A stretch of 55,309 bases of DNA from Frankia sp. AgB32. Its GTDB lineage: Bacteria; Actinomycetota; Actinomycetes; Frankiales; Frankiaceae. The DNA lies in NCBI RefSeq assembly GCF_023243045.1, contig NZ_JALKFX010000039.1, positions 1 through 55,309 of the forward strand. Direction: 5' to 3'. The translations under genes and the position numbers were made by a program. The notes beneath the pieces are model-generated. The model ran no database searches. It was not told the origin of the DNA and saw only the letters and a program-made list of their open reading frames with translations. Shown here piece by piece: positions 1-55,309 of this stretch; position 1 is the stretch's first letter, and each line of letters starts with the position of its first letter.

Positions 1-1115
1 CCCCGGCGGGCGGGGGCGGGGGGCGCGGGGGGCCCCGCCCCCCGCGCCGCCCGCCGGCGGCGCGCCGGGATCGCGGCGCTGCCACTGGCCCGCGGGCCAG
101 TTCTCCGGCGACGCACCGCGGCGGGGATCGCGCCGGGCGCCGGGCGACCCCTCGCCGCGGCCACCGCGATCCGCCGGGGGCGGTCCGTGCCGTTCCGGCC
201 GATCAGGCGGCCAGGTCATGGAGCCTCCCCCTCCTTACTTCCACCGGGAGGTGAGCGTCCGCGCCGGTGGCGGTGTCCTGTGCCACGTCACCCGCCGAGC
301 CGGTCACGCCCGTCGTGGGCGGACGAACGGAACACTCCCGAACAGCCTCTCATTCATCGCGGACGAGCGACACCATCGCCGCTGCCGGCGACTGTCGGAT
401 CGGCGACGCGGTGAGGCCATGGTCACCCCCGGCACCGGCCCCGGCCCCGGCTGGCCGGGCGGGCGGGGACGCGGCCAGACCGCCGTTTCGGGACGCACCA
501 GCGGATTCACCGCGCCCAGGCGACCGTGAACACGGCGAATATTCCTGGTGACGCCCCCGCAAGTACCGGTGACGCCTCGACTCGCCCGCCGAGTGGACTT
601 CGCGTCATCCGGGATCCGGGCGGGCGGCGACCCGCCCCCCATGAACACATCACATTTCGGTCACCCGGTTTGCGCGCTGCCCGGTCTTCTGCATCCGGAC
701 CACCTTCTGCATCCGGACCAACGGTGGCGGCTATGCCGCGCCGACCCATCTCCCGGACACAGAGCCGTCGTCAACATGCGACGACAGAAAGTTACGAATC
801 GGCAGATAGTGTAGATCCGCGACAACAGATCGCGCGCTCCTGTTAACGGCCGACCGCCGACATGTACCTTCACGGTTACCGCCGGATGGCAACCGTGATG
901 TCACTCCGCGCCGCGGTCGCACCGATCACGATGAGGCCGCGCACGTTCTGCCAACGCGGCCCGCGAGCGGCGAGGAGCAAGGCGACCTCGCTCATCCCGA
1001 CCACCGCTTCGGCAAATATCGGCGCGGCCGGACAGAAGATGTTCCGCGCTGCCGGAGCGGCATCCCGGCGGCGCGGCACTACCGGCCGAAGCCCGGCCGC
1101 CCTACCGTTAGCGGT
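1..1115. other. Gene-free stretch at the left edge
   Basis: I see no convincing gene here. Several frames stay open on both strands, but their translations are Arg/Pro/Gly-rich low-complexity strings with no recognisable domain, as expected by chance at this GC content. The first 60 or so bases are almost only G and C runs and resemble the other suspect tracts in the window. The end of the stretch must hold the promoter of the aminopeptidase gene. A TACCGT hexamer at 1103-1108 lies just before the ATG at 1116, which would suit a leaderless transcript, but I see no good -35 match. Confidence 0.5.
686..721. repeat. Two-copy 18-bp tandem repeat
   Basis: The 17-mer cttctgcatccggacca occurs at 686-702 and again at 704-720, giving a period of 18 bp. 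It lies in the gene-free region and no function is apparent. Confidence 0.7.
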
Positions 1116-2810
1116 ATGAGTGCCCAGCCCGACCAAAGCACACCCCGAGCGCCGAACGCGGGGGTACCCGCGGCAACCGCGGGTGCGCAAGGCCAGAACG
1201 CCATCCCGGCCGGCGGCGCGGACGTTGTCCGGAGCCAGCCGGATCCCACCGCCGCGACGTTGGATTCCGGCGGGACAGGTCCGGATTCGGCCGTTGCGTC
1301 CACCACCGGGTCGACTGACCGCGACCCGGATCCCACGCCGTCTTCCGGGCGTGAACCCGGCCAGGCCAACCACGATGAGGAACCACCGACCGCGTTCCGG
1401 CGGTTTATGGCGACCGGCTGGGCGCCGATTGACAACGCTCTGCCATCTCGCGATGACTGCGCACCCTACACGGCGAAACGCCGCGCCTTGTTGGGCTCCC
1501 GCTTCCCGGGCGACGCCCTGGTGGTGCCCAGCGGTGGTCTGCGGGTGCGGGCAAACGACACGGATTATCCGTTCCGTCCGGGAAGTGACTTCTTCTGGTT
1601 GACAGGTTGTCATGAACCTGACGCAGTGCTGGTTCTGCTACCCAACGCGGCCGGGGAGCACACGGCGACGCTGTACGTCCCCGACCGGTCGGACCGGTCC
1701 AGCTCGGCGTTCTATACCGACCGTCGATACGGGGAACTCTGGGTCGGCCCCCGCCCGGGGGTTCGGGAGACACAGTCGGCACTGGAGATCGAGTGCCGAC
1801 CGCTGACCGACCTTCCGAACAGACTGGCCCGGCTCGCGCCGGGAAACACCCGAGTGCTGCGCGAAATCGATCCGCAGGTCGACCGCTCGGTGCTGCGCTG
1901 GTCAGATCCCGGATCGACGGAGGATCGGGATCGACGGCTCGCCCAGGTACTTTCCGAGCTGCGCCTGCTCAAGGACGACTTCGAGATCGCCCGGTTGGAG
2001 GAGGCCGTCGGGGCGACGACCCGCGGCTTCACCGAGTGCGTAGGGGAAATCGGCCACGCGATGGAGCTGCCCAACGGGGAGCGGTGGCTGGAAGGCACCT
2101 TCTGGCGGCGGGCGAGAGTCGAGGGCAACGACGTCGGATATGGCTCCATCGTCGCCTGCGGGCACCACGCCACCACCCTGCACTGGGTACGTGACGACGG
2201 GCCGGTGCGCGCCGGGGAGCTGGCCCTGCTGGACATGGGCGTGGAGGGACCGTCGCTCTACACCGCCGACGTCACCCGCACCCTGCCGATCACGGGCCGG
2301 TTCACCGAGCTGCAGCGAAAGGTCTACGACGTGGTGCTACGCGCCCAGCAGGCCGGTATCGAAGCGGTCCGGCCGGGAGCGTCCTTCATGGACCCGCACC
2401 GCGCGGCAATGCGCGTCATAGCCGCCGCGCTGGACGACTGGGGCCTGCTTCCGCAGGGCGCCGAAGCGTCCCTCGCCACTGATCCCCAAGCGCCGGGAGC
2501 GGGTCTGCACCGGCGGTACACCCTGCATTCCACGTCGCACATGCTGGGCCTGGACGTTCATGACTGTGCGCAGGCGCGGGACGAGACCTACCGGGACGCG
2601 GCACTGGAGCCGGGCATGGTGCTCACCGTGGAACCCGGGCTGTACTTCCAGGGCGACGATCTGACCGTTCCCCCGGAGCTACGCGGCATCGGGGTCCGGA
2701 TAGAAGACGACATCCTGGTCACCAGGGAGGGATGGCGGAACTTGTCCGCAGCGCTTCCCCGAACCCCGGAAGACGTCGAAAACTGGATGGGTCGGCATCT
2801 GCCGAACTGA
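1116..2810 (+). CDS. pepP: Xaa-Pro aminopeptidase (aminopeptidase P, M24B)
   Basis: Cytosolic metallopeptidase that removes an N-terminal residue before proline. The 564-residue protein has a Pro/Thr/Gly-rich, probably disordered extension of about 90 residues, then an aminopeptidase P N-terminal domain (about 92-215), then the pita-bread peptidase domain (about 285-555). All five expected metal ligands are visible: Asp373 (LLDMGVE), Asp385 (TADVTRT), His475 (TSHMLGLDVHD), Glu506 (VEPGLYF) and Glu530 (RIEDDIL). The long N-terminal extension is the only oddity. The ATG at 1116 follows a TACCGT hexamer closely and has no Shine-Dalgarno, so the transcript may be leaderless. The gene ends at a strong hairpin facing the lsr2 gene. 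Confidence 0.93.
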   Translation: MSAQPDQSTPRAPNAGVPAATAGAQGQNAIPAGGADVVRSQPDPTAATLDSGGTGPDSAVASTTGSTDRDPDPTPSSGREPGQANHDEEPPTAFRRFMATGWAPIDNALPSRDDCAPYTAKRRALLGSRFPGDALVVPSGGLRVRANDTDYPFRPGSDFFWLTGCHEPDAVLVLLPNAAGEHTATLYVPDRSDRSSSAFYTDRRYGELWVGPRPGVRETQSALEIECRPLTDLPNRLARLAPGNTRVLREIDPQVDRSVLRWSDPGSTEDRDRRLAQVLSELRLLKDDFEIARLEEAVGATTRGFTECVGEIGHAMELPNGERWLEGTFWRRARVEGNDVGYGSIVACGHHATTLHWVRDDGPVRAGELALLDMGVEGPSLYTADVTRTLPITGRFTELQRKVYDVVLRAQQAGIEAVRPGASFMDPHRAAMRVIAAALDDWGLLPQGAEASLATDPQAPGAGLHRRYTLHSTSHMLGLDVHDCAQARDETYRDAALEPGMVLTVEPGLYFQGDDLTVPPELRGIGVRIEDDILVTREGWRNLSAALPRTPEDVENWMGRHLPN

Positions 2811-2856
2811 CGGAACGAACAGAGACGGCGACAGCCCGCGTCGGCGGGGTCAATCG

Positions 2857-2891
2857 TTCCTGCCACACCGGCCCGACCGGTGTGGCAGGAA
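2857..2891. terminator. Bidirectional hairpin between pepP and lsr2
   Basis: Perfect inverted repeat with 15-bp arms (2857-2871 and 2877-2891) and a 5-nt loop. It lies between two convergent genes. There is no U tract, as is common in high-GC actinobacteria. Confidence 0.75.
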
Positions 2892-3026
2892 CCCGCCCTG
2901 GTAAAACGTGACCAGCAGGTCCCAGGCCAGTGGGGCGCGCGTCCCGCGGCCGAATACCGCGGGCGCGCCAGGTACTACATGGTCCACTGCTTCGAGCCTC
3001 GACTAGGAAAGTCGCCAAGGCCAGGA

Positions 3027-3368
3027 CTAGTGGGCCTTGTCGTACGCCTCAACGATGTTGGAGGCGATACGGCCACGGTCACTCACCGTGTAACCGTTGC
3101 TGCGCGCCCACTCACGAATGTCGGCGGTGCGGTCGGTTCCGCCGGTACGCCGCGAAGGGGTACGCACGCCGCGCCGCCCGCCCGCCGCACGACCGCCGGA
3201 ACGACGGGCCGCGGTCACGAACGGAGCCAGCGACTCACGCAACTTCGTCGCGTTCTTCTCCGACAGGTCGATCTCATACTGCGCACCGTCGAGTCCGAAG
3301 CGGACAGTCTCGTCAGCCTCTTCTCCACTGAGATCGTCAATCAACGAGACGATGGTCTTCTGGGCCAT
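3027..3368 (-). CDS. lsr2: Lsr2-family nucleoid-associated protein
   Basis: Small (113 aa) histone-like DNA-bridging protein, the actinobacterial counterpart of H-NS, which silences AT-rich and foreign DNA. The N-terminal half (MAQKTIVSLIDDLSG, then the DETVRFGLDGAQYEIDLS stretch) matches the Lsr2 dimerisation domain. A basic Arg/Gly-rich linker (about 55-78) follows. The C-terminal part has the DNA-binding pattern IREWARSNGYTVSDRGRI with the RGR AT-hook-like motif that inserts into the minor groove. Length and order fit the family. It converges on pepP and diverges from the NYN-domain gene. Actinomycetes often carry more than one lsr2, so it may be one of several paralogues. Confidence 0.95.
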   Translation of the reverse strand: MAQKTIVSLIDDLSGEEADETVRFGLDGAQYEIDLSEKNATKLRESLAPFVTAARRSGGRAAGGRRGVRTPSRRTGGTDRTADIREWARSNGYTVSDRGRIASNIVEAYDKAH

Positions 3369-3794
3369 GCCACACTCCTTCAGGTCAGCGGACCGCAGAA
3401 CTCACGCGTCTAGTATTACCACGAGAACACCTGGAACTGTCGCGGCTGGTTCGACTGACTCGCGGCTTGGGCCGACGAACACGAAGACGCGCGACGCTGT
3501 GGCGGTCGGAGTACGGAACCCAAAGACGGCCTCCAAGCTCGGCATGATAGGGGGCGATCATGTTCTGCGAATCACACCTTCCCAGCCGAAACGCCGACCG
3601 CAAGCGGACAGTTGGGCCGCCGTCGGCCACCCGGCGACCATGTCCACTGACCTTGGGACACCGATCGTGTTCGTCTACCGACTCCGCGGACGATTGCCAG
3701 GCAATCGGCCACCATCAGCCGGTGGGTGCTTTGGGGCGCTCGTGCCGCGAGCGGAACCGACCGGTACGAATGCCAATGGGGATCGTGGTGGCGG
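3369..3794. promoter_or_regulatory. Divergent intergenic region upstream of lsr2 and the NYN gene
   Basis: 426 bases without a credible gene. It must contain the start signals for lsr2 (leftward) and the NYN-domain gene (rightward). On the minus strand a TAATAC hexamer about 45 bases before the lsr2 ATG could be a -10 element, but the -35 match is poor, so no promoter is claimed. Confidence 0.35.
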
Positions 3795-4295
3795 ATGAGT
3801 ACGCCTGATTCCGGCGCCGCCCCTAAGGTTCGGCGCACGGATGAGTACCCACGGACGTGGGTGGTGGACGGTGCCAACGTGATTGGCGCCCGCGCCGACG
3901 GCTGGTGGCGTGACCGTCCGGGTGCGGCCAGGCGTCTGGTCGCCGAAATCGCGGCGTGGACCGCCGCCGCCAAGTCCGATCCCGCCCAGTCAGGACAGGG
4001 AGAATTGCCCGCGCGGATCGTGGTCGTTCTTGAGGGTGCCGCCCGGTCGGGGATCCCGGCCGGCGAGGTCGGCATGGCGCCGCCTCCCGCCACCGATGCG
4101 CCCCCGGGTCGGCCGCCCACGGTCGTCGTCATGCACGCACCGGGCCACGGCGACGACGCCATTGTTGCGGCCGCCGCGGAAGCCGGCCCGGGCCCGCTGG
4201 TGATCACTTCGGACCGCGCGCTCGCCGAACGGGTACGTGCCCTCGGCGCCGACACCCGCGGTGCGCGCTGGCTACGGGAGTGCCTGGGCGGCTGA
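3795..4295 (+). CDS. NYN/PIN-like domain protein, putative RNase
   Basis: 166-residue cytosolic protein with the pattern of a PIN-like NYN nuclease: WVVDGANVIGAR near residue 18 (first acidic residue), a central strand RIVVVLEGAARSG, then GHGDDAIVAAAAE and PLVITSDRALAERVRALGA carrying the later acidic residues. These conserved aspartates normally coordinate metal ions for RNA cleavage. The family assignment rests on motifs only and the substrate is unknown. The ATG at 3795 was chosen because the homologous pattern starts soon after it; the frame stays open upstream. Nothing recognisable follows for about 730 bases. Confidence 0.75.
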   Translation: MSTPDSGAAPKVRRTDEYPRTWVVDGANVIGARADGWWRDRPGAARRLVAEIAAWTAAAKSDPAQSGQGELPARIVVVLEGAARSGIPAGEVGMAPPPATDAPPGRPPTVVVMHAPGHGDDAIVAAAAEAGPGPLVITSDRALAERVRALGADTRGARWLRECLGG

Positions 4296-5025
4296 GCGTC
4301 CAACCTCCGCAACGCGGTGGGCGCCGGGTGCCGGAAAGACCCCGGCGCGGGCGGCGCGCGCCCGGTCCCGGTGAACCCGCAGCGGTTGGGACGGGCCACC
4401 GTTCCGGGCTGACCGCAAGGCGCGTGCCGGCCGTGGAACGTCGACGGAGCAAATTTACCTTCAGGGCCACCGATCGACGCCTTCTCGGGCTTTCTGGGGC
4501 GCACCGCGGCCCACCGAAACCGGCCGGAGCCGCCGTGGTTCCGCCGGCCGGCCGCACCCGCGTCCGCCATCCCCGCGAAACGCGCCCAGGCACCGGTTCG
4601 CCGGCCCGCGACCCAGGCACCGGGGGCTCCCCCGGGCCCGGCCGGTTCAGCGCCTCCCAGCCGCGTTCAGGAGCGTGCGGGGTGCGGCCCCGGCGGCGAC
4701 CCCGGGCGGTGTGCGATCCACACCTGACGGGCAAGGCCCGTCCCGGAATCGGGCCGCGCACCGGCGCGGTCAGGGACGTGGGCATCGGGCCGCCGTGTGA
4801 ACGCCGCCGATCCCGGCACCCGACGCAGGGACACACCCGCCTGGATGCGCCCGCCGATCGCGTCGCGACGCCTCGCCGCGCCGAGGAGGCGGACGGGAAC
4901 GCCCGTGCACACCGCCTTACCGGCGGGGCACGAGGCACCGGCCCGGCGACCGGCCGCCGATCCGCCTGGCGGCCGATCGGGTGGTACCCCGGCGGCAGGC
5001 TCCGGCCGCGTCAGACCCCGCCGCG
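4296..5025. other. 730-base stretch with no recognised gene
   Basis: Open frames exist on both strands but translate to Arg/Pro/Gly-rich strings without domain signatures. The 11-mer ccgcgtcagac is repeated near 5008-5034, next to the end of the ABC ATPase gene. I see no tRNA, riboswitch or strong terminator. Confidence 0.45.
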
Positions 5026-5859
5026 TCAGACTCCGACGGAAACCGGCCGTCTCGGGGGCGGCCCGGCCGCGAGGCGGGCGCTGTAGCGGCCCGCCGCCAC
5101 GCTGATCTCGAGCGGGATTCCGAAGCAGTCGGACAGGCTCGCGGCGGTGAGCACCTCCGCCACCGGGCCGGCCGCACGCACCTGCCCGCGGCGCACCAGC
5201 AAGGCGTGCGTCATCCCGACCGGGATCTCCTCGACATGGTGGCTGACCAGGACGCTGACGGGTGCCAGCGGGTCAGCCGCGAACCGGGTCAGGCGGCGCA
5301 GCAGCGCCTCGCGGGCGCCGAGGTCGAGCCCTGAGGCGGGCTCGTCCAACAGCAGCAGCTCGGGATCGGTCATCAACGAGCGGGCGATCAGCACCCGCTT
5401 GCGCTCACCTTCGGACAGGGTCCCGAACCGCCGGTCGCCCAGCTCACGGCAGCCGAACTGGGCCAGCAGGCCGGCCGCGCGGGCGAGATCGACGTCGTCG
5501 TACGGCTCGTCGCCGCGGCCGAGCACCGACCACCCCGCGGTGACGACCGCATCGAGGACACGCTCGTCCGGCGGGGGCGACTCGACGAGCACGGGGCTGA
5601 CCACACCGACCCGGTAACGCAGGTCGAGGATGTTCACCGTGCCCAGCCGGTGGCCGAACAGGTCGACGCCGCCGGCGGTGGGGAACAGGCGACCGGAGGC
5701 CACCTGCAGCAGGGTCGTCTTGCCAGCGCCGTTGGGGCCGAGGACGACCCAGCGTTGGCCGGGAAGGATCTCCCAGCTCACGTCGCGCAACAGGAATGAC
5801 CCGTCGCGCACGACATTGACCTTGTCGAGGCGCAGCACCGCGTCCGGCATGGGGCTCAC
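5026..5859 (-). CDS. ABC transporter ATP-binding protein
   Basis: Complete 277-residue nucleotide-binding subunit: Walker A GPNGAGKTTL near residue 40, signature LSEGERKR near 148, Walker B LLLLDEPASGLD near 170 and an H-loop in VLVSHHVEEIPVG. It resembles stand-alone cytosolic ABC ATPases of the ModF/YlmA-like group and has no permease gene beside it, so the transported substrate or role is unknown. The frame opens with GTG at 5859; an in-frame ATG at 5850 is equally plausible, and neither has a clear Shine-Dalgarno. It lies downstream of the SpoIIE-domain gene on the same strand after a gap of about 125 bases and could be cotranscribed with it. Confidence 0.88.
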   Translation of the reverse strand: MSPMPDAVLRLDKVNVVRDGSFLLRDVSWEILPGQRWVVLGPNGAGKTTLLQVASGRLFPTAGGVDLFGHRLGTVNILDLRYRVGVVSPVLVESPPPDERVLDAVVTAGWSVLGRGDEPYDDVDLARAAGLLAQFGCRELGDRRFGTLSEGERKRVLIARSLMTDPELLLLDEPASGLDLGAREALLRRLTRFAADPLAPVSVLVSHHVEEIPVGMTHALLVRRGQVRAAGPVAEVLTAASLSDCFGIPLEISVAAGRYSARLAAGPPPRRPVSVGV

Positions 5860-5983
5860 GTTACGCGAACCGCATCCCGCCGATGCCGTCAGGACGATTC
5901 CGACACCGCCACACTTGCCGGGACGGCCACCGAACCCGTCTCACCTGGCCCTCGGCCCGGCGCCCGCCGGTCGGCCACTGGCC

Positions 5984-8900
5984 TCATGGCCCGCTCGGGC
6001 CGTCGGGCCGGGCCACGAGATCGATCTCCGCCCAGACGACCTTGCCCTCGACGATCATCCTGACGCCGTGCCGCGCCGCGATCCGCGACACCAGGTCGAG
6101 CCCGCGCCCGGCCTCGTCCTCCGGCGCGGCCAGCCGGCGCCGCGGCAGCCGGCCGCCACCGTCGGCGACCTCGACGACAGCCCGGTCACCGAACCGGCGC
6201 AGGCGCACCGAGCACGTCGGCCGGCCGTGCCGCAGGGCGTTGCTGGTCAGCTCGGACAGGACCAGCACGACGGAGTCGACGACGTCCCCGGGCAGGCCGC
6301 CCTGGTTCTCCAGGGCGAGGCGGCCCTGCGCCCGGACCGCCCGCAGCCCCTCCGCCCCGTCGACGGTGACGTCGAGAAGGCTCTGGCCGGCCACCGCCTC
6401 ACCAGGCAGCCGGGCGAACAGCAGCGCCACGGCGGTGTCCTCCGATGCCGGCTCGCCGTCCCGGCCGAGACCGACGCAGGCCGCGGTCACCAGCGCGTCG
6501 AGGTCCGCCCGCGGACCGTCGCCGCGAGCCAGCACCGCCGCGAGGTCGGACACCCCGGCGTCGGCCGCCCGGCCGCCGCCGCGGACCAGGCCGTCGGTGA
6601 ACAGCGCGATGAGATATCCCTGGCCCAGCCGGACGGTGTACTCCGTGGCGTCGGCCGGTCCGGTCAGATCGGCGCGGGCGACACCGAGCGGGGAGCCGAC
6701 CGCCATGTAGAGCCGCGACACCAGGCCGTCGGGCGCGATGACCAGCGGCGGCGGATGTCCGGCACTGGCCAGCGTCAGGACGCCCGTGTCGATCTCGGCG
6801 ATCGCGTAGATGCAGGTGGCGACCTGTTCGCCCGGCAGGTCCGCGACGATGCCATCGAGCAGCGCGAGCACCTCGCCGGGCGGCAGGTCGAGCCGGGCAC
6901 ACACGCGGACGGCGGCGCGGAGCTGGCCCATCGCCGCCGCCGCCGCCACGCCCCGTCCCCGCGCCTCACCGATCACCAGCGCGAACCGGCCGGCGCCCAG
7001 ATCGATCACGTCGGACCACTCGCCGCCGGCGTCGCCGTCGTCGCCCGCGGGCAGGTAGCGGGTCGCGACCTGGAGTCCGCTCGGCGCGGCGGGGGGCGCC
7101 CCGCGCAACGTCTCGTGCAGCTCGGCGACGTCCCCGTGGACGGCTCGGTCGCGGTCGAGGCGGATGCATGCCACCCCGGCGCGCGCCGCGAGTTCGCCCA
7201 GATACTCCAGTTCCGCGGTGGTGAACGGGGCTCGGTCGCGCGCGGCGGTGAGGCTGACGACGGCCGCGATCCCGCCGGCGCCCCACACCGGAAGCACGGC
7301 GGTCGTGTGCGCGCCGAGCTGGCGGAGCCAGCGGGCGAGGTCGGCGGGCAGGTCCCCATCGCCGTCCGGGTGGACGAGGAGCCGGCCCTGGCCGTCCGCC
7401 GCGGTCGCGCGCAGCGGGCTGGTGGGCGTGGCCGCCGCCGCGCTCCACGCCGCCGCCGGTGCCGCGTCGCCGAGGGTCGGCGCGGTGCTGAGGGTCGGCG
7501 CGGTCACGACCGCGAACGGGACCAGGCGGGGCGCCGCCTCCGCGGCGGCAGCGGGGTCCGCCGCGGGGGCGGCCGGTTCGCCGGCGGGGGCACCGTCGCC
7601 GGACGCGGCATGCTCGCCGACGGCGGCCCGGGTAGCCGGTCCCGCGGACACCAGGTGCACCGCGCAGACATCGGCGATCTCGGTGACGAGCAGGTCCGCG
7701 AACGCGCGCAGCGCCTGCCGTGGATCGTCGGCGGCGCTCACGGTGGTGGTGACCCGGGTCAACAGGTCCAGCCGGTGATCGGCGGTCTCGCGGGCCGCGC
7801 GCTCGGCCTGTGCGGCCGTTCGGGCCTGGACCCCCTCGGCGGCATCCGCCAGCAGCCGGTCGTGGCCACGGGCCCGCTCGATGGCGCGCGCGGCGGCCGC
7901 GGCAACGCCGGTGAGGTGCGCCCGGTCCGCGGGCGGAAACGGGCGCGCCGCCGGGAAGCCGAAGGTCACCACGCCGAAGGCCGCCCCGTCGGCGGCGACG
8001 AGCGGCAGCATCGCCCACGCCTGCTCGCCCGCCGCGGCGACGGCGTCGGCGAGCCCGGCCACCGGCCACCGGGTGAGCAGTTCGCGCCGATCGGACAGGA
8101 ACAGGGCCCGGCCGCCGCGCACCACCTCGGCGACGGGATGCACGGCGCCGAGCGCGACATCCGGCCATGATCCGGCGGGCGGCTCGGTCGAGGTCTCGGC
8201 GTCGGCCTCGCCGGCCGAGCGGAGAAACCGCAGCTCGTCCCGTTCCGGGTCGACCAACGCGACCCCGCGGGCCACCGCGCGGGCCGCCTGGCCGCCGACG
8301 TCGAGGACTGCCGCGATCACCTGGTCGACGGTGCTCGCCGCCGCGAGCGCGACCGAGAACCGCCCGCCCGCCTCGAGGCGGGCGTCCGCCGCCTCCGCCT
8401 GCTCCACCGCGGCGGCGGCCCGCCGGCTGGCCGCCGCGGTCTGTTCACCGGCGGTACCGGCGCGCTGGTCGGCCGCCGCGGCCTGCTCGACGGCCTGCTC
8501 CGCCTGGCGCTGCGCGGTCTGCGCGCGTCGCTCCGCCCCCTCGGCCCGGTCCACCGCCTCCTCGGCCCGCCGGTCGGCCGCCTCGGCCCTGTCCACCGCT
8601 GCCTCGGCCCGCTGGTCCGCCGCCTCGGCCCGGTCCACGGCCGCCTGCACGCGCGCATCGGCCGACGCCGCCTGCTCCGCGGAGGACCCGACGCGCTGCT
8701 CGGCCTCCTCAGCCCGCCGCTGCGCCGCCTGCGCGCGCTGCTCGGTCTCGCCGGCTCGTTCCTCGGCTTCGGCCGCCCGTTGCTCGGCCGCGGTGGCGCG
8801 CTGGCGCGCCTCGTCGACGTGCTGCTCGGCCTCGCCGGCTCGTTCCTCGGCCGTACCCGCCCGCTGCTCGGCCGCGATGGCGCGGGCATCCGCCGCGTCG

Positions 8901-10105
8901 GCCCGCTGCTCGGCGTCGGTTCGGCCGGCCTCGGCCACGCGCTCGGCGCTCAGGTCGCGCAGCACGCCCAACCACTCGGCGGGACGGGCCTCACCGCCGT
9001 TCCCCGGCACCGTGGCGGGAACGGGCAGGACCCTGGCACCGACGACCCGGGGGGAACCCTCGGTCGGGGTGGAGAGCCGGAACTCGGCGTCGAACGGAGC
9101 GCCGTGCTCCAGCGCGCCGCGCCACAGGCGGGCGACCTGATCCCGGTCGTCGGGATGCACACCGGCGAGCCAGCCGGCGCCGGCGAGTTCGCCGGCCGGC
9201 TGACCGGTCACCGTGCGCCACCCGGGCAGGTCGACGTCGAGGCTGCCGTCCGCGGTCGCGTGGAAGACGTCGCTGCCAGCCGCGTCGACCAGCGCGCGGT
9301 AGCGGCCCTCGGCCCGCATCCGCTCCCGTTCGGCGACCTGCATGCCGGTGACGTCCAACGCGACGAAGGCGACCCCGACCGGGCCGAGCTGCGGGTCGGT
9401 CACCGGGAACCAGCTCGCGAGCCAGGCACGCGCCGGTGCGCCGGCAGGACCCGCGACCCCGATCTCAAGGTCGATCATCGGTTCGCCGGTGTGCAGCACC
9501 CGGCCCAGCAGAGCGTCCAGTTCCTGGCCGGTGTCGCCGAGGACCTCGCTCACCGTCCGTCCCAGGTGATCCCGGGCGGCCCGACGGTCGAGCCGGGCCA
9601 GCGTGTCGTTGACCCGCACGAACCGCCCGGAGCGGTCCAGCAGCGCGAGCCCGACCGGAGCCTGGGCGAACAGCGCGTCGAGCAGCGCGTAGGTGGCGAG
9701 GCCGGGGTCGACGCCGGTCGCGCCACTCGCCGCCGCGGAGCCGCGGCCCAACCCGGACCCGAATCCCGGGCCGGTGCCCTGGTTGGTCTGGGTGCCCGGG
9801 ACCGGCAGGCCGTCCGGGGGAAGCCGGCGGGGCCCGAACCCGTCGATCACGTCCCGGGACGGATCCGAGGGTGACCCGTTCTCCGGCCGCGGCACCATCG
9901 GCCAGCCCGGAGGCAGCACGGGCACGTCCCGGCCGGCACCCCGCTCCGGCTCGGCGCCGGACCTCGGCGCCAACGCCGCCTGAACGGGTGTCCCCGTAGC
10001 CGGGGCACCCGTGGCCCGAACGGGCCCCGCGGAATCGAACTGCGGCGCCCCATAGGGGCCGGATGCAGGCCAGACGGGTGGCTGCCCGGAGTGCGGCGAG
10101 GTCAT
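5984..10105 (-). CDS. PAS-PAS-coiled coil-GAF-GAF-SpoIIE-HATPase signalling protein
   Basis: Giant 1373-residue cytosolic protein of the RsbU/RsbW fusion type. Order, estimated by eye: Pro/Gly-rich leader (1-130), PAS-like domains (about 138-255 and 265-368), an Ala/Glu/Arg heptad array of nearly 200 residues (about 385-580, units like AEQRAGTAEERAG), two GAF-like domains (about 590-750 and 770-1005), a SpoIIE/PP2C domain (about 1005-1235) and a C-terminal anti-sigma-type HATPase (ELTSNALRHG, ADGGGRLP, GRGLDLVSR). Such proteins normally tune a sigma factor through an anti-anti-sigma partner. No such partner is visible nearby. Two SpoIIE metal motifs carry Asp-to-Glu changes (GGEWSD, IGEARGRG), so phosphatase activity is uncertain. 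The start overlaps the stop of the acetyltransferase gene (ATGA, 10102-10105). Confidence 0.88.
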   Translation of the reverse strand: MTSPHSGQPPVWPASGPYGAPQFDSAGPVRATGAPATGTPVQAALAPRSGAEPERGAGRDVPVLPPGWPMVPRPENGSPSDPSRDVIDGFGPRRLPPDGLPVPGTQTNQGTGPGFGSGLGRGSAAASGATGVDPGLATYALLDALFAQAPVGLALLDRSGRFVRVNDTLARLDRRAARDHLGRTVSEVLGDTGQELDALLGRVLHTGEPMIDLEIGVAGPAGAPARAWLASWFPVTDPQLGPVGVAFVALDVTGMQVAERERMRAEGRYRALVDAAGSDVFHATADGSLDVDLPGWRTVTGQPAGELAGAGWLAGVHPDDRDQVARLWRGALEHGAPFDAEFRLSTPTEGSPRVVGARVLPVPATVPGNGGEARPAEWLGVLRDLSAERVAEAGRTDAEQRADAADARAIAAEQRAGTAEERAGEAEQHVDEARQRATAAEQRAAEAEERAGETEQRAQAAQRRAEEAEQRVGSSAEQAASADARVQAAVDRAEAADQRAEAAVDRAEAADRRAEEAVDRAEGAERRAQTAQRQAEQAVEQAAAADQRAGTAGEQTAAASRRAAAAVEQAEAADARLEAGGRFSVALAAASTVDQVIAAVLDVGGQAARAVARGVALVDPERDELRFLRSAGEADAETSTEPPAGSWPDVALGAVHPVAEVVRGGRALFLSDRRELLTRWPVAGLADAVAAAGEQAWAMLPLVAADGAAFGVVTFGFPAARPFPPADRAHLTGVAAAAARAIERARGHDRLLADAAEGVQARTAAQAERAARETADHRLDLLTRVTTTVSAADDPRQALRAFADLLVTEIADVCAVHLVSAGPATRAAVGEHAASGDGAPAGEPAAPAADPAAAAEAAPRLVPFAVVTAPTLSTAPTLGDAAPAAAWSAAAATPTSPLRATAADGQGRLLVHPDGDGDLPADLARWLRQLGAHTTAVLPVWGAGGIAAVVSLTAARDRAPFTTAELEYLGELAARAGVACIRLDRDRAVHGDVAELHETLRGAPPAAPSGLQVATRYLPAGDDGDAGGEWSDVIDLGAGRFALVIGEARGRGVAAAAAMGQLRAAVRVCARLDLPPGEVLALLDGIVADLPGEQVATCIYAIAEIDTGVLTLASAGHPPPLVIAPDGLVSRLYMAVGSPLGVARADLTGPADATEYTVRLGQGYLIALFTDGLVRGGGRAADAGVSDLAAVLARGDGPRADLDALVTAACVGLGRDGEPASEDTAVALLFARLPGEAVAGQSLLDVTVDGAEGLRAVRAQGRLALENQGGLPGDVVDSVVLVLSELTSNALRHGRPTCSVRLRRFGDRAVVEVADGGGRLPRRRLAAPEDEAGRGLDLVSRIAARHGVRMIVEGKVVWAEIDLVARPDGPSGP

Positions 10106-12810
10106 GGGAGACGATTGTGGCCGGTGTGACCATGTTGTGCAGAACCGCCCCGGACCGCCGCCGCCTCCTCATGCGGCGCAACGGCCCAGAACCGGCGCGG
10201 ACCGGCGTCGGCCCGGGGCGCGGACCGGCCGGTGACCACCTCCGCGGACAGGACGGTCACCCGACCGGCCGAGACGACGACCGGGTCAAGAGTGAGATGA
10301 ACCACCTCGGGCAGGTCGTCGGCCAACCGCCCCACCCGCAGCAGCAGATCCTCCAGCGCCGCGACGTCCACCGGACGGGACCCGTGGTAGCCGAGCAGCA
10401 GCGGCGCCGCCCGGATCGACCGGACCAACCGGGCCGCGTCCACGTCGGTGAGCGGCAGGATGTGGTGCACCTGGTCACCCAGCAGCTCCGTTGCCGGACC
10501 GGACAGACCAAAGGACACCAGCGGGCCATACCTCGTGTGCTCGGCGGAGCCGACGACCACCGAGACTCCGGCCGGCGCCATCCGCTGCACGGCGATCGGC
10601 AGATCAGGCCCGACCTGGTCGCGCAGGGACGCCCACGCCGCCCGTACGGCCGCCGCGTCCGGCAGGTCCAGGCGTTGGCCGCGCAGGTCCGGCCGATGCC
10701 GGTAGGCGGCGGAGCTCACCTTCAGGGCCACCGGATAGCCGAGCCGCCCGGCGACCTCGACCGCGTCCTGTGCCGAGGTCACCGCCGACGCCGGCGCCAC
10801 GGTGATGCCATAGCAGTCCAGCAGCGCGGCGGCCTGGTCCGCGGGCAGCGGGCCGGAGCCGCCGCCGGCGAGGGCCCGGGCGTCCTCGGTCCGCACGATC
10901 AGGGCCGGCACCGTCCCGGTCGGTTCGGCGCGCCACTGCGCGTAGCCGACGACGCGGCGCAGCGCCGAGACCGCCGCCTCTGGTGACGGGTACGTCGGTA
11001 TGCCGACGAGGTCGACCGGCGGCTCCACGCCCTGTAGGGACGCCAGGATCGGCACGTCGACCCGCTGGGCCGCCGCTGCGACACCGGCCGTGGCCTCCCC
11101 CGGCGTCAGGATCGGCAGCCGGGCGACCGTCACGATCACCGCGTCGGCGCGGTCCGCGGCGGCCAGGACCGCCGCCGAGAAGGCGCCGGCGCTGCTGGTC
11201 GCGGGCAGCAGGACCTCCTCGACCGCGAGTCCGGCCGATTCGGCGGCGCGCGCGGTGAGCCGGACCAGCGCTCGGGAGTCTCCGACGATCGCGACCCGGT
11301 CGCCGGCCGGAAGCGGCTGGGAGGTCAACAGCAGGGCCACGTCGAACGCCTGGGAGATCCGGTCGACGCCGATCACCCCGGCCTGGCGCAGCAGCGCGTC
11401 GTCCAGCGCGGAACGACCGGAGTAGACCGTCACGACCGGTTTGCGCCGGCCGACGCGGCGCGCCAGCCGGGCGAACTTGCGAGGGTTGCCGAACGACTCC
11501 AGGTGCATGATCACCGCGTCGGTCTCGGCGTCCTCCTCCCAGTACTGGAGCAGGTCGTTGCCACTGATGTCGGCCCGGTCCCCGGCGGAGACGAACACCG
11601 ACAGGCCGACCTGGCGCCGGGAGGCGGCCTCCAGGATCGCCCCGCCGAACGGGCCGGACTGCGAATAGCACCCGATCCGGCCCGCGGGCGGCATCCACGG
11701 CACCATCGACGCGTTCAGCCCTACCTTGGGGTTCTGCACGCCCATGCTGGCCGGGCCGACGACCCGCATGCCGTCCGCGCGGGCCTCGGCCGCCAGCGCC
11801 TCGTCGGCGGGATCGTCCCGCTGGTCGGTGACCACCACCAGTCCCCACACCCCGGCCCGGCCGGACGCCGCGACCACCGCCGGCATCTCCGCCGGCGCCA
11901 CGCACACCACGGCGAGGTCCACCGGTCGGGGCACGTCCTCGATGCTCGCGTACGCACGGATGGAGGCCACCGCGGTGCCGACGGCCGCCGCCGCCGGGTT
12001 CACCGGGTACACCGGCCCGTCGAAACCACCGGCGAGCAGGTGGCGCAGCACCGCGTTGCCCACGGACGAGGCCGACCGGCCGGCGCCGATCACGGCGACC
12101 GCCCGGGGATGCAGCAGCCGGCCGATGGACGCGGCCTCCGCCCGATGCTCCCGCGCCCGCATCACCCCGACGGACCGGTCCGTCGGGGTGATCTCGAAGG
12201 ACAGGCGCACCGCGCCGGAGTCCCAGGCCCGCGAGACGGTGTACCCGGCCTCCAGGAAGACCCGGATCATCTGCCTGTTCTCGCCGAGCACGTCGGCGTC
12301 GAACCGGCGGATCCCGCGGTCCCAGGCCGCCGCGGCGAGATGCTCCAGCAGGATCGAGCCCAGCCCGCGGCCCTGCTGCGCATCCTCGACCAGGAAGGCC
12401 ACCTCGGCCTGCGCGGGACGCTCCGCCGTGCCCTCCCAGTGGGCCACCGCCACCAGGTCGTCGCCGATCACGGCGACGAGGGCGCCGCGTCGGAACTGGT
12501 CCACCACGGTCATCCGGTGCACGTCGGCGTCGGAGAGCGCCCGGCGCGCGGCGAAGAACCGAAAGTAGATCGTCTGGACGGACAGCCGCGTCCAGAAAAC
12601 CCGCAGCAACGGTCCGTCGGTCGGCAGGATCGGCCGGATGTGCGCCGTGCCGCCGTCCGTCAGGACGACGTCGGCCTCCCACTGCGCCGGATAGGCGACG
12701 GGCACCGGATCGACGGGCGGGGGCTGATCGGCAGGGGGTGTCTGATCGGCGGTCGGAGGCTGATCGGCGGACGGGGCTGGGTCGGCGGAGGGCACCGGAA
12801 CGTCGGTCAC
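10102..12810 (-). CDS. patA: Protein lysine acetyltransferase, GNAT plus ADP-forming acyl-CoA synthetase-like
   Basis: 902 residues. After a Pro/Asp-rich leader of about 35 residues comes a GNAT domain (about 40-210) with the acetyl-CoA loop QGRGLG near 145. Then come a CoA-binding Rossmann domain (HPRAVAVIGAGRSASSVG), a succinyl-CoA-synthetase-like middle and a C-terminal ATP-grasp domain. A GNAT domain at the N-terminus is the order reported for the Streptomyces lividans Pat enzyme, which acetylates AMP-forming CoA ligases. The neighbours fit: AcuC-type deacetylase immediately upstream (GTGA overlap at 12807-12810) and acetoacetyl-CoA synthetase divergent. Start is GTG. The acyl-CoA synthetase half is probably a ligand-sensing module; its catalytic state cannot be judged from sequence alone. 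Confidence 0.88.
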   Translation of the reverse strand: MTDVPVPSADPAPSADQPPTADQTPPADQPPPVDPVPVAYPAQWEADVVLTDGGTAHIRPILPTDGPLLRVFWTRLSVQTIYFRFFAARRALSDADVHRMTVVDQFRRGALVAVIGDDLVAVAHWEGTAERPAQAEVAFLVEDAQQGRGLGSILLEHLAAAAWDRGIRRFDADVLGENRQMIRVFLEAGYTVSRAWDSGAVRLSFEITPTDRSVGVMRAREHRAEAASIGRLLHPRAVAVIGAGRSASSVGNAVLRHLLAGGFDGPVYPVNPAAAAVGTAVASIRAYASIEDVPRPVDLAVVCVAPAEMPAVVAASGRAGVWGLVVVTDQRDDPADEALAAEARADGMRVVGPASMGVQNPKVGLNASMVPWMPPAGRIGCYSQSGPFGGAILEAASRRQVGLSVFVSAGDRADISGNDLLQYWEEDAETDAVIMHLESFGNPRKFARLARRVGRRKPVVTVYSGRSALDDALLRQAGVIGVDRISQAFDVALLLTSQPLPAGDRVAIVGDSRALVRLTARAAESAGLAVEEVLLPATSSAGAFSAAVLAAADRADAVIVTVARLPILTPGEATAGVAAAAQRVDVPILASLQGVEPPVDLVGIPTYPSPEAAVSALRRVVGYAQWRAEPTGTVPALIVRTEDARALAGGGSGPLPADQAAALLDCYGITVAPASAVTSAQDAVEVAGRLGYPVALKVSSAAYRHRPDLRGQRLDLPDAAAVRAAWASLRDQVGPDLPIAVQRMAPAGVSVVVGSAEHTRYGPLVSFGLSGPATELLGDQVHHILPLTDVDAARLVRSIRAAPLLLGYHGSRPVDVAALEDLLLRVGRLADDLPEVVHLTLDPVVVSAGRVTVLSAEVVTGRSAPRADAGPRRFWAVAPHEEAAAVRGGSAQHGHTGHNRLP

Positions 12811-14153
12811 CTGTCCACGATGGGGTCCAGACCGCGCAGCGGGAAAACCGCCCGCCGGGTCGCGGCGACCGCCTGGTCGAGCGGGCTGTCGGGATCACCC
12901 TCGCCGGCGTCCCACGGCCGGTAGCGCACGCCCACTCCGTCACCGAGCGTGCGGGAGATGCCGACCACGGCACCGACGGAGGGATGCCCCGTCGCGGTGA
13001 GCACCTGGCGGGGCGCGTTCGCGCGCCAGTCGGCCGGCAGCTCGGTAGCGGGCTCGAGCGGGTGGTGGGCGGCGATCGCCAGCAGCTGCGTCCACGCCCG
13101 GGGCACCACCGCGTCCAGCGCGTAGCCGCCTCCGCCGCAGGCCAGCCAGCGCCCCTCACACAGTTCGTGGGACAGCTCGTGCAACGCCTCGTAGGACGCC
13201 CGCTGCCCGTCGACGGACAACGCCAGATCGGCCAGCGGGTCCAGCGCGTGGGTGTCGCAGCCGTGCTGGGTGACGAGCACCTGCGGGCGGAACTCCCGCA
13301 GCAGCACCGGGACGACCCCGGAGAACGCCCGCAGCCAGCCGGCGTCGCCGGTGCGCGCCGGCAGGGCCACGTTGACCGAGCTGCCGGGCGCCGCCTCGCC
13401 GCCGACCTCGTCGGCGAAGCCCGTGCCGGGGAACAGGGTGCGGCCCGTCTGGTGCAGCGAGATCGTCAGCACCCGCGGGTCGTCGTAGAAGGCGGCCTGC
13501 ACACCGTCGCCGTGATGGACGTCGACATCCACGTAGGCGACGCGCCGCGCGCCCGCGGCGAGCAGCCAGGCGATCGCGACCGCCGGATCGTTGTAGACGC
13601 AGAAGCCGCTGGCCCGGTTCGCCATCGCGTGGTGCAGCCCGCCGGCGATCGACACGGCGTGGCGCGGCGGCCCCGACCACACGGCGCTGGCCGCGTCGAT
13701 CGTCCCGCCGGTGATCAGCGCGGCGGCCTCGTGCATCCGGTCGAAGACCGGGTTGTCCGAGGTACCGAGACCGAACATGGCCGCCAGCCGGGCCCTGGCC
13801 GGATCGGACGCGGCCCGCACCACGCTGAGGTAGACCGGGTCGTGGACGAGCTCGATCAGCTCGTCGGCGGCCAGCGTCGGCGCGACGACCCGCAGGCCGG
13901 GGGCATCCAGCACGCCGAGGCGCGTCGCGAGGTCCATCGTCAGCTCGAGGCGCACCGGGTGCAGCGGGTGCTGGGGGCCGAAGTCGTAGCGGGCCATCGA
14001 CGGGTCCCACGCGAGCACCGTGGGCTCGGCCGGTCCACCCGGGTCGGCCAGCACCGGCGGGTCGGCGAGCGCCGCGTCCGCCCGCGCCGGCACGGCGGGC
14101 CCTCCCGGCCGGCCCGTGTGGGCGCTCGAGGGCCCCTGCTCCGACGCTGTCAC
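12807..14153 (-). CDS. acuC: AcuC-family (class I HDAC-like) protein deacetylase
   Basis: 448-residue Zn-dependent arginase-fold deacetylase. Family marks are YDFGPQHPLHPVRLELT near the start, GGLHHAMANRASGFCVYND, YVDVDVHHGDGVQ (Zn-binding Asp and His), SLHQTGRTLFPGTG, QHGCDTHALDPLADL (second Zn-binding Asp) and GGGGYALD. In Bacillus AcuC deacetylates acetyl-CoA synthetase. Here it is the first gene of an operon with the acetyltransferase, its stop overlapping that gene's GTG start, which suggests the writer and eraser are made together. The N-terminal 40 residues are Pro/Ala-rich and probably disordered. GTG start; no strong Shine-Dalgarno. Confidence 0.92.
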   Translation of the reverse strand: MTASEQGPSSAHTGRPGGPAVPARADAALADPPVLADPGGPAEPTVLAWDPSMARYDFGPQHPLHPVRLELTMDLATRLGVLDAPGLRVVAPTLAADELIELVHDPVYLSVVRAASDPARARLAAMFGLGTSDNPVFDRMHEAAALITGGTIDAASAVWSGPPRHAVSIAGGLHHAMANRASGFCVYNDPAVAIAWLLAAGARRVAYVDVDVHHGDGVQAAFYDDPRVLTISLHQTGRTLFPGTGFADEVGGEAAPGSSVNVALPARTGDAGWLRAFSGVVPVLLREFRPQVLVTQHGCDTHALDPLADLALSVDGQRASYEALHELSHELCEGRWLACGGGGYALDAVVPRAWTQLLAIAAHHPLEPATELPADWRANAPRQVLTATGHPSVGAVVGISRTLGDGVGVRYRPWDAGEGDPDSPLDQAVAATRRAVFPLRGLDPIVDR

Positions 14154-14268
14154 GTCTCGACGGTAGCCCGAACGGGCGGCTGTGGGCAGCCGCGAACTCC
14201 GACTTCACGACGGCCGGGGCGTACAAGTTCGCCATTCGGCCAGCTGAAATGCCCTAGGGTCACTGCCC
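14154..14268. promoter_or_regulatory. Shared divergent promoter region of acuC and aacS
   Basis: Only 115 bases separate the two GTG starts, so the deacetylase-acetyltransferase-SpoIIE operon and the CoA-ligase gene must share control sequence. A TAGGGT hexamer shortly before the ligase start could be a -10 element of a short-leader transcript, but this is weak. Confidence 0.4.
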
Positions 14269-16350
14269 GTGGCAGCAGACGGAACGGAACCAGTCGATCC
14301 GGCGCCCGCAGGCGACGGCGGCCCGGCGGGGCCCGGCCGGGCGGCGGTGGCCCCCGGCACCCTATTGTGGGAGCCGAGCGCCCAGCGGGTCGCCCAGGCC
14401 GCGGTGACGAACTACCGCGAGTGGCTGGCCGCGGAGCGCGGCGTCGACCTCGCGGACGACGGGGCACTGTGGCGGTGGTCGGTGACCGACCTCGGCGGCT
14501 TCTGGGAGTCGATCTGGGACTTCTGCGCCATCGAGGGCGATCGCGGCCCCGGCCCCGCCCTCGCCGACGCCACGATGCCGGGGGCGGTGTGGTTCCCCGG
14601 CGCGCGGGTGAACTACGCCGAGAACGCGCTGAGCCGGCGCGGCCCGGCCGCCGCGGTGATCGCGGTACGGGAGGACGGCGCCGCCGCCGTCGTCTCCTGG
14701 GACGAGCTGCGCCGCCAGGTCGCATTGGCCGCAGCCGGCCTGCGCGGCCTGGGCGTGACCGAGGGCGACCGGGTCTGCGCCGTACTGCCGAACACGATCC
14801 ACGCCCTGGTGGCGATGCTCGCGACGGCGAGCATCGGCGCGGTGTGGTCGTCCTGTTCGCCGGAGCTCGGCGCGGCGGCGCTCGCGGCCCGCATCACCCA
14901 GGTGGCGCCGACGGTGCTGCTCGGCGTCGACGGCTACAGCTACGGCGGCCGCACCTTCGACAGCCTCGACGCGCTGTCCGCGCTGGCCGCGGGGCTGCCC
15001 GAGCTCGCCGCAACCGTGATCGTGCCGTACCTGTCCGCCGACGCCTTCGCCCGCGGCCGCCAGGCCGGCGTCGCGAACCTGCTCACCTGGGACGAGCTGA
15101 TGACGCCCGCGCCCGGTGCCGCCGAGCCCGAGCTGGAGTTCACCCGGGTCGCCTTCGACGCACCGCTGTGGATCCTCTACTCGTCGGGCACCACCGGCCC
15201 GCCGAAACCGATCGTGCACGGTCACGGCGGCATCCTGCTGGAGCACCTCAAGGCTCTCGCGCTGCACCTCGACCTGGGCCCCGACGACCGATACTGCTGG
15301 TTCACCACGACCGGCTGGATGATGTGGAACTACCTGGTCTCCGGGCTGCTGGTCGGTTCGACGGTGGTGCTCTACGACGGTGCCCCCGGCTACCCGACGC
15401 TGGGGGCGCTCTTCGGCCTGTCGGAGGCGCTGGAGCTGACCTGCCTCGGCACCTCCGCGGCCTATCTGCACGCCTGCCGCGACGCCGGGCTCGTGCCCCG
15501 CGAGGACGCCGACCTGTCCCTGCTGCGGACGATCGGGTCGACCGGGTCGCCGTTGTCCGCGTCGGCCTACGCCTGGGTGTACGACGCGGTCAGCCCGCAG
15601 GCGATGCTCTCGTCGATCAGCGGCGGGACCGAGGTCTGCACGGCGCTCGCCGCCGGTCTGCCGACGCTGCCCGTGCGGGCCGGCGAGATCTCCTCGCGCG
15701 GGCTGGGCGCCGCCGTGGCCGCCGTCGACGCCGACGGCAATGAGCTCGTCGACGAGGTCGGTGAACTCGTCGTGACCGCTCCGATGCCGTCCATGCCGCT
15801 GTACCTGTGGGGTGACCGGGACGGCGCCCGGCTGCGCGAGAGCTACTTCGCGGCCTACCCGGGCCGCTGGCGTCACGGCGACTGGGTCCAGATCACCGCG
15901 ACGGGGGCGGTGGTGATCGAGGGGCGCTCGGACGCGACGTTGAACCGGTCCGGCGTGCGGATCGGGACGGCCGAGCTCTACGCCGTCGTCGACGAACAGC
16001 CGGAGATCGTCGACAGTGTGGCCGTGGACACCTCCGACGCGCCGGGCGGCGGCGGGCTGCTGCTGTTCGTGGTGCTCGCCAGGCCCGGGCTCACCGACGA
16101 GCTCGACGGGCGGATCCGGGACCTCCTGCGGGAGCGGTTGAGCCCGCGGCATGTGCCCGACCAGATCATCGAGATCACCGACGTCCCGCGGACACATACC
16201 GGCAAGAAGCTGGAGGTTCCGATCAAGCGGCTGCTCGGCGGGGCGACGCTGACCGACGTCGCGAGCCTCGACGCCGTCGCCAACCCGCAGGCCCTGCTGG
16301 CTTTCGTGGCCATCGCCGAGCGCGCCCGGGCCGCCGCGGACGTCCCCTGA
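14269..16350 (+). CDS. aacS: Acetoacetyl-CoA synthetase (AMP-forming)
   Basis: 693-residue member of the ANL adenylating superfamily, closest in pattern to acetoacetate-CoA ligases: an N-terminal segment with LLWEPSAQRVAQAAVTNYREWL, the P-loop YSSGTTGPPKPIVHGHGG (about 304-321), FTTTGWMMWNYLVSGLL, HGDWVQITATGAVVIEGRSDATLNRSGVR reported here only in part as GRSDATLNRSGVRIG, and the C-terminal catalytic lysine at about residue 646. That lysine lies in PRTHTGK (640-646), a P-X4-G-K motif recognised by Pat acetyltransferases. It should activate acetoacetate with ATP and CoA, and acetylation of this lysine would switch it off. It sits divergent to the deacetylase and acetyltransferase genes. GTG start. 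Confidence 0.9.
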   Translation: MAADGTEPVDPAPAGDGGPAGPGRAAVAPGTLLWEPSAQRVAQAAVTNYREWLAAERGVDLADDGALWRWSVTDLGGFWESIWDFCAIEGDRGPGPALADATMPGAVWFPGARVNYAENALSRRGPAAAVIAVREDGAAAVVSWDELRRQVALAAAGLRGLGVTEGDRVCAVLPNTIHALVAMLATASIGAVWSSCSPELGAAALAARITQVAPTVLLGVDGYSYGGRTFDSLDALSALAAGLPELAATVIVPYLSADAFARGRQAGVANLLTWDELMTPAPGAAEPELEFTRVAFDAPLWILYSSGTTGPPKPIVHGHGGILLEHLKALALHLDLGPDDRYCWFTTTGWMMWNYLVSGLLVGSTVVLYDGAPGYPTLGALFGLSEALELTCLGTSAAYLHACRDAGLVPREDADLSLLRTIGSTGSPLSASAYAWVYDAVSPQAMLSSISGGTEVCTALAAGLPTLPVRAGEISSRGLGAAVAAVDADGNELVDEVGELVVTAPMPSMPLYLWGDRDGARLRESYFAAYPGRWRHGDWVQITATGAVVIEGRSDATLNRSGVRIGTAELYAVVDEQPEIVDSVAVDTSDAPGGGGLLLFVVLARPGLTDELDGRIRDLLRERLSPRHVPDQIIEITDVPRTHTGKKLEVPIKRLLGGATLTDVASLDAVANPQALLAFVAIAERARAAADVP

Positions 16351-16379
16351 CCGGCCAGAAACCTGGTCCCGGAGACAGC

Positions 16380-16419
16380 AAAGCCGGATCTTCGCCGCGC
16401 TCAGCGAAGATCCGGCTTT
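16380..16419. terminator. Strong hairpin after aacS
   Basis: Perfect 16-bp inverted repeat, arms 16380-16395 and 16404-16419, with an 8-nt loop. The left arm starts AAA and the right arm ends TTT, so it can serve as a terminator on either strand between the convergent ligase and sigma-factor genes. Confidence 0.85.
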
Positions 16420-16446
16420 CATCGATCACCCGGCCGCCGGCCGCGG

Positions 16447-16535
16447 CCCCCCCGGCCCCGGGCGCGGCGCGCGGGGGGGGGGGGGCGGGGGCGGGGGGGG
16501 GGGGCCGGGGGGGGCGGGCCCCCCCCCCGCGGGGC
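16447..16535. other. G/C homopolymer tract, probable sequence artefact
   Basis: About 90 bases of almost pure G with a few C blocks, between the terminator and the sigma-factor gene. The composition differs from normal coding or intergenic DNA here and matches the suspect tracts at 44857-44908 and 48890-48982. It may mark an unclosed gap, so real sequence could be missing between aacS and the sigma-factor gene. Confidence 0.7.
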
Positions 16536-16617
16536 GGCGCGGTCCCGCGTGCTCATCTGGGTGCCACCCCTGACCTGACGTGCGCCCGCCACGTGGGCGG
16601 GGCCGAACTGGCCAGGG

Positions 16618-17886
16618 TCAGTCCAGAAACTCTCGCAGCCGGCCGGCCACGGCGGGCTTGCGCAGCTCGCGCAGCGTGTCCCGCTCGATCTGACGGATCC
16701 GCTCCCGGGTGAGCCCGAGGCGGTTGCCCACCTCGGCGAGAGTGTGCTGCTTGCCGTCGGCGAGACCGAACCGCAGCCGCATTACCTCGCGCTCCCGCGG
16801 GTTCAGACCACCGAGGACGTTGTCGATCTCGTCCTGCATCGCGCCGTACGAGGCGGCGTCCGCAGGGGAGGTCGCGTCCGAGTCCTCGATGAAGTCGCCG
16901 AGCACGGAGTCACCGTCGTCGCCGACGGAGGTCTCCAGGCTCACCGTGTCCTGCGCGTAGCGACGCAGTTCGACGACCTGCTCGATCGGCATGTCCAGCT
17001 CGAGCGCGAGCTCCTCGTCGGTCGGTTCGCGACCGAGCGTGGAGACCAGCTGGCGCTGCAGCCGCGTGATCTTGTTGATCTGCTCGACCACGTGGACCGG
17101 GATACGGATGGTCCGCGCCTGGTCGGCCAGCGCCCGGCCGATGGCCTGACGGATCCACCAGGTCGCGTAGGTGGAGAACTTGTATCCCTTGGCGTAGTCG
17201 AACTTCTCGACCGCGCGGATGAGACCGAGGTTCCCCTCCTGGACCAGGTCCAGCAGAGTCATCCCGCGGCCGCTGTACTTCTTCGCCACCGAGACGACCA
17301 GGCGCAGGTTCGCCGAGACGAGCTGCTGCTTGGCGGCGTGCCCGTCCCTGACGAGCAGACCGAGGTCGCGGCGCAGCTCGACGGGCAGGTCGGCGGACTC
17401 GAGCTTGTGCTCGGCGAACAGACCGGCCTCGACGCGCTTGGAGAGCTCGACCTCCTGGGCGGCGTTGAGCAGCGGCACCTTGCCGATCTCGCGCAGGTAC
17501 ATGCGCACGAGGTCGGCGGTGCCGGCGTGTTCGGCGGTGGAACGGGTGGCGGCGGTGACCTCGTCGGCCGGCTCGCCCTCCTCTTCGAGGAGTTCGACAC
17601 CGGCGGAGTTCAGCCGCGCGATGAGGGCGGGCAGCAGCTCGAGGCCGATGTCGGCGGCCTCGAGCGCGTCCCGCAGCTCGGAGCGGCTGATCTCGCCGGC
17701 CTCGCGGCCGCGAGCGATGACGTCGGCGACGGCACTCACATCGAGTTCGTCGATGTCATCAGCCACCGCGGCCAGGGAGCGGCTGGAGGCGGAGCGGACA
17801 GTTGCAGCGGTCCGGCGAGTGCGCCGCGGGCTACGCGGGCGGTTCTCGTCGGCACGCTCGGCAAGTTCCAGGGCAGGCAGCGTCAT
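16618..17886 (-). CDS. hrdB: Principal RNA polymerase sigma factor (HrdB/SigA type)
   Basis: Housekeeping sigma-70 factor of 422 residues from the ATG at 17886. Region 1.2 is [16 protein letters not shown]; region 2 runs from [18 protein letters not shown] through [13 protein letters not shown]; region 3 contains [15 protein letters not shown]; region 4 ends with [19 protein letters not shown]. The N-terminal 100 residues are acidic and Ala/Arg-rich, as in actinobacterial primary sigma factors. An in-frame GTG at 17985 would add 33 residues, but the resulting segment (Cys/His/Trp-containing) does not look like the family. Neither start has a good Shine-Dalgarno. It converges on aacS and diverges from the GH63-like gene. 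Confidence 0.95.
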
Positions 17887-18526
17887 CAGTGGCAAGTCCG
17901 ATGGTCGGTGCGGGTGGGACGTCTGTTTCCGTGCACATGGGAGGCAACGAACGATGTTGCGGAACCATTCCCCGTGCAGGCGCACCCGGACATCAGCGAT
18001 CGCCGGGCCTACCGGCAGTGTAGACCCCGACCCTCGAGCCGCTGAACTCGCTGTCGCGAAGACTACCCGTCAGATCCCGTCGTGTGGCGTGTTCAGCGAA
18101 CTATCTTGACCTTCTCGCGTGGCCAGAGAGCCTTCACGGGGCCCGAAGCTCACCTCTAGGTAGCGATCTACACACAATACGTGAGCCATTCTCGCCGGGC
18201 TGCCGTCCGCGCCACATTTCCCGCCCACCGCCGCCATCGGGCCGGGTCCCACCCAGGGAAGTGCCGAGAGGTGTCGGTCACCCCCGTTCGGCGGTACCCG
18301 GGCCGCGACCCCGGCGGAGCGACCCGAGGCACCGTTCGACACCGACCGCTCACGAATACCGGCCTGCCCCACCACCCGCCGCCACGAACGGGCCAGGCGT
18401 GGGCCCCGCCTGCCGATCACCCTACGCGTCAGCCCACCCCACGGACGTCGACCGAACCCGCGTTAGGCAGGCCACACCGGCGTAGGCCTACCAGTGGCCA
18501 CGGGGTGTGACGGCTACTCTCACACG
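17887..18526. promoter_or_regulatory. 640-base divergent region between hrdB and the GH63-like gene
   Basis: No credible gene; the open frames on both strands lack domain patterns. The minus strand has GTCTACACTG near 18017-18026, whose TACACT resembles a -10 element for hrdB, with only a weak -35. On the plus strand TACTCT at 18515-18520 sits just before the ATG at 18527, so the glycosidase transcript could be leaderless. Confidence 0.4.
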
Positions 18527-19864
18527 ATGTCCGTCCCCAGCGTCCCGGCAGAGCTGGCGAAGTTGCGCGAGACCGCGGTCTCCGTGCTGCGCGGCAACGA
18601 TCTAGGCGACATCACCCGGCCCTCGCCGACGCTGTATCCACACCAGTGGCTGTGGGACTCCTGCTTCATCGCCATCGGGCTGCGCCACCTCGACACCGAG
18701 CGGGCCGCAGCCGAGATCCTCTCGCTGCTGCGCGGTCAGTGGCCGAACGGCATGATCCCGCACGTGATCTTCGCTGAGACCACGGACTTCTACCACGCCG
18801 GCCCGCAGCGCTGGCGTTGCGACCGGGTGACCGCGACCGCCGGCGGCGTCCAGAGCACCGGCGTCACCCAGCCACCGATGATCGCCGAGGCGGCTGTCCG
18901 GATTGGCACGATGATGTCCAGCTCGGCCCGCGGCGGCTTCTACCGCCGGCTCTACCCCGGGCTGCTGCGCTTTCACCAGTGGCTGTACGACGAGCGGGAC
19001 CCGGACGACGAGGGCCTTGTCTCCCTGGTGCATTCCTGGGAGTCCGGGATGGACAACACCCCGACCTGGATGGAGATCACCAGACCGGTCGCGCCGCTGG
19101 GCGTGCGGGTACTGCGCCGGTTGAACGGCGACGACGCGCTGGACGCGCTGCGGCGCGATTCCAAGGAGGTCCCGCCGGACGAGCGGCTCACCTCCGGCGA
19201 CCTGTTCACGCTGTACCGGATCGTGCGCGAGCTGCGCCGGGCCCACTACAACTTCCGCGAGATTCGCCGGACCATCGTCCCGCTCGTGCAGGACGTCGCG
19301 TTCAACGCGATCCTCATCCGGGCCAACGAGCACCTGACCGCCATCGCCGCCGAGATCGGCGCGGTCGTTCCCGCCCGGCTGGCCCGGTCGATGCGCCGGA
19401 CGCGGGAGGCGATCGCCGAGCTCGCCGTCGACGGCGTGTACTACAGCCGCGACTTCCGGACCCGGACCCTGCTGCGCCACGAGACCATCGCGGGTCTGCT
19501 GCCGCTGTATGCCGGGGTCGTGCCGGAGGAGAACGTCGACGAGATGGCCAAGCGGCTCGCCTCACCGCGGTACTGGTCCCGCTTCGGCGTGGCGAGCGTC
19601 CCGGTGGACGATCCGAGTTTCCTGCCGCGCTGCTACTGGCAGGGCCCGGTGTGGGTGAACATGAACTGGCTGATCGCGGACGGCCTGGAACGTTACGGTC
19701 GGCTCGACGCCGCCGACAACCTGCGTAGCAACACCATCGACGTGATCGCCGCCTCCGGCGCCATGTACGAGTACTACTCCCCGCTCGACGGCTCCGGCGC
19801 CGGCAGCAACCGCTTCTCCTGGACCGCGGCCCTGCTCATCGACCTGCTCGCCGGAAACCGTTAG
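18527..19864 (+). CDS. GH63/MGH1-like glycoside hydrolase
   Basis: 445-residue cytosolic protein with the (alpha/alpha)6-barrel signatures of the GH63, trehalase and mannosylglycerate hydrolase-like group: QWLWDSCFIAIGLRHLD near residue 38, the HSWESGMDNTPTWME stretch near 170, a late RCYWQGPVWVNMNWL, and the ending YYSPLDGSGAGSNRFSWTAA. The conserved acidic residues in WDS, ESGMDN and the C-terminal SPLDG segment suggest an active inverting enzyme. The sugar substrate is unknown; trehalose- or glucosylglycerate-type compounds are reasonable guesses. The ATG at 18527 was chosen because an upstream start at 18494 adds an unrelated peptide. It ends at a hairpin facing nrdJ. Confidence 0.8.
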   Translation: MSVPSVPAELAKLRETAVSVLRGNDLGDITRPSPTLYPHQWLWDSCFIAIGLRHLDTERAAAEILSLLRGQWPNGMIPHVIFAETTDFYHAGPQRWRCDRVTATAGGVQSTGVTQPPMIAEAAVRIGTMMSSSARGGFYRRLYPGLLRFHQWLYDERDPDDEGLVSLVHSWESGMDNTPTWMEITRPVAPLGVRVLRRLNGDDALDALRRDSKEVPPDERLTSGDLFTLYRIVRELRRAHYNFREIRRTIVPLVQDVAFNAILIRANEHLTAIAAEIGAVVPARLARSMRRTREAIAELAVDGVYYSRDFRTRTLLRHETIAGLLPLYAGVVPEENVDEMAKRLASPRYWSRFGVASVPVDDPSFLPRCYWQGPVWVNMNWLIADGLERYGRLDAADNLRSNTIDVIAASGAMYEYYSPLDGSGAGSNRFSWTAALLIDLLAGNR

Positions 19865-19884
19865 CCGCACGATCGCCGCGCCGG

Positions 19885-19919
19885 CCGGGCGGGCGTGGGG
19901 ACGACCCACACCCGCCCGG
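19885..19919. terminator. Hairpin between the glycosidase gene and nrdJ
   Basis: Arms 19885-19899 and 19905-19919 pair with one mismatch (14 of 15) around a 5-nt loop, between two convergent genes. Confidence 0.7.
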
Positions 19920-19941
19920 AAACCCCACCGGTCGGAGCAGG

Positions 19942-22900
19942 TCAGCTGCAGCCGCTGGTCGATCCGCACTGCTCGCAGACGTAGCAGCTACCCGCCGGGC
20001 GCATCGTCACGCCGCAGGTGAAGCAGAGCGGGGCGTCGACGACCGTCTGGGCGATCAGCGACTCGCCGGCGGCAGCCAGGCGCAGCTCACGGGCGACGAA
20101 CTCAGGCCCATGATCACTCGCGACCCCGTTGCTGGCGGCAGTCACCGAACCGCCGTCCGCGGCGCTACTCGACGTCACCACCAGCCCCTGCGCCACCGCC
20201 GGCGCGGTCACCGCGCCGGAGTCGCCGACCCCGGTGGCACCCGCGGGTGCCGCCTCGCCGGCCGGGGCGCCGCCGTACTGGCTGGCGACGCCGCGGGTCC
20301 GCTCGGCGGCGGTGGAGATGCCGAGCTCGGCCCGGTGGTCGGCGTCGAGGTAGTCCAGCGCGAGACGGCGGAACAGGTAGTCCATGATCGACTGCGCGAT
20401 CCGGACGTCCGGGTCGTCGGTCATCCCGGCCGGTTCGAAGCGCATGTTGATGAACTTGCTGACGTACGCCTCGAGCGGGACGCCGTACTGCAGGCCGATG
20501 GAGATGGCGATGGCGAAGGCGTCCATCACGCCGGCCAGGGTGGAACCCTGCTTCGACATCTTGATGAAGACCTCGCCGAGGCCGTCGTCCGGGTAGGAGC
20601 CGGCGGTCAGGTAGCCCTCCGCGCCGCCGACGGCGAACGACACCGTCTGGGACGGACGGGTCTTCGGCAGCCGGCGGCGAACGGGCCGGTACTCCACCTC
20701 GGGGGCCGGCGGTGCGGCGACGGCGACCGGCGCGGGCAGCGCCGCCGCGGCACGCGCGTCCGCCGCCTGCTTCGCGCCCTTGACGTCGGTGAGGGGCTGG
20801 CCGACCTTGCAGTTGTCCCGGTAGATGGCCAACGCCTTCAGGCCGAGCTGCCAGCCGGCGAGGTAGATCTCCTCGACGTCCTCGACGGTCGCCGTCGCGG
20901 GCATGTTGACCGTCTTCGAGATCGCGCCGGACAGGAACGGCTGCACCGCGGCCATCATCCGCACGTGGCCCATCGGGGCGATGGCCCGCTCACCGATGGC
21001 GCAGTCGAACACCTCGTAGTGCTCCAGGCGCAGGCCGGGGGCGTCGACGACGTGACCGTGCTCGGCGATGTACTCGACGATCGCCTCGATGGTCTCCTCG
21101 GCATAGCCGAGCGTGCGCAGGGCAGCCGGCACCGTCTGGTTGACGATCCGCATGCTGGCGCCGCCGACCAGCTTCTTCATCTTGACCAGGGCGAGGTCCG
21201 GCTCGATGCCGGTGGTGTCGCAGTCCATCGCCAGGCCGATGGTGCCGGTCGGGGCGAGCAGGCTGACCTGCGCGTTACGGAAGCCGTGCTTGTCGCCGAC
21301 GGTCTGCGCGCGCGCCCACTCCTTCGACGCGATGGCGAGCAGCCGCGCGTCCTCGGCGTGCTCGCTGCGGACCGCGTCGCTCGCGGCGGCGTGCTTGCGC
21401 ACGACCCGGCGGTGCGGGTCGGCGTTGCGGGCGAAGCCCTCGTAGGCGCCGACGATCCCGGCGAGCTCCGCCGAACGCCGGTAGGCGGTGGCGTTCATCA
21501 GCGAGGTGATGGCTGCGGCGAGGGCGCGCCCGCCCTCGGAGTCGTAGGCCCGCCCGCTGGCCATCAGCAGAGCGCCGAGGTTGGCGTAACCGATGCCGAG
21601 CTGCCGGTAGGCGCGGGTGACCCGGGTGATCTCCGGGGTCGGGAAGTCCGCGAAGCAGATCGAGATGTCCATCGCGGTGATGATCAGTTCGACGGCGGAG
21701 ACGAACGCCTCCGCGTCGAAGGTCATGTCCGCGCGCAGGAACTTCAGCAGGTTCAGCGACGCCAGGTTGCAGCTGGAGTTGTCCAGGTGCACGTACTCGC
21801 TGCACGGGTTGGAGGCACTGATCCGGCCGCTCTCCGGGCAGGTGTGCCAGTCGTTGATCGTACCGTCGTACTGGATGCCCGGATCGGCGCACGCCCAGGC
21901 CGCCTCGGCGATCGTGCGGAACAGGCCCTTGGCGTCGATCGTCTCGATGGTGCGGCCGTCGAGGCGGGCGCGCAGATCGAACTCGCGGCCGTCGACGACC
22001 GCCCGCATGAACTCGTCCGTGACCCGGACCGAGTTGTTGGCGTTCTGGTACTGCACGGACGCGATGTCGCGGCCGCCGAGGTCCATGTCGAAGCCGGCGT
22101 CGCGCAGCGCCCGGATCTTCTCCTCTTCCCGGGCCTTCGTCTCGACGAACTCGACGATGTCCGGGTGGTCGACGTCGAGGACGACCATCTTCGCGGCCCG
22201 CCGGGTCGCCCCGCCCGACTTGATCGTGCCCGCCGACGCGTCGGCGCCGCGCATGAAGCTCACCGGGCCCGACGCGGTGCCACCGGAGGACAGCAGCTCC
22301 TTCGAGGAGCGGATGCGGGACAGGTTCAGCCCCGCCCCCGACCCACCCTTGAAGATCAGCCCCTCTTCCCGATACCAGTTGAGAATCGACTCCATCGTGT
22401 CGTTGACGGCGAGGATGAAGCAGTTGTGCACCCGCAGACCGCCGGAGAGGTACTCCCCGCTCTCGGTCTGGATGTCGTAGACCGGCATCGGCCCGCGCGG
22501 CTCGACCCGGGCGATCTCCAGCTCCTTCACCGCCTTGGCTGGGCGGCCAGGCTGGTCGAACGATGCCTCCAGCTTCGCCGCCTTCGCCGGATCGATGAAG
22601 CCGATCTCGTCGGCGAAGATCCGCCGGTCGCCCAGGTTCTGGATACCGAGGCTCCACAGGTCGTGCCGGTTGGCGTGGGGCTCGGCCTTGCGGCGCACGC
22701 GGGAGAAGATGCCGAACCGCGTCAGCAGCGCCTGGACTCCGCGCATCAACTGCTCGCTGATCATGTCGAGCCCGACCAGGGTGGAGCGTTCCTGGGGGCT
22801 CACGTACCCGTCGGCCTGGAACAGGCTGCGCAGGTACGCGGCCACCACGGGCAACGGGGCGTCGAACAGGCGCGCGGGCACCGTCATGTCGACACCGCGG

Positions 22901-23958
22901 GACCGCAGCCCCCAGGCCTCGGCGAAGGATTCGAGCGCAGTGCCGTACAGCCGCAGGCGACGGCAGTCGAGAGCCGAGTCCTGCGTCGTCACCCACCTCT
23001 CGTGCCGGTGCACGTCGGGCAGAACCGCGTCCACCGCGGCCGTCACCCAGACCCGCTCGGCCTCGGTGACCGTCATCGCCTCGATGGTCAGCGAGCGATT
23101 CGTCCCGGTGTACTGACCGACGAAGCCGTCCGCCTGCAGCCAACCCGCCAGCGCGGCCTCGGAGATCTCCCGCGAGGTGATCTCGCGCTCGCCGGGAGCG
23201 TGCACGCGATGCCATTCGAGCCGGTCGCCGGGGCGCAGATCGCCGGCCGCGACGAAGGCTCCGCTTCCCTTGCCCGAGCATCGCCAGACAAGGTGGTCGG
23301 CGGTGACGTCGAGAGCGTGGCCGGCCTTCGTCCAGACCCGGAGCACGTCCTTCACGCCATTGGACTTGGTGGCCACGATCCTGGTCAGCCCGTGGGCGTC
23401 ATGGACCTTGGCTCCCACCGCGTCCGCCTCCACCAGACTGCCGATCGGCACCAGGCCATCCGGCGTGCTGACGAGGGCGTCGTACGGCTGGCAGGCGGAC
23501 ACCTGCTGCGGCGCGGCGGTTCCGACGTTGAACCAGACCGGGGAGTTGAAGCTGAAGACCTGGTGGAGCAGCATCCAGGTCAGCTCGTGCTCGAAGGCCT
23601 CGGCGTCGGCGTCGGTCGCGAAGTAGTGGTGCTCGCGGCCAGCCTTCGTGTAGGTGAGCACGACGCGGTCGATGAGCTGACGCAGCGACGACTCGCGGGC
23701 GGAGCTGCCGGGCGCCCCGCGGAAGTACTTGCTCGTGACGATGTTCGACGCGTTGACCGACCAGAAGTCGGGAAACTCCACCCCGCGCTGCTCGAAGTTG
23801 ACCGAGCCGTCCCGCCAGTTGGTCATGACGACGTCCCTGGTCTCCCAGGTGACCTCGTCGTACGGGTGGACACCGGCGGTGGTGCGCGAGCGGCGGATCT
23901 TCAGCCCGCCCGTCCTGGCCGCAGACCTGCCCGCCTTGGTGCCGCGACTTTCGGTCAT
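19942..23958 (-). CDS. nrdJ: B12-dependent (class II) ribonucleotide reductase, intein-containing precursor
   Basis: Reduces ribonucleotides to deoxyribonucleotides using adenosylcobalamin. The precursor is 1338 residues. Residues 156-512 are an intein, leaving about 981 residues after splicing, close to the usual actinobacterial length. Extein marks: QQVSA|CFILAVNDTMESILNW across the splice junction; NPCSEYVHLDNSSCNLASLN with the probable thiyl and second redox cysteines; a long Ala/Pro linker; and a C-terminal Cys-rich tail (CFTCGVTMRPAGSCYVCEQC) of zinc-ribbon type that recycles the active-site disulfide. The ATG at 23958 is preceded by GAGGAG at good spacing; an upstream GTG is less likely. 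It follows nrdR by 264 bases on the same strand. Confidence 0.95.
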   Translation of the reverse strand: MTESRGTKAGRSAARTGGLKIRRSRTTAGVHPYDEVTWETRDVVMTNWRDGSVNFEQRGVEFPDFWSVNASNIVTSKYFRGAPGSSARESSLRQLIDRVVLTYTKAGREHHYFATDADAEAFEHELTWMLLHQVFSFNSPVWFNVGTAAPQQVSACQPYDALVSTPDGLVPIGSLVEADAVGAKVHDAHGLTRIVATKSNGVKDVLRVWTKAGHALDVTADHLVWRCSGKGSGAFVAAGDLRPGDRLEWHRVHAPGEREITSREISEAALAGWLQADGFVGQYTGTNRSLTIEAMTVTEAERVWVTAAVDAVLPDVHRHERWVTTQDSALDCRRLRLYGTALESFAEAWGLRSRGVDMTVPARLFDAPLPVVAAYLRSLFQADGYVSPQERSTLVGLDMISEQLMRGVQALLTRFGIFSRVRRKAEPHANRHDLWSLGIQNLGDRRIFADEIGFIDPAKAAKLEASFDQPGRPAKAVKELEIARVEPRGPMPVYDIQTESGEYLSGGLRVHNCFILAVNDTMESILNWYREEGLIFKGGSGAGLNLSRIRSSKELLSSGGTASGPVSFMRGADASAGTIKSGGATRRAAKMVVLDVDHPDIVEFVETKAREEEKIRALRDAGFDMDLGGRDIASVQYQNANNSVRVTDEFMRAVVDGREFDLRARLDGRTIETIDAKGLFRTIAEAAWACADPGIQYDGTINDWHTCPESGRISASNPCSEYVHLDNSSCNLASLNLLKFLRADMTFDAEAFVSAVELIITAMDISICFADFPTPEITRVTRAYRQLGIGYANLGALLMASGRAYDSEGGRALAAAITSLMNATAYRRSAELAGIVGAYEGFARNADPHRRVVRKHAAASDAVRSEHAEDARLLAIASKEWARAQTVGDKHGFRNAQVSLLAPTGTIGLAMDCDTTGIEPDLALVKMKKLVGGASMRIVNQTVPAALRTLGYAEETIEAIVEYIAEHGHVVDAPGLRLEHYEVFDCAIGERAIAPMGHVRMMAAVQPFLSGAISKTVNMPATATVEDVEEIYLAGWQLGLKALAIYRDNCKVGQPLTDVKGAKQAADARAAAALPAPVAVAAPPAPEVEYRPVRRRLPKTRPSQTVSFAVGGAEGYLTAGSYPDDGLGEVFIKMSKQGSTLAGVMDAFAIAISIGLQYGVPLEAYVSKFINMRFEPAGMTDDPDVRIAQSIMDYLFRRLALDYLDADHRAELGISTAAERTRGVASQYGGAPAGEAAPAGATGVGDSGAVTAPAVAQGLVVTSSSAADGGSVTAASNGVASDHGPEFVARELRLAAAGESLIAQTVVDAPLCFTCGVTMRPAGSCYVCEQCGSTSGCS
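22423..23493 (-). mobile_element. LAGLIDADG-type intein within nrdJ (357 aa)
   Basis: In-frame insertion of exactly 357 codons. It begins with Cys (CQPYDALVSTPDG), ends with His-Asn (SGGLRVHN) and is followed by the extein Cys, the textbook residues for splicing. A block-B-like segment (ALDVTADHLVWR) is visible. Two dodecapeptide-like motifs, LAGWLQADGFV near intein residue 115 and LRSLFQADGYV near 220, mark a LAGLIDADG homing endonuclease with both acidic residues kept, so it may still be an active mobile element. The insertion is directly before the first redox cysteine of the reductase, a highly conserved site. Base composition matches the host, so it is not a very recent arrival from a low-GC source. 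Confidence 0.95.
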
Positions 23959-24222
23959 GACGCTCCTCGTCGTGTCTTCGGTTCTGGTCGGTGTACGCCG
24001 GCGCACTCTGGGACATGCCCGCCCGACGCCGATACACGGCAGGCGCGGACGGCGGCCCGTGGCGTGCCGGGTCGCGCGGATTCCACACCCGTCGGCAGGG
24101 ACAGGCCGTCCTGTGATCAGGAGGGCACGCCGACCGGGCAGGTGTCGTTCGGATGGGCGGTTCTCGGCCCGGCGTCCCCACCGCGTTCCGCGGTGCCGGT
24201 CGCCTGATCCGTACCGTTCGGC

Positions 24223-24846
24223 CTAGGTGTCGACGGGCGCGCCGAGCGCCTCGACGACCTCGTACTCCCCCGCGGCCGGATGATCGCGGCCGGTGCCGCT
24301 CTCGACGATGTTCAGATAGTTCGAACCACCGCGACGGCCACGGTCTCCCGCACCGCCGGGCCCGGCCCGCTCGGCCGGATCGTCATCCCGGCGGGCGCCA
24401 GCCGTCTCTGTCCGTAGCGCGGCGATGGCCGTCTCGAAGTCACTCAGAGACTCGAAGGCCAGGTACACCGAGGCGAACCGCAAATACGCGACCTCGTCGA
24501 GTTCGCGGAGCGGACCGAGGATCGCCCGGCCGATCGCTTCCGCGGGAATCTCCGCGGAACCGGCGGACCGCACCGCGTCCTCAACCCGCTGGGCCAGCAG
24601 AGCGAGATCGTCGTCGCGCACCGGCCGGCCCTGGCAGGCCTTGCGCACGCCCGCGATCACCTTCGCCCGGCTGAACGGCTCGGCCACGCCGCTGCGCTTG
24701 AGCACCCGCAGCGACGCCTCCTCCATCGTGGTGAACCGGCGACCGCACGACAGGCACGAACGCCGCCGCCGGATCGCCGAACCTTCCTCGGCCTCCCGGC
24801 TGTCGACGACGCGACTGTCCGGATGCCGGCAGAACGGGCACCGCAC
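24223..24846 (-). CDS. nrdR: Transcriptional repressor NrdR
   Basis: 207-residue Zn-ribbon/ATP-cone repressor of ribonucleotide reductase genes that senses ATP/dATP. The N-terminus [17 protein letters not shown] and [13 protein letters not shown] give the four Zn-binding cysteines; the ATP-cone covers about 45-140 ([23 protein letters not shown]). The C-terminal 65 residues are a Gly/Arg/Asp-rich extension longer than in most NrdR proteins. The start is decided by AGGAGG six bases before the GTG at 24846; an upstream ATG overlaps this Shine-Dalgarno and is unlikely. nrdJ follows, making an nrdR-nrdJ unit as in Streptomyces. Two NrdR-box-like sites lie upstream, so autoregulation is expected. 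Confidence 0.95.
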
Positions 24847-24923
24847 GTTTCGCCTCCTCATCCGAACCGGCGCGGATCACCGCCGGGTCCCCTGTGCTCG
24901 TCGCCAACCTCGTCGCCGACCTT

Positions 24924-24951
24924 GGTATCAACCAGTGGGTATCAACCAGTG
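24924..24951. repeat. Perfect 14-bp tandem repeat upstream of nrdR
   Basis: ggtatcaaccagtg occurs twice back to back (24924-24937 and 24938-24951), about 80-105 bases upstream of the nrdR start, within the probable 5' leader. Confidence 0.8.
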
Positions 24952-24971
24952 GTCGACGTACACCCCGATAG

Positions 24972-24987
24972 GCACCAGATGTTGTGT
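24972..24987 (-). promoter_or_regulatory. NrdR box 1
   Basis: Read on the minus strand this is ACACAACATCTGGTGC. By eye it matches 12 of 16 positions of the published NrdR-box consensus (acaCwAtATaTwgtgt) and is close to the boxes described upstream of Streptomyces nrd operons. Confidence 0.7.
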
Positions 24988-25002
24988 CCAACTTAGCGCA
25001 CA

Positions 25003-25018
25003 ACACCATTGATGGGGA
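25003..25018 (-). promoter_or_regulatory. NrdR box 2 (degenerate)
   Basis: A weaker match (about 10 of 16 positions, plus-strand reading ACACCATTGATGGGGA). It is credible mainly because its centre is 31 bp from box 1, the three-turn spacing typical of paired NrdR boxes. Confidence 0.45.
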
Positions 25019-25207
25019 GACCGACCCCTCGCGTGCCACATGAGGACATCGGTGCGCGGGGAAGCGGCGACCGTGCGCGAGACCGCTCGGCCGTCCGCAC
25101 AGCCCGGATGCCGGCGCGTGACCACGGCGACCACCGGGGCCGGCCGGTGGAGACCGACCGTGTCCGGGCCATCGGGGGTACTCCGACCAGACCGATCGCC
25201 GGGCCGG

Positions 25208-25789
25208 CTAGTCCAACAACAGGAACTGACCGGGGGTGACGTCCGGAGCGGGCAGGTGGTTGATGCGCATCAGCCGGTCCACCACCACACGCGTGTCGGC
25301 GTCGGGATCCAGCGCGACCGCGACCTCCCACAGACTCTCCCCGGCCACGACCAGGTGCCCGCGCGGCGGGTCGCTCGCCCACGCCAGCGAGGCGCGCGGC
25401 ACCGCCACCATCGACAGGACGGCGGCGACCAGCGCTGCGACCGCGACGACGACCACGCGGCCGCGCCGGGTCAGGCGCAGCGGCGGCTCCCGCCGCGCCG
25501 CGCGACGCTCCCGCGCCACCGGACGGCCCCCGGGCTCGGGAAGCACCGCCGGCCGCCGATGCCCCGCCGTCGCTCGGCCGGCGGGATGATCCGGCGACGG
25601 CCGGCGCCCGGAGCGCGCCCGCGGCGCCGCCGCCGACCGGGACCAGGCCACACACGCCGAGCAGGCCGACCCGGCGCACCGCGGGCGGCTCGCACCCAGG
25701 GCCCGGGAGTACTGGCCGGCGGCGCGCCGGCCGGCCCGCTCGCGGACGGCGGCGAGATCGACAACCTGCGTCGTGTAGCTGGGATCCAC
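25208..25789 (-). CDS. Membrane-anchored LysM protein, probable SOS-induced division suppressor
   Basis: 193 residues from the GTG at 25789, which has GGGAGG five bases upstream. Layout: a low-complexity Arg/Pro/Ala/Cys-rich cytosolic part (about 1-115), one membrane segment (VVVVAVAALVAAVLSMVAV, about 120-138), then an external LysM domain to the end (HLVVAGESLWEVAVAL to TPGQFLLLD) that should bind peptidoglycan. The gene diverges from lexA across LexA boxes, two of which sit 40-70 bases upstream of its start. This matches YneA of Bacillus and the LysM gene next to lexA in other actinobacteria, which delay cell division during DNA damage. Function is inferred from context and domain. The long, cysteine-containing cytosolic part is unusual. 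Confidence 0.82.
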   Translation of the reverse strand: MDPSYTTQVVDLAAVRERAGRRAAGQYSRALGASRPRCAGSACSACVAWSRSAAAPRARSGRRPSPDHPAGRATAGHRRPAVLPEPGGRPVARERRAARREPPLRLTRRGRVVVVAVAALVAAVLSMVAVPRASLAWASDPPRGHLVVAGESLWEVAVALDPDADTRVVVDRLMRINHLPAPDVTPGQFLLLD

Positions 25790-25829
25790 GGCATCCTCCC
25801 GGGGCGAACAGCTCGTCGCGACCACGCCA

Positions 25830-25845
25830 CCGAACTCCCGTTCGA
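25830..25845. promoter_or_regulatory. LexA (SOS) box
   Basis: CCGAACTCCCGTTCGA differs from the actinobacterial consensus TCGAAC-N4-GTTCGA at one position. It lies 41 bases upstream of the LysM gene start. Confidence 0.85.
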
Positions 25846-25861
25846 TCGAACTGTTGGTCGA
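25846..25861. promoter_or_regulatory. Second LexA box, abutting the first
   Basis: TCGAACTGTTGGTCGA has one mismatch to the consensus and starts on the base after the previous box ends. Its centre-to-centre distance of 16 bp from that box would put two LexA dimers about one and a half turns apart. Confidence 0.65.
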
Positions 25862-25899
25862 TTGTCGCACTCGGACGCCGATCGGGAAATGGGACACGC

Positions 25900-25915
25900 T
25901 CGAACAGACGTTTGA
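25900..25915. promoter_or_regulatory. LexA box on the lexA side
   Basis: TCGAACAGACGTTTGA has one mismatch to the consensus. It lies about 190 bases upstream of the lexA ATG, which fits autoregulation from a promoter with a moderately long leader. Confidence 0.8.
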
Positions 25916-26104
25916 GATTCTGCGATCGTCCGGTTACCGTCGAGACGATCAGGTGTGGACCGGGCGGTCTCCCGGTCGCAGTCGGCCGCACGCCGTGGGG
26001 GTGTCGGGCTCGCGAAGGCGGGCCAGCCGCCGCGCGGCTGCCCGGCGAGCGGCCGCGCGGCGGCAGCCCGGCGACGAGGTACGTGACGAGGAGAGCGGTA
26101 GGCG

Positions 26105-26869
26105 ATGACCACCCAAGGCAGGGGTACGCGCCGGGCCGGGGCCCGCGGCAACGTGCGGGCCTTCCCCGACAACCCCGCGGACGCAGCCGGTCTGACCCCC
26201 CGGCAGCGCAAGGTGCTCGAGGTCATCCGGGCCGCCGTGGAGCGGCGCGGATATCCGCCCAGCGTGCGGGAGATCGGCGAGGCGGTCGGGCTGACGAGCA
26301 CGAGCAGCGTGGCGCACCAGCTCAAGGTGCTGGAGGAGAAGGGCTACCTGCGCCGCGACCCCAACCGCCCGCGGGCGATGGAGGTGCTCAGTCCCGACCG
26401 CCCCAGGCGCAGGGCCGAGAGCGGGAACGCGGCGGTGGTGGCCGCGTTCCGTGGCGGCGAGTCCCGGGTGGCGCCCGATTCCGCCGAGGAGAGCACAGCT
26501 ACCTACGTCCCGGTGCTCGGCCGGATCGCCGCCGGTGGCCCGATCCTGGCCGAGCAGGCGATCGAGGACGTCTTCCCGCTGCCCAGGGAGATCGTCGGCG
26601 AGGGGACGCTGTTCCTGCTCCGGGTCGTCGGTGAGTCGATGACGGGCGCGGCGATCTGTGACGGTGACTGGGTCGCCGTCCGCCAGCAGCCGGTCGCGGA
26701 CAACGGCGAGATCGTCGCCGCGATGATCGACGGCGAGGCGACGGTCAAGCGGCTGCGGGTACGCGACGGAAAGATCTGGCTGCACCCGGAGAACCCGGCG
26801 TTCAACGACATCCCCGGCGAGGAGGCGACCATCCTCGGCCGGATCGTGGCCGTGCTGCGCCGGGTCTGA
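26105..26869 (+). CDS. lexA: SOS repressor LexA
   Basis: 254-residue repressor-protease of the DNA-damage response. Winged-helix DNA-binding domain at about 30-95 ([41 protein letters not shown]). A linker of about 50 residues follows. The C-terminal S24 peptidase domain contains the Ala-Gly self-cleavage site in GRIAAGGP, the catalytic serine in VGESMTGAA and the catalytic lysine in ATVKRL. The N-terminal extension of about 28 residues before the DNA-binding domain and the longer linker are normal for actinobacteria. LexA boxes lie upstream of it, of the divergent LysM gene and of recA in this window. A double hairpin follows. Confidence 0.97.
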
Positions 26870-26894
26870 CCGGCATCCGGTCTGGCCGCTGCGG

Positions 26895-26920
26895 CAGCGG
26901 CTCCCCGTGGGGAGCCGCTG
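26895..26920. terminator. Hairpin 1 between lexA and hflX
   Basis: Perfect 12-bp inverted repeat, arms 26895-26906 and 26909-26920, separated by 2 nt. It lies just after the lexA stop. Confidence 0.75.
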
Positions 26921-26940
26921 GATCCTCGGTCAGACCGGCA

Positions 26941-26969
26941 CAGGCCGGCCGTGGTGAGCGGCCGGCCTG
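26941..26969. terminator. Hairpin 2 between lexA and hflX
   Basis: Perfect 10-bp arms (26941-26950 and 26960-26969) with a 9-nt loop, just beyond the end of the convergent hflX gene. Together with the first hairpin it separates the two converging transcripts. Confidence 0.65.
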
Positions 26970-26997
26970 GCGCGGGAACCGGTCGGAAGCGGAGCTG

Positions 26998-28458
26998 TCA
27001 GAAGCGGAAGGCTTCCAGCTCGGCGGCGAGCGCCGAGGACACCCGAGCGGTCAGCCGGGTGCCGTCCGCCGTGTGCTCGAGGTCGATCACCTCGCCGTCG
27101 GCGTGCACCCGGGAGACGAGGTCGCCCCGGGTGTACGGGAGCAGGACCTTCAGCTCGACATCCGGGTGCGGGACCCGCTGGCACAGCGCGTCGACCAGGG
27201 TGTTCAGCCCGTCTCCGGAGCGGGCCGAGACGAGGACCGCGTCGGGGGCGAGCTGGCGCAGCCCGGCCAGCATCGTGGGCTCGGCGGCATCGACCTTGTT
27301 GATGACGATCAGTTCCGGCACGTTGGCCGCATCGATGTCGGCGAGGACCTCCCGCACGGCCGAGATCTGGCCGGCGGGGTCCGGGGCGGAACCGTCCACC
27401 ACGTGCAGGATGAGGTCGGCGTCGGCGACCTCCTCCAGGGTGGAGCGGAACGCCTCGACGATCTGGTGCGGCAGGTGGCGGACGAAGCCGACCGTGTCGG
27501 CGAGGGTGAACACCCGCCCGTCGGGCAGGGTGGCTCGGCGCACGGTGGGATCCAGCGTGGCGAACAGCGCGTCCTCCACCAGGACCCCGGCGCCGGTGAG
27601 CCGGTTCAGCAGCGACGACTTGCCGGCGTTGGTGTAGCCGGCGATCGCCACCGAGGGCACCTCGCCGCGCCGGCGGGCCGACCGTTTCGTCTCCCGCACG
27701 GTGGACATCGCGGCGAGCTCGCGACGCAGCTTCGCCATCCGGGCCCGCAACCGCCGCCGGTCCGTCTCGATCTTCGTCTCACCGGGACCACGGGTCCCGA
27801 TGGGGGCGCGGCCACCGCCGCCGGCGGCGGCCCGGGACATCGACTCACCCCAGCCTCGCAGCCGCGGCAACATGTACTGCAGCTGGGCCAGTTCGACCTG
27901 CGCCTTGCCTTCTCGCGAGGTCGCATGCTGGGCGAAGATGTCCAGGATGAGTGCCGTCCGGTCGATGACCTTGACCTTGACGATCTCCTCGAGCTGGCGA
28001 AGCTGGCCCGGGGTGAGCTCGCCGTCGCAGACAACCGTGTCCGCGCCCGTCGCGGCGACGACCTCGGCGAGCTCGCGGGCCTTGCCGGAGCCGACGTAGG
28101 TCGCGGCGTCCGGCCGGTCGCGGCGCTGCACGAGCGCGTCGAGCACGACGGACCCCGCGGTCGTGGCCAGCGCCGCGAGCTCGGCCATGGAAGCCTCCGC
28201 GGACTGCAGCGTGCCCGACGTCCACACCCCGATGAGCACCACCTGCTCCAGCCGGAGCTGGCGGTACTCCACCTCGGTGACGTCTTCGAGCTCCGTGGCC
28301 AGGCCGGGGATCCGGCGCAGCGACGCGCGATCCGCCAGGTCAAACCCGTCGCCCGAATCGGCGAAAAAGCCTGAAAGGTCGGCCGAATCTCCGTCGGCAA
28401 GCGTGATGAGTGAGCTGTCGGAAGTGGACGCATCCAGGGCGTCGGCAGGAAGTGTCAT
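26998..28458 (-). CDS. hflX: Ribosome-associated GTPase HflX
   Basis: 486-residue GTPase that binds the large ribosomal subunit and splits stalled or heat-damaged ribosomes. The HflX N-terminal domain is followed by a coiled-coil bearing PIGTRGPGETKIETDRR, then the G domain: G1 GYTNAGKSSLLN, G3 DTVGFVRHLP, G4 NKVD. The C-terminal domain ends at EAFRF. The first 60 residues are an acidic Ser/Asp-rich extension. The ATG at 28458 is preferred; an in-frame ATG at 28509 would add 17 basic residues, and no strong Shine-Dalgarno decides between them. It stands in the usual actinobacterial neighbourhood of lexA and dapF-miaA. Confidence 0.94.
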   Translation of the reverse strand: MTLPADALDASTSDSSLITLADGDSADLSGFFADSGDGFDLADRASLRRIPGLATELEDVTEVEYRQLRLEQVVLIGVWTSGTLQSAEASMAELAALATTAGSVVLDALVQRRDRPDAATYVGSGKARELAEVVAATGADTVVCDGELTPGQLRQLEEIVKVKVIDRTALILDIFAQHATSREGKAQVELAQLQYMLPRLRGWGESMSRAAAGGGGRAPIGTRGPGETKIETDRRRLRARMAKLRRELAAMSTVRETKRSARRRGEVPSVAIAGYTNAGKSSLLNRLTGAGVLVEDALFATLDPTVRRATLPDGRVFTLADTVGFVRHLPHQIVEAFRSTLEEVADADLILHVVDGSAPDPAGQISAVREVLADIDAANVPELIVINKVDAAEPTMLAGLRQLAPDAVLVSARSGDGLNTLVDALCQRVPHPDVELKVLLPYTRGDLVSRVHADGEVIDLEHTADGTRLTARVSSALAAELEAFRF

Positions 28459-28681
28459 ACCATCCGTTCTCAACGCGGCCCGCTTCCGCGGCATTCCGCG
28501 TTGCTTCATCCGGCCTGGTCACGCGCGTGCGCGACCACTTCGGGGAATTCGCCTGGTCCGCCGCCGCACGGCGCCGGTCGCACCGCGTCAGGTCATCGCG
28601 GCGTTCCCGGGCGGATTCGGCCCGTCGCCTGCAAGGGTCCCACGCCCGCACACCGATCGCGAATGGTTTCGCCGGCCGCGT

Positions 28682-28723
28682 TCGGCCATCGGTGTGATCG
28701 GCTCGGCCATCGGTGTGATCGGC
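28682..28723. repeat. Perfect 21-bp tandem repeat before the AraC-type gene
   Basis: Two identical 21-bp copies (28682-28702 and 28703-28723), each containing gccatcggtgtgatcggc, lie directly upstream of the GTG at 28738. Copies spaced 21 bp apart are on the same helix face, as for paired AraC-family half-sites. If translation starts further upstream they would instead encode a repeated AIGVIG(S/V) peptide. Confidence 0.8.
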
Positions 28724-28737
28724 GTAGCCTCGGCGGG

Positions 28738-29454
28738 GTGTACCGCGAACGACGGGCCGGCCAGTTACCGGCCACGGCCTGGCTCGCGAGCGCCCGCCCA
28801 GGCCCGGAGGACCACCGGGTGCTGCCCGACGGCTGCATCGACATCATCTGGCACTCCGACGGCCGGTTGATCGTCGCCGGGCCGGACACTGCCGCCACCA
28901 TGGTGCGCTGGATGCCCGGGGTGCGTTACGCGGGCCTGCGATTCGATCCCGGTCACGGACCCGCGCATGTCGGCGTCGACGCCGAGCAGCTGCGCGACAG
29001 CCGCGCCGACCTGGCCGATCTGTGGGGCGCCGGGCCGGCCCGCCAACTCACCGAGCGGATCGCCGCCGCGGCGGACCCGGTCGCCGCGCTGACGGCGGAA
29101 CTCGCGGGCAGAACCGCGCATCCCGGCCTGTCCGATCCCCTCGCACCCGCCATCGTCGCCGGGATCCAGGGCCGAGCCCCGGTGGTCGACCTCGCCCGTG
29201 CCGCCGGCCTGAGCGAGCGTCAGCTGCTGCGTCGCTGCCGGCGGATGTTCGGCTACGGCCCGAAGACGCTGGCCCGCATCCTGCGGCTGCAGGACGCGGT
29301 ACGGGCGGCCCGGCCGGGTCGGACCCTCGCCGACGTCGCCGCCGACGCCGGCTACGCCGATCAGGCCCACCTCTCCCACGAGGTGCGAGCGCTCACCGGC
29401 GTCACCGCGACCGGCCTGCTCACTCCGGTTTCGACCAGCCCCGAGGCCGCCTGA
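28738..29454 (+). CDS. AraC-family transcriptional regulator
   Basis: 238 residues from the GTG at 28738. The N-terminal half (LPDGCIDIIWHSDGRLIVAGPDT near residue 28) matches the DUF6597-type sensor domain seen in many actinobacterial AraC regulators. The C-terminal half has the two helix-turn-helix units of AraC (VVDLARAAGLSERQLLRRCRRMFGYGPKTLAR and LADVAADAGYADQAHLSHEVRALTG; longer than one motif each, given here for location at about 145-225). The ligand is unknown. It converges on a VOC-family gene, a pairing often seen for this regulator type. The start is uncertain because the frame stays open upstream through the 21-bp repeat. Confidence 0.82.
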   Translation: MYRERRAGQLPATAWLASARPGPEDHRVLPDGCIDIIWHSDGRLIVAGPDTAATMVRWMPGVRYAGLRFDPGHGPAHVGVDAEQLRDSRADLADLWGAGPARQLTERIAAAADPVAALTAELAGRTAHPGLSDPLAPAIVAGIQGRAPVVDLARAAGLSERQLLRRCRRMFGYGPKTLARILRLQDAVRAARPGRTLADVAADAGYADQAHLSHEVRALTGVTATGLLTPVSTSPEAA

Positions 29455-29550
29455 TCACACGACCGGAGCCGGCGCCCGGACGGCCAGCGTCGTCGCGGCC
29501 CACGCAGGCGTGATCCGCCGGCCGGGCCGCGATCCGCGGCCGAGGGACGC

Positions 29551-29964
29551 TCAGGTGGTCGTGGCGGCGACCGGCAGGGGCGCGTACAGGTCGACGTGGT
29601 TGCCGTCGGGGTCGGCGACGGTGGCATAGCGCTGCCCCCAGAAGGCGTCCCAGGGCGGCAGGTGCCCGGAATGTCCGGCGGTGAGGAGGTCCGCGTAGGT
29701 GGCGTCGACCTCGGCGGGGTCGGCGCAGGCGAAGGCGAGTCCCACCCGCCCGGAGCCGCCGGTGGCCGGCGTCCAGTCGGGATCGAACGACCGGATGGTG
29801 GCCTCGGTGTCGAAGGCGATCCGCAGCCCCCCGGGCAGGGTCACCTCGACGTGCGGCTCGGACTCGGCTCCGGCCGGCACGTCGAGCCCCAGCATGCGGT
29901 AGAAGGCCACGCTGCGGCTCATGTCCGAGACGACCAGGCCGATCAGGTTGAAGGCGATTGTCAT
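29551..29964 (-). CDS. VOC-superfamily (glyoxalase/dioxygenase-like) protein
   Basis: 137-residue protein with two beta-alpha-beta-beta-beta modules: FNLIGLVVSDMSRSVAFYRMLGLD at the N-terminus and GSGRVGLAFACADPAEVDATYADL, then QRYATVADPDGNHVDLYAP at the C-terminus. The late Glu/Asp ligand position reads NHVDLY. The first metal-ligand position (usually His) is occupied by GLVV, so metal-dependent catalysis is doubtful. It could be a binding or resistance protein. It is convergent with the AraC-type gene and upstream of nothing obvious; dapF lies 86 bases further on the same strand. Confidence 0.8.
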   Translation of the reverse strand: MTIAFNLIGLVVSDMSRSVAFYRMLGLDVPAGAESEPHVEVTLPGGLRIAFDTEATIRSFDPDWTPATGGSGRVGLAFACADPAEVDATYADLLTAGHSGHLPPWDAFWGQRYATVADPDGNHVDLYAPLPVAATTT

Positions 29965-30050
29965 GTCCGCAGGCTAGGACGGCCCAGCAGGGCCGGTCTT
30001 GTCGGAAACGGACACCGTTCGCCCGCCGGCGCGGCCGGTGGGTGGGTGGG

Positions 30051-31013
30051 TCAGCAGGCAGCGGCGGTGGTGAGTCCGGCAGCGTCCAGGACCTCGGCGG
30101 CGGCCGCGGCCCCGGCGGCGTCCGCCGCTGCCGGCCGGCTGCGCGGCGCGAACGCGCCTGGCCGCACCACGCCGTCGAAGACCAGCTCGGCTGGTCCCCG
30201 CAGGAGCACGTTGTCGGCCCGCCAGATCACCACCAGGTTCCCGCCGGGCACGTCGACCGGAACCTCGACCTCGGGCGCGGCCACGGACGGCCGCCGGCCG
30301 TGGCGTTGCGCCCAGGCCACCGCCACGGCGCAGGCACCCGTACCGCAGGAGGCCGTCTCCCCCACCCCGCGTTCGTAGACCCGCATCGCCAGGCCGCCCG
30401 GCCGTTCCACCACGATCTCGACGTTCACCCCGGCGGGAAAGTCGGCCGGGGAGAACTCCGGCGGGCGGGTGAGATCGAGCCGGCGCAGCGCGGCGACATC
30501 AAGATCGTCAGCGAAGCACACGCCATGGGGGTTGCCCATCGACACGGCGGCGGCGGTGAACGAACGCCCGGCCACGGCGACCGGCACCCCGGGGCCGGCG
30601 GCGAGCCGCGGCGGGCCCATCTCGACCGTCACGTCGCCCTGGACCGGCACGTCGACGACCCGCAGGCCGGCGCGAGTGGCGACGGGGAACTGGCCGGGCG
30701 GTGCGTAGCCCGCCTCGACCAGGTAGCGGGCGAACACCCGGGCGCCGTTGCCGCACATCTCGGCGAGCGAACCGTCCGCGTTGCGGTAGTCCATGAACCA
30801 GCGGGCCGCATCCGCCAGGCCGGCGGCCTCGGGAGCCGCCGCCGCGAGCACCGCCCGCAGCACCCCGTCGGCGCCGATGCCGAAGCGGCGGTCGCACAGC
30901 CCGCGGACCAGGTCCTCGGTCAGGTCGAGATCGCCGTCCGGATCGGGCAGCACGACGAAGTCGTTGCCGGTGCCGTGGCCCTTGACGAAACGCAGTTCCT
31001 GGTCGTCCCGCAC
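30051..31013 (-). CDS. dapF: Diaminopimelate epimerase
   Basis: Converts LL- to meso-diaminopimelate for lysine and peptidoglycan synthesis. 320 residues from the GTG at 31013, which gives the family-like start VRDDQELRFVKGHGTGNDF; a GTG at 31037 would add eight residues. Both catalytic cysteines are present, in MCGNGARVFARYL and ETASCGTGACAVAVA. The substrate-binding pattern VSMGNPHGVCF is also seen. The C-terminal 30 residues are an Ala-rich tail not typical of the family. A degenerate EAL-domain gene lies directly upstream and probably shares the transcript. Confidence 0.95.
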   Translation of the reverse strand: MRDDQELRFVKGHGTGNDFVVLPDPDGDLDLTEDLVRGLCDRRFGIGADGVLRAVLAAAAPEAAGLADAARWFMDYRNADGSLAEMCGNGARVFARYLVEAGYAPPGQFPVATRAGLRVVDVPVQGDVTVEMGPPRLAAGPGVPVAVAGRSFTAAAVSMGNPHGVCFADDLDVAALRRLDLTRPPEFSPADFPAGVNVEIVVERPGGLAMRVYERGVGETASCGTGACAVAVAWAQRHGRRPSVAAPEVEVPVDVPGGNLVVIWRADNVLLRGPAELVFDGVVRPGAFAPRSRPAAADAAGAAAAAEVLDAAGLTTAAAC

Positions 31014-31046
31014 GGATCCATCGTACGGGCGTGCCACGCGCCCGGC

Positions 31047-31937
31047 TCAGCCCGCCGCGGCCTGCACCCAGGGCCGCAGCCGGTCGTCCGCCCGCGCCGG
31101 CGGCCGGTACCACCGGTCGGGACGGCCGCGGCCGAGCGCGATCAGCCGGGCGTCCTCCACCGGCACGGGCGGGCAGAACACCGGGCCGATGGCCCGATCG
31201 CAGTCGAGGGCGAGGACGCGCGCCGCCAACTGCGCCGTGTCCACCCCGTCGGCGACGACGGTCAGGCGCCGCTGGTGCGCGATCCGGACGATCGCCGCGA
31301 CCACCGCTTCGCCTTCCAGGTCACGCATGGTCGCCCGCAGGTACAGCCCGTCGAGCTTCACCAGGTCCAGCGGCAGCAGGTCGAGCATGGCGAGCGAACC
31401 GAACCAGGTGCCGAACGACTCCACCGCGACCGCCACGCCGCGGGCCCGCAGCCCGTCGAGCAGCCGGGGAACGATGGGCGCGGACATACCCAGGGCCCGT
31501 TCGCTGAACTCCAGCCCGAGCGCGCCGGCCGGCAGCAGCCGACCGGCCATCAGCCGGTCGACCTCGGCGAGGAACGCGGGGCTGGCGAGCTGGCGGACAT
31601 CGATGTTCACCCACAGCCGGGGCGGGCGAATCGCGGTGCCCACCGCCATCCGGTGCCAGGTGCGCGCCTCGGTCACCGCCATCCGCAGGACCCACTGGTC
31701 GACCTGGTGGACCAGGCCGGCGGCGGCGGCAATGGGCATGAACTCCGCGGGGCCGAGCACCCCCCGTTCCGGATGCTGCCAGCGTGGATGCGCCTCCATC
31801 CCGGGAACAGACCCGTTGCGCAGATCCACTTCGGGTTGGAAATGCAGCCGCAGGGAGCCGTCGTCGAAAGCGGCGTAGAGGGCGGGGACGAGGGTCAGAT
31901 CAGGTGGCGGGCCACCAGCGGCCGAAGGCACGGTCAC
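31047..31937 (-). CDS. Degenerate EAL-domain protein
   Basis: 296 residues with an EAL fold and no other domain. Against active c-di-GMP phosphodiesterases, the EAL glutamate is kept (GMEAHPRW), as are the Asn of VNIDVRQ, a LEFSE version of LExxE and the lysine in VKLD. However, the DDFGTG metal-binding motif reads ESFGTW, the EGVET motif reads DGVDT, and the CDxxQG glutamine is isoleucine (CDRAIG). It is therefore probably inactive as an enzyme and may act as a c-di-GMP receptor or a protein-protein module. GTG start at 31937 with GGAGAC upstream. It stands between miaA and dapF, which are usually closer neighbours in actinobacteria. Confidence 0.85.
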   Translation of the reverse strand: MTVPSAAGGPPPDLTLVPALYAAFDDGSLRLHFQPEVDLRNGSVPGMEAHPRWQHPERGVLGPAEFMPIAAAAGLVHQVDQWVLRMAVTEARTWHRMAVGTAIRPPRLWVNIDVRQLASPAFLAEVDRLMAGRLLPAGALGLEFSERALGMSAPIVPRLLDGLRARGVAVAVESFGTWFGSLAMLDLLPLDLVKLDGLYLRATMRDLEGEAVVAAIVRIAHQRRLTVVADGVDTAQLAARVLALDCDRAIGPVFCPPVPVEDARLIALGRGRPDRWYRPPARADDRLRPWVQAAAG

Positions 31938-32043
31938 ATCGATGTCTCCAGACGCCGAGCGAGGCCGTCGGCCGCGCGCCGGTCACCGGCGACGCCGCCC
32001 CGCGCCGTCTGGAACTCCGGCGATCGGTACGACCGGTGACCCG

Positions 32044-32967
32044 TCAGAGCAAATCCACCAGCCGCAACGCCTCGGTGACGTCGGGTTGGTCAAGCCAGAA
32101 TATCCGCTTGTCCCGCCGGAACCAGGACCTTTGCCGACGGGCAAAGCGGCGGGTCGCGGTAATTGTGGCAAGCTTGGCCTCCGCAGCGGAGTCCATTGCG
32201 CCATCCAGCCAAGCGAGCAGCTGAGCATATCCAAGCGCACGGGACGCCGTACGCCCTTCCCGAAGTCCGCGCTGTTCCAACTCCCGCACTTCGTCCGGAA
32301 AACCCGCGTCCCACATTCTGTCCACCCGTTGCGTGATGCGATCGTCGAGATCGGCGCGATCGACCCCGATCTGGACGACGTCGTAGACCGCCCGGTGATC
32401 CGGCAGGGTTGCCTCGAAGGTGCCGGTCAGCTCGACGACCTCGAGCGCCCGCACGATCCGCCGACCGTTCGTCGGCAGGATCGCCGCGGCCGCCCGCGGT
32501 TCCCGGCGGGCCAGCTCGCCGTGCAGCGCGGGCGCGCCCAACCGGGCGAGTTCCGTCTCCCAGCGGGCCCGCACGACCGGGTCGGTGCCCGGAAAACTCA
32601 GGTCGTCCAGCGCCGCGCGCAGGTACAGCCCGGAGCCGCCGACCAGCACCGGCACCCGGCCGGCGGCCAGCAGGTCGTCGATCACCCGGCGGGCGTCCGT
32701 CTGGTAGGTCGCGACGTCCGCCGCCCGCGTCACCTCCCACACGTCGAGAAGGTGGTGCGGCACCCCGCGGCGCTCCTCGATCGAGACCTTGGCGGTACCG
32801 ATGTCCATACCGCGGTAGAGCTGCATCGAGTCCGCGTTGACGACCTCACCGCCGAGGGCGAGGGCGAGGGCGATACCGAGGTCGGTCTTGCCGGCCGCCG
32901 TCGGCCCCACCACCGCCACGACCGGCCCCCGCGCGGTCACCGCGCGGTCACCGCGCGGTCCGATCAC
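32044..32967 (-). CDS. miaA: tRNA dimethylallyltransferase MiaA
   Basis: Adds the dimethylallyl group to A37 of tRNAs reading UNN codons. 307 residues: P-loop GPTAAGKTDL near 22, DSMQLYRGMDIGTAK (tRNA-binding and catalytic Asp) near 46, GGSGLYLRAALDDLSFPG near 110, and the late ATRRFARRQRSWFRRD. The frame opens with GTG at 32967, overlapping the upstream gene by 20 bases. Another in-frame GTG at 32940 is possible, since an 11-bp CGCGCGGTCAC repeat blurs the junction. The product is the substrate of MiaB, encoded two genes upstream. Confidence 0.95.
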   Translation of the reverse strand: MIGPRGDRAVTARGPVVAVVGPTAAGKTDLGIALALALGGEVVNADSMQLYRGMDIGTAKVSIEERRGVPHHLLDVWEVTRAADVATYQTDARRVIDDLLAAGRVPVLVGGSGLYLRAALDDLSFPGTDPVVRARWETELARLGAPALHGELARREPRAAAAILPTNGRRIVRALEVVELTGTFEATLPDHRAVYDVVQIGVDRADLDDRITQRVDRMWDAGFPDEVRELEQRGLREGRTASRALGYAQLLAWLDGAMDSAAEAKLATITATRRFARRQRSWFRRDKRIFWLDQPDVTEALRLVDLL

Positions 32968-33769
32968 CTCGGGCGTCCCGGCTGGCCCAGACCGCGACCA
33001 GGTAGCCGACGCCGTAGGGCGCGTCGTCGTAGAGCAGGTCGCTGGTCCAGGCCCCGGACGGCTGGTCGGGCCCCGCTGCGGCGACCAGCACGCCGGCGAG
33101 GACCTGCCAGGACGCGCGGCCGGCAGCCAGCAGGTCCGCCGCCAGCGTCGGGTCGAGGGCGAGCAGACCAGCCGGGTCGGGGCCGGCCAGCGCGGCCGCG
33201 GCGGCGGCGTCGAAGGCCGCCGCCCGCTCGTCGAGGCCGCCGGGGGCCTTCAGGGTGCGACGGGCCGAGCCGTCCCCCATCACCAGCAGACCCAGCCGTT
33301 CCCGCGGCGCGGTCCGTTCGAGGACGCATGCGCCAAGATCGGCAGCCTGCTTCGGCGAGTAGGCGGCCGGGACGCCCAGCGCCGCACGGGCGCCGCCCCA
33401 GCCGGCAGCCGCCAGCAGCCATGCTCCCACCGTCAACGACAGCGGCAGCAACGGCGACCCGGCGGTGGACGGTGACCCGGCGGTGGACGGCGGCGAGGTC
33501 ACCGGGTCGGCGGCGTCCTCGAGGGCGGACGGCGGGCCGAGCGGGACGGTCAGATCGACCCCGAATCCGGCCAGGGTCCCGGCAGCGTCCGGGCCGTAGA
33601 CCGCCGCCGCCGGTGCGTCACCCACCACGACGATGCGGTCCGGCCGGCTGGCCACGAGCCGCCGCACCGCCTCCACCGCCGCGGCCCGCGCCGCGACCGG
33701 CTCGCCGCGCCCGACCTCGGGGACGAGCAGCGGCGGGTGCGGGCAGACCGCCGCCGCGACGAAGGTCAT
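32948..33769 (-). CDS. Class III extradiol dioxygenase-like protein
   Basis: 273-residue protein opening with [19 protein letters not shown], the hallmark of the LigB-like extradiol dioxygenase family, with the expected metal-binding His after Pro. Further patterns are RIVVVGDAP and [14 protein letters not shown] Ser/Thr/Pro repeat ([12 protein letters not shown] near residue 105) is inserted in a loop. Its true substrate is unknown. Its position between miaB and miaA recurs in actinobacteria and hints at a role linked to tRNA modification or at a conserved operon passenger. The ATG start overlaps the miaB stop (ATGA at 33766-33769), so the two are translationally coupled. It is not clearly a ring-cleaving enzyme. 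Confidence 0.75.
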
Positions 33770-35418
33770 CGCCGCCCGGGCAGTGCGGCCGGGACGTCCT
33801 CGCCACCGGCCGCCCGTACCGTCCGCGCGACGGGGAACGGCTCGGCCAGCGGGACCGGCCCGGTCGACCCGCACGATCCGGCCGGCGCGCAGGAGTCCAC
33901 CGGCGTCGGCGCGTCGACCGGGGCCGCCGGGCGCACGCCCGGCATCCCCAGGACGACCGCCGGCCGGGCGGCGTCCGCGGTCGGCGCGCGCCGGGACGCC
34001 TCCCAGGCATCGCCAGCGCGGGTGCGCCGATGGCTCAGCAGCGGGCCGTCGGCGGTCAGATGATGCGGCGCCGCCCGCGTCACGACGGTCTCCACGATGT
34101 CGCCCGGCCGGGGACCGGCAGTGTCGCCCGGCCGGGGACCGGCAGTGTCGCCCGGCCGGGGACCGGCGTCCGGCCCGGCCCGGAAGTGGACGAGTCGGCC
34201 GTCGCGGGCCCGGCCGGACAGCCGACCGGTGGCATCGTCCTTGCGGCCCTCACCCTGCGCGACCAGGAGCTCGACCCGGCGGCCGACGAGCTCGCGGTTC
34301 TGCGCCCAGGAGCTCTCGTCCTGCAGCGCGACGAGGCGGCCGTACCGCTCGGCGACCGTGGCCCGGTCGATCTGGTCCTCCATCGTCGCCGCCGGGGTAC
34401 CGGGCCGCGGGGAGTACTGGAAGGTGAAGGCGCCGGAGAAACGGGCCTCGCGGACCACGTCGAGGGTGTCGGCGAAATCCGCGTCGGTCTCGCCGGGAAA
34501 GCCGACGATGATGTCGGTGGTGATAGCGGCGTCGGGCATCGCGGCGCGGACCCGCTCGATGATGCCGAGGTAGCGGTCGCGCCGGTAGGAGCGGCGCATC
34601 CGGCGCAGCACCGCGTCCGAACCGGACTGCAGCGGCATGTGCAGCTGGTGGCAGACGTTCGGGGTGGTGGCCATCGCCTCGATGACGTCATCGGTGAAGT
34701 CGCGCGGATGGGGCGAGGTGAAACGCACCCGTTCCAGCCCCTCGATCCGGCCGCAGGCGACGAGCAGCCGGGCGAACGCGCCGGGGTCGCCGAGCGAGCG
34801 GCCGTAGGAGTTCACGTTCTGGCCCAGCAGAGTGATCTCCAGCGCACCCTCCGCGACCAGCGCCTCGACCTCGGCGAGCACGTCGCCCGGGCGCCGGTCG
34901 CGCTCCTGGCCGCGCAGGCTGGGGACGATGCAGAAGGTGCAGGTGTTGTCGCAGCCGACGCTGATGCTGACCCAGGCCGAGTGGTGGCTGGCCCGGCGGG
35001 TCGGCAGCGAGCTGGGGAACACCTCGAGCGCCTCGGCGATCTCCAGCTGGGCCGCGGCGTTGTGCCGGGCGCGCTCGAGCAGGACCGGCAGCCGGTGCAG
35101 GTTGTGGGTGCCGAAGACGACGTCGACCCAGGGAGCGCGGTCGAGGATGGTGGAGCGGTCCTTCTGCGCCAGGCAGCCGCCGACGGCGATCTGCATTCCG
35201 GGATGGCTCTTCTTCACCGGAACGAGCTGACCGAGGTTGCCGTAGAGCCGGTTGTCGGCGTTCTCCCGCACCGCGCAGGTGTTGAACACGACGACGTCCG
35301 CCTCCGCGCCGGCGGCGACCGGAACGTAGCCGGCGGACTCAAGCAGGCCGGAGAGCCGTTCGGAGTCGTGGACGTTCATCTGACAGCCGAACGTGCGTAC
35401 CTCGTAGCTGCGGCCCAT
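33766..35418 (-). CDS. miaB: tRNA methylthiotransferase MiaB
   Basis: Radical-SAM enzyme that adds the 2-methylthio group to i6A37 of tRNA. 550 residues from the ATG at 35418 (a GTG three codons earlier is possible). The N-terminal domain holds three Cys ligands ([21 protein letters not shown]) for the auxiliary cluster. The radical-SAM motif is [13 protein letters not shown] domain starts near 390 and carries three in-frame copies of AGPRPGD(T). The C-terminal 90 residues are a Pro/Ala/Thr-rich tail beyond the normal family length of about 450-500. The gene leads a miaB-dioxygenase-like-miaA unit. Confidence 0.95.
34100..34167. repeat. Three-copy 24-bp tandem repeat inside miaB
   Basis: Units start at 34100, 34124 and 34148. 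The first two are identical and the third diverges after 20 bases. Each encodes AGPRPGDT on the minus strand, so copy-number changes keep the frame. The repeat sits in the TRAM domain. Confidence 0.85.
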
Positions 35419-35728
35419 CACGCCCACCAGCGTACGGCGCGCCCGGCGCGACCCGCCGACGTGGCTGCGGCGCGGACGCGGGACGGCGTCGGGGTTGCGC
35501 GGCCGGCCGGCGATGCAGCCTTATGTCGTGGAATTTACAAATTTAGCCGGATAAGCGCCTCTTGCGCTAACGTCCGCCGAAGTGATCGGCGGACCGGGAC
35601 CCCACCGGACGCATCCGCCGCCACATCTGTCGGGCCCACGACTGATCCGCGCGCCTGGCGGCATCCGCGTGTCGCCACCGGCATGATCGGGGCTCAATCC
35701 GTTTTCGCGACCAGGTCGGGAGGTCGAG
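35419..35728. promoter_or_regulatory. Divergent region between miaB and gluA
   Basis: 310 bases with no gene. A short AT-rich patch at 35521-35550 (with AATTTACAAATT, a near palindrome, at 35532-35543) stands out and is followed by an AGCGC-ctctt-GCGCT inverted repeat. These could be part of the transporter promoter or an operator. No clear -35/-10 pair is visible. Confidence 0.4.
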
Positions 35729-36463
35729 GTGCCCCTGGTAACCCTGGAGGAGGTCGGAAAATCATTCGGCGACAACCAGGTACTGACGGACATCGACCTG
35801 ACCGTCGAATCCGGGGAGGTCGTGGTCGTCATCGGCCCCTCCGGCTCCGGCAAGTCGACGCTCTGTCGCTGCATCAACCGCCTGGAGACGGTTGACACCG
35901 GCCGTATCCTCTTCGAGGATAAACCACTCCCGACCGAGGGCCGGGAACTCGCCCGCATGCGTTCCCGGGTCGGCATGGTTTTCCAGTCGTTCAATCTGTT
36001 CGCGCACCGTACGGTGCTGGACAATGTGACGATCGGGCCGATGAAGGTACTCGGCCAGAAACGTCCGCAGGCCGAGGCCCGGGCCCGGGAACTGCTCGAA
36101 CGCGTGGGAATCGCGGACAAGGCCGACCGGCTGCCGCGACAGCTGTCCGGCGGTCAGCAGCAGCGGGCCGCGATCGCCCGGGCGCTGGCGATGGACCCGG
36201 TGCTCATGCTGTTCGACGAGCCCACCTCCGCACTGGACCCGGAGATGATCTCCGAGGTGCTGGATGTCATGCGCTCGCTGGCCTCGACCGGCATGACCAT
36301 GATCGTGGTCACCCACGAGATGGGCTTCGCCCGGTCCGCCGCGGACCGGGTCGCCTTCATGGCCGACGGCCGCATCCTGGAGATCTCCCCACCGGACGCC
36401 TTCTTCGACGCACCGCAATCCGAGCGGGCCCGGGACTTCCTGGCCCGCATCCTGCGGCACTGA
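35729..36463 (+). CDS. gluA: Polar amino-acid (glutamate-type) ABC transporter ATPase
   Basis: 244-residue ATPase of the polar amino-acid uptake family: Walker [13 protein letters not shown] near 36, Q-loop [16 protein letters not shown], signature [15 protein letters not shown] near 138, Walker [16 protein letters not shown] near 158 and H-loop [11 protein letters not shown] start with GGGAGG five bases upstream. It heads a four-gene set (ATPase, binding protein, two permeases) in the gluABCD order of Corynebacterium. The exact amino acid is inferred from order and similarity and not proven. Its stop codon lies inside the first unit of a tandem repeat array. Confidence 0.92.
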
Positions 36464-36575
36464 GCCCTGCCCGGCGGCACTGGGACCCTGCCCGGCGGCA
36501 CCGAGCCCTGCCCGGCGGCACTGGGACCCTGCCCGGCGGCACCGAGCCCTGCCCGGCGGCGCTGGGACCCTGCCG
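36459..36575. repeat. Six-unit 20/21-bp tandem array between gluA and gluB
   Basis: Alternating 20- and 21-bp units, each ending in ccctgcccggcggc in full copies, start at 36459, 36479, 36500, 36520, 36541 and 36561; the last is partial. The array begins at the gluA stop and fills about half of the gluA-gluB gap. It is non-coding in the transporter frame. Confidence 0.9.
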
Positions 36576-36679
36576 CCGTGCCGCACCGCCCACGGCGGCT
36601 CGACCGCGACCAGAACCGCATCCGTTTTCAGCCCCGCGTTCCGGTCCTCCACGGCCGGAGCACCTCGAGAGGATCGGTC

Positions 36680-37606
36680 ATGCGCACTCCGTTCAGACGA
36701 GGAAACCCCGGCCGGCCGGCCACCTCCGGCCGACTGCGGGCCGGCGCGCTGCTGCTCGGCGCCACGCTGCTCGCGGGCGTCGGCCTGACCGCCTGCGGCA
36801 GCGACAGCGACGCGGACAGCGCCGTGCCCAGTACCTCGGCGAGCTTCGCCCCGGGCACGACGATGGCCCGCCTGCACGACGCCGGAAAGATCACCGTCGG
36901 CACCAAGTTCGACCAGAACCTCTTCGGCCTGAAGAACCTCAGCGGCAGGCCCGAGGGCTTCGACATCGAGATCACGAAAATCATCACCGACGCGCTCGGA
37001 ATTCCGCGCGACAAGGTGAACTTCGTGGAGACCGTCTCGGCGAACCGCGAGCCGTTCATCCAGCAGGGCCGGGTCGACATGGTGGCCGCCACCTACACGA
37101 TCAACGACAAGCGCAAGAAGGTCGTCGACTTCGCCGGGCCGTACTACATCTCCGGCCAGTCCATCATGGTGGCGAAGAACAACACCGACATCACCGGAAA
37201 GGACTCGCTGGCGGGCAAGAAGGTGTGCTCGGTCAGCGGGTCGACCCCGGCCGAGAACATCCACAAGGTGGCCCCTCAGGCCAACCTCGTGCTGTTCGAC
37301 GGATACAGCAAGTGCGCCGACGCCCTGAAGAACGGCCAGGTGGACGCCGTGACCACCGACAACGGGATTCTGCTCGGCCTCATGGCCAAGGACCCCGGCA
37401 CCTTCAAACTGGTCGGCGGTACCTTCACGAAGGAGCCGTACGGCATCGGGATCCGCAAGGGTGACACCGCCTTCCGGACGTTCATCAACGACACCCTCCA
37501 GGCCGCCTACTCCGACGGCCGCTGGGCGAAGGCGTACAAGGACACGGTCGGCAAGGTCGAGCCGAACACCCCGACCCCGCCGCCGGTCGACCGCTACACC
37601 TCCTGA
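36680..37606 (+). CDS. gluB: Amino-acid ABC transporter substrate-binding lipoprotein
   Basis: 308 residues with a lipoprotein signal: basic start (MRTPFRRGNP), hydrophobic core GALLLGATLLAGVG and lipobox LTAC with the lipidated Cys near residue 38. A family-3 periplasmic-binding-protein fold follows (GTKFDQNLFGLKNLSGRPEGFDIE, given for location at about 70-95; TYTINDKRKKVVDFAGPYY; KEPYGIGIRKGD). It should bind glutamate or a related polar amino acid outside the membrane. Start ATG at 36680 with GAGAGGA upstream. It is separated from gluA by a tandem repeat array, which may affect its expression relative to the ATPase. Confidence 0.92.
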   Translation: MRTPFRRGNPGRPATSGRLRAGALLLGATLLAGVGLTACGSDSDADSAVPSTSASFAPGTTMARLHDAGKITVGTKFDQNLFGLKNLSGRPEGFDIEITKIITDALGIPRDKVNFVETVSANREPFIQQGRVDMVAATYTINDKRKKVVDFAGPYYISGQSIMVAKNNTDITGKDSLAGKKVCSVSGSTPAENIHKVAPQANLVLFDGYSKCADALKNGQVDAVTTDNGILLGLMAKDPGTFKLVGGTFTKEPYGIGIRKGDTAFRTFINDTLQAAYSDGRWAKAYKDTVGKVEPNTPTPPPVDRYTS

Positions 37607-37640
37607 TCGGAGGCACCACGGCGACGAAGGGAGCACCGCG

Positions 37641-38288
37641 ATCCACGCCGTCCTCGACAACCTCGACATCTTCGCCGAGGGCCTGCGCCGCACGGTCGGA
37701 CTGAGCCTGTTCGCCGCCCTGGCGGCGTTGGTGCTCGGGACCGCCCTGGCGGCGATGCGGGTCTCGCCGGTCGCGCCGCTGCGCTGGCTCGGCACCGCCT
37801 ACGTGGAAACGGTCCGCAACACCCCGCTGACCGTGGTGTTCTTCTTCGTCGTGTTCGTCCTCCCGCAGGTCGACGTCGTGTTCTCGTACTTCACCTTCGC
37901 GGTCGTCGCGCTGTCGATCTACCACGCGGCGCTGGTCTGCGAGGCGGTCCGGTCCGGCATCAACGGGGTTGATGTCGGACAGGCCGAGGCGGCCCGGGCA
38001 CTGGGGCTGACGTTCTCGCAGAACCTGCGACTGATCGTGCTGCCCCAGGCCTTCCGCAACGTGATCCAGCCACTCGGCAGTGTGATCAGCGCGCTGATCC
38101 GCAACTCCTCGATCGCCGCGGCATTCGGTGTGCAGGAACTGACCGGGGTGGTGCAGCGGCTGACGACGGCGAACCCGGACTCGGTCATCGCCGTCCTGTT
38201 CGGCGGCGTCATCGGCTATCTGATCCTCACCCTGGCGCTGGCGGGAGTGCTCACCGTGACCGAACGACGCGTGGCGGGCTCGCGGTGA
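37641..38288 (+). CDS. gluC: Amino-acid ABC transporter permease, unusual start
   Basis: About 215 residues with the His/Glu/Gln/Arg-opine permease pattern: several membrane segments, ETVRNTPLTVVFFFVVF, and the EAA loop GQAEAARALGLTFSQNLRLIVLPQA. The start is odd. Family alignment puts it near HAVLDNLDIFAEGL, but that frame has no ATG, GTG or TTG between 37461 (deep inside gluB) and the end of the first membrane segment. A good Shine-Dalgarno (GAAGGGAG) precedes ATC at 37641, so an AUC start is proposed; a sequence error is the alternative. It overlaps gluD by GTGA. Confidence 0.82.
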   Translation: MHAVLDNLDIFAEGLRRTVGLSLFAALAALVLGTALAAMRVSPVAPLRWLGTAYVETVRNTPLTVVFFFVVFVLPQVDVVFSYFTFAVVALSIYHAALVCEAVRSGINGVDVGQAEAARALGLTFSQNLRLIVLPQAFRNVIQPLGSVISALIRNSSIAAAFGVQELTGVVQRLTTANPDSVIAVLFGGVIGYLILTLALAGVLTVTERRVAGSR

Positions 38289-39163
38289 GCGGCGCACCGA
38301 TCGTGCTCGCGGATCCGCCGGGGCCCCGGGGCCGGCGGCGGATCCTGATCGCGAGCGTCATCGCGCTGCTCGGGGTCGCCGCGCTGCTCACACTCGCGGC
38401 GTTACGGCTGGCCGACAAGGGCCAGTTCGACAGCGAGCTGTGGAGCGTGTTCGTCGACCAGCCGGACCTGCGCACGCTGCTGTGGAACGGATGGCTCGAC
38501 ACGGTGCGGGCGGCGGCGGTCGGGATGGTGTTCGCGGTGCTGCTGGGAACCGGGTTGGCGATTGCCCGGATCTCCCGGTACCGCGCGGTACGGGCCGTGG
38601 CGACCGCCCTGGTGGAACTGCTGCGCAGCCTGCCGGTGCTGATGCTGATCCTGTTCGCCTACCTGGGGTTGCCCGCTCTGGGCTGGCAGCTCTCGGCGTT
38701 CTGGGCGCTGGTGCTCGGGCTGACCGCGTACAACGGCGCCGTGCTCAGCGAGATCATCCGCGCCGGCATCGGCTCTCTCGACCGGGGCCAGACGGAGGCC
38801 GCCGCCGCGATCGGCCTGCGACCGATGCAGGTCTTCCGGCTCGTCCAGTTCCCGCAGGCGGTGCGGCGGATGAGTCCGACCCTGGTCACCCAGCTGGTGA
38901 CCCTCCTCAAGGACACCTCACTGGGCTTCGTGATCGCCTACAGCGAGTTGCTACGCACCGGCCGGGGCGCCGTGGAGTTCCTCGGCAGCCGCTACGCGCT
39001 GCCGATCTACACGATGATCGCGTTGATATACATCGTCACGAACGGTTCACTGTCGCTGCTGGCCCGGTGGCTGGACCGCCGGCAGAGCCGCCGCCTCGAC
39101 CGCGGGCACGCGGACCTGGTGATCGATTCCGCCGCCGGGACCGGCCCGCCCGGCGGCAGCTGA
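38285..39163 (+). CDS. gluD: Amino-acid ABC transporter permease
   Basis: 292-residue integral membrane permease and partner of the preceding one. An N-terminal membrane segment (ILIASVIALLGVAALLTLAAL) is followed by the transport domain with VELLRSLPVLMLILFAYLG, EIIRAGIGSLDRGQTEAAAAIGLRP (EAA loop; location about 158-180) and LKDTSLGFVIAYSELLRTG. Its GTG start overlaps the gluC stop (38285-38288), so the two permeases are translationally coupled and probably form a heterodimer. It ends 48 bases from the convergent rny gene. Confidence 0.92.
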   Translation: MSGAPIVLADPPGPRGRRRILIASVIALLGVAALLTLAALRLADKGQFDSELWSVFVDQPDLRTLLWNGWLDTVRAAAVGMVFAVLLGTGLAIARISRYRAVRAVATALVELLRSLPVLMLILFAYLGLPALGWQLSAFWALVLGLTAYNGAVLSEIIRAGIGSLDRGQTEAAAAIGLRPMQVFRLVQFPQAVRRMSPTLVTQLVTLLKDTSLGFVIAYSELLRTGRGAVEFLGSRYALPIYTMIALIYIVTNGSLSLLARWLDRRQSRRLDRGHADLVIDSAAGTGPPGGS

Positions 39164-39211
39164 CGTCGTTCCCCCGGCGCGCGGGCGCGGCACCGTCGGG
39201 ACGGTACCGAC

Positions 39212-41200
39212 TCAGCGGGCGGTGCCCACCGCGCGGGTTTCCCGCACGACGGTGACTCGGATCTGGCCGGGGTAGGTGAGCTCGTCCTCGATCTGCCGGG
39301 CGACGTCGCGGGCGAGCAGGTGGGCCGCGGCGTCGTCGACCTCCTCGGGGACGACCATGACCCGCACCTCGCGGCCGGCCTGCATGGCGAACACCCGATC
39401 CACGCCCGGGCGGTCGCCCGCTATCTGCTCGATGCGTTCGAGCCGCTTCACGTAGGACTCCAGGCTGTCCCGCCGGGCACCCGGCCGACCGCCGGAGATC
39501 TGGTCCGCCGCCTGGGTGAGCACGGCGCACAGCGAACGCGGCGCGACCTCGTTGTGATGCGCCTCGATGGCGTGCACGACCTCTTCGTTCTCCCCGTAGC
39601 GCCGGGCCATGTCGGCGCCGATGATGGCGTGCGAACCCGGCACCTCGTGGGTCAGCGCCTTGCCAAGGTCGTGGAGCAGGGCGGCCCGTTTCGCCAGCGG
39701 CAGGGCCATCCGCAGCTCCGCCGCCATGATCCCGGCCAGGTGGGCGCTTTCGATCAGGTGCGCGAGCACGTTCTGGCCGTAACTGGTGCGGTACCGTAGC
39801 CGCCCGAGCAGGGTCACCAGCTCCGGATGCATCTCGTCGACACCCGTTTCCAACAGGGCGTCCTCACCCGCCCGCACGCAGAGCTGCTCGACCTCGACCT
39901 GCGCTCGCGCGTACTCCTCCTCGATGCGGTGCGGATGGATGCGGCCGTCGGACACCAGCGCGGCCAGCGTGATCCGGCCGATCTCCCGGCGAACCGGGTC
40001 GAAGCAGCTGAGCAGAACGGCCTCCGGCGTGTCGTCGATGAGGACGTTCACTCCCGTGACGGATTCGAAGGCACGGATGTTGCGGCCTTCGCGGCCGATG
40101 ATCCGTCCCTTCATCTCGTCGCCCGGCAGGTGAACCACGGTCACGACGCTCTCGGTGGTCTGCTCGGAGGCGATGCGCTGGATGGCGGTGGTGACGATCC
40201 GCCGGGCGCGCTCCTCGCCCTCCTCCTGGGCCTGGGTCTCGATCTCCCGTACCAGCAGCGCCGCCTCGCGCCTGGCGTCCTGCTCCATGGTCGACACCAG
40301 CTCGGCGCGGGCCGCAGTGGCGGTCAGACCCGCGACCTGTTCGAGGGCCTGCCGCCGGGCTGCCTCGGCATCGGCCACCTCGGCCGTGCGTCGCTCCACC
40401 TCGGCGGCCTGGTCTCGCAGGTCCTGCTCCCGTCGCGCCAGCCGGTGCGCCTGCTTGTCCAGGTCGGCGACGCGTTCGGCGGCCTGCTGCTCACGGGTGT
40501 CGAGCGCCGCCTGCCGTCCCTGCAGCTCGGTACGGCTGACCCGGGCGTCGCGCTCGAAGGCGGATCGCGCCTCGGCGATCTCCGCGCGGGCCGCGGCCAG
40601 CTCGGAACGCGCCGCCTCCCGCGCCGCCGACTCGGCCCGGGCCGCCTCCTTCGCCACCTGAGCCTGCGCGCGCTCACGCAGTGACGTGGCTTCCTCCGCG
40701 CCTCGGCGGCGGATCTCCGCGGCCTCCCGCTCCGCACGGGCGAGGCGCTCTCGCACCTCTCGCTCCACACGGATGAGGACCTGCGCCGCCTCCGCCTCGG
40801 CCGCGAGGACCGACCGCCGGGATTCCGCCCGCAGTTCACCGCCCGCCCGCTCGGCCGCCACAGCCCGCTCAGCCGCCGGCGTCTTCTCGCGCGGGATCGG
40901 AGCCGCTGGCTGAACCACGCCAGGCTCGTCTCCGTCTGCCGTCGTGGTCTCACCGGCTGGAGCGGGCGGTAGCACCCGGACCATGGGCTCCCCGTCATCC
41001 AACGCGGAGTCGTCACGGAGGAGGTCGTCGGCCTCCGATGGCGCGAGGGGAACCAGGGAGCGGGCGCGACGTCGGGTCGCCGCGCCGTGAAACTGCGCCG
41101 ACGGACGCCCCTCCGAGCGCATCAGCCAGCCCACCGCGGCGACCATGCCGACCAGGACGACGAGCACCAGCGACAGGAGGATGACTAACACGCCCTCCAT
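39212..41200 (-). CDS. rny: Ribonuclease Y (Rny), KH and HD domains
   Basis: Membrane-anchored endoribonuclease that starts mRNA decay. 662 residues from the ATG at 41200, which follows AGAGGGAG. Layout: one membrane segment (VLVILLSLVLVVLVGMVAAVGWL, about 4-26), a linker, a long charged coiled coil (about 100-310, rich in Glu/Arg/Ala), a KH domain (GDEMKGRIIGREGRNIRAFE) and an HD domain with LLHDLGKALTHEV and the distal residues AHHNE. The coiled coil is longer than in Bacillus Rny, whose total length is about 520. Earlier in-frame starts exist but add a non-hydrophobic leader. A promoter is visible upstream. Confidence 0.92.
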   Translation of the reverse strand: MEGVLVILLSLVLVVLVGMVAAVGWLMRSEGRPSAQFHGAATRRRARSLVPLAPSEADDLLRDDSALDDGEPMVRVLPPAPAGETTTADGDEPGVVQPAAPIPREKTPAAERAVAAERAGGELRAESRRSVLAAEAEAAQVLIRVEREVRERLARAEREAAEIRRRGAEEATSLRERAQAQVAKEAARAESAAREAARSELAAARAEIAEARSAFERDARVSRTELQGRQAALDTREQQAAERVADLDKQAHRLARREQDLRDQAAEVERRTAEVADAEAARRQALEQVAGLTATAARAELVSTMEQDARREAALLVREIETQAQEEGEERARRIVTTAIQRIASEQTTESVVTVVHLPGDEMKGRIIGREGRNIRAFESVTGVNVLIDDTPEAVLLSCFDPVRREIGRITLAALVSDGRIHPHRIEEEYARAQVEVEQLCVRAGEDALLETGVDEMHPELVTLLGRLRYRTSYGQNVLAHLIESAHLAGIMAAELRMALPLAKRAALLHDLGKALTHEVPGSHAIIGADMARRYGENEEVVHAIEAHHNEVAPRSLCAVLTQAADQISGGRPGARRDSLESYVKRLERIEQIAGDRPGVDRVFAMQAGREVRVMVVPEEVDDAAAHLLARDVARQIEDELTYPGQIRVTVVRETRAVGTAR

Positions 41201-41546
41201 CGCTGCTCCCTCTGCTGTCGTCAGGCCCGCCGAAGCGAGCTGGACCGGAGCGGCGAAGGACCCACGACCGGGCACGATCACAGCCGCAGAGAACGCGAAA
41301 GCCCAGAGTTACACAATGGCACCAGCAACACCACAGCCTGATCATCATCGACGGCCGGGCACCGGGCATTCTGAACTGGGCACCCGCGGGACGGCTGCCT
41401 GCGTGTGAAGTTGAGCGAGCTATCTACACCGCGTCACCGCGGGATCCTGCCACCTTTTCAAAAGAGTAGATCGGGACGGATTCCTGGGTCAAGAAATTCA
41501 TCACATTGACAGCGACGCCGCAATCTACCCGCGGCGCCCACGCGGA
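41201..41546. promoter_or_regulatory. Leader and promoter region of rny
   Basis: 346 bases without a gene, noticeably less GC-rich than the surroundings. It holds a good sigma-70-type promoter for rny (41463-41492, minus strand), implying a 5' leader of about 250 nt. Such a long leader could host post-transcriptional control, but no riboswitch family is recognised. Confidence 0.6.
41463..41492 (-). promoter_or_regulatory. Promoter of rny
   Basis: On the minus strand TTGACC (41492-41487) is followed after 18 bp by TACTCT (41468-41463), close to the primary sigma-factor consensus. The predicted start of transcription is near 41456. Confidence 0.65.
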
Positions 41547-42131
41547 CTAGTCCCACTCGGGCGAGGGCTCCACCTCGTCCTCGTGATCGGCGACAGCGAG
41601 CTGTTCACGCACGACCCGGGCCGCCAGCTCCCCCGAGTAGCCCCGCCGCATCAGCATGGCCACCAGGCGGCGGACCCGGGCCTGCTCCGGTAGCCGATCC
41701 ATGCTCACCAGCCGGCGCCGGACAAGATCGCGAGCGACCTCCGCCTCGTCCGCCTCATCGATGACCCCGGTGGCCGCGTCGACAACGTCCGGCTCGACTC
41801 CGCGCCGACGCAGCTCGGCTGCCAGCGCCTGACGCCCGAGCCCGCGCCGCTCCCGCGCGGAACTGACGTAGGCGGCGGCGAAGGCGTCGTCGTCGACGAG
41901 CCCGACAGCAGTCAGACGATCGAGGACTGTCTCCGCGACGTCCTCAGACACTCCCCGGCGACGCAGGGTCACGGCGAGCTCGGCGCGACTGCGCGCCCGC
42001 GCGGCCAGTTGGTGTAGGCAGATCTCTCGCGCGACCGCCACCGGATCGGTCGGCTGGCCGGCGTTGTCGGCGGGCCCGGCACCGAGACCGGTGGTAGGTC
42101 GGCGTTCGGCGTCGCGCCGACCGGCCGGCAT
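41547..42131 (-). CDS. recX: RecA regulatory protein RecX
   Basis: 194-residue modulator that binds along RecA filaments and limits their activity. It shows the three-helix repeats of RecX: ICLHQLAARARSRAELAVTLRRRGV, VDDDAFAAAYVSSARERRGLG and the C-terminal RRLVAMLMRRGYSGELAARVV (positions about 37-180). An extra 30-residue Gly/Pro-rich leader precedes the domain. ATG start three bases after the recA stop on the same strand, so it is cotranscribed with and probably coupled to recA, and would be SOS-induced with it. Confidence 0.93.
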   Translation of the reverse strand: MPAGRRDAERRPTTGLGAGPADNAGQPTDPVAVAREICLHQLAARARSRAELAVTLRRRGVSEDVAETVLDRLTAVGLVDDDAFAAAYVSSARERRGLGRQALAAELRRRGVEPDVVDAATGVIDEADEAEVARDLVRRRLVSMDRLPEQARVRRLVAMLMRRGYSGELAARVVREQLAVADHEDEVEPSPEWD

Positions 42132-42134
42132 CGG

Positions 42135-43175
42135 CTACAGGTCGATCGGGACCGGCGCCTCGGCGTCGGCCTCGAGGGTGGGCAGGATGCCGAGCTTCTC
42201 CTTGATCTTCTTTTCGACCTCGTTGGCCAGGTCGGGATTGTCCCGAAGGAACGACCGGGCATTCTCCTTGCCCTGACCGAGCTGATCTCCGTCATAGGTG
42301 TACCAGGCACCGGACTTGCGAATGATGCCGTGTTCGACGCCCATGTCGATCAGGGAACCCTCACGGCTGATACCCCCGCCATAGACGATGTCGAATTCGG
42401 CGGTCCGGAACGGCGGAGCCACCTTGTTCTTCACCACCTTCACCCGGGTGCGGTTACCCACAGCCTCCGCGCCATCCTTCAGCGTCTCGATACGGCGCAC
42501 ATCGAGCCGCACCGAGGCGTAGAACTTCAGCGCCTTTCCACCGGTCGTCGTCTCCGGCGAGCCGAACATGACGCCGATCTTCTCGCGCAGCTGGTTGATG
42601 AAGATGGCGGTCGTGCCGGAGTTCGCCAGCGCGCCCGTCATCTTGCGCAGCGCCTGCGACATCAACCGGGCCTGGAGACCGACGTGGCTGTCGCCCATCT
42701 CACCCTCGATCTCGGCCCGCGGCACGAGCGCGGCCACCGAGTCGATGACGATGATGTCCAGCGCACCGGACCGCACGAGCATGTCCGCGATCTCCAGCGC
42801 CTGCTCACCGGTGTCCGGCTGGGAGACCAGCAGGCTGTCGGTGTCCACGCCGAGCTTCCCCGCGTAGTCCGGGTCCAGGGCGTGCTCGGCGTCGATGAAC
42901 GCCGCGATCCCCCCGAGCGCCTGCGCGTTGGCCACCACGTGCAACGCGACGGTCGTCTTACCGGAGGACTCCGGGCCGTACACCTCGATGATGCGCCCGC
43001 GCGGAAGCCCACCGATACCGAGCGCGACATCCAGCGCGATCGAACCCGTGGGGATGGCCTGAATCGGGGGCCGGGTGTCGTCTCCCAGCCGCATGACCGA
43101 ACCCTTGCCGAACGCCTTGTCGATCTGGGCGAGCGCGTTTTCCAACGCCTTCTCGCGGTCGAGCCCTGCCGCCAT
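42135..43175 (-). CDS. recA: Recombinase RecA
   Basis: 346 residues: DNA strand exchange and co-protease for LexA. Walker [15 protein letters not shown] near 68, Walker [14 protein letters not shown] near 140, and the loops [13 protein letters not shown] and [14 protein letters not shown] are all standard. The C-terminus is short and ends EAPVPIDL. The ATG at 43175 is preceded by GGAG; upstream in-frame starts exist but would run into the promoter. Unlike some mycobacterial recA genes there is no intein. A LexA box at 43323-43338 shows SOS control. recX follows after three bases. Confidence 0.98.
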
Positions 43176-43322
43176 TGAGGTCACTCCATGCTGGGGTCGT
43201 CGATTCTTGGCCACGGAGATGACGTTAGGCCGGGGGTCCGACAGTTTCGAGAGCCGGGGCCGATCTGTGGACGGCCGCGACGCGGACGCTGTGGACAAGG
43301 AGCATCATGGGGATAACTCTAG

Positions 43323-43338
43323 CCGAACAGGCGTTCGA
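43323..43338. promoter_or_regulatory. LexA (SOS) box upstream of recA
   Basis: CCGAACAGGCGTTCGA differs from TCGAAC-N4-GTTCGA at one position. It lies about 150 bases upstream of the recA ATG and 30 bases past the end of the DUF3046 gene. Confidence 0.85.
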
Positions 43339-43367
43339 CCAGCGAACGACACGCCGGGCGGGGGCCC

Positions 43368-43562
43368 TCAGCGCTCCCGCGCGGGCACGTCGAACTGCTC
43401 GCACACCGCCCGCCAGACGACCTTCGCGTCGTCCCCACGGGCCAGCGCCGCCTCGACCGTCACCCCGCCGAGCTCGGCAAGAACATGATCGTGGGCGAAC
43501 GACTCCGCGTAGGCAGAGCCGAACCGGTCGCTCATCTTCGCCCAGAACTCGGTCAACCGCAC
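43368..43562 (-). CDS. DUF3046 family protein
   Basis: 64-residue protein of an actinobacteria-specific family of unknown function, usually found next to recA. The start GTG at 43562 gives the typical opening MRLTEFWAKMSDRFG; the middle AHDHVLAELGGVTVEAAL and the end WRAVCEQFDVPARER are characteristic. It lies upstream of recA on the same strand. The recA LexA box is downstream of it, so recA probably has its own promoter. Confidence 0.88.
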   Translation of the reverse strand: MRLTEFWAKMSDRFGSAYAESFAHDHVLAELGGVTVEAALARGDDAKVVWRAVCEQFDVPARER

Positions 43563-43782
43563 CCCGCCAGTGTGCACCGGCCGGAAGCGACCCGGTCAAC
43601 CACATCCGCCCCCGCGCTGGCCGAAGCTCCCGCCGCCGCGACGGGTCCACGGCGGCCGGCTGCCCCGGACGCCCCGACGGCGGCCGACGGCGGCCGACGA
43701 CAGATGTTGGACCAACCGCCGGACCAGCCGCCGCAAGGCCGGCCGAGGAAACCTGTCGGAGCCACGACGCAGACTGGACGAC

Positions 43783-44856
43783 GTGAGCCTGGACAGCCCG
43801 GACGACCCGCAGGACCCGCTCGCGTCGTTCTCCGCACCGACGCGGGAGTGGTTCCGTGCCGCCTTCGCCGCCCCCACACCAGCCCAGCGAGGCGCGTGGG
43901 AGGCCATCCGCGCCGGCGGCAACGCCCTGGTCGTCGCCCCGACGGGCTCGGGCAAGACCCTCGCGGCCTTCCTGTGGTCACTGGACGCGCTGGCACGCGC
44001 GCCGCTGCCGGCCGAACGCACCCGCCGCTGCCGGGTGCTCTACGTCAGCCCGCTCAAGGCGCTGGCTGTCGACGTGGAGCGCAACCTGCGGGCCCCCCTG
44101 GCAGGCATGCGCGCGGCGGCGCAGCGCCTCGGCCTTCCGCTACCCGAGATCACCGTCGGTATCCGTTCGGGCGACACCCCGGCCGCCGCCCGGCGCAGCT
44201 TCGGAACGAGCCCGCCCGACGTCCTGATCACCACGCCGGAATCCTTGTTTCTCGTGCTCACCAGCGCGGCCCGAGAAGCGCTGCGGGGCGTGACCGCAGT
44301 GATCATCGACGAGGTGCACGCGGTCGCCGGCACCAAGCGGGGCGCGCACCTGGCGGTCAGTCTGGAGCGCCTGGACGCGCTGCTCGACCGTCCCGCGCAG
44401 CGGGTCGGACTGTCGGCCACGGTGCGGCCGATCGACGAGGTCGCCCGGTTCCTTGGCGGCCCGGCTCCGGTCACGGTCGTGCGTCCGCCGTCGAGCAAGA
44501 CGCTCGAACTGCAGGTCGTGGTGCCGGTCGAGGACATGGCGAGTCTCGGCGAACCGGTCTCCGACGCCACCGCCGACGGCTCGGCCGCCGCCGCGCCGCC
44601 CCGCGCCTCCATCTGGCCGGCGGTCGAGGAGCGGGTGCTCGACCTGGTGCTCGCGCACTCCTCGACGATCGTGTTCGCGAACTCCCGCCGGCTGGCGGAG
44701 CGACTGTGTGCCCGGCTGAACGAGCTGCACGCCGAGCGGCTGGCCGTGGCGGCGCAGCGGGCCGAGTCCACCACGCGCGGCGGCGACGCCGCGATCGATC
44801 TGGATGTTCTCCCGCCCCTCGATCTGGGGCCGAACGGCGCCGGGGTACCCCGGATC
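43783..44856 (+). CDS. lhr: Lhr-type DEAD/DEAH helicase, 5' part only
   Basis: The first 358 residues of a large ATP-dependent helicase of the Lhr family: Q-motif-like FAAPTPAQRGAWEAI, motif I APTGSGKTLAAFLW near 44, motif Ia YVSPLKALAVDVERNL, TTPESLFLVL, motif II IIDEVHAVAGTKRG, motif III VGLSATVRPIDEVARFLGG, then STIVFANSRRLAERLCARLNELHAERL from the start of the second RecA domain. The GTG at 43783 gives a start typical of the family. The full protein is normally about 1500 residues. The sequence stops in a G-run tract and continues as otsA in the same frame, almost certainly because sequence is missing. The truncation is probably not biological. Confidence 0.85.
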
Positions 44857-44908
44857 GGGGGGGGGGGGGGGGGGGGGGGGGCGCCCGCGGGGGGGGGGGG
44901 GGGGGGGG
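44857..44908. other. Poly-G junction between lhr and otsA, probable assembly artefact
   Basis: A run of 25 G, then cgcccgc, then a run of 20 G. On its left the reading frame is helicase; on its right it is trehalose-phosphate synthase, already past its N-terminus. The frame is preserved, giving an apparent 857-residue fusion. Missing sequence would include the last roughly 1000 codons of lhr and the first part of otsA. Confidence 0.85.
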
Positions 44909-44910
44909 CC

Positions 44911-46353
44911 CCCGCCGCCCCCGACGGCGAGCTGGTGCTGCGCCGCGGCGCCGGCGGCCTGGTCAGCGGTCTGAGTCAGGCGGCGGCCGACGCCCCGGCC
45001 GAGACCGGGCCGATGGTCTGGGTGTGTGCGGCGCTCTCCGACGCGGATCGGCGGGCGGCTCGCGCCGCTCCCGGCGGGCGGCTCGACCTCGCCGGACACG
45101 ACACCGGCGGGGCGGCCGTGCGGATGCTCGACATCGACCGGACGGTGTTCGACCGGGCCTACAACGCGGTGGCCAACCGCGTCCTGTGGTTCGTCCAGCA
45201 TCTGCTGTACGCGCCGGCGTCGCAGCCGGTCTTCGGGCCGACGTTCCGCCGCGACTGGGCGGCGTACGAGACGTACAACACGATGTTCGCCGAGGCGCTG
45301 GCGCACGAGGCCGCGCCGGGCGCCTCGGTGATCGTGCAGGACTACCACCTGACGCTGGTCGCCGGCCGGCTGCGCCGACTGCGTCCGGACCTGCGCATCG
45401 CGCACTTCAGTCACACGCCGTGGGCGCCGGCCGGGTACTTCCGGATGCTTCCGGACGACGTGGGCGAGCAGATCCTGCGCGGCATGCTCGGCGCCGACCG
45501 GCTCGGGTTCCTCACCGACGTGTGGGCCGACGCGTTCGAGGAGTGCGCCCGCGGGCTGCCCGGGGTCCGGGTCGAGCCGAGGGAACTGGTGGTGGCGTCC
45601 CCGGTGGCGCCCCGGACCGGGCCGCCACCCGATCCACGGGTGGTGCGGATCGGGGTGCACCCGCTGGGCGTGGACGCCGGCGAGCTACGCGGGCGGGCGG
45701 CGGCGGCCGACGTCGCCGCCCGGGTCGCGGAGCTGGAGAAACTCGCCGAGGGCCGGCGGCTGATCGTGCGGGTGGACCGCACCGAACTGTCCAAGAACAT
45801 CGTGCGGGGCCTGGCCGCGTACCGCGAGCTGCTGCGGTCCTGGCCGCAGTGGCGCGGGAAGGTGGTGCATCTGGTCTGTGCCTACCCGTCCCGGCATGAC
45901 CTGCCCGAATACCGTGAGTACACCGCGGCGGTGCAGCGGCTCGCCGCCGAGATCGACGACGAGTTCGCCGCGGACGGCTGGCGGCCGCTGCGCCTGGAAC
46001 TGTCCGACGACTACCCTCGGTCGATCGCGGCGCTCTGTCTCGCGGAGGTGCTCGTGGTGAACCCGATCCGGGACGGGATGAACCTGGTCGCCAAGGAAGG
46101 ACCGGTGTTGTCCCGACGCGACGCCGTTCTGGTCCTGTCCCGGGAGGCGGGCGCCTGCGCGGAGCTGGGCGCGGCGGCGCTGGTGATCAATCCGTTCGAC
46201 ATCCAGGCGACCGCGCAGGCGTTGCACGACGCGCTCATGATGGCGCCGGCCGACCGGCGGCGCCGCGCCGGCGAGCTCGCCGCGGTAGCCGGCCGGCTGC
46301 CACCGCGGACCTGGTTCACCGACCAGCTCGCCGCGTTGGCCGCCGACCACTGA
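44911..46353 (+). CDS. otsA: Trehalose-6-phosphate synthase, 5' end missing
   Basis: GT20 enzyme making trehalose-6-phosphate from UDP-glucose and glucose-6-phosphate. About 480 residues remain. They begin near the GGLVSGL motif (about residue 25-30 of a normal enzyme), so only a short N-terminal part is lost. Family marks: WFVQHLLYAP, WAAYETYNTMFAEAL, VIVQDYHLTLVAGRL, HFSHTPWAPAGYFRML, RVDRTELSKNIVRGL, VNPIRDGMNLVAKE and the C-terminal VINPFDIQATAQAL. It converges on otsB with a 72-base gap. Together they form the OtsAB route to trehalose, an osmolyte and storage sugar in Frankia and its relatives. Confidence 0.92.
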   Translation, partial: PAAPDGELVLRRGAGGLVSGLSQAAADAPAETGPMVWVCAALSDADRRAARAAPGGRLDLAGHDTGGAAVRMLDIDRTVFDRAYNAVANRVLWFVQHLLYAPASQPVFGPTFRRDWAAYETYNTMFAEALAHEAAPGASVIVQDYHLTLVAGRLRRLRPDLRIAHFSHTPWAPAGYFRMLPDDVGEQILRGMLGADRLGFLTDVWADAFEECARGLPGVRVEPRELVVASPVAPRTGPPPDPRVVRIGVHPLGVDAGELRGRAAAADVAARVAELEKLAEGRRLIVRVDRTELSKNIVRGLAAYRELLRSWPQWRGKVVHLVCAYPSRHDLPEYREYTAAVQRLAAEIDDEFAADGWRPLRLELSDDYPRSIAALCLAEVLVVNPIRDGMNLVAKEGPVLSRRDAVLVLSREAGACAELGAAALVINPFDIQATAQALHDALMMAPADRRRRAGELAAVAGRLPPRTWFTDQLAALAADH

Positions 46354-46425
46354 TCCGGCCGACCACTGGTCCGGCCGACCCGGCTGGACCGGCGACGCGA
46401 CGGGCCGGCCGGGCGGTGGAGGGGC

Positions 46426-47295
46426 TCAGCCGCCGAGGCGGTCGGCGAGCACCTCCAGCAGCGAGACCATGCCGGCGGGCCCGCCGACCACGAGATCCGC
46501 CCGTTCCCGCAGCACGTCGGGCACCTCCGGGCTGTCGCTGCACACCGTGATGCCGGGGATGCCGGTGGCGCGTAGTTCGTCCACGGCGGTGAACGCGGGC
46601 AGGTCGCCGTAGTCGTCGCCGGCGACGAGGACGCTGCGGGCGCCGCGCTCCGCGACGAGCCCGCGCAGCGCGCCGCCCTTGTCGTGGCCGGGTGGGCGCA
46701 GCTCGAGCACCTTCTTGCCGGGCGCGGCCTCCAGACCGTGTTCCTCGGCCAGCGTGGTCAGCGCCGGGGCCAGCGCGCCCAGCGCCGAGTCGGGGTCGGC
46801 GGCGCGGCGCACGTGCACGACGAGCGCGTGGTGTTTGTCCTCGACGACGGTGCCGGCCGGCGCGTCGCGCAGCAGGTCCGGCAGGGCGGCGCGGACGGCG
46901 GCGACGCCGGGCAGCGGCTCGGGACTGGTGATCTCGCGGGTCTGCGAGTCCCAGCGCTGCAGCCCGTACTGGCCAAGAATGATCAGCTCGCCGAGGTCGG
47001 GCAGCTTCTCGACGCCGGTCAGTTCGAGCAGCGCGTCCACGGGCCGGCCAGTGATGATCGCGAGGGTGCCCACCTGGTGGGAGATCCTGCTCAGCGCGGC
47101 CAGCGCGCCAGGGGCCGGCGCGGCGTCGGCCGGTCGGGCGACGATCGGCGACAGCGTGCCGTCGAAGTCGAGGGCGATCAGGGCCCGGTCGGGCGCGGTG
47201 AGCAGCGCGGCCAGACCGGCACCACCGGCGGGGGTGCGCGGCGCGGGCGAGGCCGCAGCAGAGGTGGCGGAGTCGTGGTGGGTGGAGTCGGTCAC
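46426..47295 (-). CDS. otsB: Trehalose-6-phosphate phosphatase
   Basis: 289-residue HAD-family phosphatase that releases trehalose from trehalose-6-phosphate. The nucleophile motif is LDFDGTLSPI near residue 43 (first Asp nucleophile, second general acid). Motif II is IITGRPVDALL, followed by LGQYGLQRWD, ELRPPGHDKGGALRGL with the catalytic Lys, and motif III AGDDYGDLPAF. The N-terminal 30 residues are a low-complexity Ser/Ala/Pro leader. GTG start with GAAGG upstream. It faces the trehalose-phosphate synthase gene tail to tail, so the pair is not an operon. Confidence 0.94.
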   Translation of the reverse strand: MTDSTHHDSATSAAASPAPRTPAGGAGLAALLTAPDRALIALDFDGTLSPIVARPADAAPAPGALAALSRISHQVGTLAIITGRPVDALLELTGVEKLPDLGELIILGQYGLQRWDSQTREITSPEPLPGVAAVRAALPDLLRDAPAGTVVEDKHHALVVHVRRAADPDSALGALAPALTTLAEEHGLEAAPGKKVLELRPPGHDKGGALRGLVAERGARSVLVAGDDYGDLPAFTAVDELRATGIPGITVCSDSPEVPDVLRERADLVVGGPAGMVSLLEVLADRLGG

Positions 47296-47384
47296 AGGGC
47301 CTTCCCGGGTTCGTGTCGTCGAGATGGTCGAGGGCCGGCGATCGTGCCCACCACGGAGATCAGGGCGGGACGGTCACGCAATGA

Positions 47385-48026
47385 TCATTTTTCCGGGTCG
47401 GCGGGGAAGTCCCGCGTGATGACGAGGATCAGTGGGTCGGAGATGGCGATCTGGGTCTGCGACCGGGGCGCGATCTTCTTGATCCCGGGGATGGCGTCCA
47501 TGAGCGCCTGGGCGGCATCCCGGTGCGCGTCGTCATAGAAGACGGTGGGCACCGGCACGTTGTAGGTCGCCAGGTAGTTACCCGTCCGCGTGACGGGGAA
47601 GCCGGCCGCCTCGACCTGGCGGGCCGCGGACTCGGCCAGGCCGCCGATCCGGGAGTTGTTCAACACGACGACCGGCGCGGTCGCCACGGGCGGCGGACGT
47701 TCGGTTGCCGGCGGAGCGGACGTCGGCGCCGGCGACGGCGGCTTCTCGGCCGGACGGGTCGCCGACGGGCTCGGCCGCGGGGAGGGGGACGCGGAGGGTG
47801 TGGCCGAACGGGTCGCGCCGAGCGTCGCGCTGTCCGCCGTGCGGGTCGCGGCGGCCACCGGGCTGGCCGGGTGCTTCGGATCCGGTGCGCCGTTGAGCAG
47901 GTTGACGAGCAGGATGCCGGCGAGCACAGCGAGGATCGCGATGACGCCCGCCCAGACGCCGCGCAGCCGCTCGGGGCCGGGCGACGGGGACCGGCGCCGT
48001 CCCGGGGCGTGTGTGCCGTGCGTCAT
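47385..48026 (-). CDS. LytR_C-domain membrane protein
   Basis: 213 residues. After a basic Arg/Pro-rich start comes a single membrane segment (VWAGVIAILAVLAGILLVNLL, about 24-44). Then come a Ser/Pro/Thr/Ala-rich extracytoplasmic stalk of about 65 residues and a C-terminal LytR_C domain (VVVLNNSRIGGLAESAARQVEAAGF to about residue 205, given for location). The family accompanies LytR-CpsA-Psr enzymes and is thought to act at the cell wall; the exact role is unknown. The ATG at 48026 lies 9 bases after the stop of the upstream DUF3263 gene, so the two are probably cotranscribed. Confidence 0.85.
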   Translation of the reverse strand: MTHGTHAPGRRRSPSPGPERLRGVWAGVIAILAVLAGILLVNLLNGAPDPKHPASPVAAATRTADSATLGATRSATPSASPSPRPSPSATRPAEKPPSPAPTSAPPATERPPPVATAPVVVLNNSRIGGLAESAARQVEAAGFPVTRTGNYLATYNVPVPTVFYDDAHRDAAQALMDAIPGIKKIAPRSQTQIAISDPLILVITRDFPADPEK

Positions 48027-48034
48027 GAGTTGCT

Positions 48035-48343
48035 CTACTCCCCGCCCTGGTCCCGGCGGCCGGACCGGGCCGCCCGGCGCTGGTCGCGCAGCCGCCGCAG
48101 CCGCCGGACCAGCATGGGATCGGCGATCATCGCGGCCTCCGAGTCGATCAGCCGGTTGAGGATCTGGTAGTAACGCGTGGAGGACAGGCTGAATTCGGCG
48201 CGGATCGCCTCCTCCTTGGCGCCGGGATGGCGCCACCAGCCCTGCTCGAAGGCGAGAACGCGGCGGTCCCGGTCGGACAGCCCGGTGGGCGGCCCACCGG
48301 CCCCGCGGGGCTGCTCGGGTGGCAGGGGTGCGGCTGCCTGCAC
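48035..48343 (-). CDS. DUF3263 family protein (putative DNA-binding)
   Basis: 102 residues. The conserved part is LSDRDRRVLAFEQGWWRHPGAKEEAIRAEFSLS (about 22-55), followed by TRYYQILNRLIDSEAAMIADPMLVRRLRRLR, a helix-turn-helix-like pattern found only in actinobacteria. The GTG at 48343 is preferred because GAGGAGG stands eight bases upstream; a GTG at 48403 would add a low-complexity peptide. In other actinobacteria the same pair with a LytR_C gene is common, hinting at a shared cell-envelope function. Molecular role is unknown. Confidence 0.87.
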   Translation of the reverse strand: MQAAAPLPPEQPRGAGGPPTGLSDRDRRVLAFEQGWWRHPGAKEEAIRAEFSLSSTRYYQILNRLIDSEAAMIADPMLVRRLRRLRDQRRAARSGRRDQGGE

Positions 48344-48556
48344 AGCGGGACCTCCTCGGGACGCGGCGGGGACAACGGGCGCGGCCAGGCGTGGAGTTGC
48401 CACGCCCGGTATGGTGCGCCGCCCACTATTTCACCCCCTGGGTCCGACAATCCCGCTCGTCCCCCTCCATGGGCCGCCGCGGGCCCACCCGCGCCGTACA
48501 GGGACGATCCCGCGCAACCGGGACCGCCCTCGCCGGGACCGTTCTAGGCTGGTCCG

Positions 48557-48889
48557 ATGAGCCGACGCTTCACCCGCACGACCGAGGACTTCGACTGCCT
48601 CGTCTGCGGCGCGTCGGTGCGCGGTGACGGCTACACCAACCACTGCCCGCGCTGCCTGTGTTCCCGGCACGTCGACGTGCATCCCGGTGACCGCGCGGCC
48701 GACTGCGGCGGGGTGATGCGGCCCGTCGCCGTCGAGGCCCGCGCGCACGACACCGTGCTCACGCACGTCTGTGACCGGTGTGGCCACCGTCGCCGTAACC
48801 GCACCGGGCCGGCGGACGACGGCGATGCCCTGCGGACCGTCGCGACCGCGGCCGCGACAGCCGCGGTCCGCGCCGATCCGATGGCCGCC
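48557..48889 (+). CDS. RNHCP-domain protein, 3' end lost in a G tract
   Basis: About 111 residues remain. The N-terminal part is the cysteine-rich RNHCP domain: FDCLVCGASV, YTNHCPRCLCSRHVDVHPGD, CGGVMRPVAVEA and HVCDRCGHRRRNR, with pairs of cysteines that probably bind zinc. The function of this family is unknown. After DPMAA the coding sequence enters an almost pure G tract, so the true C-terminus and stop codon cannot be read; a stop 129 bases further in the same frame should not be trusted. It diverges from the DUF3263 gene. Confidence 0.82.
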
Positions 48890-48982
48890 GGGGGGGCGCC
48901 GGGGGGGGGGCGGGGGGGGGCGGGGGGGGGGGGGGGGGGCGCGGGGGGGGGGGGGGGGGGGCCGCCGGGGGGCGCCCCCCCG
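48890..48982. other. G/C homopolymer tract, probable sequence artefact
   Basis: About 93 bases of near-pure G with short C blocks. It destroys the end of the RNHCP gene and possibly the end of a leftward gene. Unknown sequence may be missing here. Confidence 0.75.
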
Positions 48983-49162
48983 GGCGGTATTGGCGGCCAG
49001 AGCGGTGCTGGCGGGTAGCCGCGCGAGTTGCCGAAGGTTCGCCCGATCGGTGGCCTTGACCGAGATCACCCTCGGCAACTCGGCGACCGGTACCGGCCGG
49101 GGACGTCCAGGGCTCGCAGGCCCGGGCGTCACCCGGCACGGCCGCTGTGGGGGTGGGCTGGG

Positions 49163-50419
<1,257 letters not shown>

Positions 50420-50522
50420 AGGCACCTCCGCGGCGCGTTTCGAGCCACCCTCCGCCGCCGGACGCGCCGCCGGGTCCGCCGGCCACGACACGCTCCGTTG
50501 CGTGCCATGGCAGTGACTCGAT

Positions 50523-52340
50523 ATGGCGCAAACAATAGGTGACACTGGCGGGTCTCCGCCGGGCGCACGCGGGGTGAGCCTCGGCCCACCCACACGGGCC
50601 GGTACGGTCGCCGTCGTGCGCGCGGATCGGTCGTCCTCCACTGCCCGTCCGCGCCGCCCGGCGCCGGCCGCTGCGGCGCCGGCGCCGCGCGCCCCGGGGC
50701 TCGCGGTGGCCACAGCCCGGACCGGTCCGGGTACCGCCCGACCGGGCGCGTCGCGGCTGTGGATCGCCTGGCTGGTCACCCGGGCTGTGCTCGTCGTCGG
50801 CGTGCTGACGGGTCAGACGTTCGGTGCCCAGCAGAACGTGCAGGGAGACCTTCGGATCTACGCCGGCTGGGCCCACCAGCTCGGGCACGGCGGCGGGCTG
50901 CCGATCGGCGACGACCGGTGGCAGTACCCGCCTGCGGCGGCCGTCGCCTTCGTCCTCCCCGAGTTCGCGCACTCCCTCTTGGTGGTGCCCTATCGGGTGG
51001 GGTTCGTGGCGCTGATGATCCTTACCGACGCCGTTGCGACGGCCGTGCTGGCCCGCCGCGACCGCGGCGCGGCGCTGTTCTGGGTGGCCGGGATCACCGC
51101 GCTCGGCCCGGTGGCGCTGGCCCGGTTCGACCTGCTGCCGGCGGCGACGGCCCTCGGCGCCGTGCTCGCGATCGCCACCGGGCGGCCCGGTCGTGCCGGG
51201 GTCCACCTCGGTGCCGGGGCGCTGCTGAAGGTGTGGCCGGGGCTGCTGCTCGTCGCCCTGCCGCGGCCGGCCGGGCGGGGCCGGGTCTGGTCGTGGGCCG
51301 CGTTGGTCCGGGTCGTCGGCGGGCTGGCGTGCGCGGTGGCGGCGCTCGCCGTCCTCGTCGCGCTGACCGGATGGTGGCGGGACGTGTTCGGCTTCGTCGG
51401 CGCGCAGCGGGCCCGTGGGCTGCAGGTGGAGGCGGTCGCCGCGACCCCGTTCGTCCTCGCCCACATGGTCGGGGGAGATGCGCCCACCTACTCGTACGGC
51501 GCGTTGCAGTTCGACAGCCCGGCGGCCCGCGCCGTCGCGACGGCCTGCTCGGCGGTCGAGGCGGTCTTGATCATCCTCGTCGCGGTGTGGTGGTGGCTGC
51601 GCTCCCGGCCGGTGGCGGCGGGGAGCGGGGACGCGGACGAATCGGCCGCGGTCGGCGCGACCCTGGCCGCCCGGTCCCTCGCGCTGGTCACGGTGGTGGT
51701 GGTGACCGCCCGGGTGCTGAGCCCGCAGTACCTCGTCTGGCTGCTCGCGCTCGCCGCCGCCGGGCTCGCGGTCAGCGCCCTGCCCGCGCCGGGGGAGCCG
51801 CCGGCGGTGGCCTGTCGGCTGGACCGGGGCGGCTGGCCGGGCCGCGACCGCCGCCTGGCGGTGGCGCTGCTGGCCGTCGCGCTGCTGAGCCAGGTGATCT
51901 ATCCGTGGCGGTACAACGACGTGATCCAGGGACGGATCGTGCTGAGTCTGCTGCTGGTGGTACGTAACGCCGGGCTGCTCACGGTGTGCTGGTGGGCGGC
52001 GCGGGCCGCCGCCGAGCCGGGACCGTTGCGGCGGGCCGCCTCGCGGACGAGCGCGGCGAACGTCGACCGGGCCGTCTCCTCCCAGGTGAACGTCGCCGCG
52101 TGGGCCAGCGCCCCGGCGGCGAGGCGGGCGTGCAGGTCCCGGTCGGTGAGCACGCCGGCCAGCGTCCGGCCGAGCTCGTCGGCCTCCACGAGCAGGCCGG
52201 TCTCGCCGTCGATGACCGCGTCGGTGTGCCCGGCGATGCGGGTCGCCACCGACGGCACCCCGCACGCCGCCGCCTCGGTGATCGTCATGCCCCAGCCCTC
52301 GCGGGCCGACGCCGAGGTGAGCACCCAGGACCGCTGGTAG
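50523..52340 (+). CDS. GT-C type (GT87/DUF2029-like) membrane glycosyltransferase
   Basis: 605 codons if read to its stop. A Pro/Ala-rich cytosolic leader (1-75) precedes about ten hydrophobic segments. Useful marks are GDLRIYAGWAHQL near 108 (the acidic loop expected to be catalytic), RWQYPPAAAVAFVLPE, VLSPQYLVWLLALAAAGLAV and the last segment VIYPWRYNDVIQGRIVLSLLLVVRNAGLL. This is the layout of polyprenyl-phosphate-mannose-dependent transferases. The last 100 or so codons (after about 52030) are hydrophilic and antisense to the GT4 gene. An in-frame GTG at 50616 may be the real start (TACGGT just upstream). Function is inferred from topology and neighbours. Confidence 0.78.
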   Translation: MAQTIGDTGGSPPGARGVSLGPPTRAGTVAVVRADRSSSTARPRRPAPAAAAPAPRAPGLAVATARTGPGTARPGASRLWIAWLVTRAVLVVGVLTGQTFGAQQNVQGDLRIYAGWAHQLGHGGGLPIGDDRWQYPPAAAVAFVLPEFAHSLLVVPYRVGFVALMILTDAVATAVLARRDRGAALFWVAGITALGPVALARFDLLPAATALGAVLAIATGRPGRAGVHLGAGALLKVWPGLLLVALPRPAGRGRVWSWAALVRVVGGLACAVAALAVLVALTGWWRDVFGFVGAQRARGLQVEAVAATPFVLAHMVGGDAPTYSYGALQFDSPAARAVATACSAVEAVLIILVAVWWWLRSRPVAAGSGDADESAAVGATLAARSLALVTVVVVTARVLSPQYLVWLLALAAAGLAVSALPAPGEPPAVACRLDRGGWPGRDRRLAVALLAVALLSQVIYPWRYNDVIQGRIVLSLLLVVRNAGLLTVCWWAARAAAEPGPLRRAASRTSAANVDRAVSSQVNVAAWASAPAARRACRSRSVSTPASVRPSSSASTSRPVSPSMTASVCPAMRVATDGTPHAAASVIVMPQPSRADAEVSTQDRW

Positions 52341-53362
52341 AGCGCGCGCAGCTCGTCGTCGTCCACCCGACCGACGAGGTGCAGCCAGTCGGCCGCGCCG
52401 GCCGCGCGGATCTTCTTCTCCAGCTCCGGCCGCTCATAGCCCTCGCCGACGATGACCGCCTCCATCGTCGGGTGCTCCGTGCGGGCCCGCAGGAGGGCGT
52501 CGATGAGCAGGCCGAACCGCTTCACCGGGACGAGGCGGCCCACCGAGAGCACCAGCGGATGCGGCGAGCGCTCACCCGCCGGGGTGTAGGCCGGGTCGAT
52601 GCCCGGCGGCACCACCGTGATGTTGCGCGGCGGCAGGCCCAGCAGCTCGATGATCTCGTGGCGGGACGACTGGGACAGCGTCAGGATCCGGGTCCGCCGG
52701 TACATCGGCGGGGCCACCCGGAACTCCATCGTCTCGCCGACCTTCGCGAGCCGGGGCGAGAGCACCATCCGCCACATCTCCGCGTGCACATGGTGCAGGA
52801 ACACCACCCGCGGGCAACGAGCCCACACGGGGGAGAAGAACGGCATTCCGTTCCAGATCTCGACCAGGCCGTCCCACGGCCCGCCCCGGCCCGCCGCGCC
52901 GGAGAACGCCGTGCGGGGGAAGACGGAGTAGCGCCCGGCCTTGCGCACGACCGCGTAGCCGTTGCGGCGCACCGTCTCGGGGTGCCCCGGTGCCATCGCC
53001 GTGCGCAGGCTCACCTCGACGCCAGCCTGCGCCCACTGCTCCGCGACCTTGTCGGCGTGCAGCTCCGAGCCGCCGGACTCGGGATCGTCGAGGTCCCGCC
53101 AGGCCAGCATGTGCACCCGGCGCAGGCCCGAGGTCTCGACCAGCTCCGCCAGGGACGGACGCCGCGGCCCGATTCCCTCGATGCCGGGCGCGCCGACCTG
53201 CGGGGTGAGCAGCCCCGCGGGCACCGCGGCGCCGCCGGTCGCGGACGGCCTGCCCGCTGGGCCGCCGCTACCGGGCGCCGCGGGCCCGGCCGGCAGGATC
53301 AGTCCCGACGGGGTGGGCGGGATCGTCGCGCCGGGGCGCCGGCCGTTGCTCGGCGCGGTCAT
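51899..53362 (-). CDS. GT4-family glycosyltransferase
   Basis: 487 residues. An N-terminal low-complexity leader (about 1-70) precedes a GT-B fold: MLAWRDLDDPESGGSELHADK, FLHHVHAEMWRM, then VPPGIDPAYTPAGERSPHP (location about 270), VLSVGRLVPVKRFGLLIDAL, and the donor-site E-x7-E motif SAREGWGMTITEAAACGVPS near 380. It should transfer a sugar from a nucleotide donor to a lipid- or glycan-linked acceptor at the cytosolic side. The ATG at 53362 overlaps the flippase stop (ATGA, 53359-53362). Its 3' end overlaps the opposing membrane glycosyltransferase gene by 442 bases, so one of the two stops may be wrong or displaced by an error. Confidence 0.9.
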   Translation of the reverse strand: MTAPSNGRRPGATIPPTPSGLILPAGPAAPGSGGPAGRPSATGGAAVPAGLLTPQVGAPGIEGIGPRRPSLAELVETSGLRRVHMLAWRDLDDPESGGSELHADKVAEQWAQAGVEVSLRTAMAPGHPETVRRNGYAVVRKAGRYSVFPRTAFSGAAGRGGPWDGLVEIWNGMPFFSPVWARCPRVVFLHHVHAEMWRMVLSPRLAKVGETMEFRVAPPMYRRTRILTLSQSSRHEIIELLGLPPRNITVVPPGIDPAYTPAGERSPHPLVLSVGRLVPVKRFGLLIDALLRARTEHPTMEAVIVGEGYERPELEKKIRAAGAADWLHLVGRVDDDELRALYQRSWVLTSASAREGWGMTITEAAACGVPSVATRIAGHTDAVIDGETGLLVEADELGRTLAGVLTDRDLHARLAAGALAHAATFTWEETARSTFAALVREAARRNGPGSAAARAAHQHTVSSPALRTTSSRLSTIRPWITSLYRHG

Positions 53363-55080
53363 GCCCGCTCCGTCCGGCGGGCCGCGGCCAGCACGCACAG
53401 GCCGGTGACGATGGTCAGCGCCGCCTGGACCGCGAAGTCGACGCGAGCGGTCGACGTCGGCGATCCGTCCGCCCACAACAGCAGGGGGACGGCCACCGCG
53501 GCGGCGAGGCCCAGAGCCAGCAGCACGCCGCGCTCGCCGAGGGCGAGCAGGTAATGAGTGAACAGCACGGTAGCTCCGAGACAGGTCATCGCTGCGGCCA
53601 GGGGGAGGAGCGCGCCGGAGGCGTCGGTGAAGCGGGGGCCGAAGGCCAGAGCAAGAAGTTTGTCGGGTCCGGCGAGGGCGGCGCCGAGCAGCCCCACCGC
53701 GGGTACGAGGAGTATTGCGATGGTTGCGCCAAGTTGATGCAGGGCGTGCTGCCCGAGATGGCGCCGATCGGCGGCCTCGGGCAGCAGGAAGCCGGCCAGC
53801 ACCACCGCGGCGAGTACCAGCACCTTGCTGGCGACCGAGACGGCGGCGTACGACCCCGACCGGTCCGGCGCCAGCCGGCCCTGCACCAGCACGTCGACGT
53901 TCTGGAGCAGCGCCAGCAGGGCGAGCGCGACCAGCGCGGCCCCCACCTCCGCGGCCAGCCGCGCGGGCGCCGGCCCCGCGCCCGGCACGGCCGGCACGGC
54001 CAGCGGGTTCGGGCTGGCGGCCGGGCCCGGTGGCGCGGCGGGCGTGCTCGCCGTCCCGGGAGCGGCCGCGTGAGCTGGGCCGAGGGCGTGCGGATGACGG
54101 GCCAACGACCAGCGGGCGTGCAGCAGCGCCGCCAGCACGCCGCACAGGACGCCGATCGCCACGCCGGACTCGTCCAGGCCGGCCAGTACCAGACCGATCG
54201 TCACCATGGACTTGATCGCGGCGTCGGCCAGCAGGTTCACGGCCAGGGCCGGGTAGAGCCGGGCGCACTGGAGCAGGCCGCGGTCGACGCACAGCAGGCA
54301 CCAGGCCGCGCCCGCAGTGATGATCTCGGCGACGCCGCCCGGGCCGGGCAGGGACAGTTCGTGCGCCACGATCCCCCGGCCCACGACGGCCAGCACCGCG
54401 ACGATCAGAACCGTCGCGACCCCGGCCCGCCGGACCCGGCGCACCCAGCCGGAGACCAGGTCCAGCTGACCGCTGTGCTGCCAGGTCGTGATCCGGCGGA
54501 CGACGCCGACGAGCAGCGCGCTGCCTGGCATCGACACGACGAAGAAGATCGCGATGAGCTGGGCCACGGCGCCGTAGGAGCGGGTGCTCATCGCGCGGGC
54601 GATGAGCAGCGTGACCCCCATGTTGGCCGCGTTGGCCACGAGACCGGCCATGGCCAGCGGGATGGCGCCGCGCAGCGCCCCCCGCAGCCGGGTCCCACGG
54701 GTCTGCCGCAGCCGCCGGGCCAGCGCCGCACCACGGCCGGAACCTGTGCGGTCGACCGCCGGTGGCGGGGGAGCGAGGCCGGGGTGGTGGGGGTACCGGT
54801 CCGCCAGCGGACCGGGGATGACGGCCAGCAGGCCGGCCGACTGGCCGTCGGCGTCCACCTGGCCGGCGTCCACCTGGCCGGCGTCCTCGTCTGTGCCCAC
54901 CTCGTCGGTGCTCACTTCGGCGACGCTCGCCTCGTCGGTGCCCTGTTCGTCGACGAGCGCGCCGGGGGCGCGTCGGGGGAGACCGAGGGGGCGATGGGGC
55001 CGCCGGCCCGTGGTGCGGTGTGGTGTTGCTCGCCGGGTGGCGGCCGATTCGTCCCCCGGCGGCACCGCGTTGCGGTTCAC
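53359..55080 (-). CDS. MOP-superfamily flippase-like polysaccharide exporter
   Basis: 573-residue polytopic membrane protein. The first 135 residues are cytosolic and low-complexity, with an acidic repeat (DAGQVDAGQVDADGQ). About 12 membrane segments follow, for example IPLAMAGLVANAANMGVTLL, AIFFVVSMPGSALLVGVV and AAVAVPLLLWADG. The pattern RAMSTRSYGAVAQL matches the Wzx/MurJ-like MOP flippases that move lipid-linked sugars across the membrane. GTG start with GGGGAGGG upstream. It is coupled to the GT4 gene by ATGA, so the two form one glycan-assembly unit. The lipid-linked substrate is unknown. Confidence 0.85.
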   Translation of the reverse strand: MNRNAVPPGDESAATRRATPHRTTGRRPHRPLGLPRRAPGALVDEQGTDEASVAEVSTDEVGTDEDAGQVDAGQVDADGQSAGLLAVIPGPLADRYPHHPGLAPPPPAVDRTGSGRGAALARRLRQTRGTRLRGALRGAIPLAMAGLVANAANMGVTLLIARAMSTRSYGAVAQLIAIFFVVSMPGSALLVGVVRRITTWQHSGQLDLVSGWVRRVRRAGVATVLIVAVLAVVGRGIVAHELSLPGPGGVAEIITAGAAWCLLCVDRGLLQCARLYPALAVNLLADAAIKSMVTIGLVLAGLDESGVAIGVLCGVLAALLHARWSLARHPHALGPAHAAAPGTASTPAAPPGPAASPNPLAVPAVPGAGPAPARLAAEVGAALVALALLALLQNVDVLVQGRLAPDRSGSYAAVSVASKVLVLAAVVLAGFLLPEAADRRHLGQHALHQLGATIAILLVPAVGLLGAALAGPDKLLALAFGPRFTDASGALLPLAAAMTCLGATVLFTHYLLALGERGVLLALGLAAAVAVPLLLWADGSPTSTARVDFAVQAALTIVTGLCVLAAARRTERA

Positions 55081-55201
55081 GAGAGCCCTCCCCGACGAGA
55101 CACCCGGACATGGTCCCCGACCGGTGCCACGGAATACCCCACCCGCGGCCGTTTCACCCCTGGCGGGTGGCGGGTGGTGTGGTTCGTCCGGGGACCGGTG
55201 T

Positions 55202-55309
55202 TCACCGGATCGTCAGCGCCTTGCCCGCCAGTTCGGACTCCAGGACGAGGTCCGAGTCGACCATCATCGCGATCAGTTCCTCGAAACCGACCTTCGGTTC
55301 CCAGCCCAG
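55202..55309 (-). CDS. GDP-mannose 4,6-dehydratase-like protein, C-terminal 35 residues
   Basis: The window ends inside this leftward gene. The visible C-terminus LGWEPKVGFEELIAMMVDSD, followed by LVLESELAGKALTIR, resembles the end of GDP-mannose 4,6-dehydratases and related sugar-nucleotide epimerases (typical pattern LGWxPxVSFEELVxxMVxxD). If right, it supplies GDP-4-keto-6-deoxymannose to the glycan genes beside it. The catalytic part is outside the window, so the identification is tentative. Confidence 0.65.
   Translation of the reverse strand: MGWEPKVGFEELIAMMVDSDLVLESELAGKALTIR

Follow-up and report, generated by a model that had tools for sequence, protein, structure and literature searches.

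Reversible-acetylation genes in Frankia and a neighbouring SpoIIE-domain sensor gene with substituted metal ligands

In Frankia sp. AgB32, genes for the deacetylase AcuC, the protein acetyltransferase PatA and a PAS-GAF-SpoIIE-HATPase protein follow one another on the minus strand, divergent from an acetoacetyl-CoA synthetase (AACS) gene on the plus strand. The new finding, made by comparing orthologous sequences, is the loss of the motif-2 metal-binding aspartate from the SpoIIE domain on separate branches, in the genus of the window (Frankia, g1) and in g6, one of the other genera compared (g2, g3, g5 and g6). In Frankia, the SpoIIE protein probably acts in one direction, as a kinase or adaptor, rather than as a phosphatase. 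We consider it reasonably likely that the locus consists of two neighbouring units, one for reversible acetylation and the other a separately controlled, one-way sensor gene. Throughout, the window is the whole stretch of DNA analysed (55,309 nucleotides of contig NZ_JALKFX010000039.1).

Gene order and the element at the SpoIIE-gene start

12807–14153, minus strand: acuC, class I HDAC-like Zn deacetylase (profile match)
10102–12810, minus strand: patA, type II protein acetyltransferase with an N-terminal GNAT domain and a non-catalytic, NDP-forming acyl-CoA-synthetase-like C-terminal part (profile match)
5984–10105, minus strand: gene for a PAS-PAS-coiled coil-GAF-GAF-SpoIIE(PPM)-HATPase protein of 1373 aa (ORF, profile search, family synteny)
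14269–16350, plus strand: acetoacetyl-CoA synthetase, with K646 (16204–16206) within PRTHTGK (profile match, sequence)
10106–10146, minus strand: conserved element TT...CACAAC.....C.CACCG.C.ACAATC.....CC, lying within the patA 3' end directly against the ATG of the SpoIIE gene; a candidate for a leaderless promoter or an operator (alignment)

The ORFs and a reading of both junctions confirmed the three overlapping minus-strand genes and the divergent AACS gene described in an earlier note on this DNA, and profile calls agreed with its domain assignments for all four proteins. At the acuC/patA junction, AGGTGACC, the GTG occupies 12810–12808 and the TGA 12809–12807, giving a GTGA overlap; at the patA/SpoIIE-gene junction, CCATGACC, the ATG (10105–10103) and TGA (10104–10102) form an ATGA. 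The order AACS/acuC-patA-spoIIE-ABC recurs through Frankia's family, so the layout is more than chance. The acuC stop is overlapped by the patA start in the same register at 14 of 21 loci, and the ATGA overlap was found at 13 of the 18 loci where the patA/SpoIIE-gene junction could be read; these 13 belong to g1 and g2.

A ≈40-base element abuts the start of the SpoIIE gene at all 29 loci where that start could be seen, whether the element lies within patA, downstream of patA, or at a locus with neither acuC nor patA. The mean information before the SpoIIE gene is 1.35–1.77 bits/base at −40 to −1, compared to 0.37–0.61 at −110 to −51. The element looks like the SpoIIE gene's own promoter or operator, which would make the gene a unit apart, under its own control. 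The element hexamers CACAAC and NACAAT are 14 nt apart, and no standard sigma-70 spacing fits them. Elsewhere in the genome, the 3' half of the element was found only with two mismatches (one place) or three (four places). A conserved PatA tail peptide was considered as the cause of the junction conservation and rejected, since the same DNA precedes the SpoIIE gene where there is no patA.

We judge it unlikely that the three genes form a true operon whose multi-sensor product controls PatA or AcuC directly, in the role of Bacillus AcuB. The ATGA overlap in g1 and g2 favours such an operon, and in these two genera, where the genes overlap, transcription from acuC-patA is likely to run on into the SpoIIE gene. 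In 25 of 35 family genomes the SpoIIE gene is on the same contig as patA, a pattern that would also follow from a functional link. In Bacilli, the third gene of the operon encodes the sensor AcuB, an inhibitor of AcuC (PMC13121692, PMC13039410). However, the SpoIIE gene has its own conserved element, it lies 50–260 bases past patA in other genera (≈250 bases in g6), and it is present in three g3 assemblies from which acuC and patA are both missing. The tight coupling to acuC-patA proposed in the earlier note is therefore unsupported, and no direct support was found for the joint control of ketone metabolism and sigma-factor signalling that it suggested. Nor was there a SpoIIE match beside acuC-patA at six loci of five other families and at L094, although the contigs of L142 and L094 end 1.2–1.4 kb past patA, so that the absence carries little weight at these two. 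Weighing against separate units, the two family members without an orthologue have more remote matches near PatA: G015 to the SpoIIE domain (36%), 4.8 kb past patA, and G018 to HATPase (40%), ≈1.1 kb past one PatA. The comparison suggests that a 4-base overlap conserved in two genera can stem from a control element inside the upstream gene, and overlap alone is thus not proof of functional coupling.

Within the window, known structured-RNA families gave no match at or above the gathering score. Among the open-access papers searched, none mentioned Frankia along with both SpoIIE and either AcuC or an acetyltransferase, which is not proof of absence.

The acetylation genes

The ligase scores above the curated equivalog cut-off for acetoacetyl-CoA synthetases (TIGR01217, 768.8 bits vs 520.9), and its translation carries PRTHTGK at residues 640–646, as previously noted. 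The patA product comprises GNAT, CoA_binding, Succ_CoA_lig and ATP-grasp_5 domains in the type II arrangement, with the GNAT domain preceding the NDP-forming acyl-CoA synthetase-like region. The GNAT domain matches 4nxy (E = 2.4e-45), while the SHTG loop of 8wzu, which we take to hold the catalytic His, has no counterpart in the aligned synthetase part, as in a region lacking that residue. The acuC product, the sole Hist_deacetyl match found in this assembly (3.2e-82), is class I HDAC-like. Enzymes of this class are marked by HH, DxH, D and Y catalytic motifs, and AcuC keeps GGLHHAM, VDVDVHHGDG, HGCDTHALDPL and GGGGYAL.

The Streptomyces lividans precedent cited in the earlier note agrees with a review that reports K617 as the AacS residue acetylated by SlPatA, with 34-fold more acetylation of AacS than of Acs (PMC8007912). 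Together with the SlPatA-type PatA and the HDAC motifs of AcuC, this precedent makes patA, acuC and AACS a likely set of writer, eraser and substrate. The reading of PX4GK as a Pat-specific target signature did not survive, as this is a general ANL-ligase motif: any in-frame PX4GK occurred in 16 of 20 cases and 4 of 20 passed a strict context test, while by eye the contexts resembled the ANL lysine motif in 15 of 20 and a chance reading frame in one (L169).

Two conserved −10-like boxes were found between the divergent starts by seeking TANNNT near in-frame starts:

14160–14165, minus strand: TACCGT, 6 nt upstream of the GTG of acuC (conservation)
14255–14260, plus strand: TAGGGT, 8 nt upstream of the GTG of the AACS gene (conservation)

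We propose that acuC-patA is transcribed from a probable leaderless-type promoter, divergent from the AACS gene with a putative promoter of its own. When acetyl-CoA is plentiful, PatA would acetylate the catalytic K646 and the ligase would stop; the acetyl mark would be removed by AcuC, and possibly also by a sirtuin.

It is rather improbable that the neighbourhood reflects inherited synteny only, sigma-70 gene included, with AACS, the acetylation pair and the sensor functionally unlinked. A sigma-70 gene lies near acuC-patA in other families as well (L094, L144–L146), so part of the neighbourhood predates the family, and of 26 genomes outside the family that were chosen by eye as having acuC and patA on one contig, 20 have the two genes far from each other. 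Against this, acuC adjoins patA in six genomes of five other families, the two genes are jointly missing from the three g3 assemblies, and the reported acetylation of AacS by SlPatA points to a functional link.

The metal site of the SpoIIE protein

8351–8953, minus strand: heptad-like coiled coil of ≈200 aa, between PAS and GAF (by eye)
6425–6994, minus strand: SpoIIE/PPM domain, Pfam match aa 1038–1227, predicted pseudophosphatase (profile, alignment, fold)
7019–7021, minus strand: E1029, motif-1 metal position; D in intact genera (alignment)
6965–6967, minus strand: E1047, motif-2 metal position; E, G or N in g1 (alignment)
6593–6595, minus strand: D1171, motif-8 metal position, kept in the window; E or A in 6 of 12 g1 genomes (alignment)
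6434–6442, minus strand: E1222-D1223-T1224, motif-11 region (alignment)
6017–6277, minus strand: HATPase_c (RsbW-like GHKL) domain, N, G1 and G2 boxes intact (profile, alignment)

Profile search assigned PAS_4, PAS_3, GAF, SpoIIE and HATPase_c domains to the protein. The SpoIIE match (8e-34) indicates a PPM fold, and the boxes SELTSNALRHG, VADGGG and DEAGRGL are those of a GHKL, RsbW-like kinase. The predicted model resembles Rv1364c, RssB and SpoIIE, with 3ke6, RssB and SpoIIE as Foldseek matches, but this AlphaFold model is of low confidence (mean pLDDT 61.5) and too weak for judging metal geometry. An active PPM phosphatase has Asp in motifs 1, 2, 8 and 11; here the positions hold E1029, E1047 (presumably the equivalent of B. 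subtilis SpoIIE D628), D1171 and T1224 or E1222. Three of the four are thus substituted, the motif-11 residue depending on register: the DDVALL alignment places T1224 at the first Asp and another register places E1222 there. Since the site is still acidic (E, E, D and nearby E/D), it may bind metal weakly.

The motif-2 Asp is gone from all 12 readable g1 genomes and all seven readable g6 genomes, where the kinase-like half is intact, and it is kept in g2, g3 and g5. In these counts the partial rows L118 and L119 were left out, masked residues of L116 were treated as missing and the motif-2 site of G050 was excluded. In an independent tree (20 genomes, with G041 and G046 dropped for a missing gene), g1 and g6 are not neighbours. 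The single g5 genome seen has lost the kinase motifs and kept the aspartates. In the Frankia sp. AgB32 genome, five SpoIIE paralogues keep the Asp motifs over the length displayed, which for four of the five includes motif 11. With pairs of dS ≤ 0.05 or saturated dS removed, the median g1 dN/dS is 0.242 for the PPM domain, compared to 0.272 for HATPase and 0.265 for PatA, indicating that the PPM domain is still constrained; the sigma-gene row was unused, as it looks unreliable for g2 (mean dN 0.453, seven pairs).

It seems quite improbable that the domain is still an active phosphatase with Glu for Asp and that the protein controls a stress sigma factor by ordinary partner switching. The window protein changes motifs 1 and 2 only from D to E and keeps GHPPPL and TDGL, and the low dN/dS fits this reading, but in other g1 genomes these sites are occupied by G, N, Q, A or P, and Asp is found at all four motifs in the fully readable orthologues of g2 (six), g3 (three) and g5 (one). 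Of the stress-type phosphatase proposed in the earlier note, the SpoIIE fold thus stands, while a working phosphatase is not supported.

The sensor is most likely one-way, because the metal site is eroded while the fold and kinase motifs are kept. In the two-unit arrangement that we favour, its gene, directly downstream of patA, has the start-abutting element as its putative promoter or operator. The ancestral product may have been a bifunctional PPM phosphatase and RsbW-like kinase of the Rv1364c kind, whose metal site has since eroded on two separate branches, g1 and g6, with fold and kinase motifs retained. The Frankia sensor would then phosphorylate STAS anti-anti-sigma proteins as a signal-gated kinase, or bind them as a partner, and its PPM domain would serve for allosteric relay or for docking, as that of RssB does. 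A bolder and doubtful extension is that a one-locus phosphatase-kinase sensor became one-way at least three times, with the Frankia form coupling acetyl-CoA or redox state to STAS/sigma or to AcuC-PatA. The phosphatase half would have been lost in g1 and g6 and the kinase half in g5 (one genome), leaving the Frankia form as a PAS/GAF-gated pseudophosphatase adaptor, an RssB-like relay.

The locus offers a natural series of orthologues, some intact in both halves, others lacking the phosphatase motifs or the kinase motifs, which makes it testable which activity matters in a fused partner-switch protein, and how a PPM domain becomes a non-catalytic regulator.

Relation to known systems

The top PDB match of the SpoIIE protein, by sequence and fold, is Rv1364c of M. 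tuberculosis, an RsbU-RsbW-type fusion whose single chain likewise joins PAS to a PPM phosphatase and a GHKL kinase. Unlike Rv1364c, the Frankia protein has substituted metal ligands, no matched STAS domain, added GAF domains and a long coiled coil. RssB of E. coli uses a PPM fold without active-site residues as an adaptor (PMC5468089, PMC7226468). RssB structures were among the fold matches (low confidence), but RssB has a receiver domain instead of PAS/GAF and no fused kinase, and it acts in sigma-S proteolysis.

Frankia PatA shares with SlPatA the GNAT-first, acyl-CoA-synthetase-like-second order, and the glutamate of its AEVAFLV aligns with 4nxy chain residue 123; the ligase lysine motif is also shared with AacS, whereas the adjoining acuC sets Frankia apart. 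As in Bacillus acsA/acuABC, an AMP-forming CoA ligase gene is divergent from genes for an acetyltransferase and an HDAC-like AcuC. The ligase here is an acetoacetyl-CoA rather than an acetyl-CoA synthetase, the writer is a large type II PatA instead of the small AcuA, and profile search found no AcuB (Bateman + ACT) among the four Frankia proteins. Because writer, eraser and divergent ligase repeat the acsA-acuABC plan, and a PatA/AacS pair has already been described in S. lividans, the acetylation half of the Frankia locus adds a further example to a known kind.

Layout and distribution of the locus

The genes and the conserved element considered here lie in the window as follows:

5984..10105, minus strand: SpoIIE gene, encoding the sensor (PAS-PAS-coiled coil-GAF-GAF-SpoIIE(PPM)-HATPase)
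10102..12810, minus strand: patA
10106..10146, minus strand: conserved element of about 40 bases, abutting the SpoIIE-gene ATG
12807..14153, minus strand: acuC, deacetylase gene
14269..16350, plus strand: AACS, acetoacetyl-CoA synthetase gene

The four genes, the two overlaps and the position of PRTHTGK (residues 640–646 of AACS) were all as the earlier note had described. The order GH – sigma-70 – AACS (opposite strand) – acuC – patA – SpoIIE gene – ABC ATPase – NYN-like ORF recurs through the family; the last ORF, which had no Pfam or NCBIfam match, was labeled NYN-like in this analysis. The glucosylglycerate-hydrolase-like gene beside the sigma gene (window 18494–19864; L079, L083, L148, L149, L157) is inverted in genus g6.

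patA and the SpoIIE gene were on the same contig in 25 of the 35 family genomes. Among the remaining ten, neither acuC nor patA was present at the locus in G043 and G044, G015 and G018 gave no SpoIIE-gene match at E ≤ 1e-40 in the family search, and six (G002, G007, G009, G023, G049, G050) fell outside the count through contig ends or because they were unread. In G015 (g4, L077), where acuC and patA form a pair, a SpoIIE-domain match (36%) lies some 4.8 kb past patA, and the opposite strand holds a HATPase match. The 3.0-Mb genome of G018 (g7) contains four near-full-length PatA-like and three AcuC-like matches (e.g., at L080, L085 and L086), including one acuC-patA pair; a HATPase match (40%) lies about 1.1 kb beyond one PatA.

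In the class, acuC (E ≤ 1e-50) was found in at least 152 and PatA (E ≤ 1e-90) in at least 126 of 197 genomes, family members counted. Among 26 non-family genomes picked by eye with both genes on one contig, the two were adjacent in six, from five families (G032, G116, G124, G136, G164, G215); in a seventh genome, G035, the order is reversed and the PatA match weaker. In the six loci from other families and in L094, no SpoIIE-gene match was seen next to the acuC-patA pair (L142 and L094 end 1.2–1.4 kb past patA). A sigma-70 gene, 57–61% identical to that of the window, lies near acuC-patA in L094, L144, L145 and L146, all from other actinobacterial families. The closeness of the sigma gene is therefore not special to the sensor, and suggests that the sigma-70/acuC-patA neighborhood is old.

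The acetylation set

PatA has its GNAT domain first and its acyl-CoA-synthetase-like half second, and its closest named match is from Frankia sp. AgKG'84/4 (92% identity). The GNAT domain matched PDB entries 4nxy (E 2.4e-45) and 4u5y (E 1e-44), which we take to be S. lividans PatA; the glutamate of AEVAFLV aligned with 4nxy chain residue 123, presumably the catalytic residue. The histidine loop of active synthetases had no counterpart in PatA in the alignment. AcuC carries class I HDAC motifs, and no other Hist_deacetyl match was found in the 6.68-Mb assembly, which also has two SIR2 matches. The AACS score exceeds both acetoacetate–CoA ligase cut-offs.

The earlier note had treated P-X4-G-K as a Pat target motif. 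We place little weight on it, because by eye it is also present in 15 of 20 other AMP-forming ligases of the same genome, sampled from 46 PF00501 places. According to a review (PMC8007912), AacS is acetylated at K617 by SlPatA, 34-fold more than Acs, and this acetylation is reversed by a sirtuin-type enzyme. The acetylation half would thus behave as an already known circuit, the Bacillus acsA-acuABC plan (compare PMC13039410).

DNA before the genes

The overlaps had been read as tight coupling of the sensor to the acetylation pair. That coupling is weaker than the overlap suggests, as the SpoIIE gene has its own start-abutting element, TT...CACAAC.....C.CACCG.C.ACAATC.....CC (positions shown ≥90% conserved). 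The element was present in 29 of 29 loci showing the SpoIIE-gene start (in L009 and L013 by the first codons only), with 0–2 mismatches to the search core, the next best match per locus having at least 3. In 16 loci chosen to spread genera, mean information was 1.35–1.77 bits/base at −40 to −1, 0.71 at −50 to −41 and 0.37–0.61 at −110 to −51.

In g1 (the genus of the window, here called Frankia) and g2, the element sits within patA, and in the last 15 patA codons an invariant codon was found at 6 of 8 invariant residues, versus 79 of 385 elsewhere (Fisher p 0.0017; 14 sequences, g1 and g2). In G014 (g3), g5 and g6 it lies 50–260 bases downstream of the patA stop (the patA end is masked in G020). 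Three g3 assemblies, L153 (G044), L154 (G043) and L155 (G023), are without acuC and patA, while the SpoIIE gene stays; AACS is retained in the first two and is not covered by L155. In G043 and G044, the element is still present although both genes are gone between AACS and the sensor. An acuC-like remnant was detected in G043 (46% over 56 aa, E 4.7e-8) and a weaker one in G044, the E-values referring to a 1-kb search. Probing these three whole genomes (assemblies 81–88% complete) did not find acuC and gave only distant synthetase matches; PatA was missing from the G023 assembly, within the same completeness range.

By eye, no Shine-Dalgarno sequence fits between the element and the ATG, so the simplest reading is a transcript that would be leaderless, beginning at the SpoIIE-gene start. 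The SpoIIE gene appears to be a separate unit, with the element as its putative promoter or operator.

A search of 28 loci looked for TANNNT no more than 9 nt from an in-frame start. Most have TACCGT 6–8 nt before acuC, with variants such as TACCTT, TACGGT, TAGGGT or TAGTGT in other loci and no box in L014; AACS has TAGGGT 7–8 nt before its GTG, absent from L015 and L078. These -10-like boxes are candidate promoters, one each for acuC and AACS.

The sensor and its relatives

PPM enzymes conserve Asp in motifs 1, 2, 8 and 11 (PMC12088040); in B. subtilis SpoIIE, D628 is a predicted M2 binder and D746 and D795 are further metal ligands (PMC5468089). The corresponding positions in the window are E1029, E1047 and D1171, followed by T1224 in register, or by E1222 under an alternative register. 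None of the 12 readable g1 genomes, the window included, has the motif-2 Asp (G in 6, E in 5, N in 1), and all 7 g6 genomes that could be read have N there. Also replaced in g1 are the motif-1 Asp (11/12), the motif-8 Asp (6/12) and, in the aligned register, the first (4/12) and second (11/12) Asp of motif 11. The Asp of all four motifs is kept in the fully readable orthologues of g2 (6), g3 (3) and g5 (1). In an unrooted Sig-AcuC-PatA tree of 20 genomes, g1 and g6 are not neighbors under any rooting; the motif-2 Asp was therefore lost at least twice, unless it was regained. Among the SpoIIE paralogues of the genome of the window, the five that were aligned (L001–L005) retain the Asp motifs over the aligned stretch, which reaches motif 11 in four of them and motif 8 in L003.

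The intact genera share 113 invariant columns, 81 of which show no change in any of the 12 g1 rows. Conservation of the switch-helix region is not below that of the remainder (0.674 vs. 0.640 mean identity, g1 to intact set), and the g1 dN/dS of the PPM domain resembles that of its neighbors in a rough estimate (simple NG86, 8 genomes). The g1 PPM domain thus seems eroded at the metal site, yet not simply decaying. The SpoIIE-type phosphatase of the earlier note survives as a constrained fold, but several of its metal-site Asp residues are substituted in the genus of the window.

The N, G1 and G2 boxes of the HATPase are intact in readable rows, except in G016 (g5, L078), where the N-box Asn and the G2 box are absent and the phosphatase Asp are retained. 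The RsbU-RsbW part of Rv1364c is the closest solved relative by sequence (the only PDB match), and also the nearest by fold in a structure comparison from a weak model. RssB is described as a PP2C-fold adaptor, the E. coli form of which is without active-site residues (PMC5468089 and PMC7226468). We therefore favor a sensor that works in one direction only, as a kinase or adaptor with a STAS protein as its putative target; the genome has STAS proteins at five places. As a further instance of an already described type, the acetylation set is not new in kind; what is new is the variant form of the sensor, a predicted pseudophosphatase-kinase that would have arisen repeatedly at a single locus.
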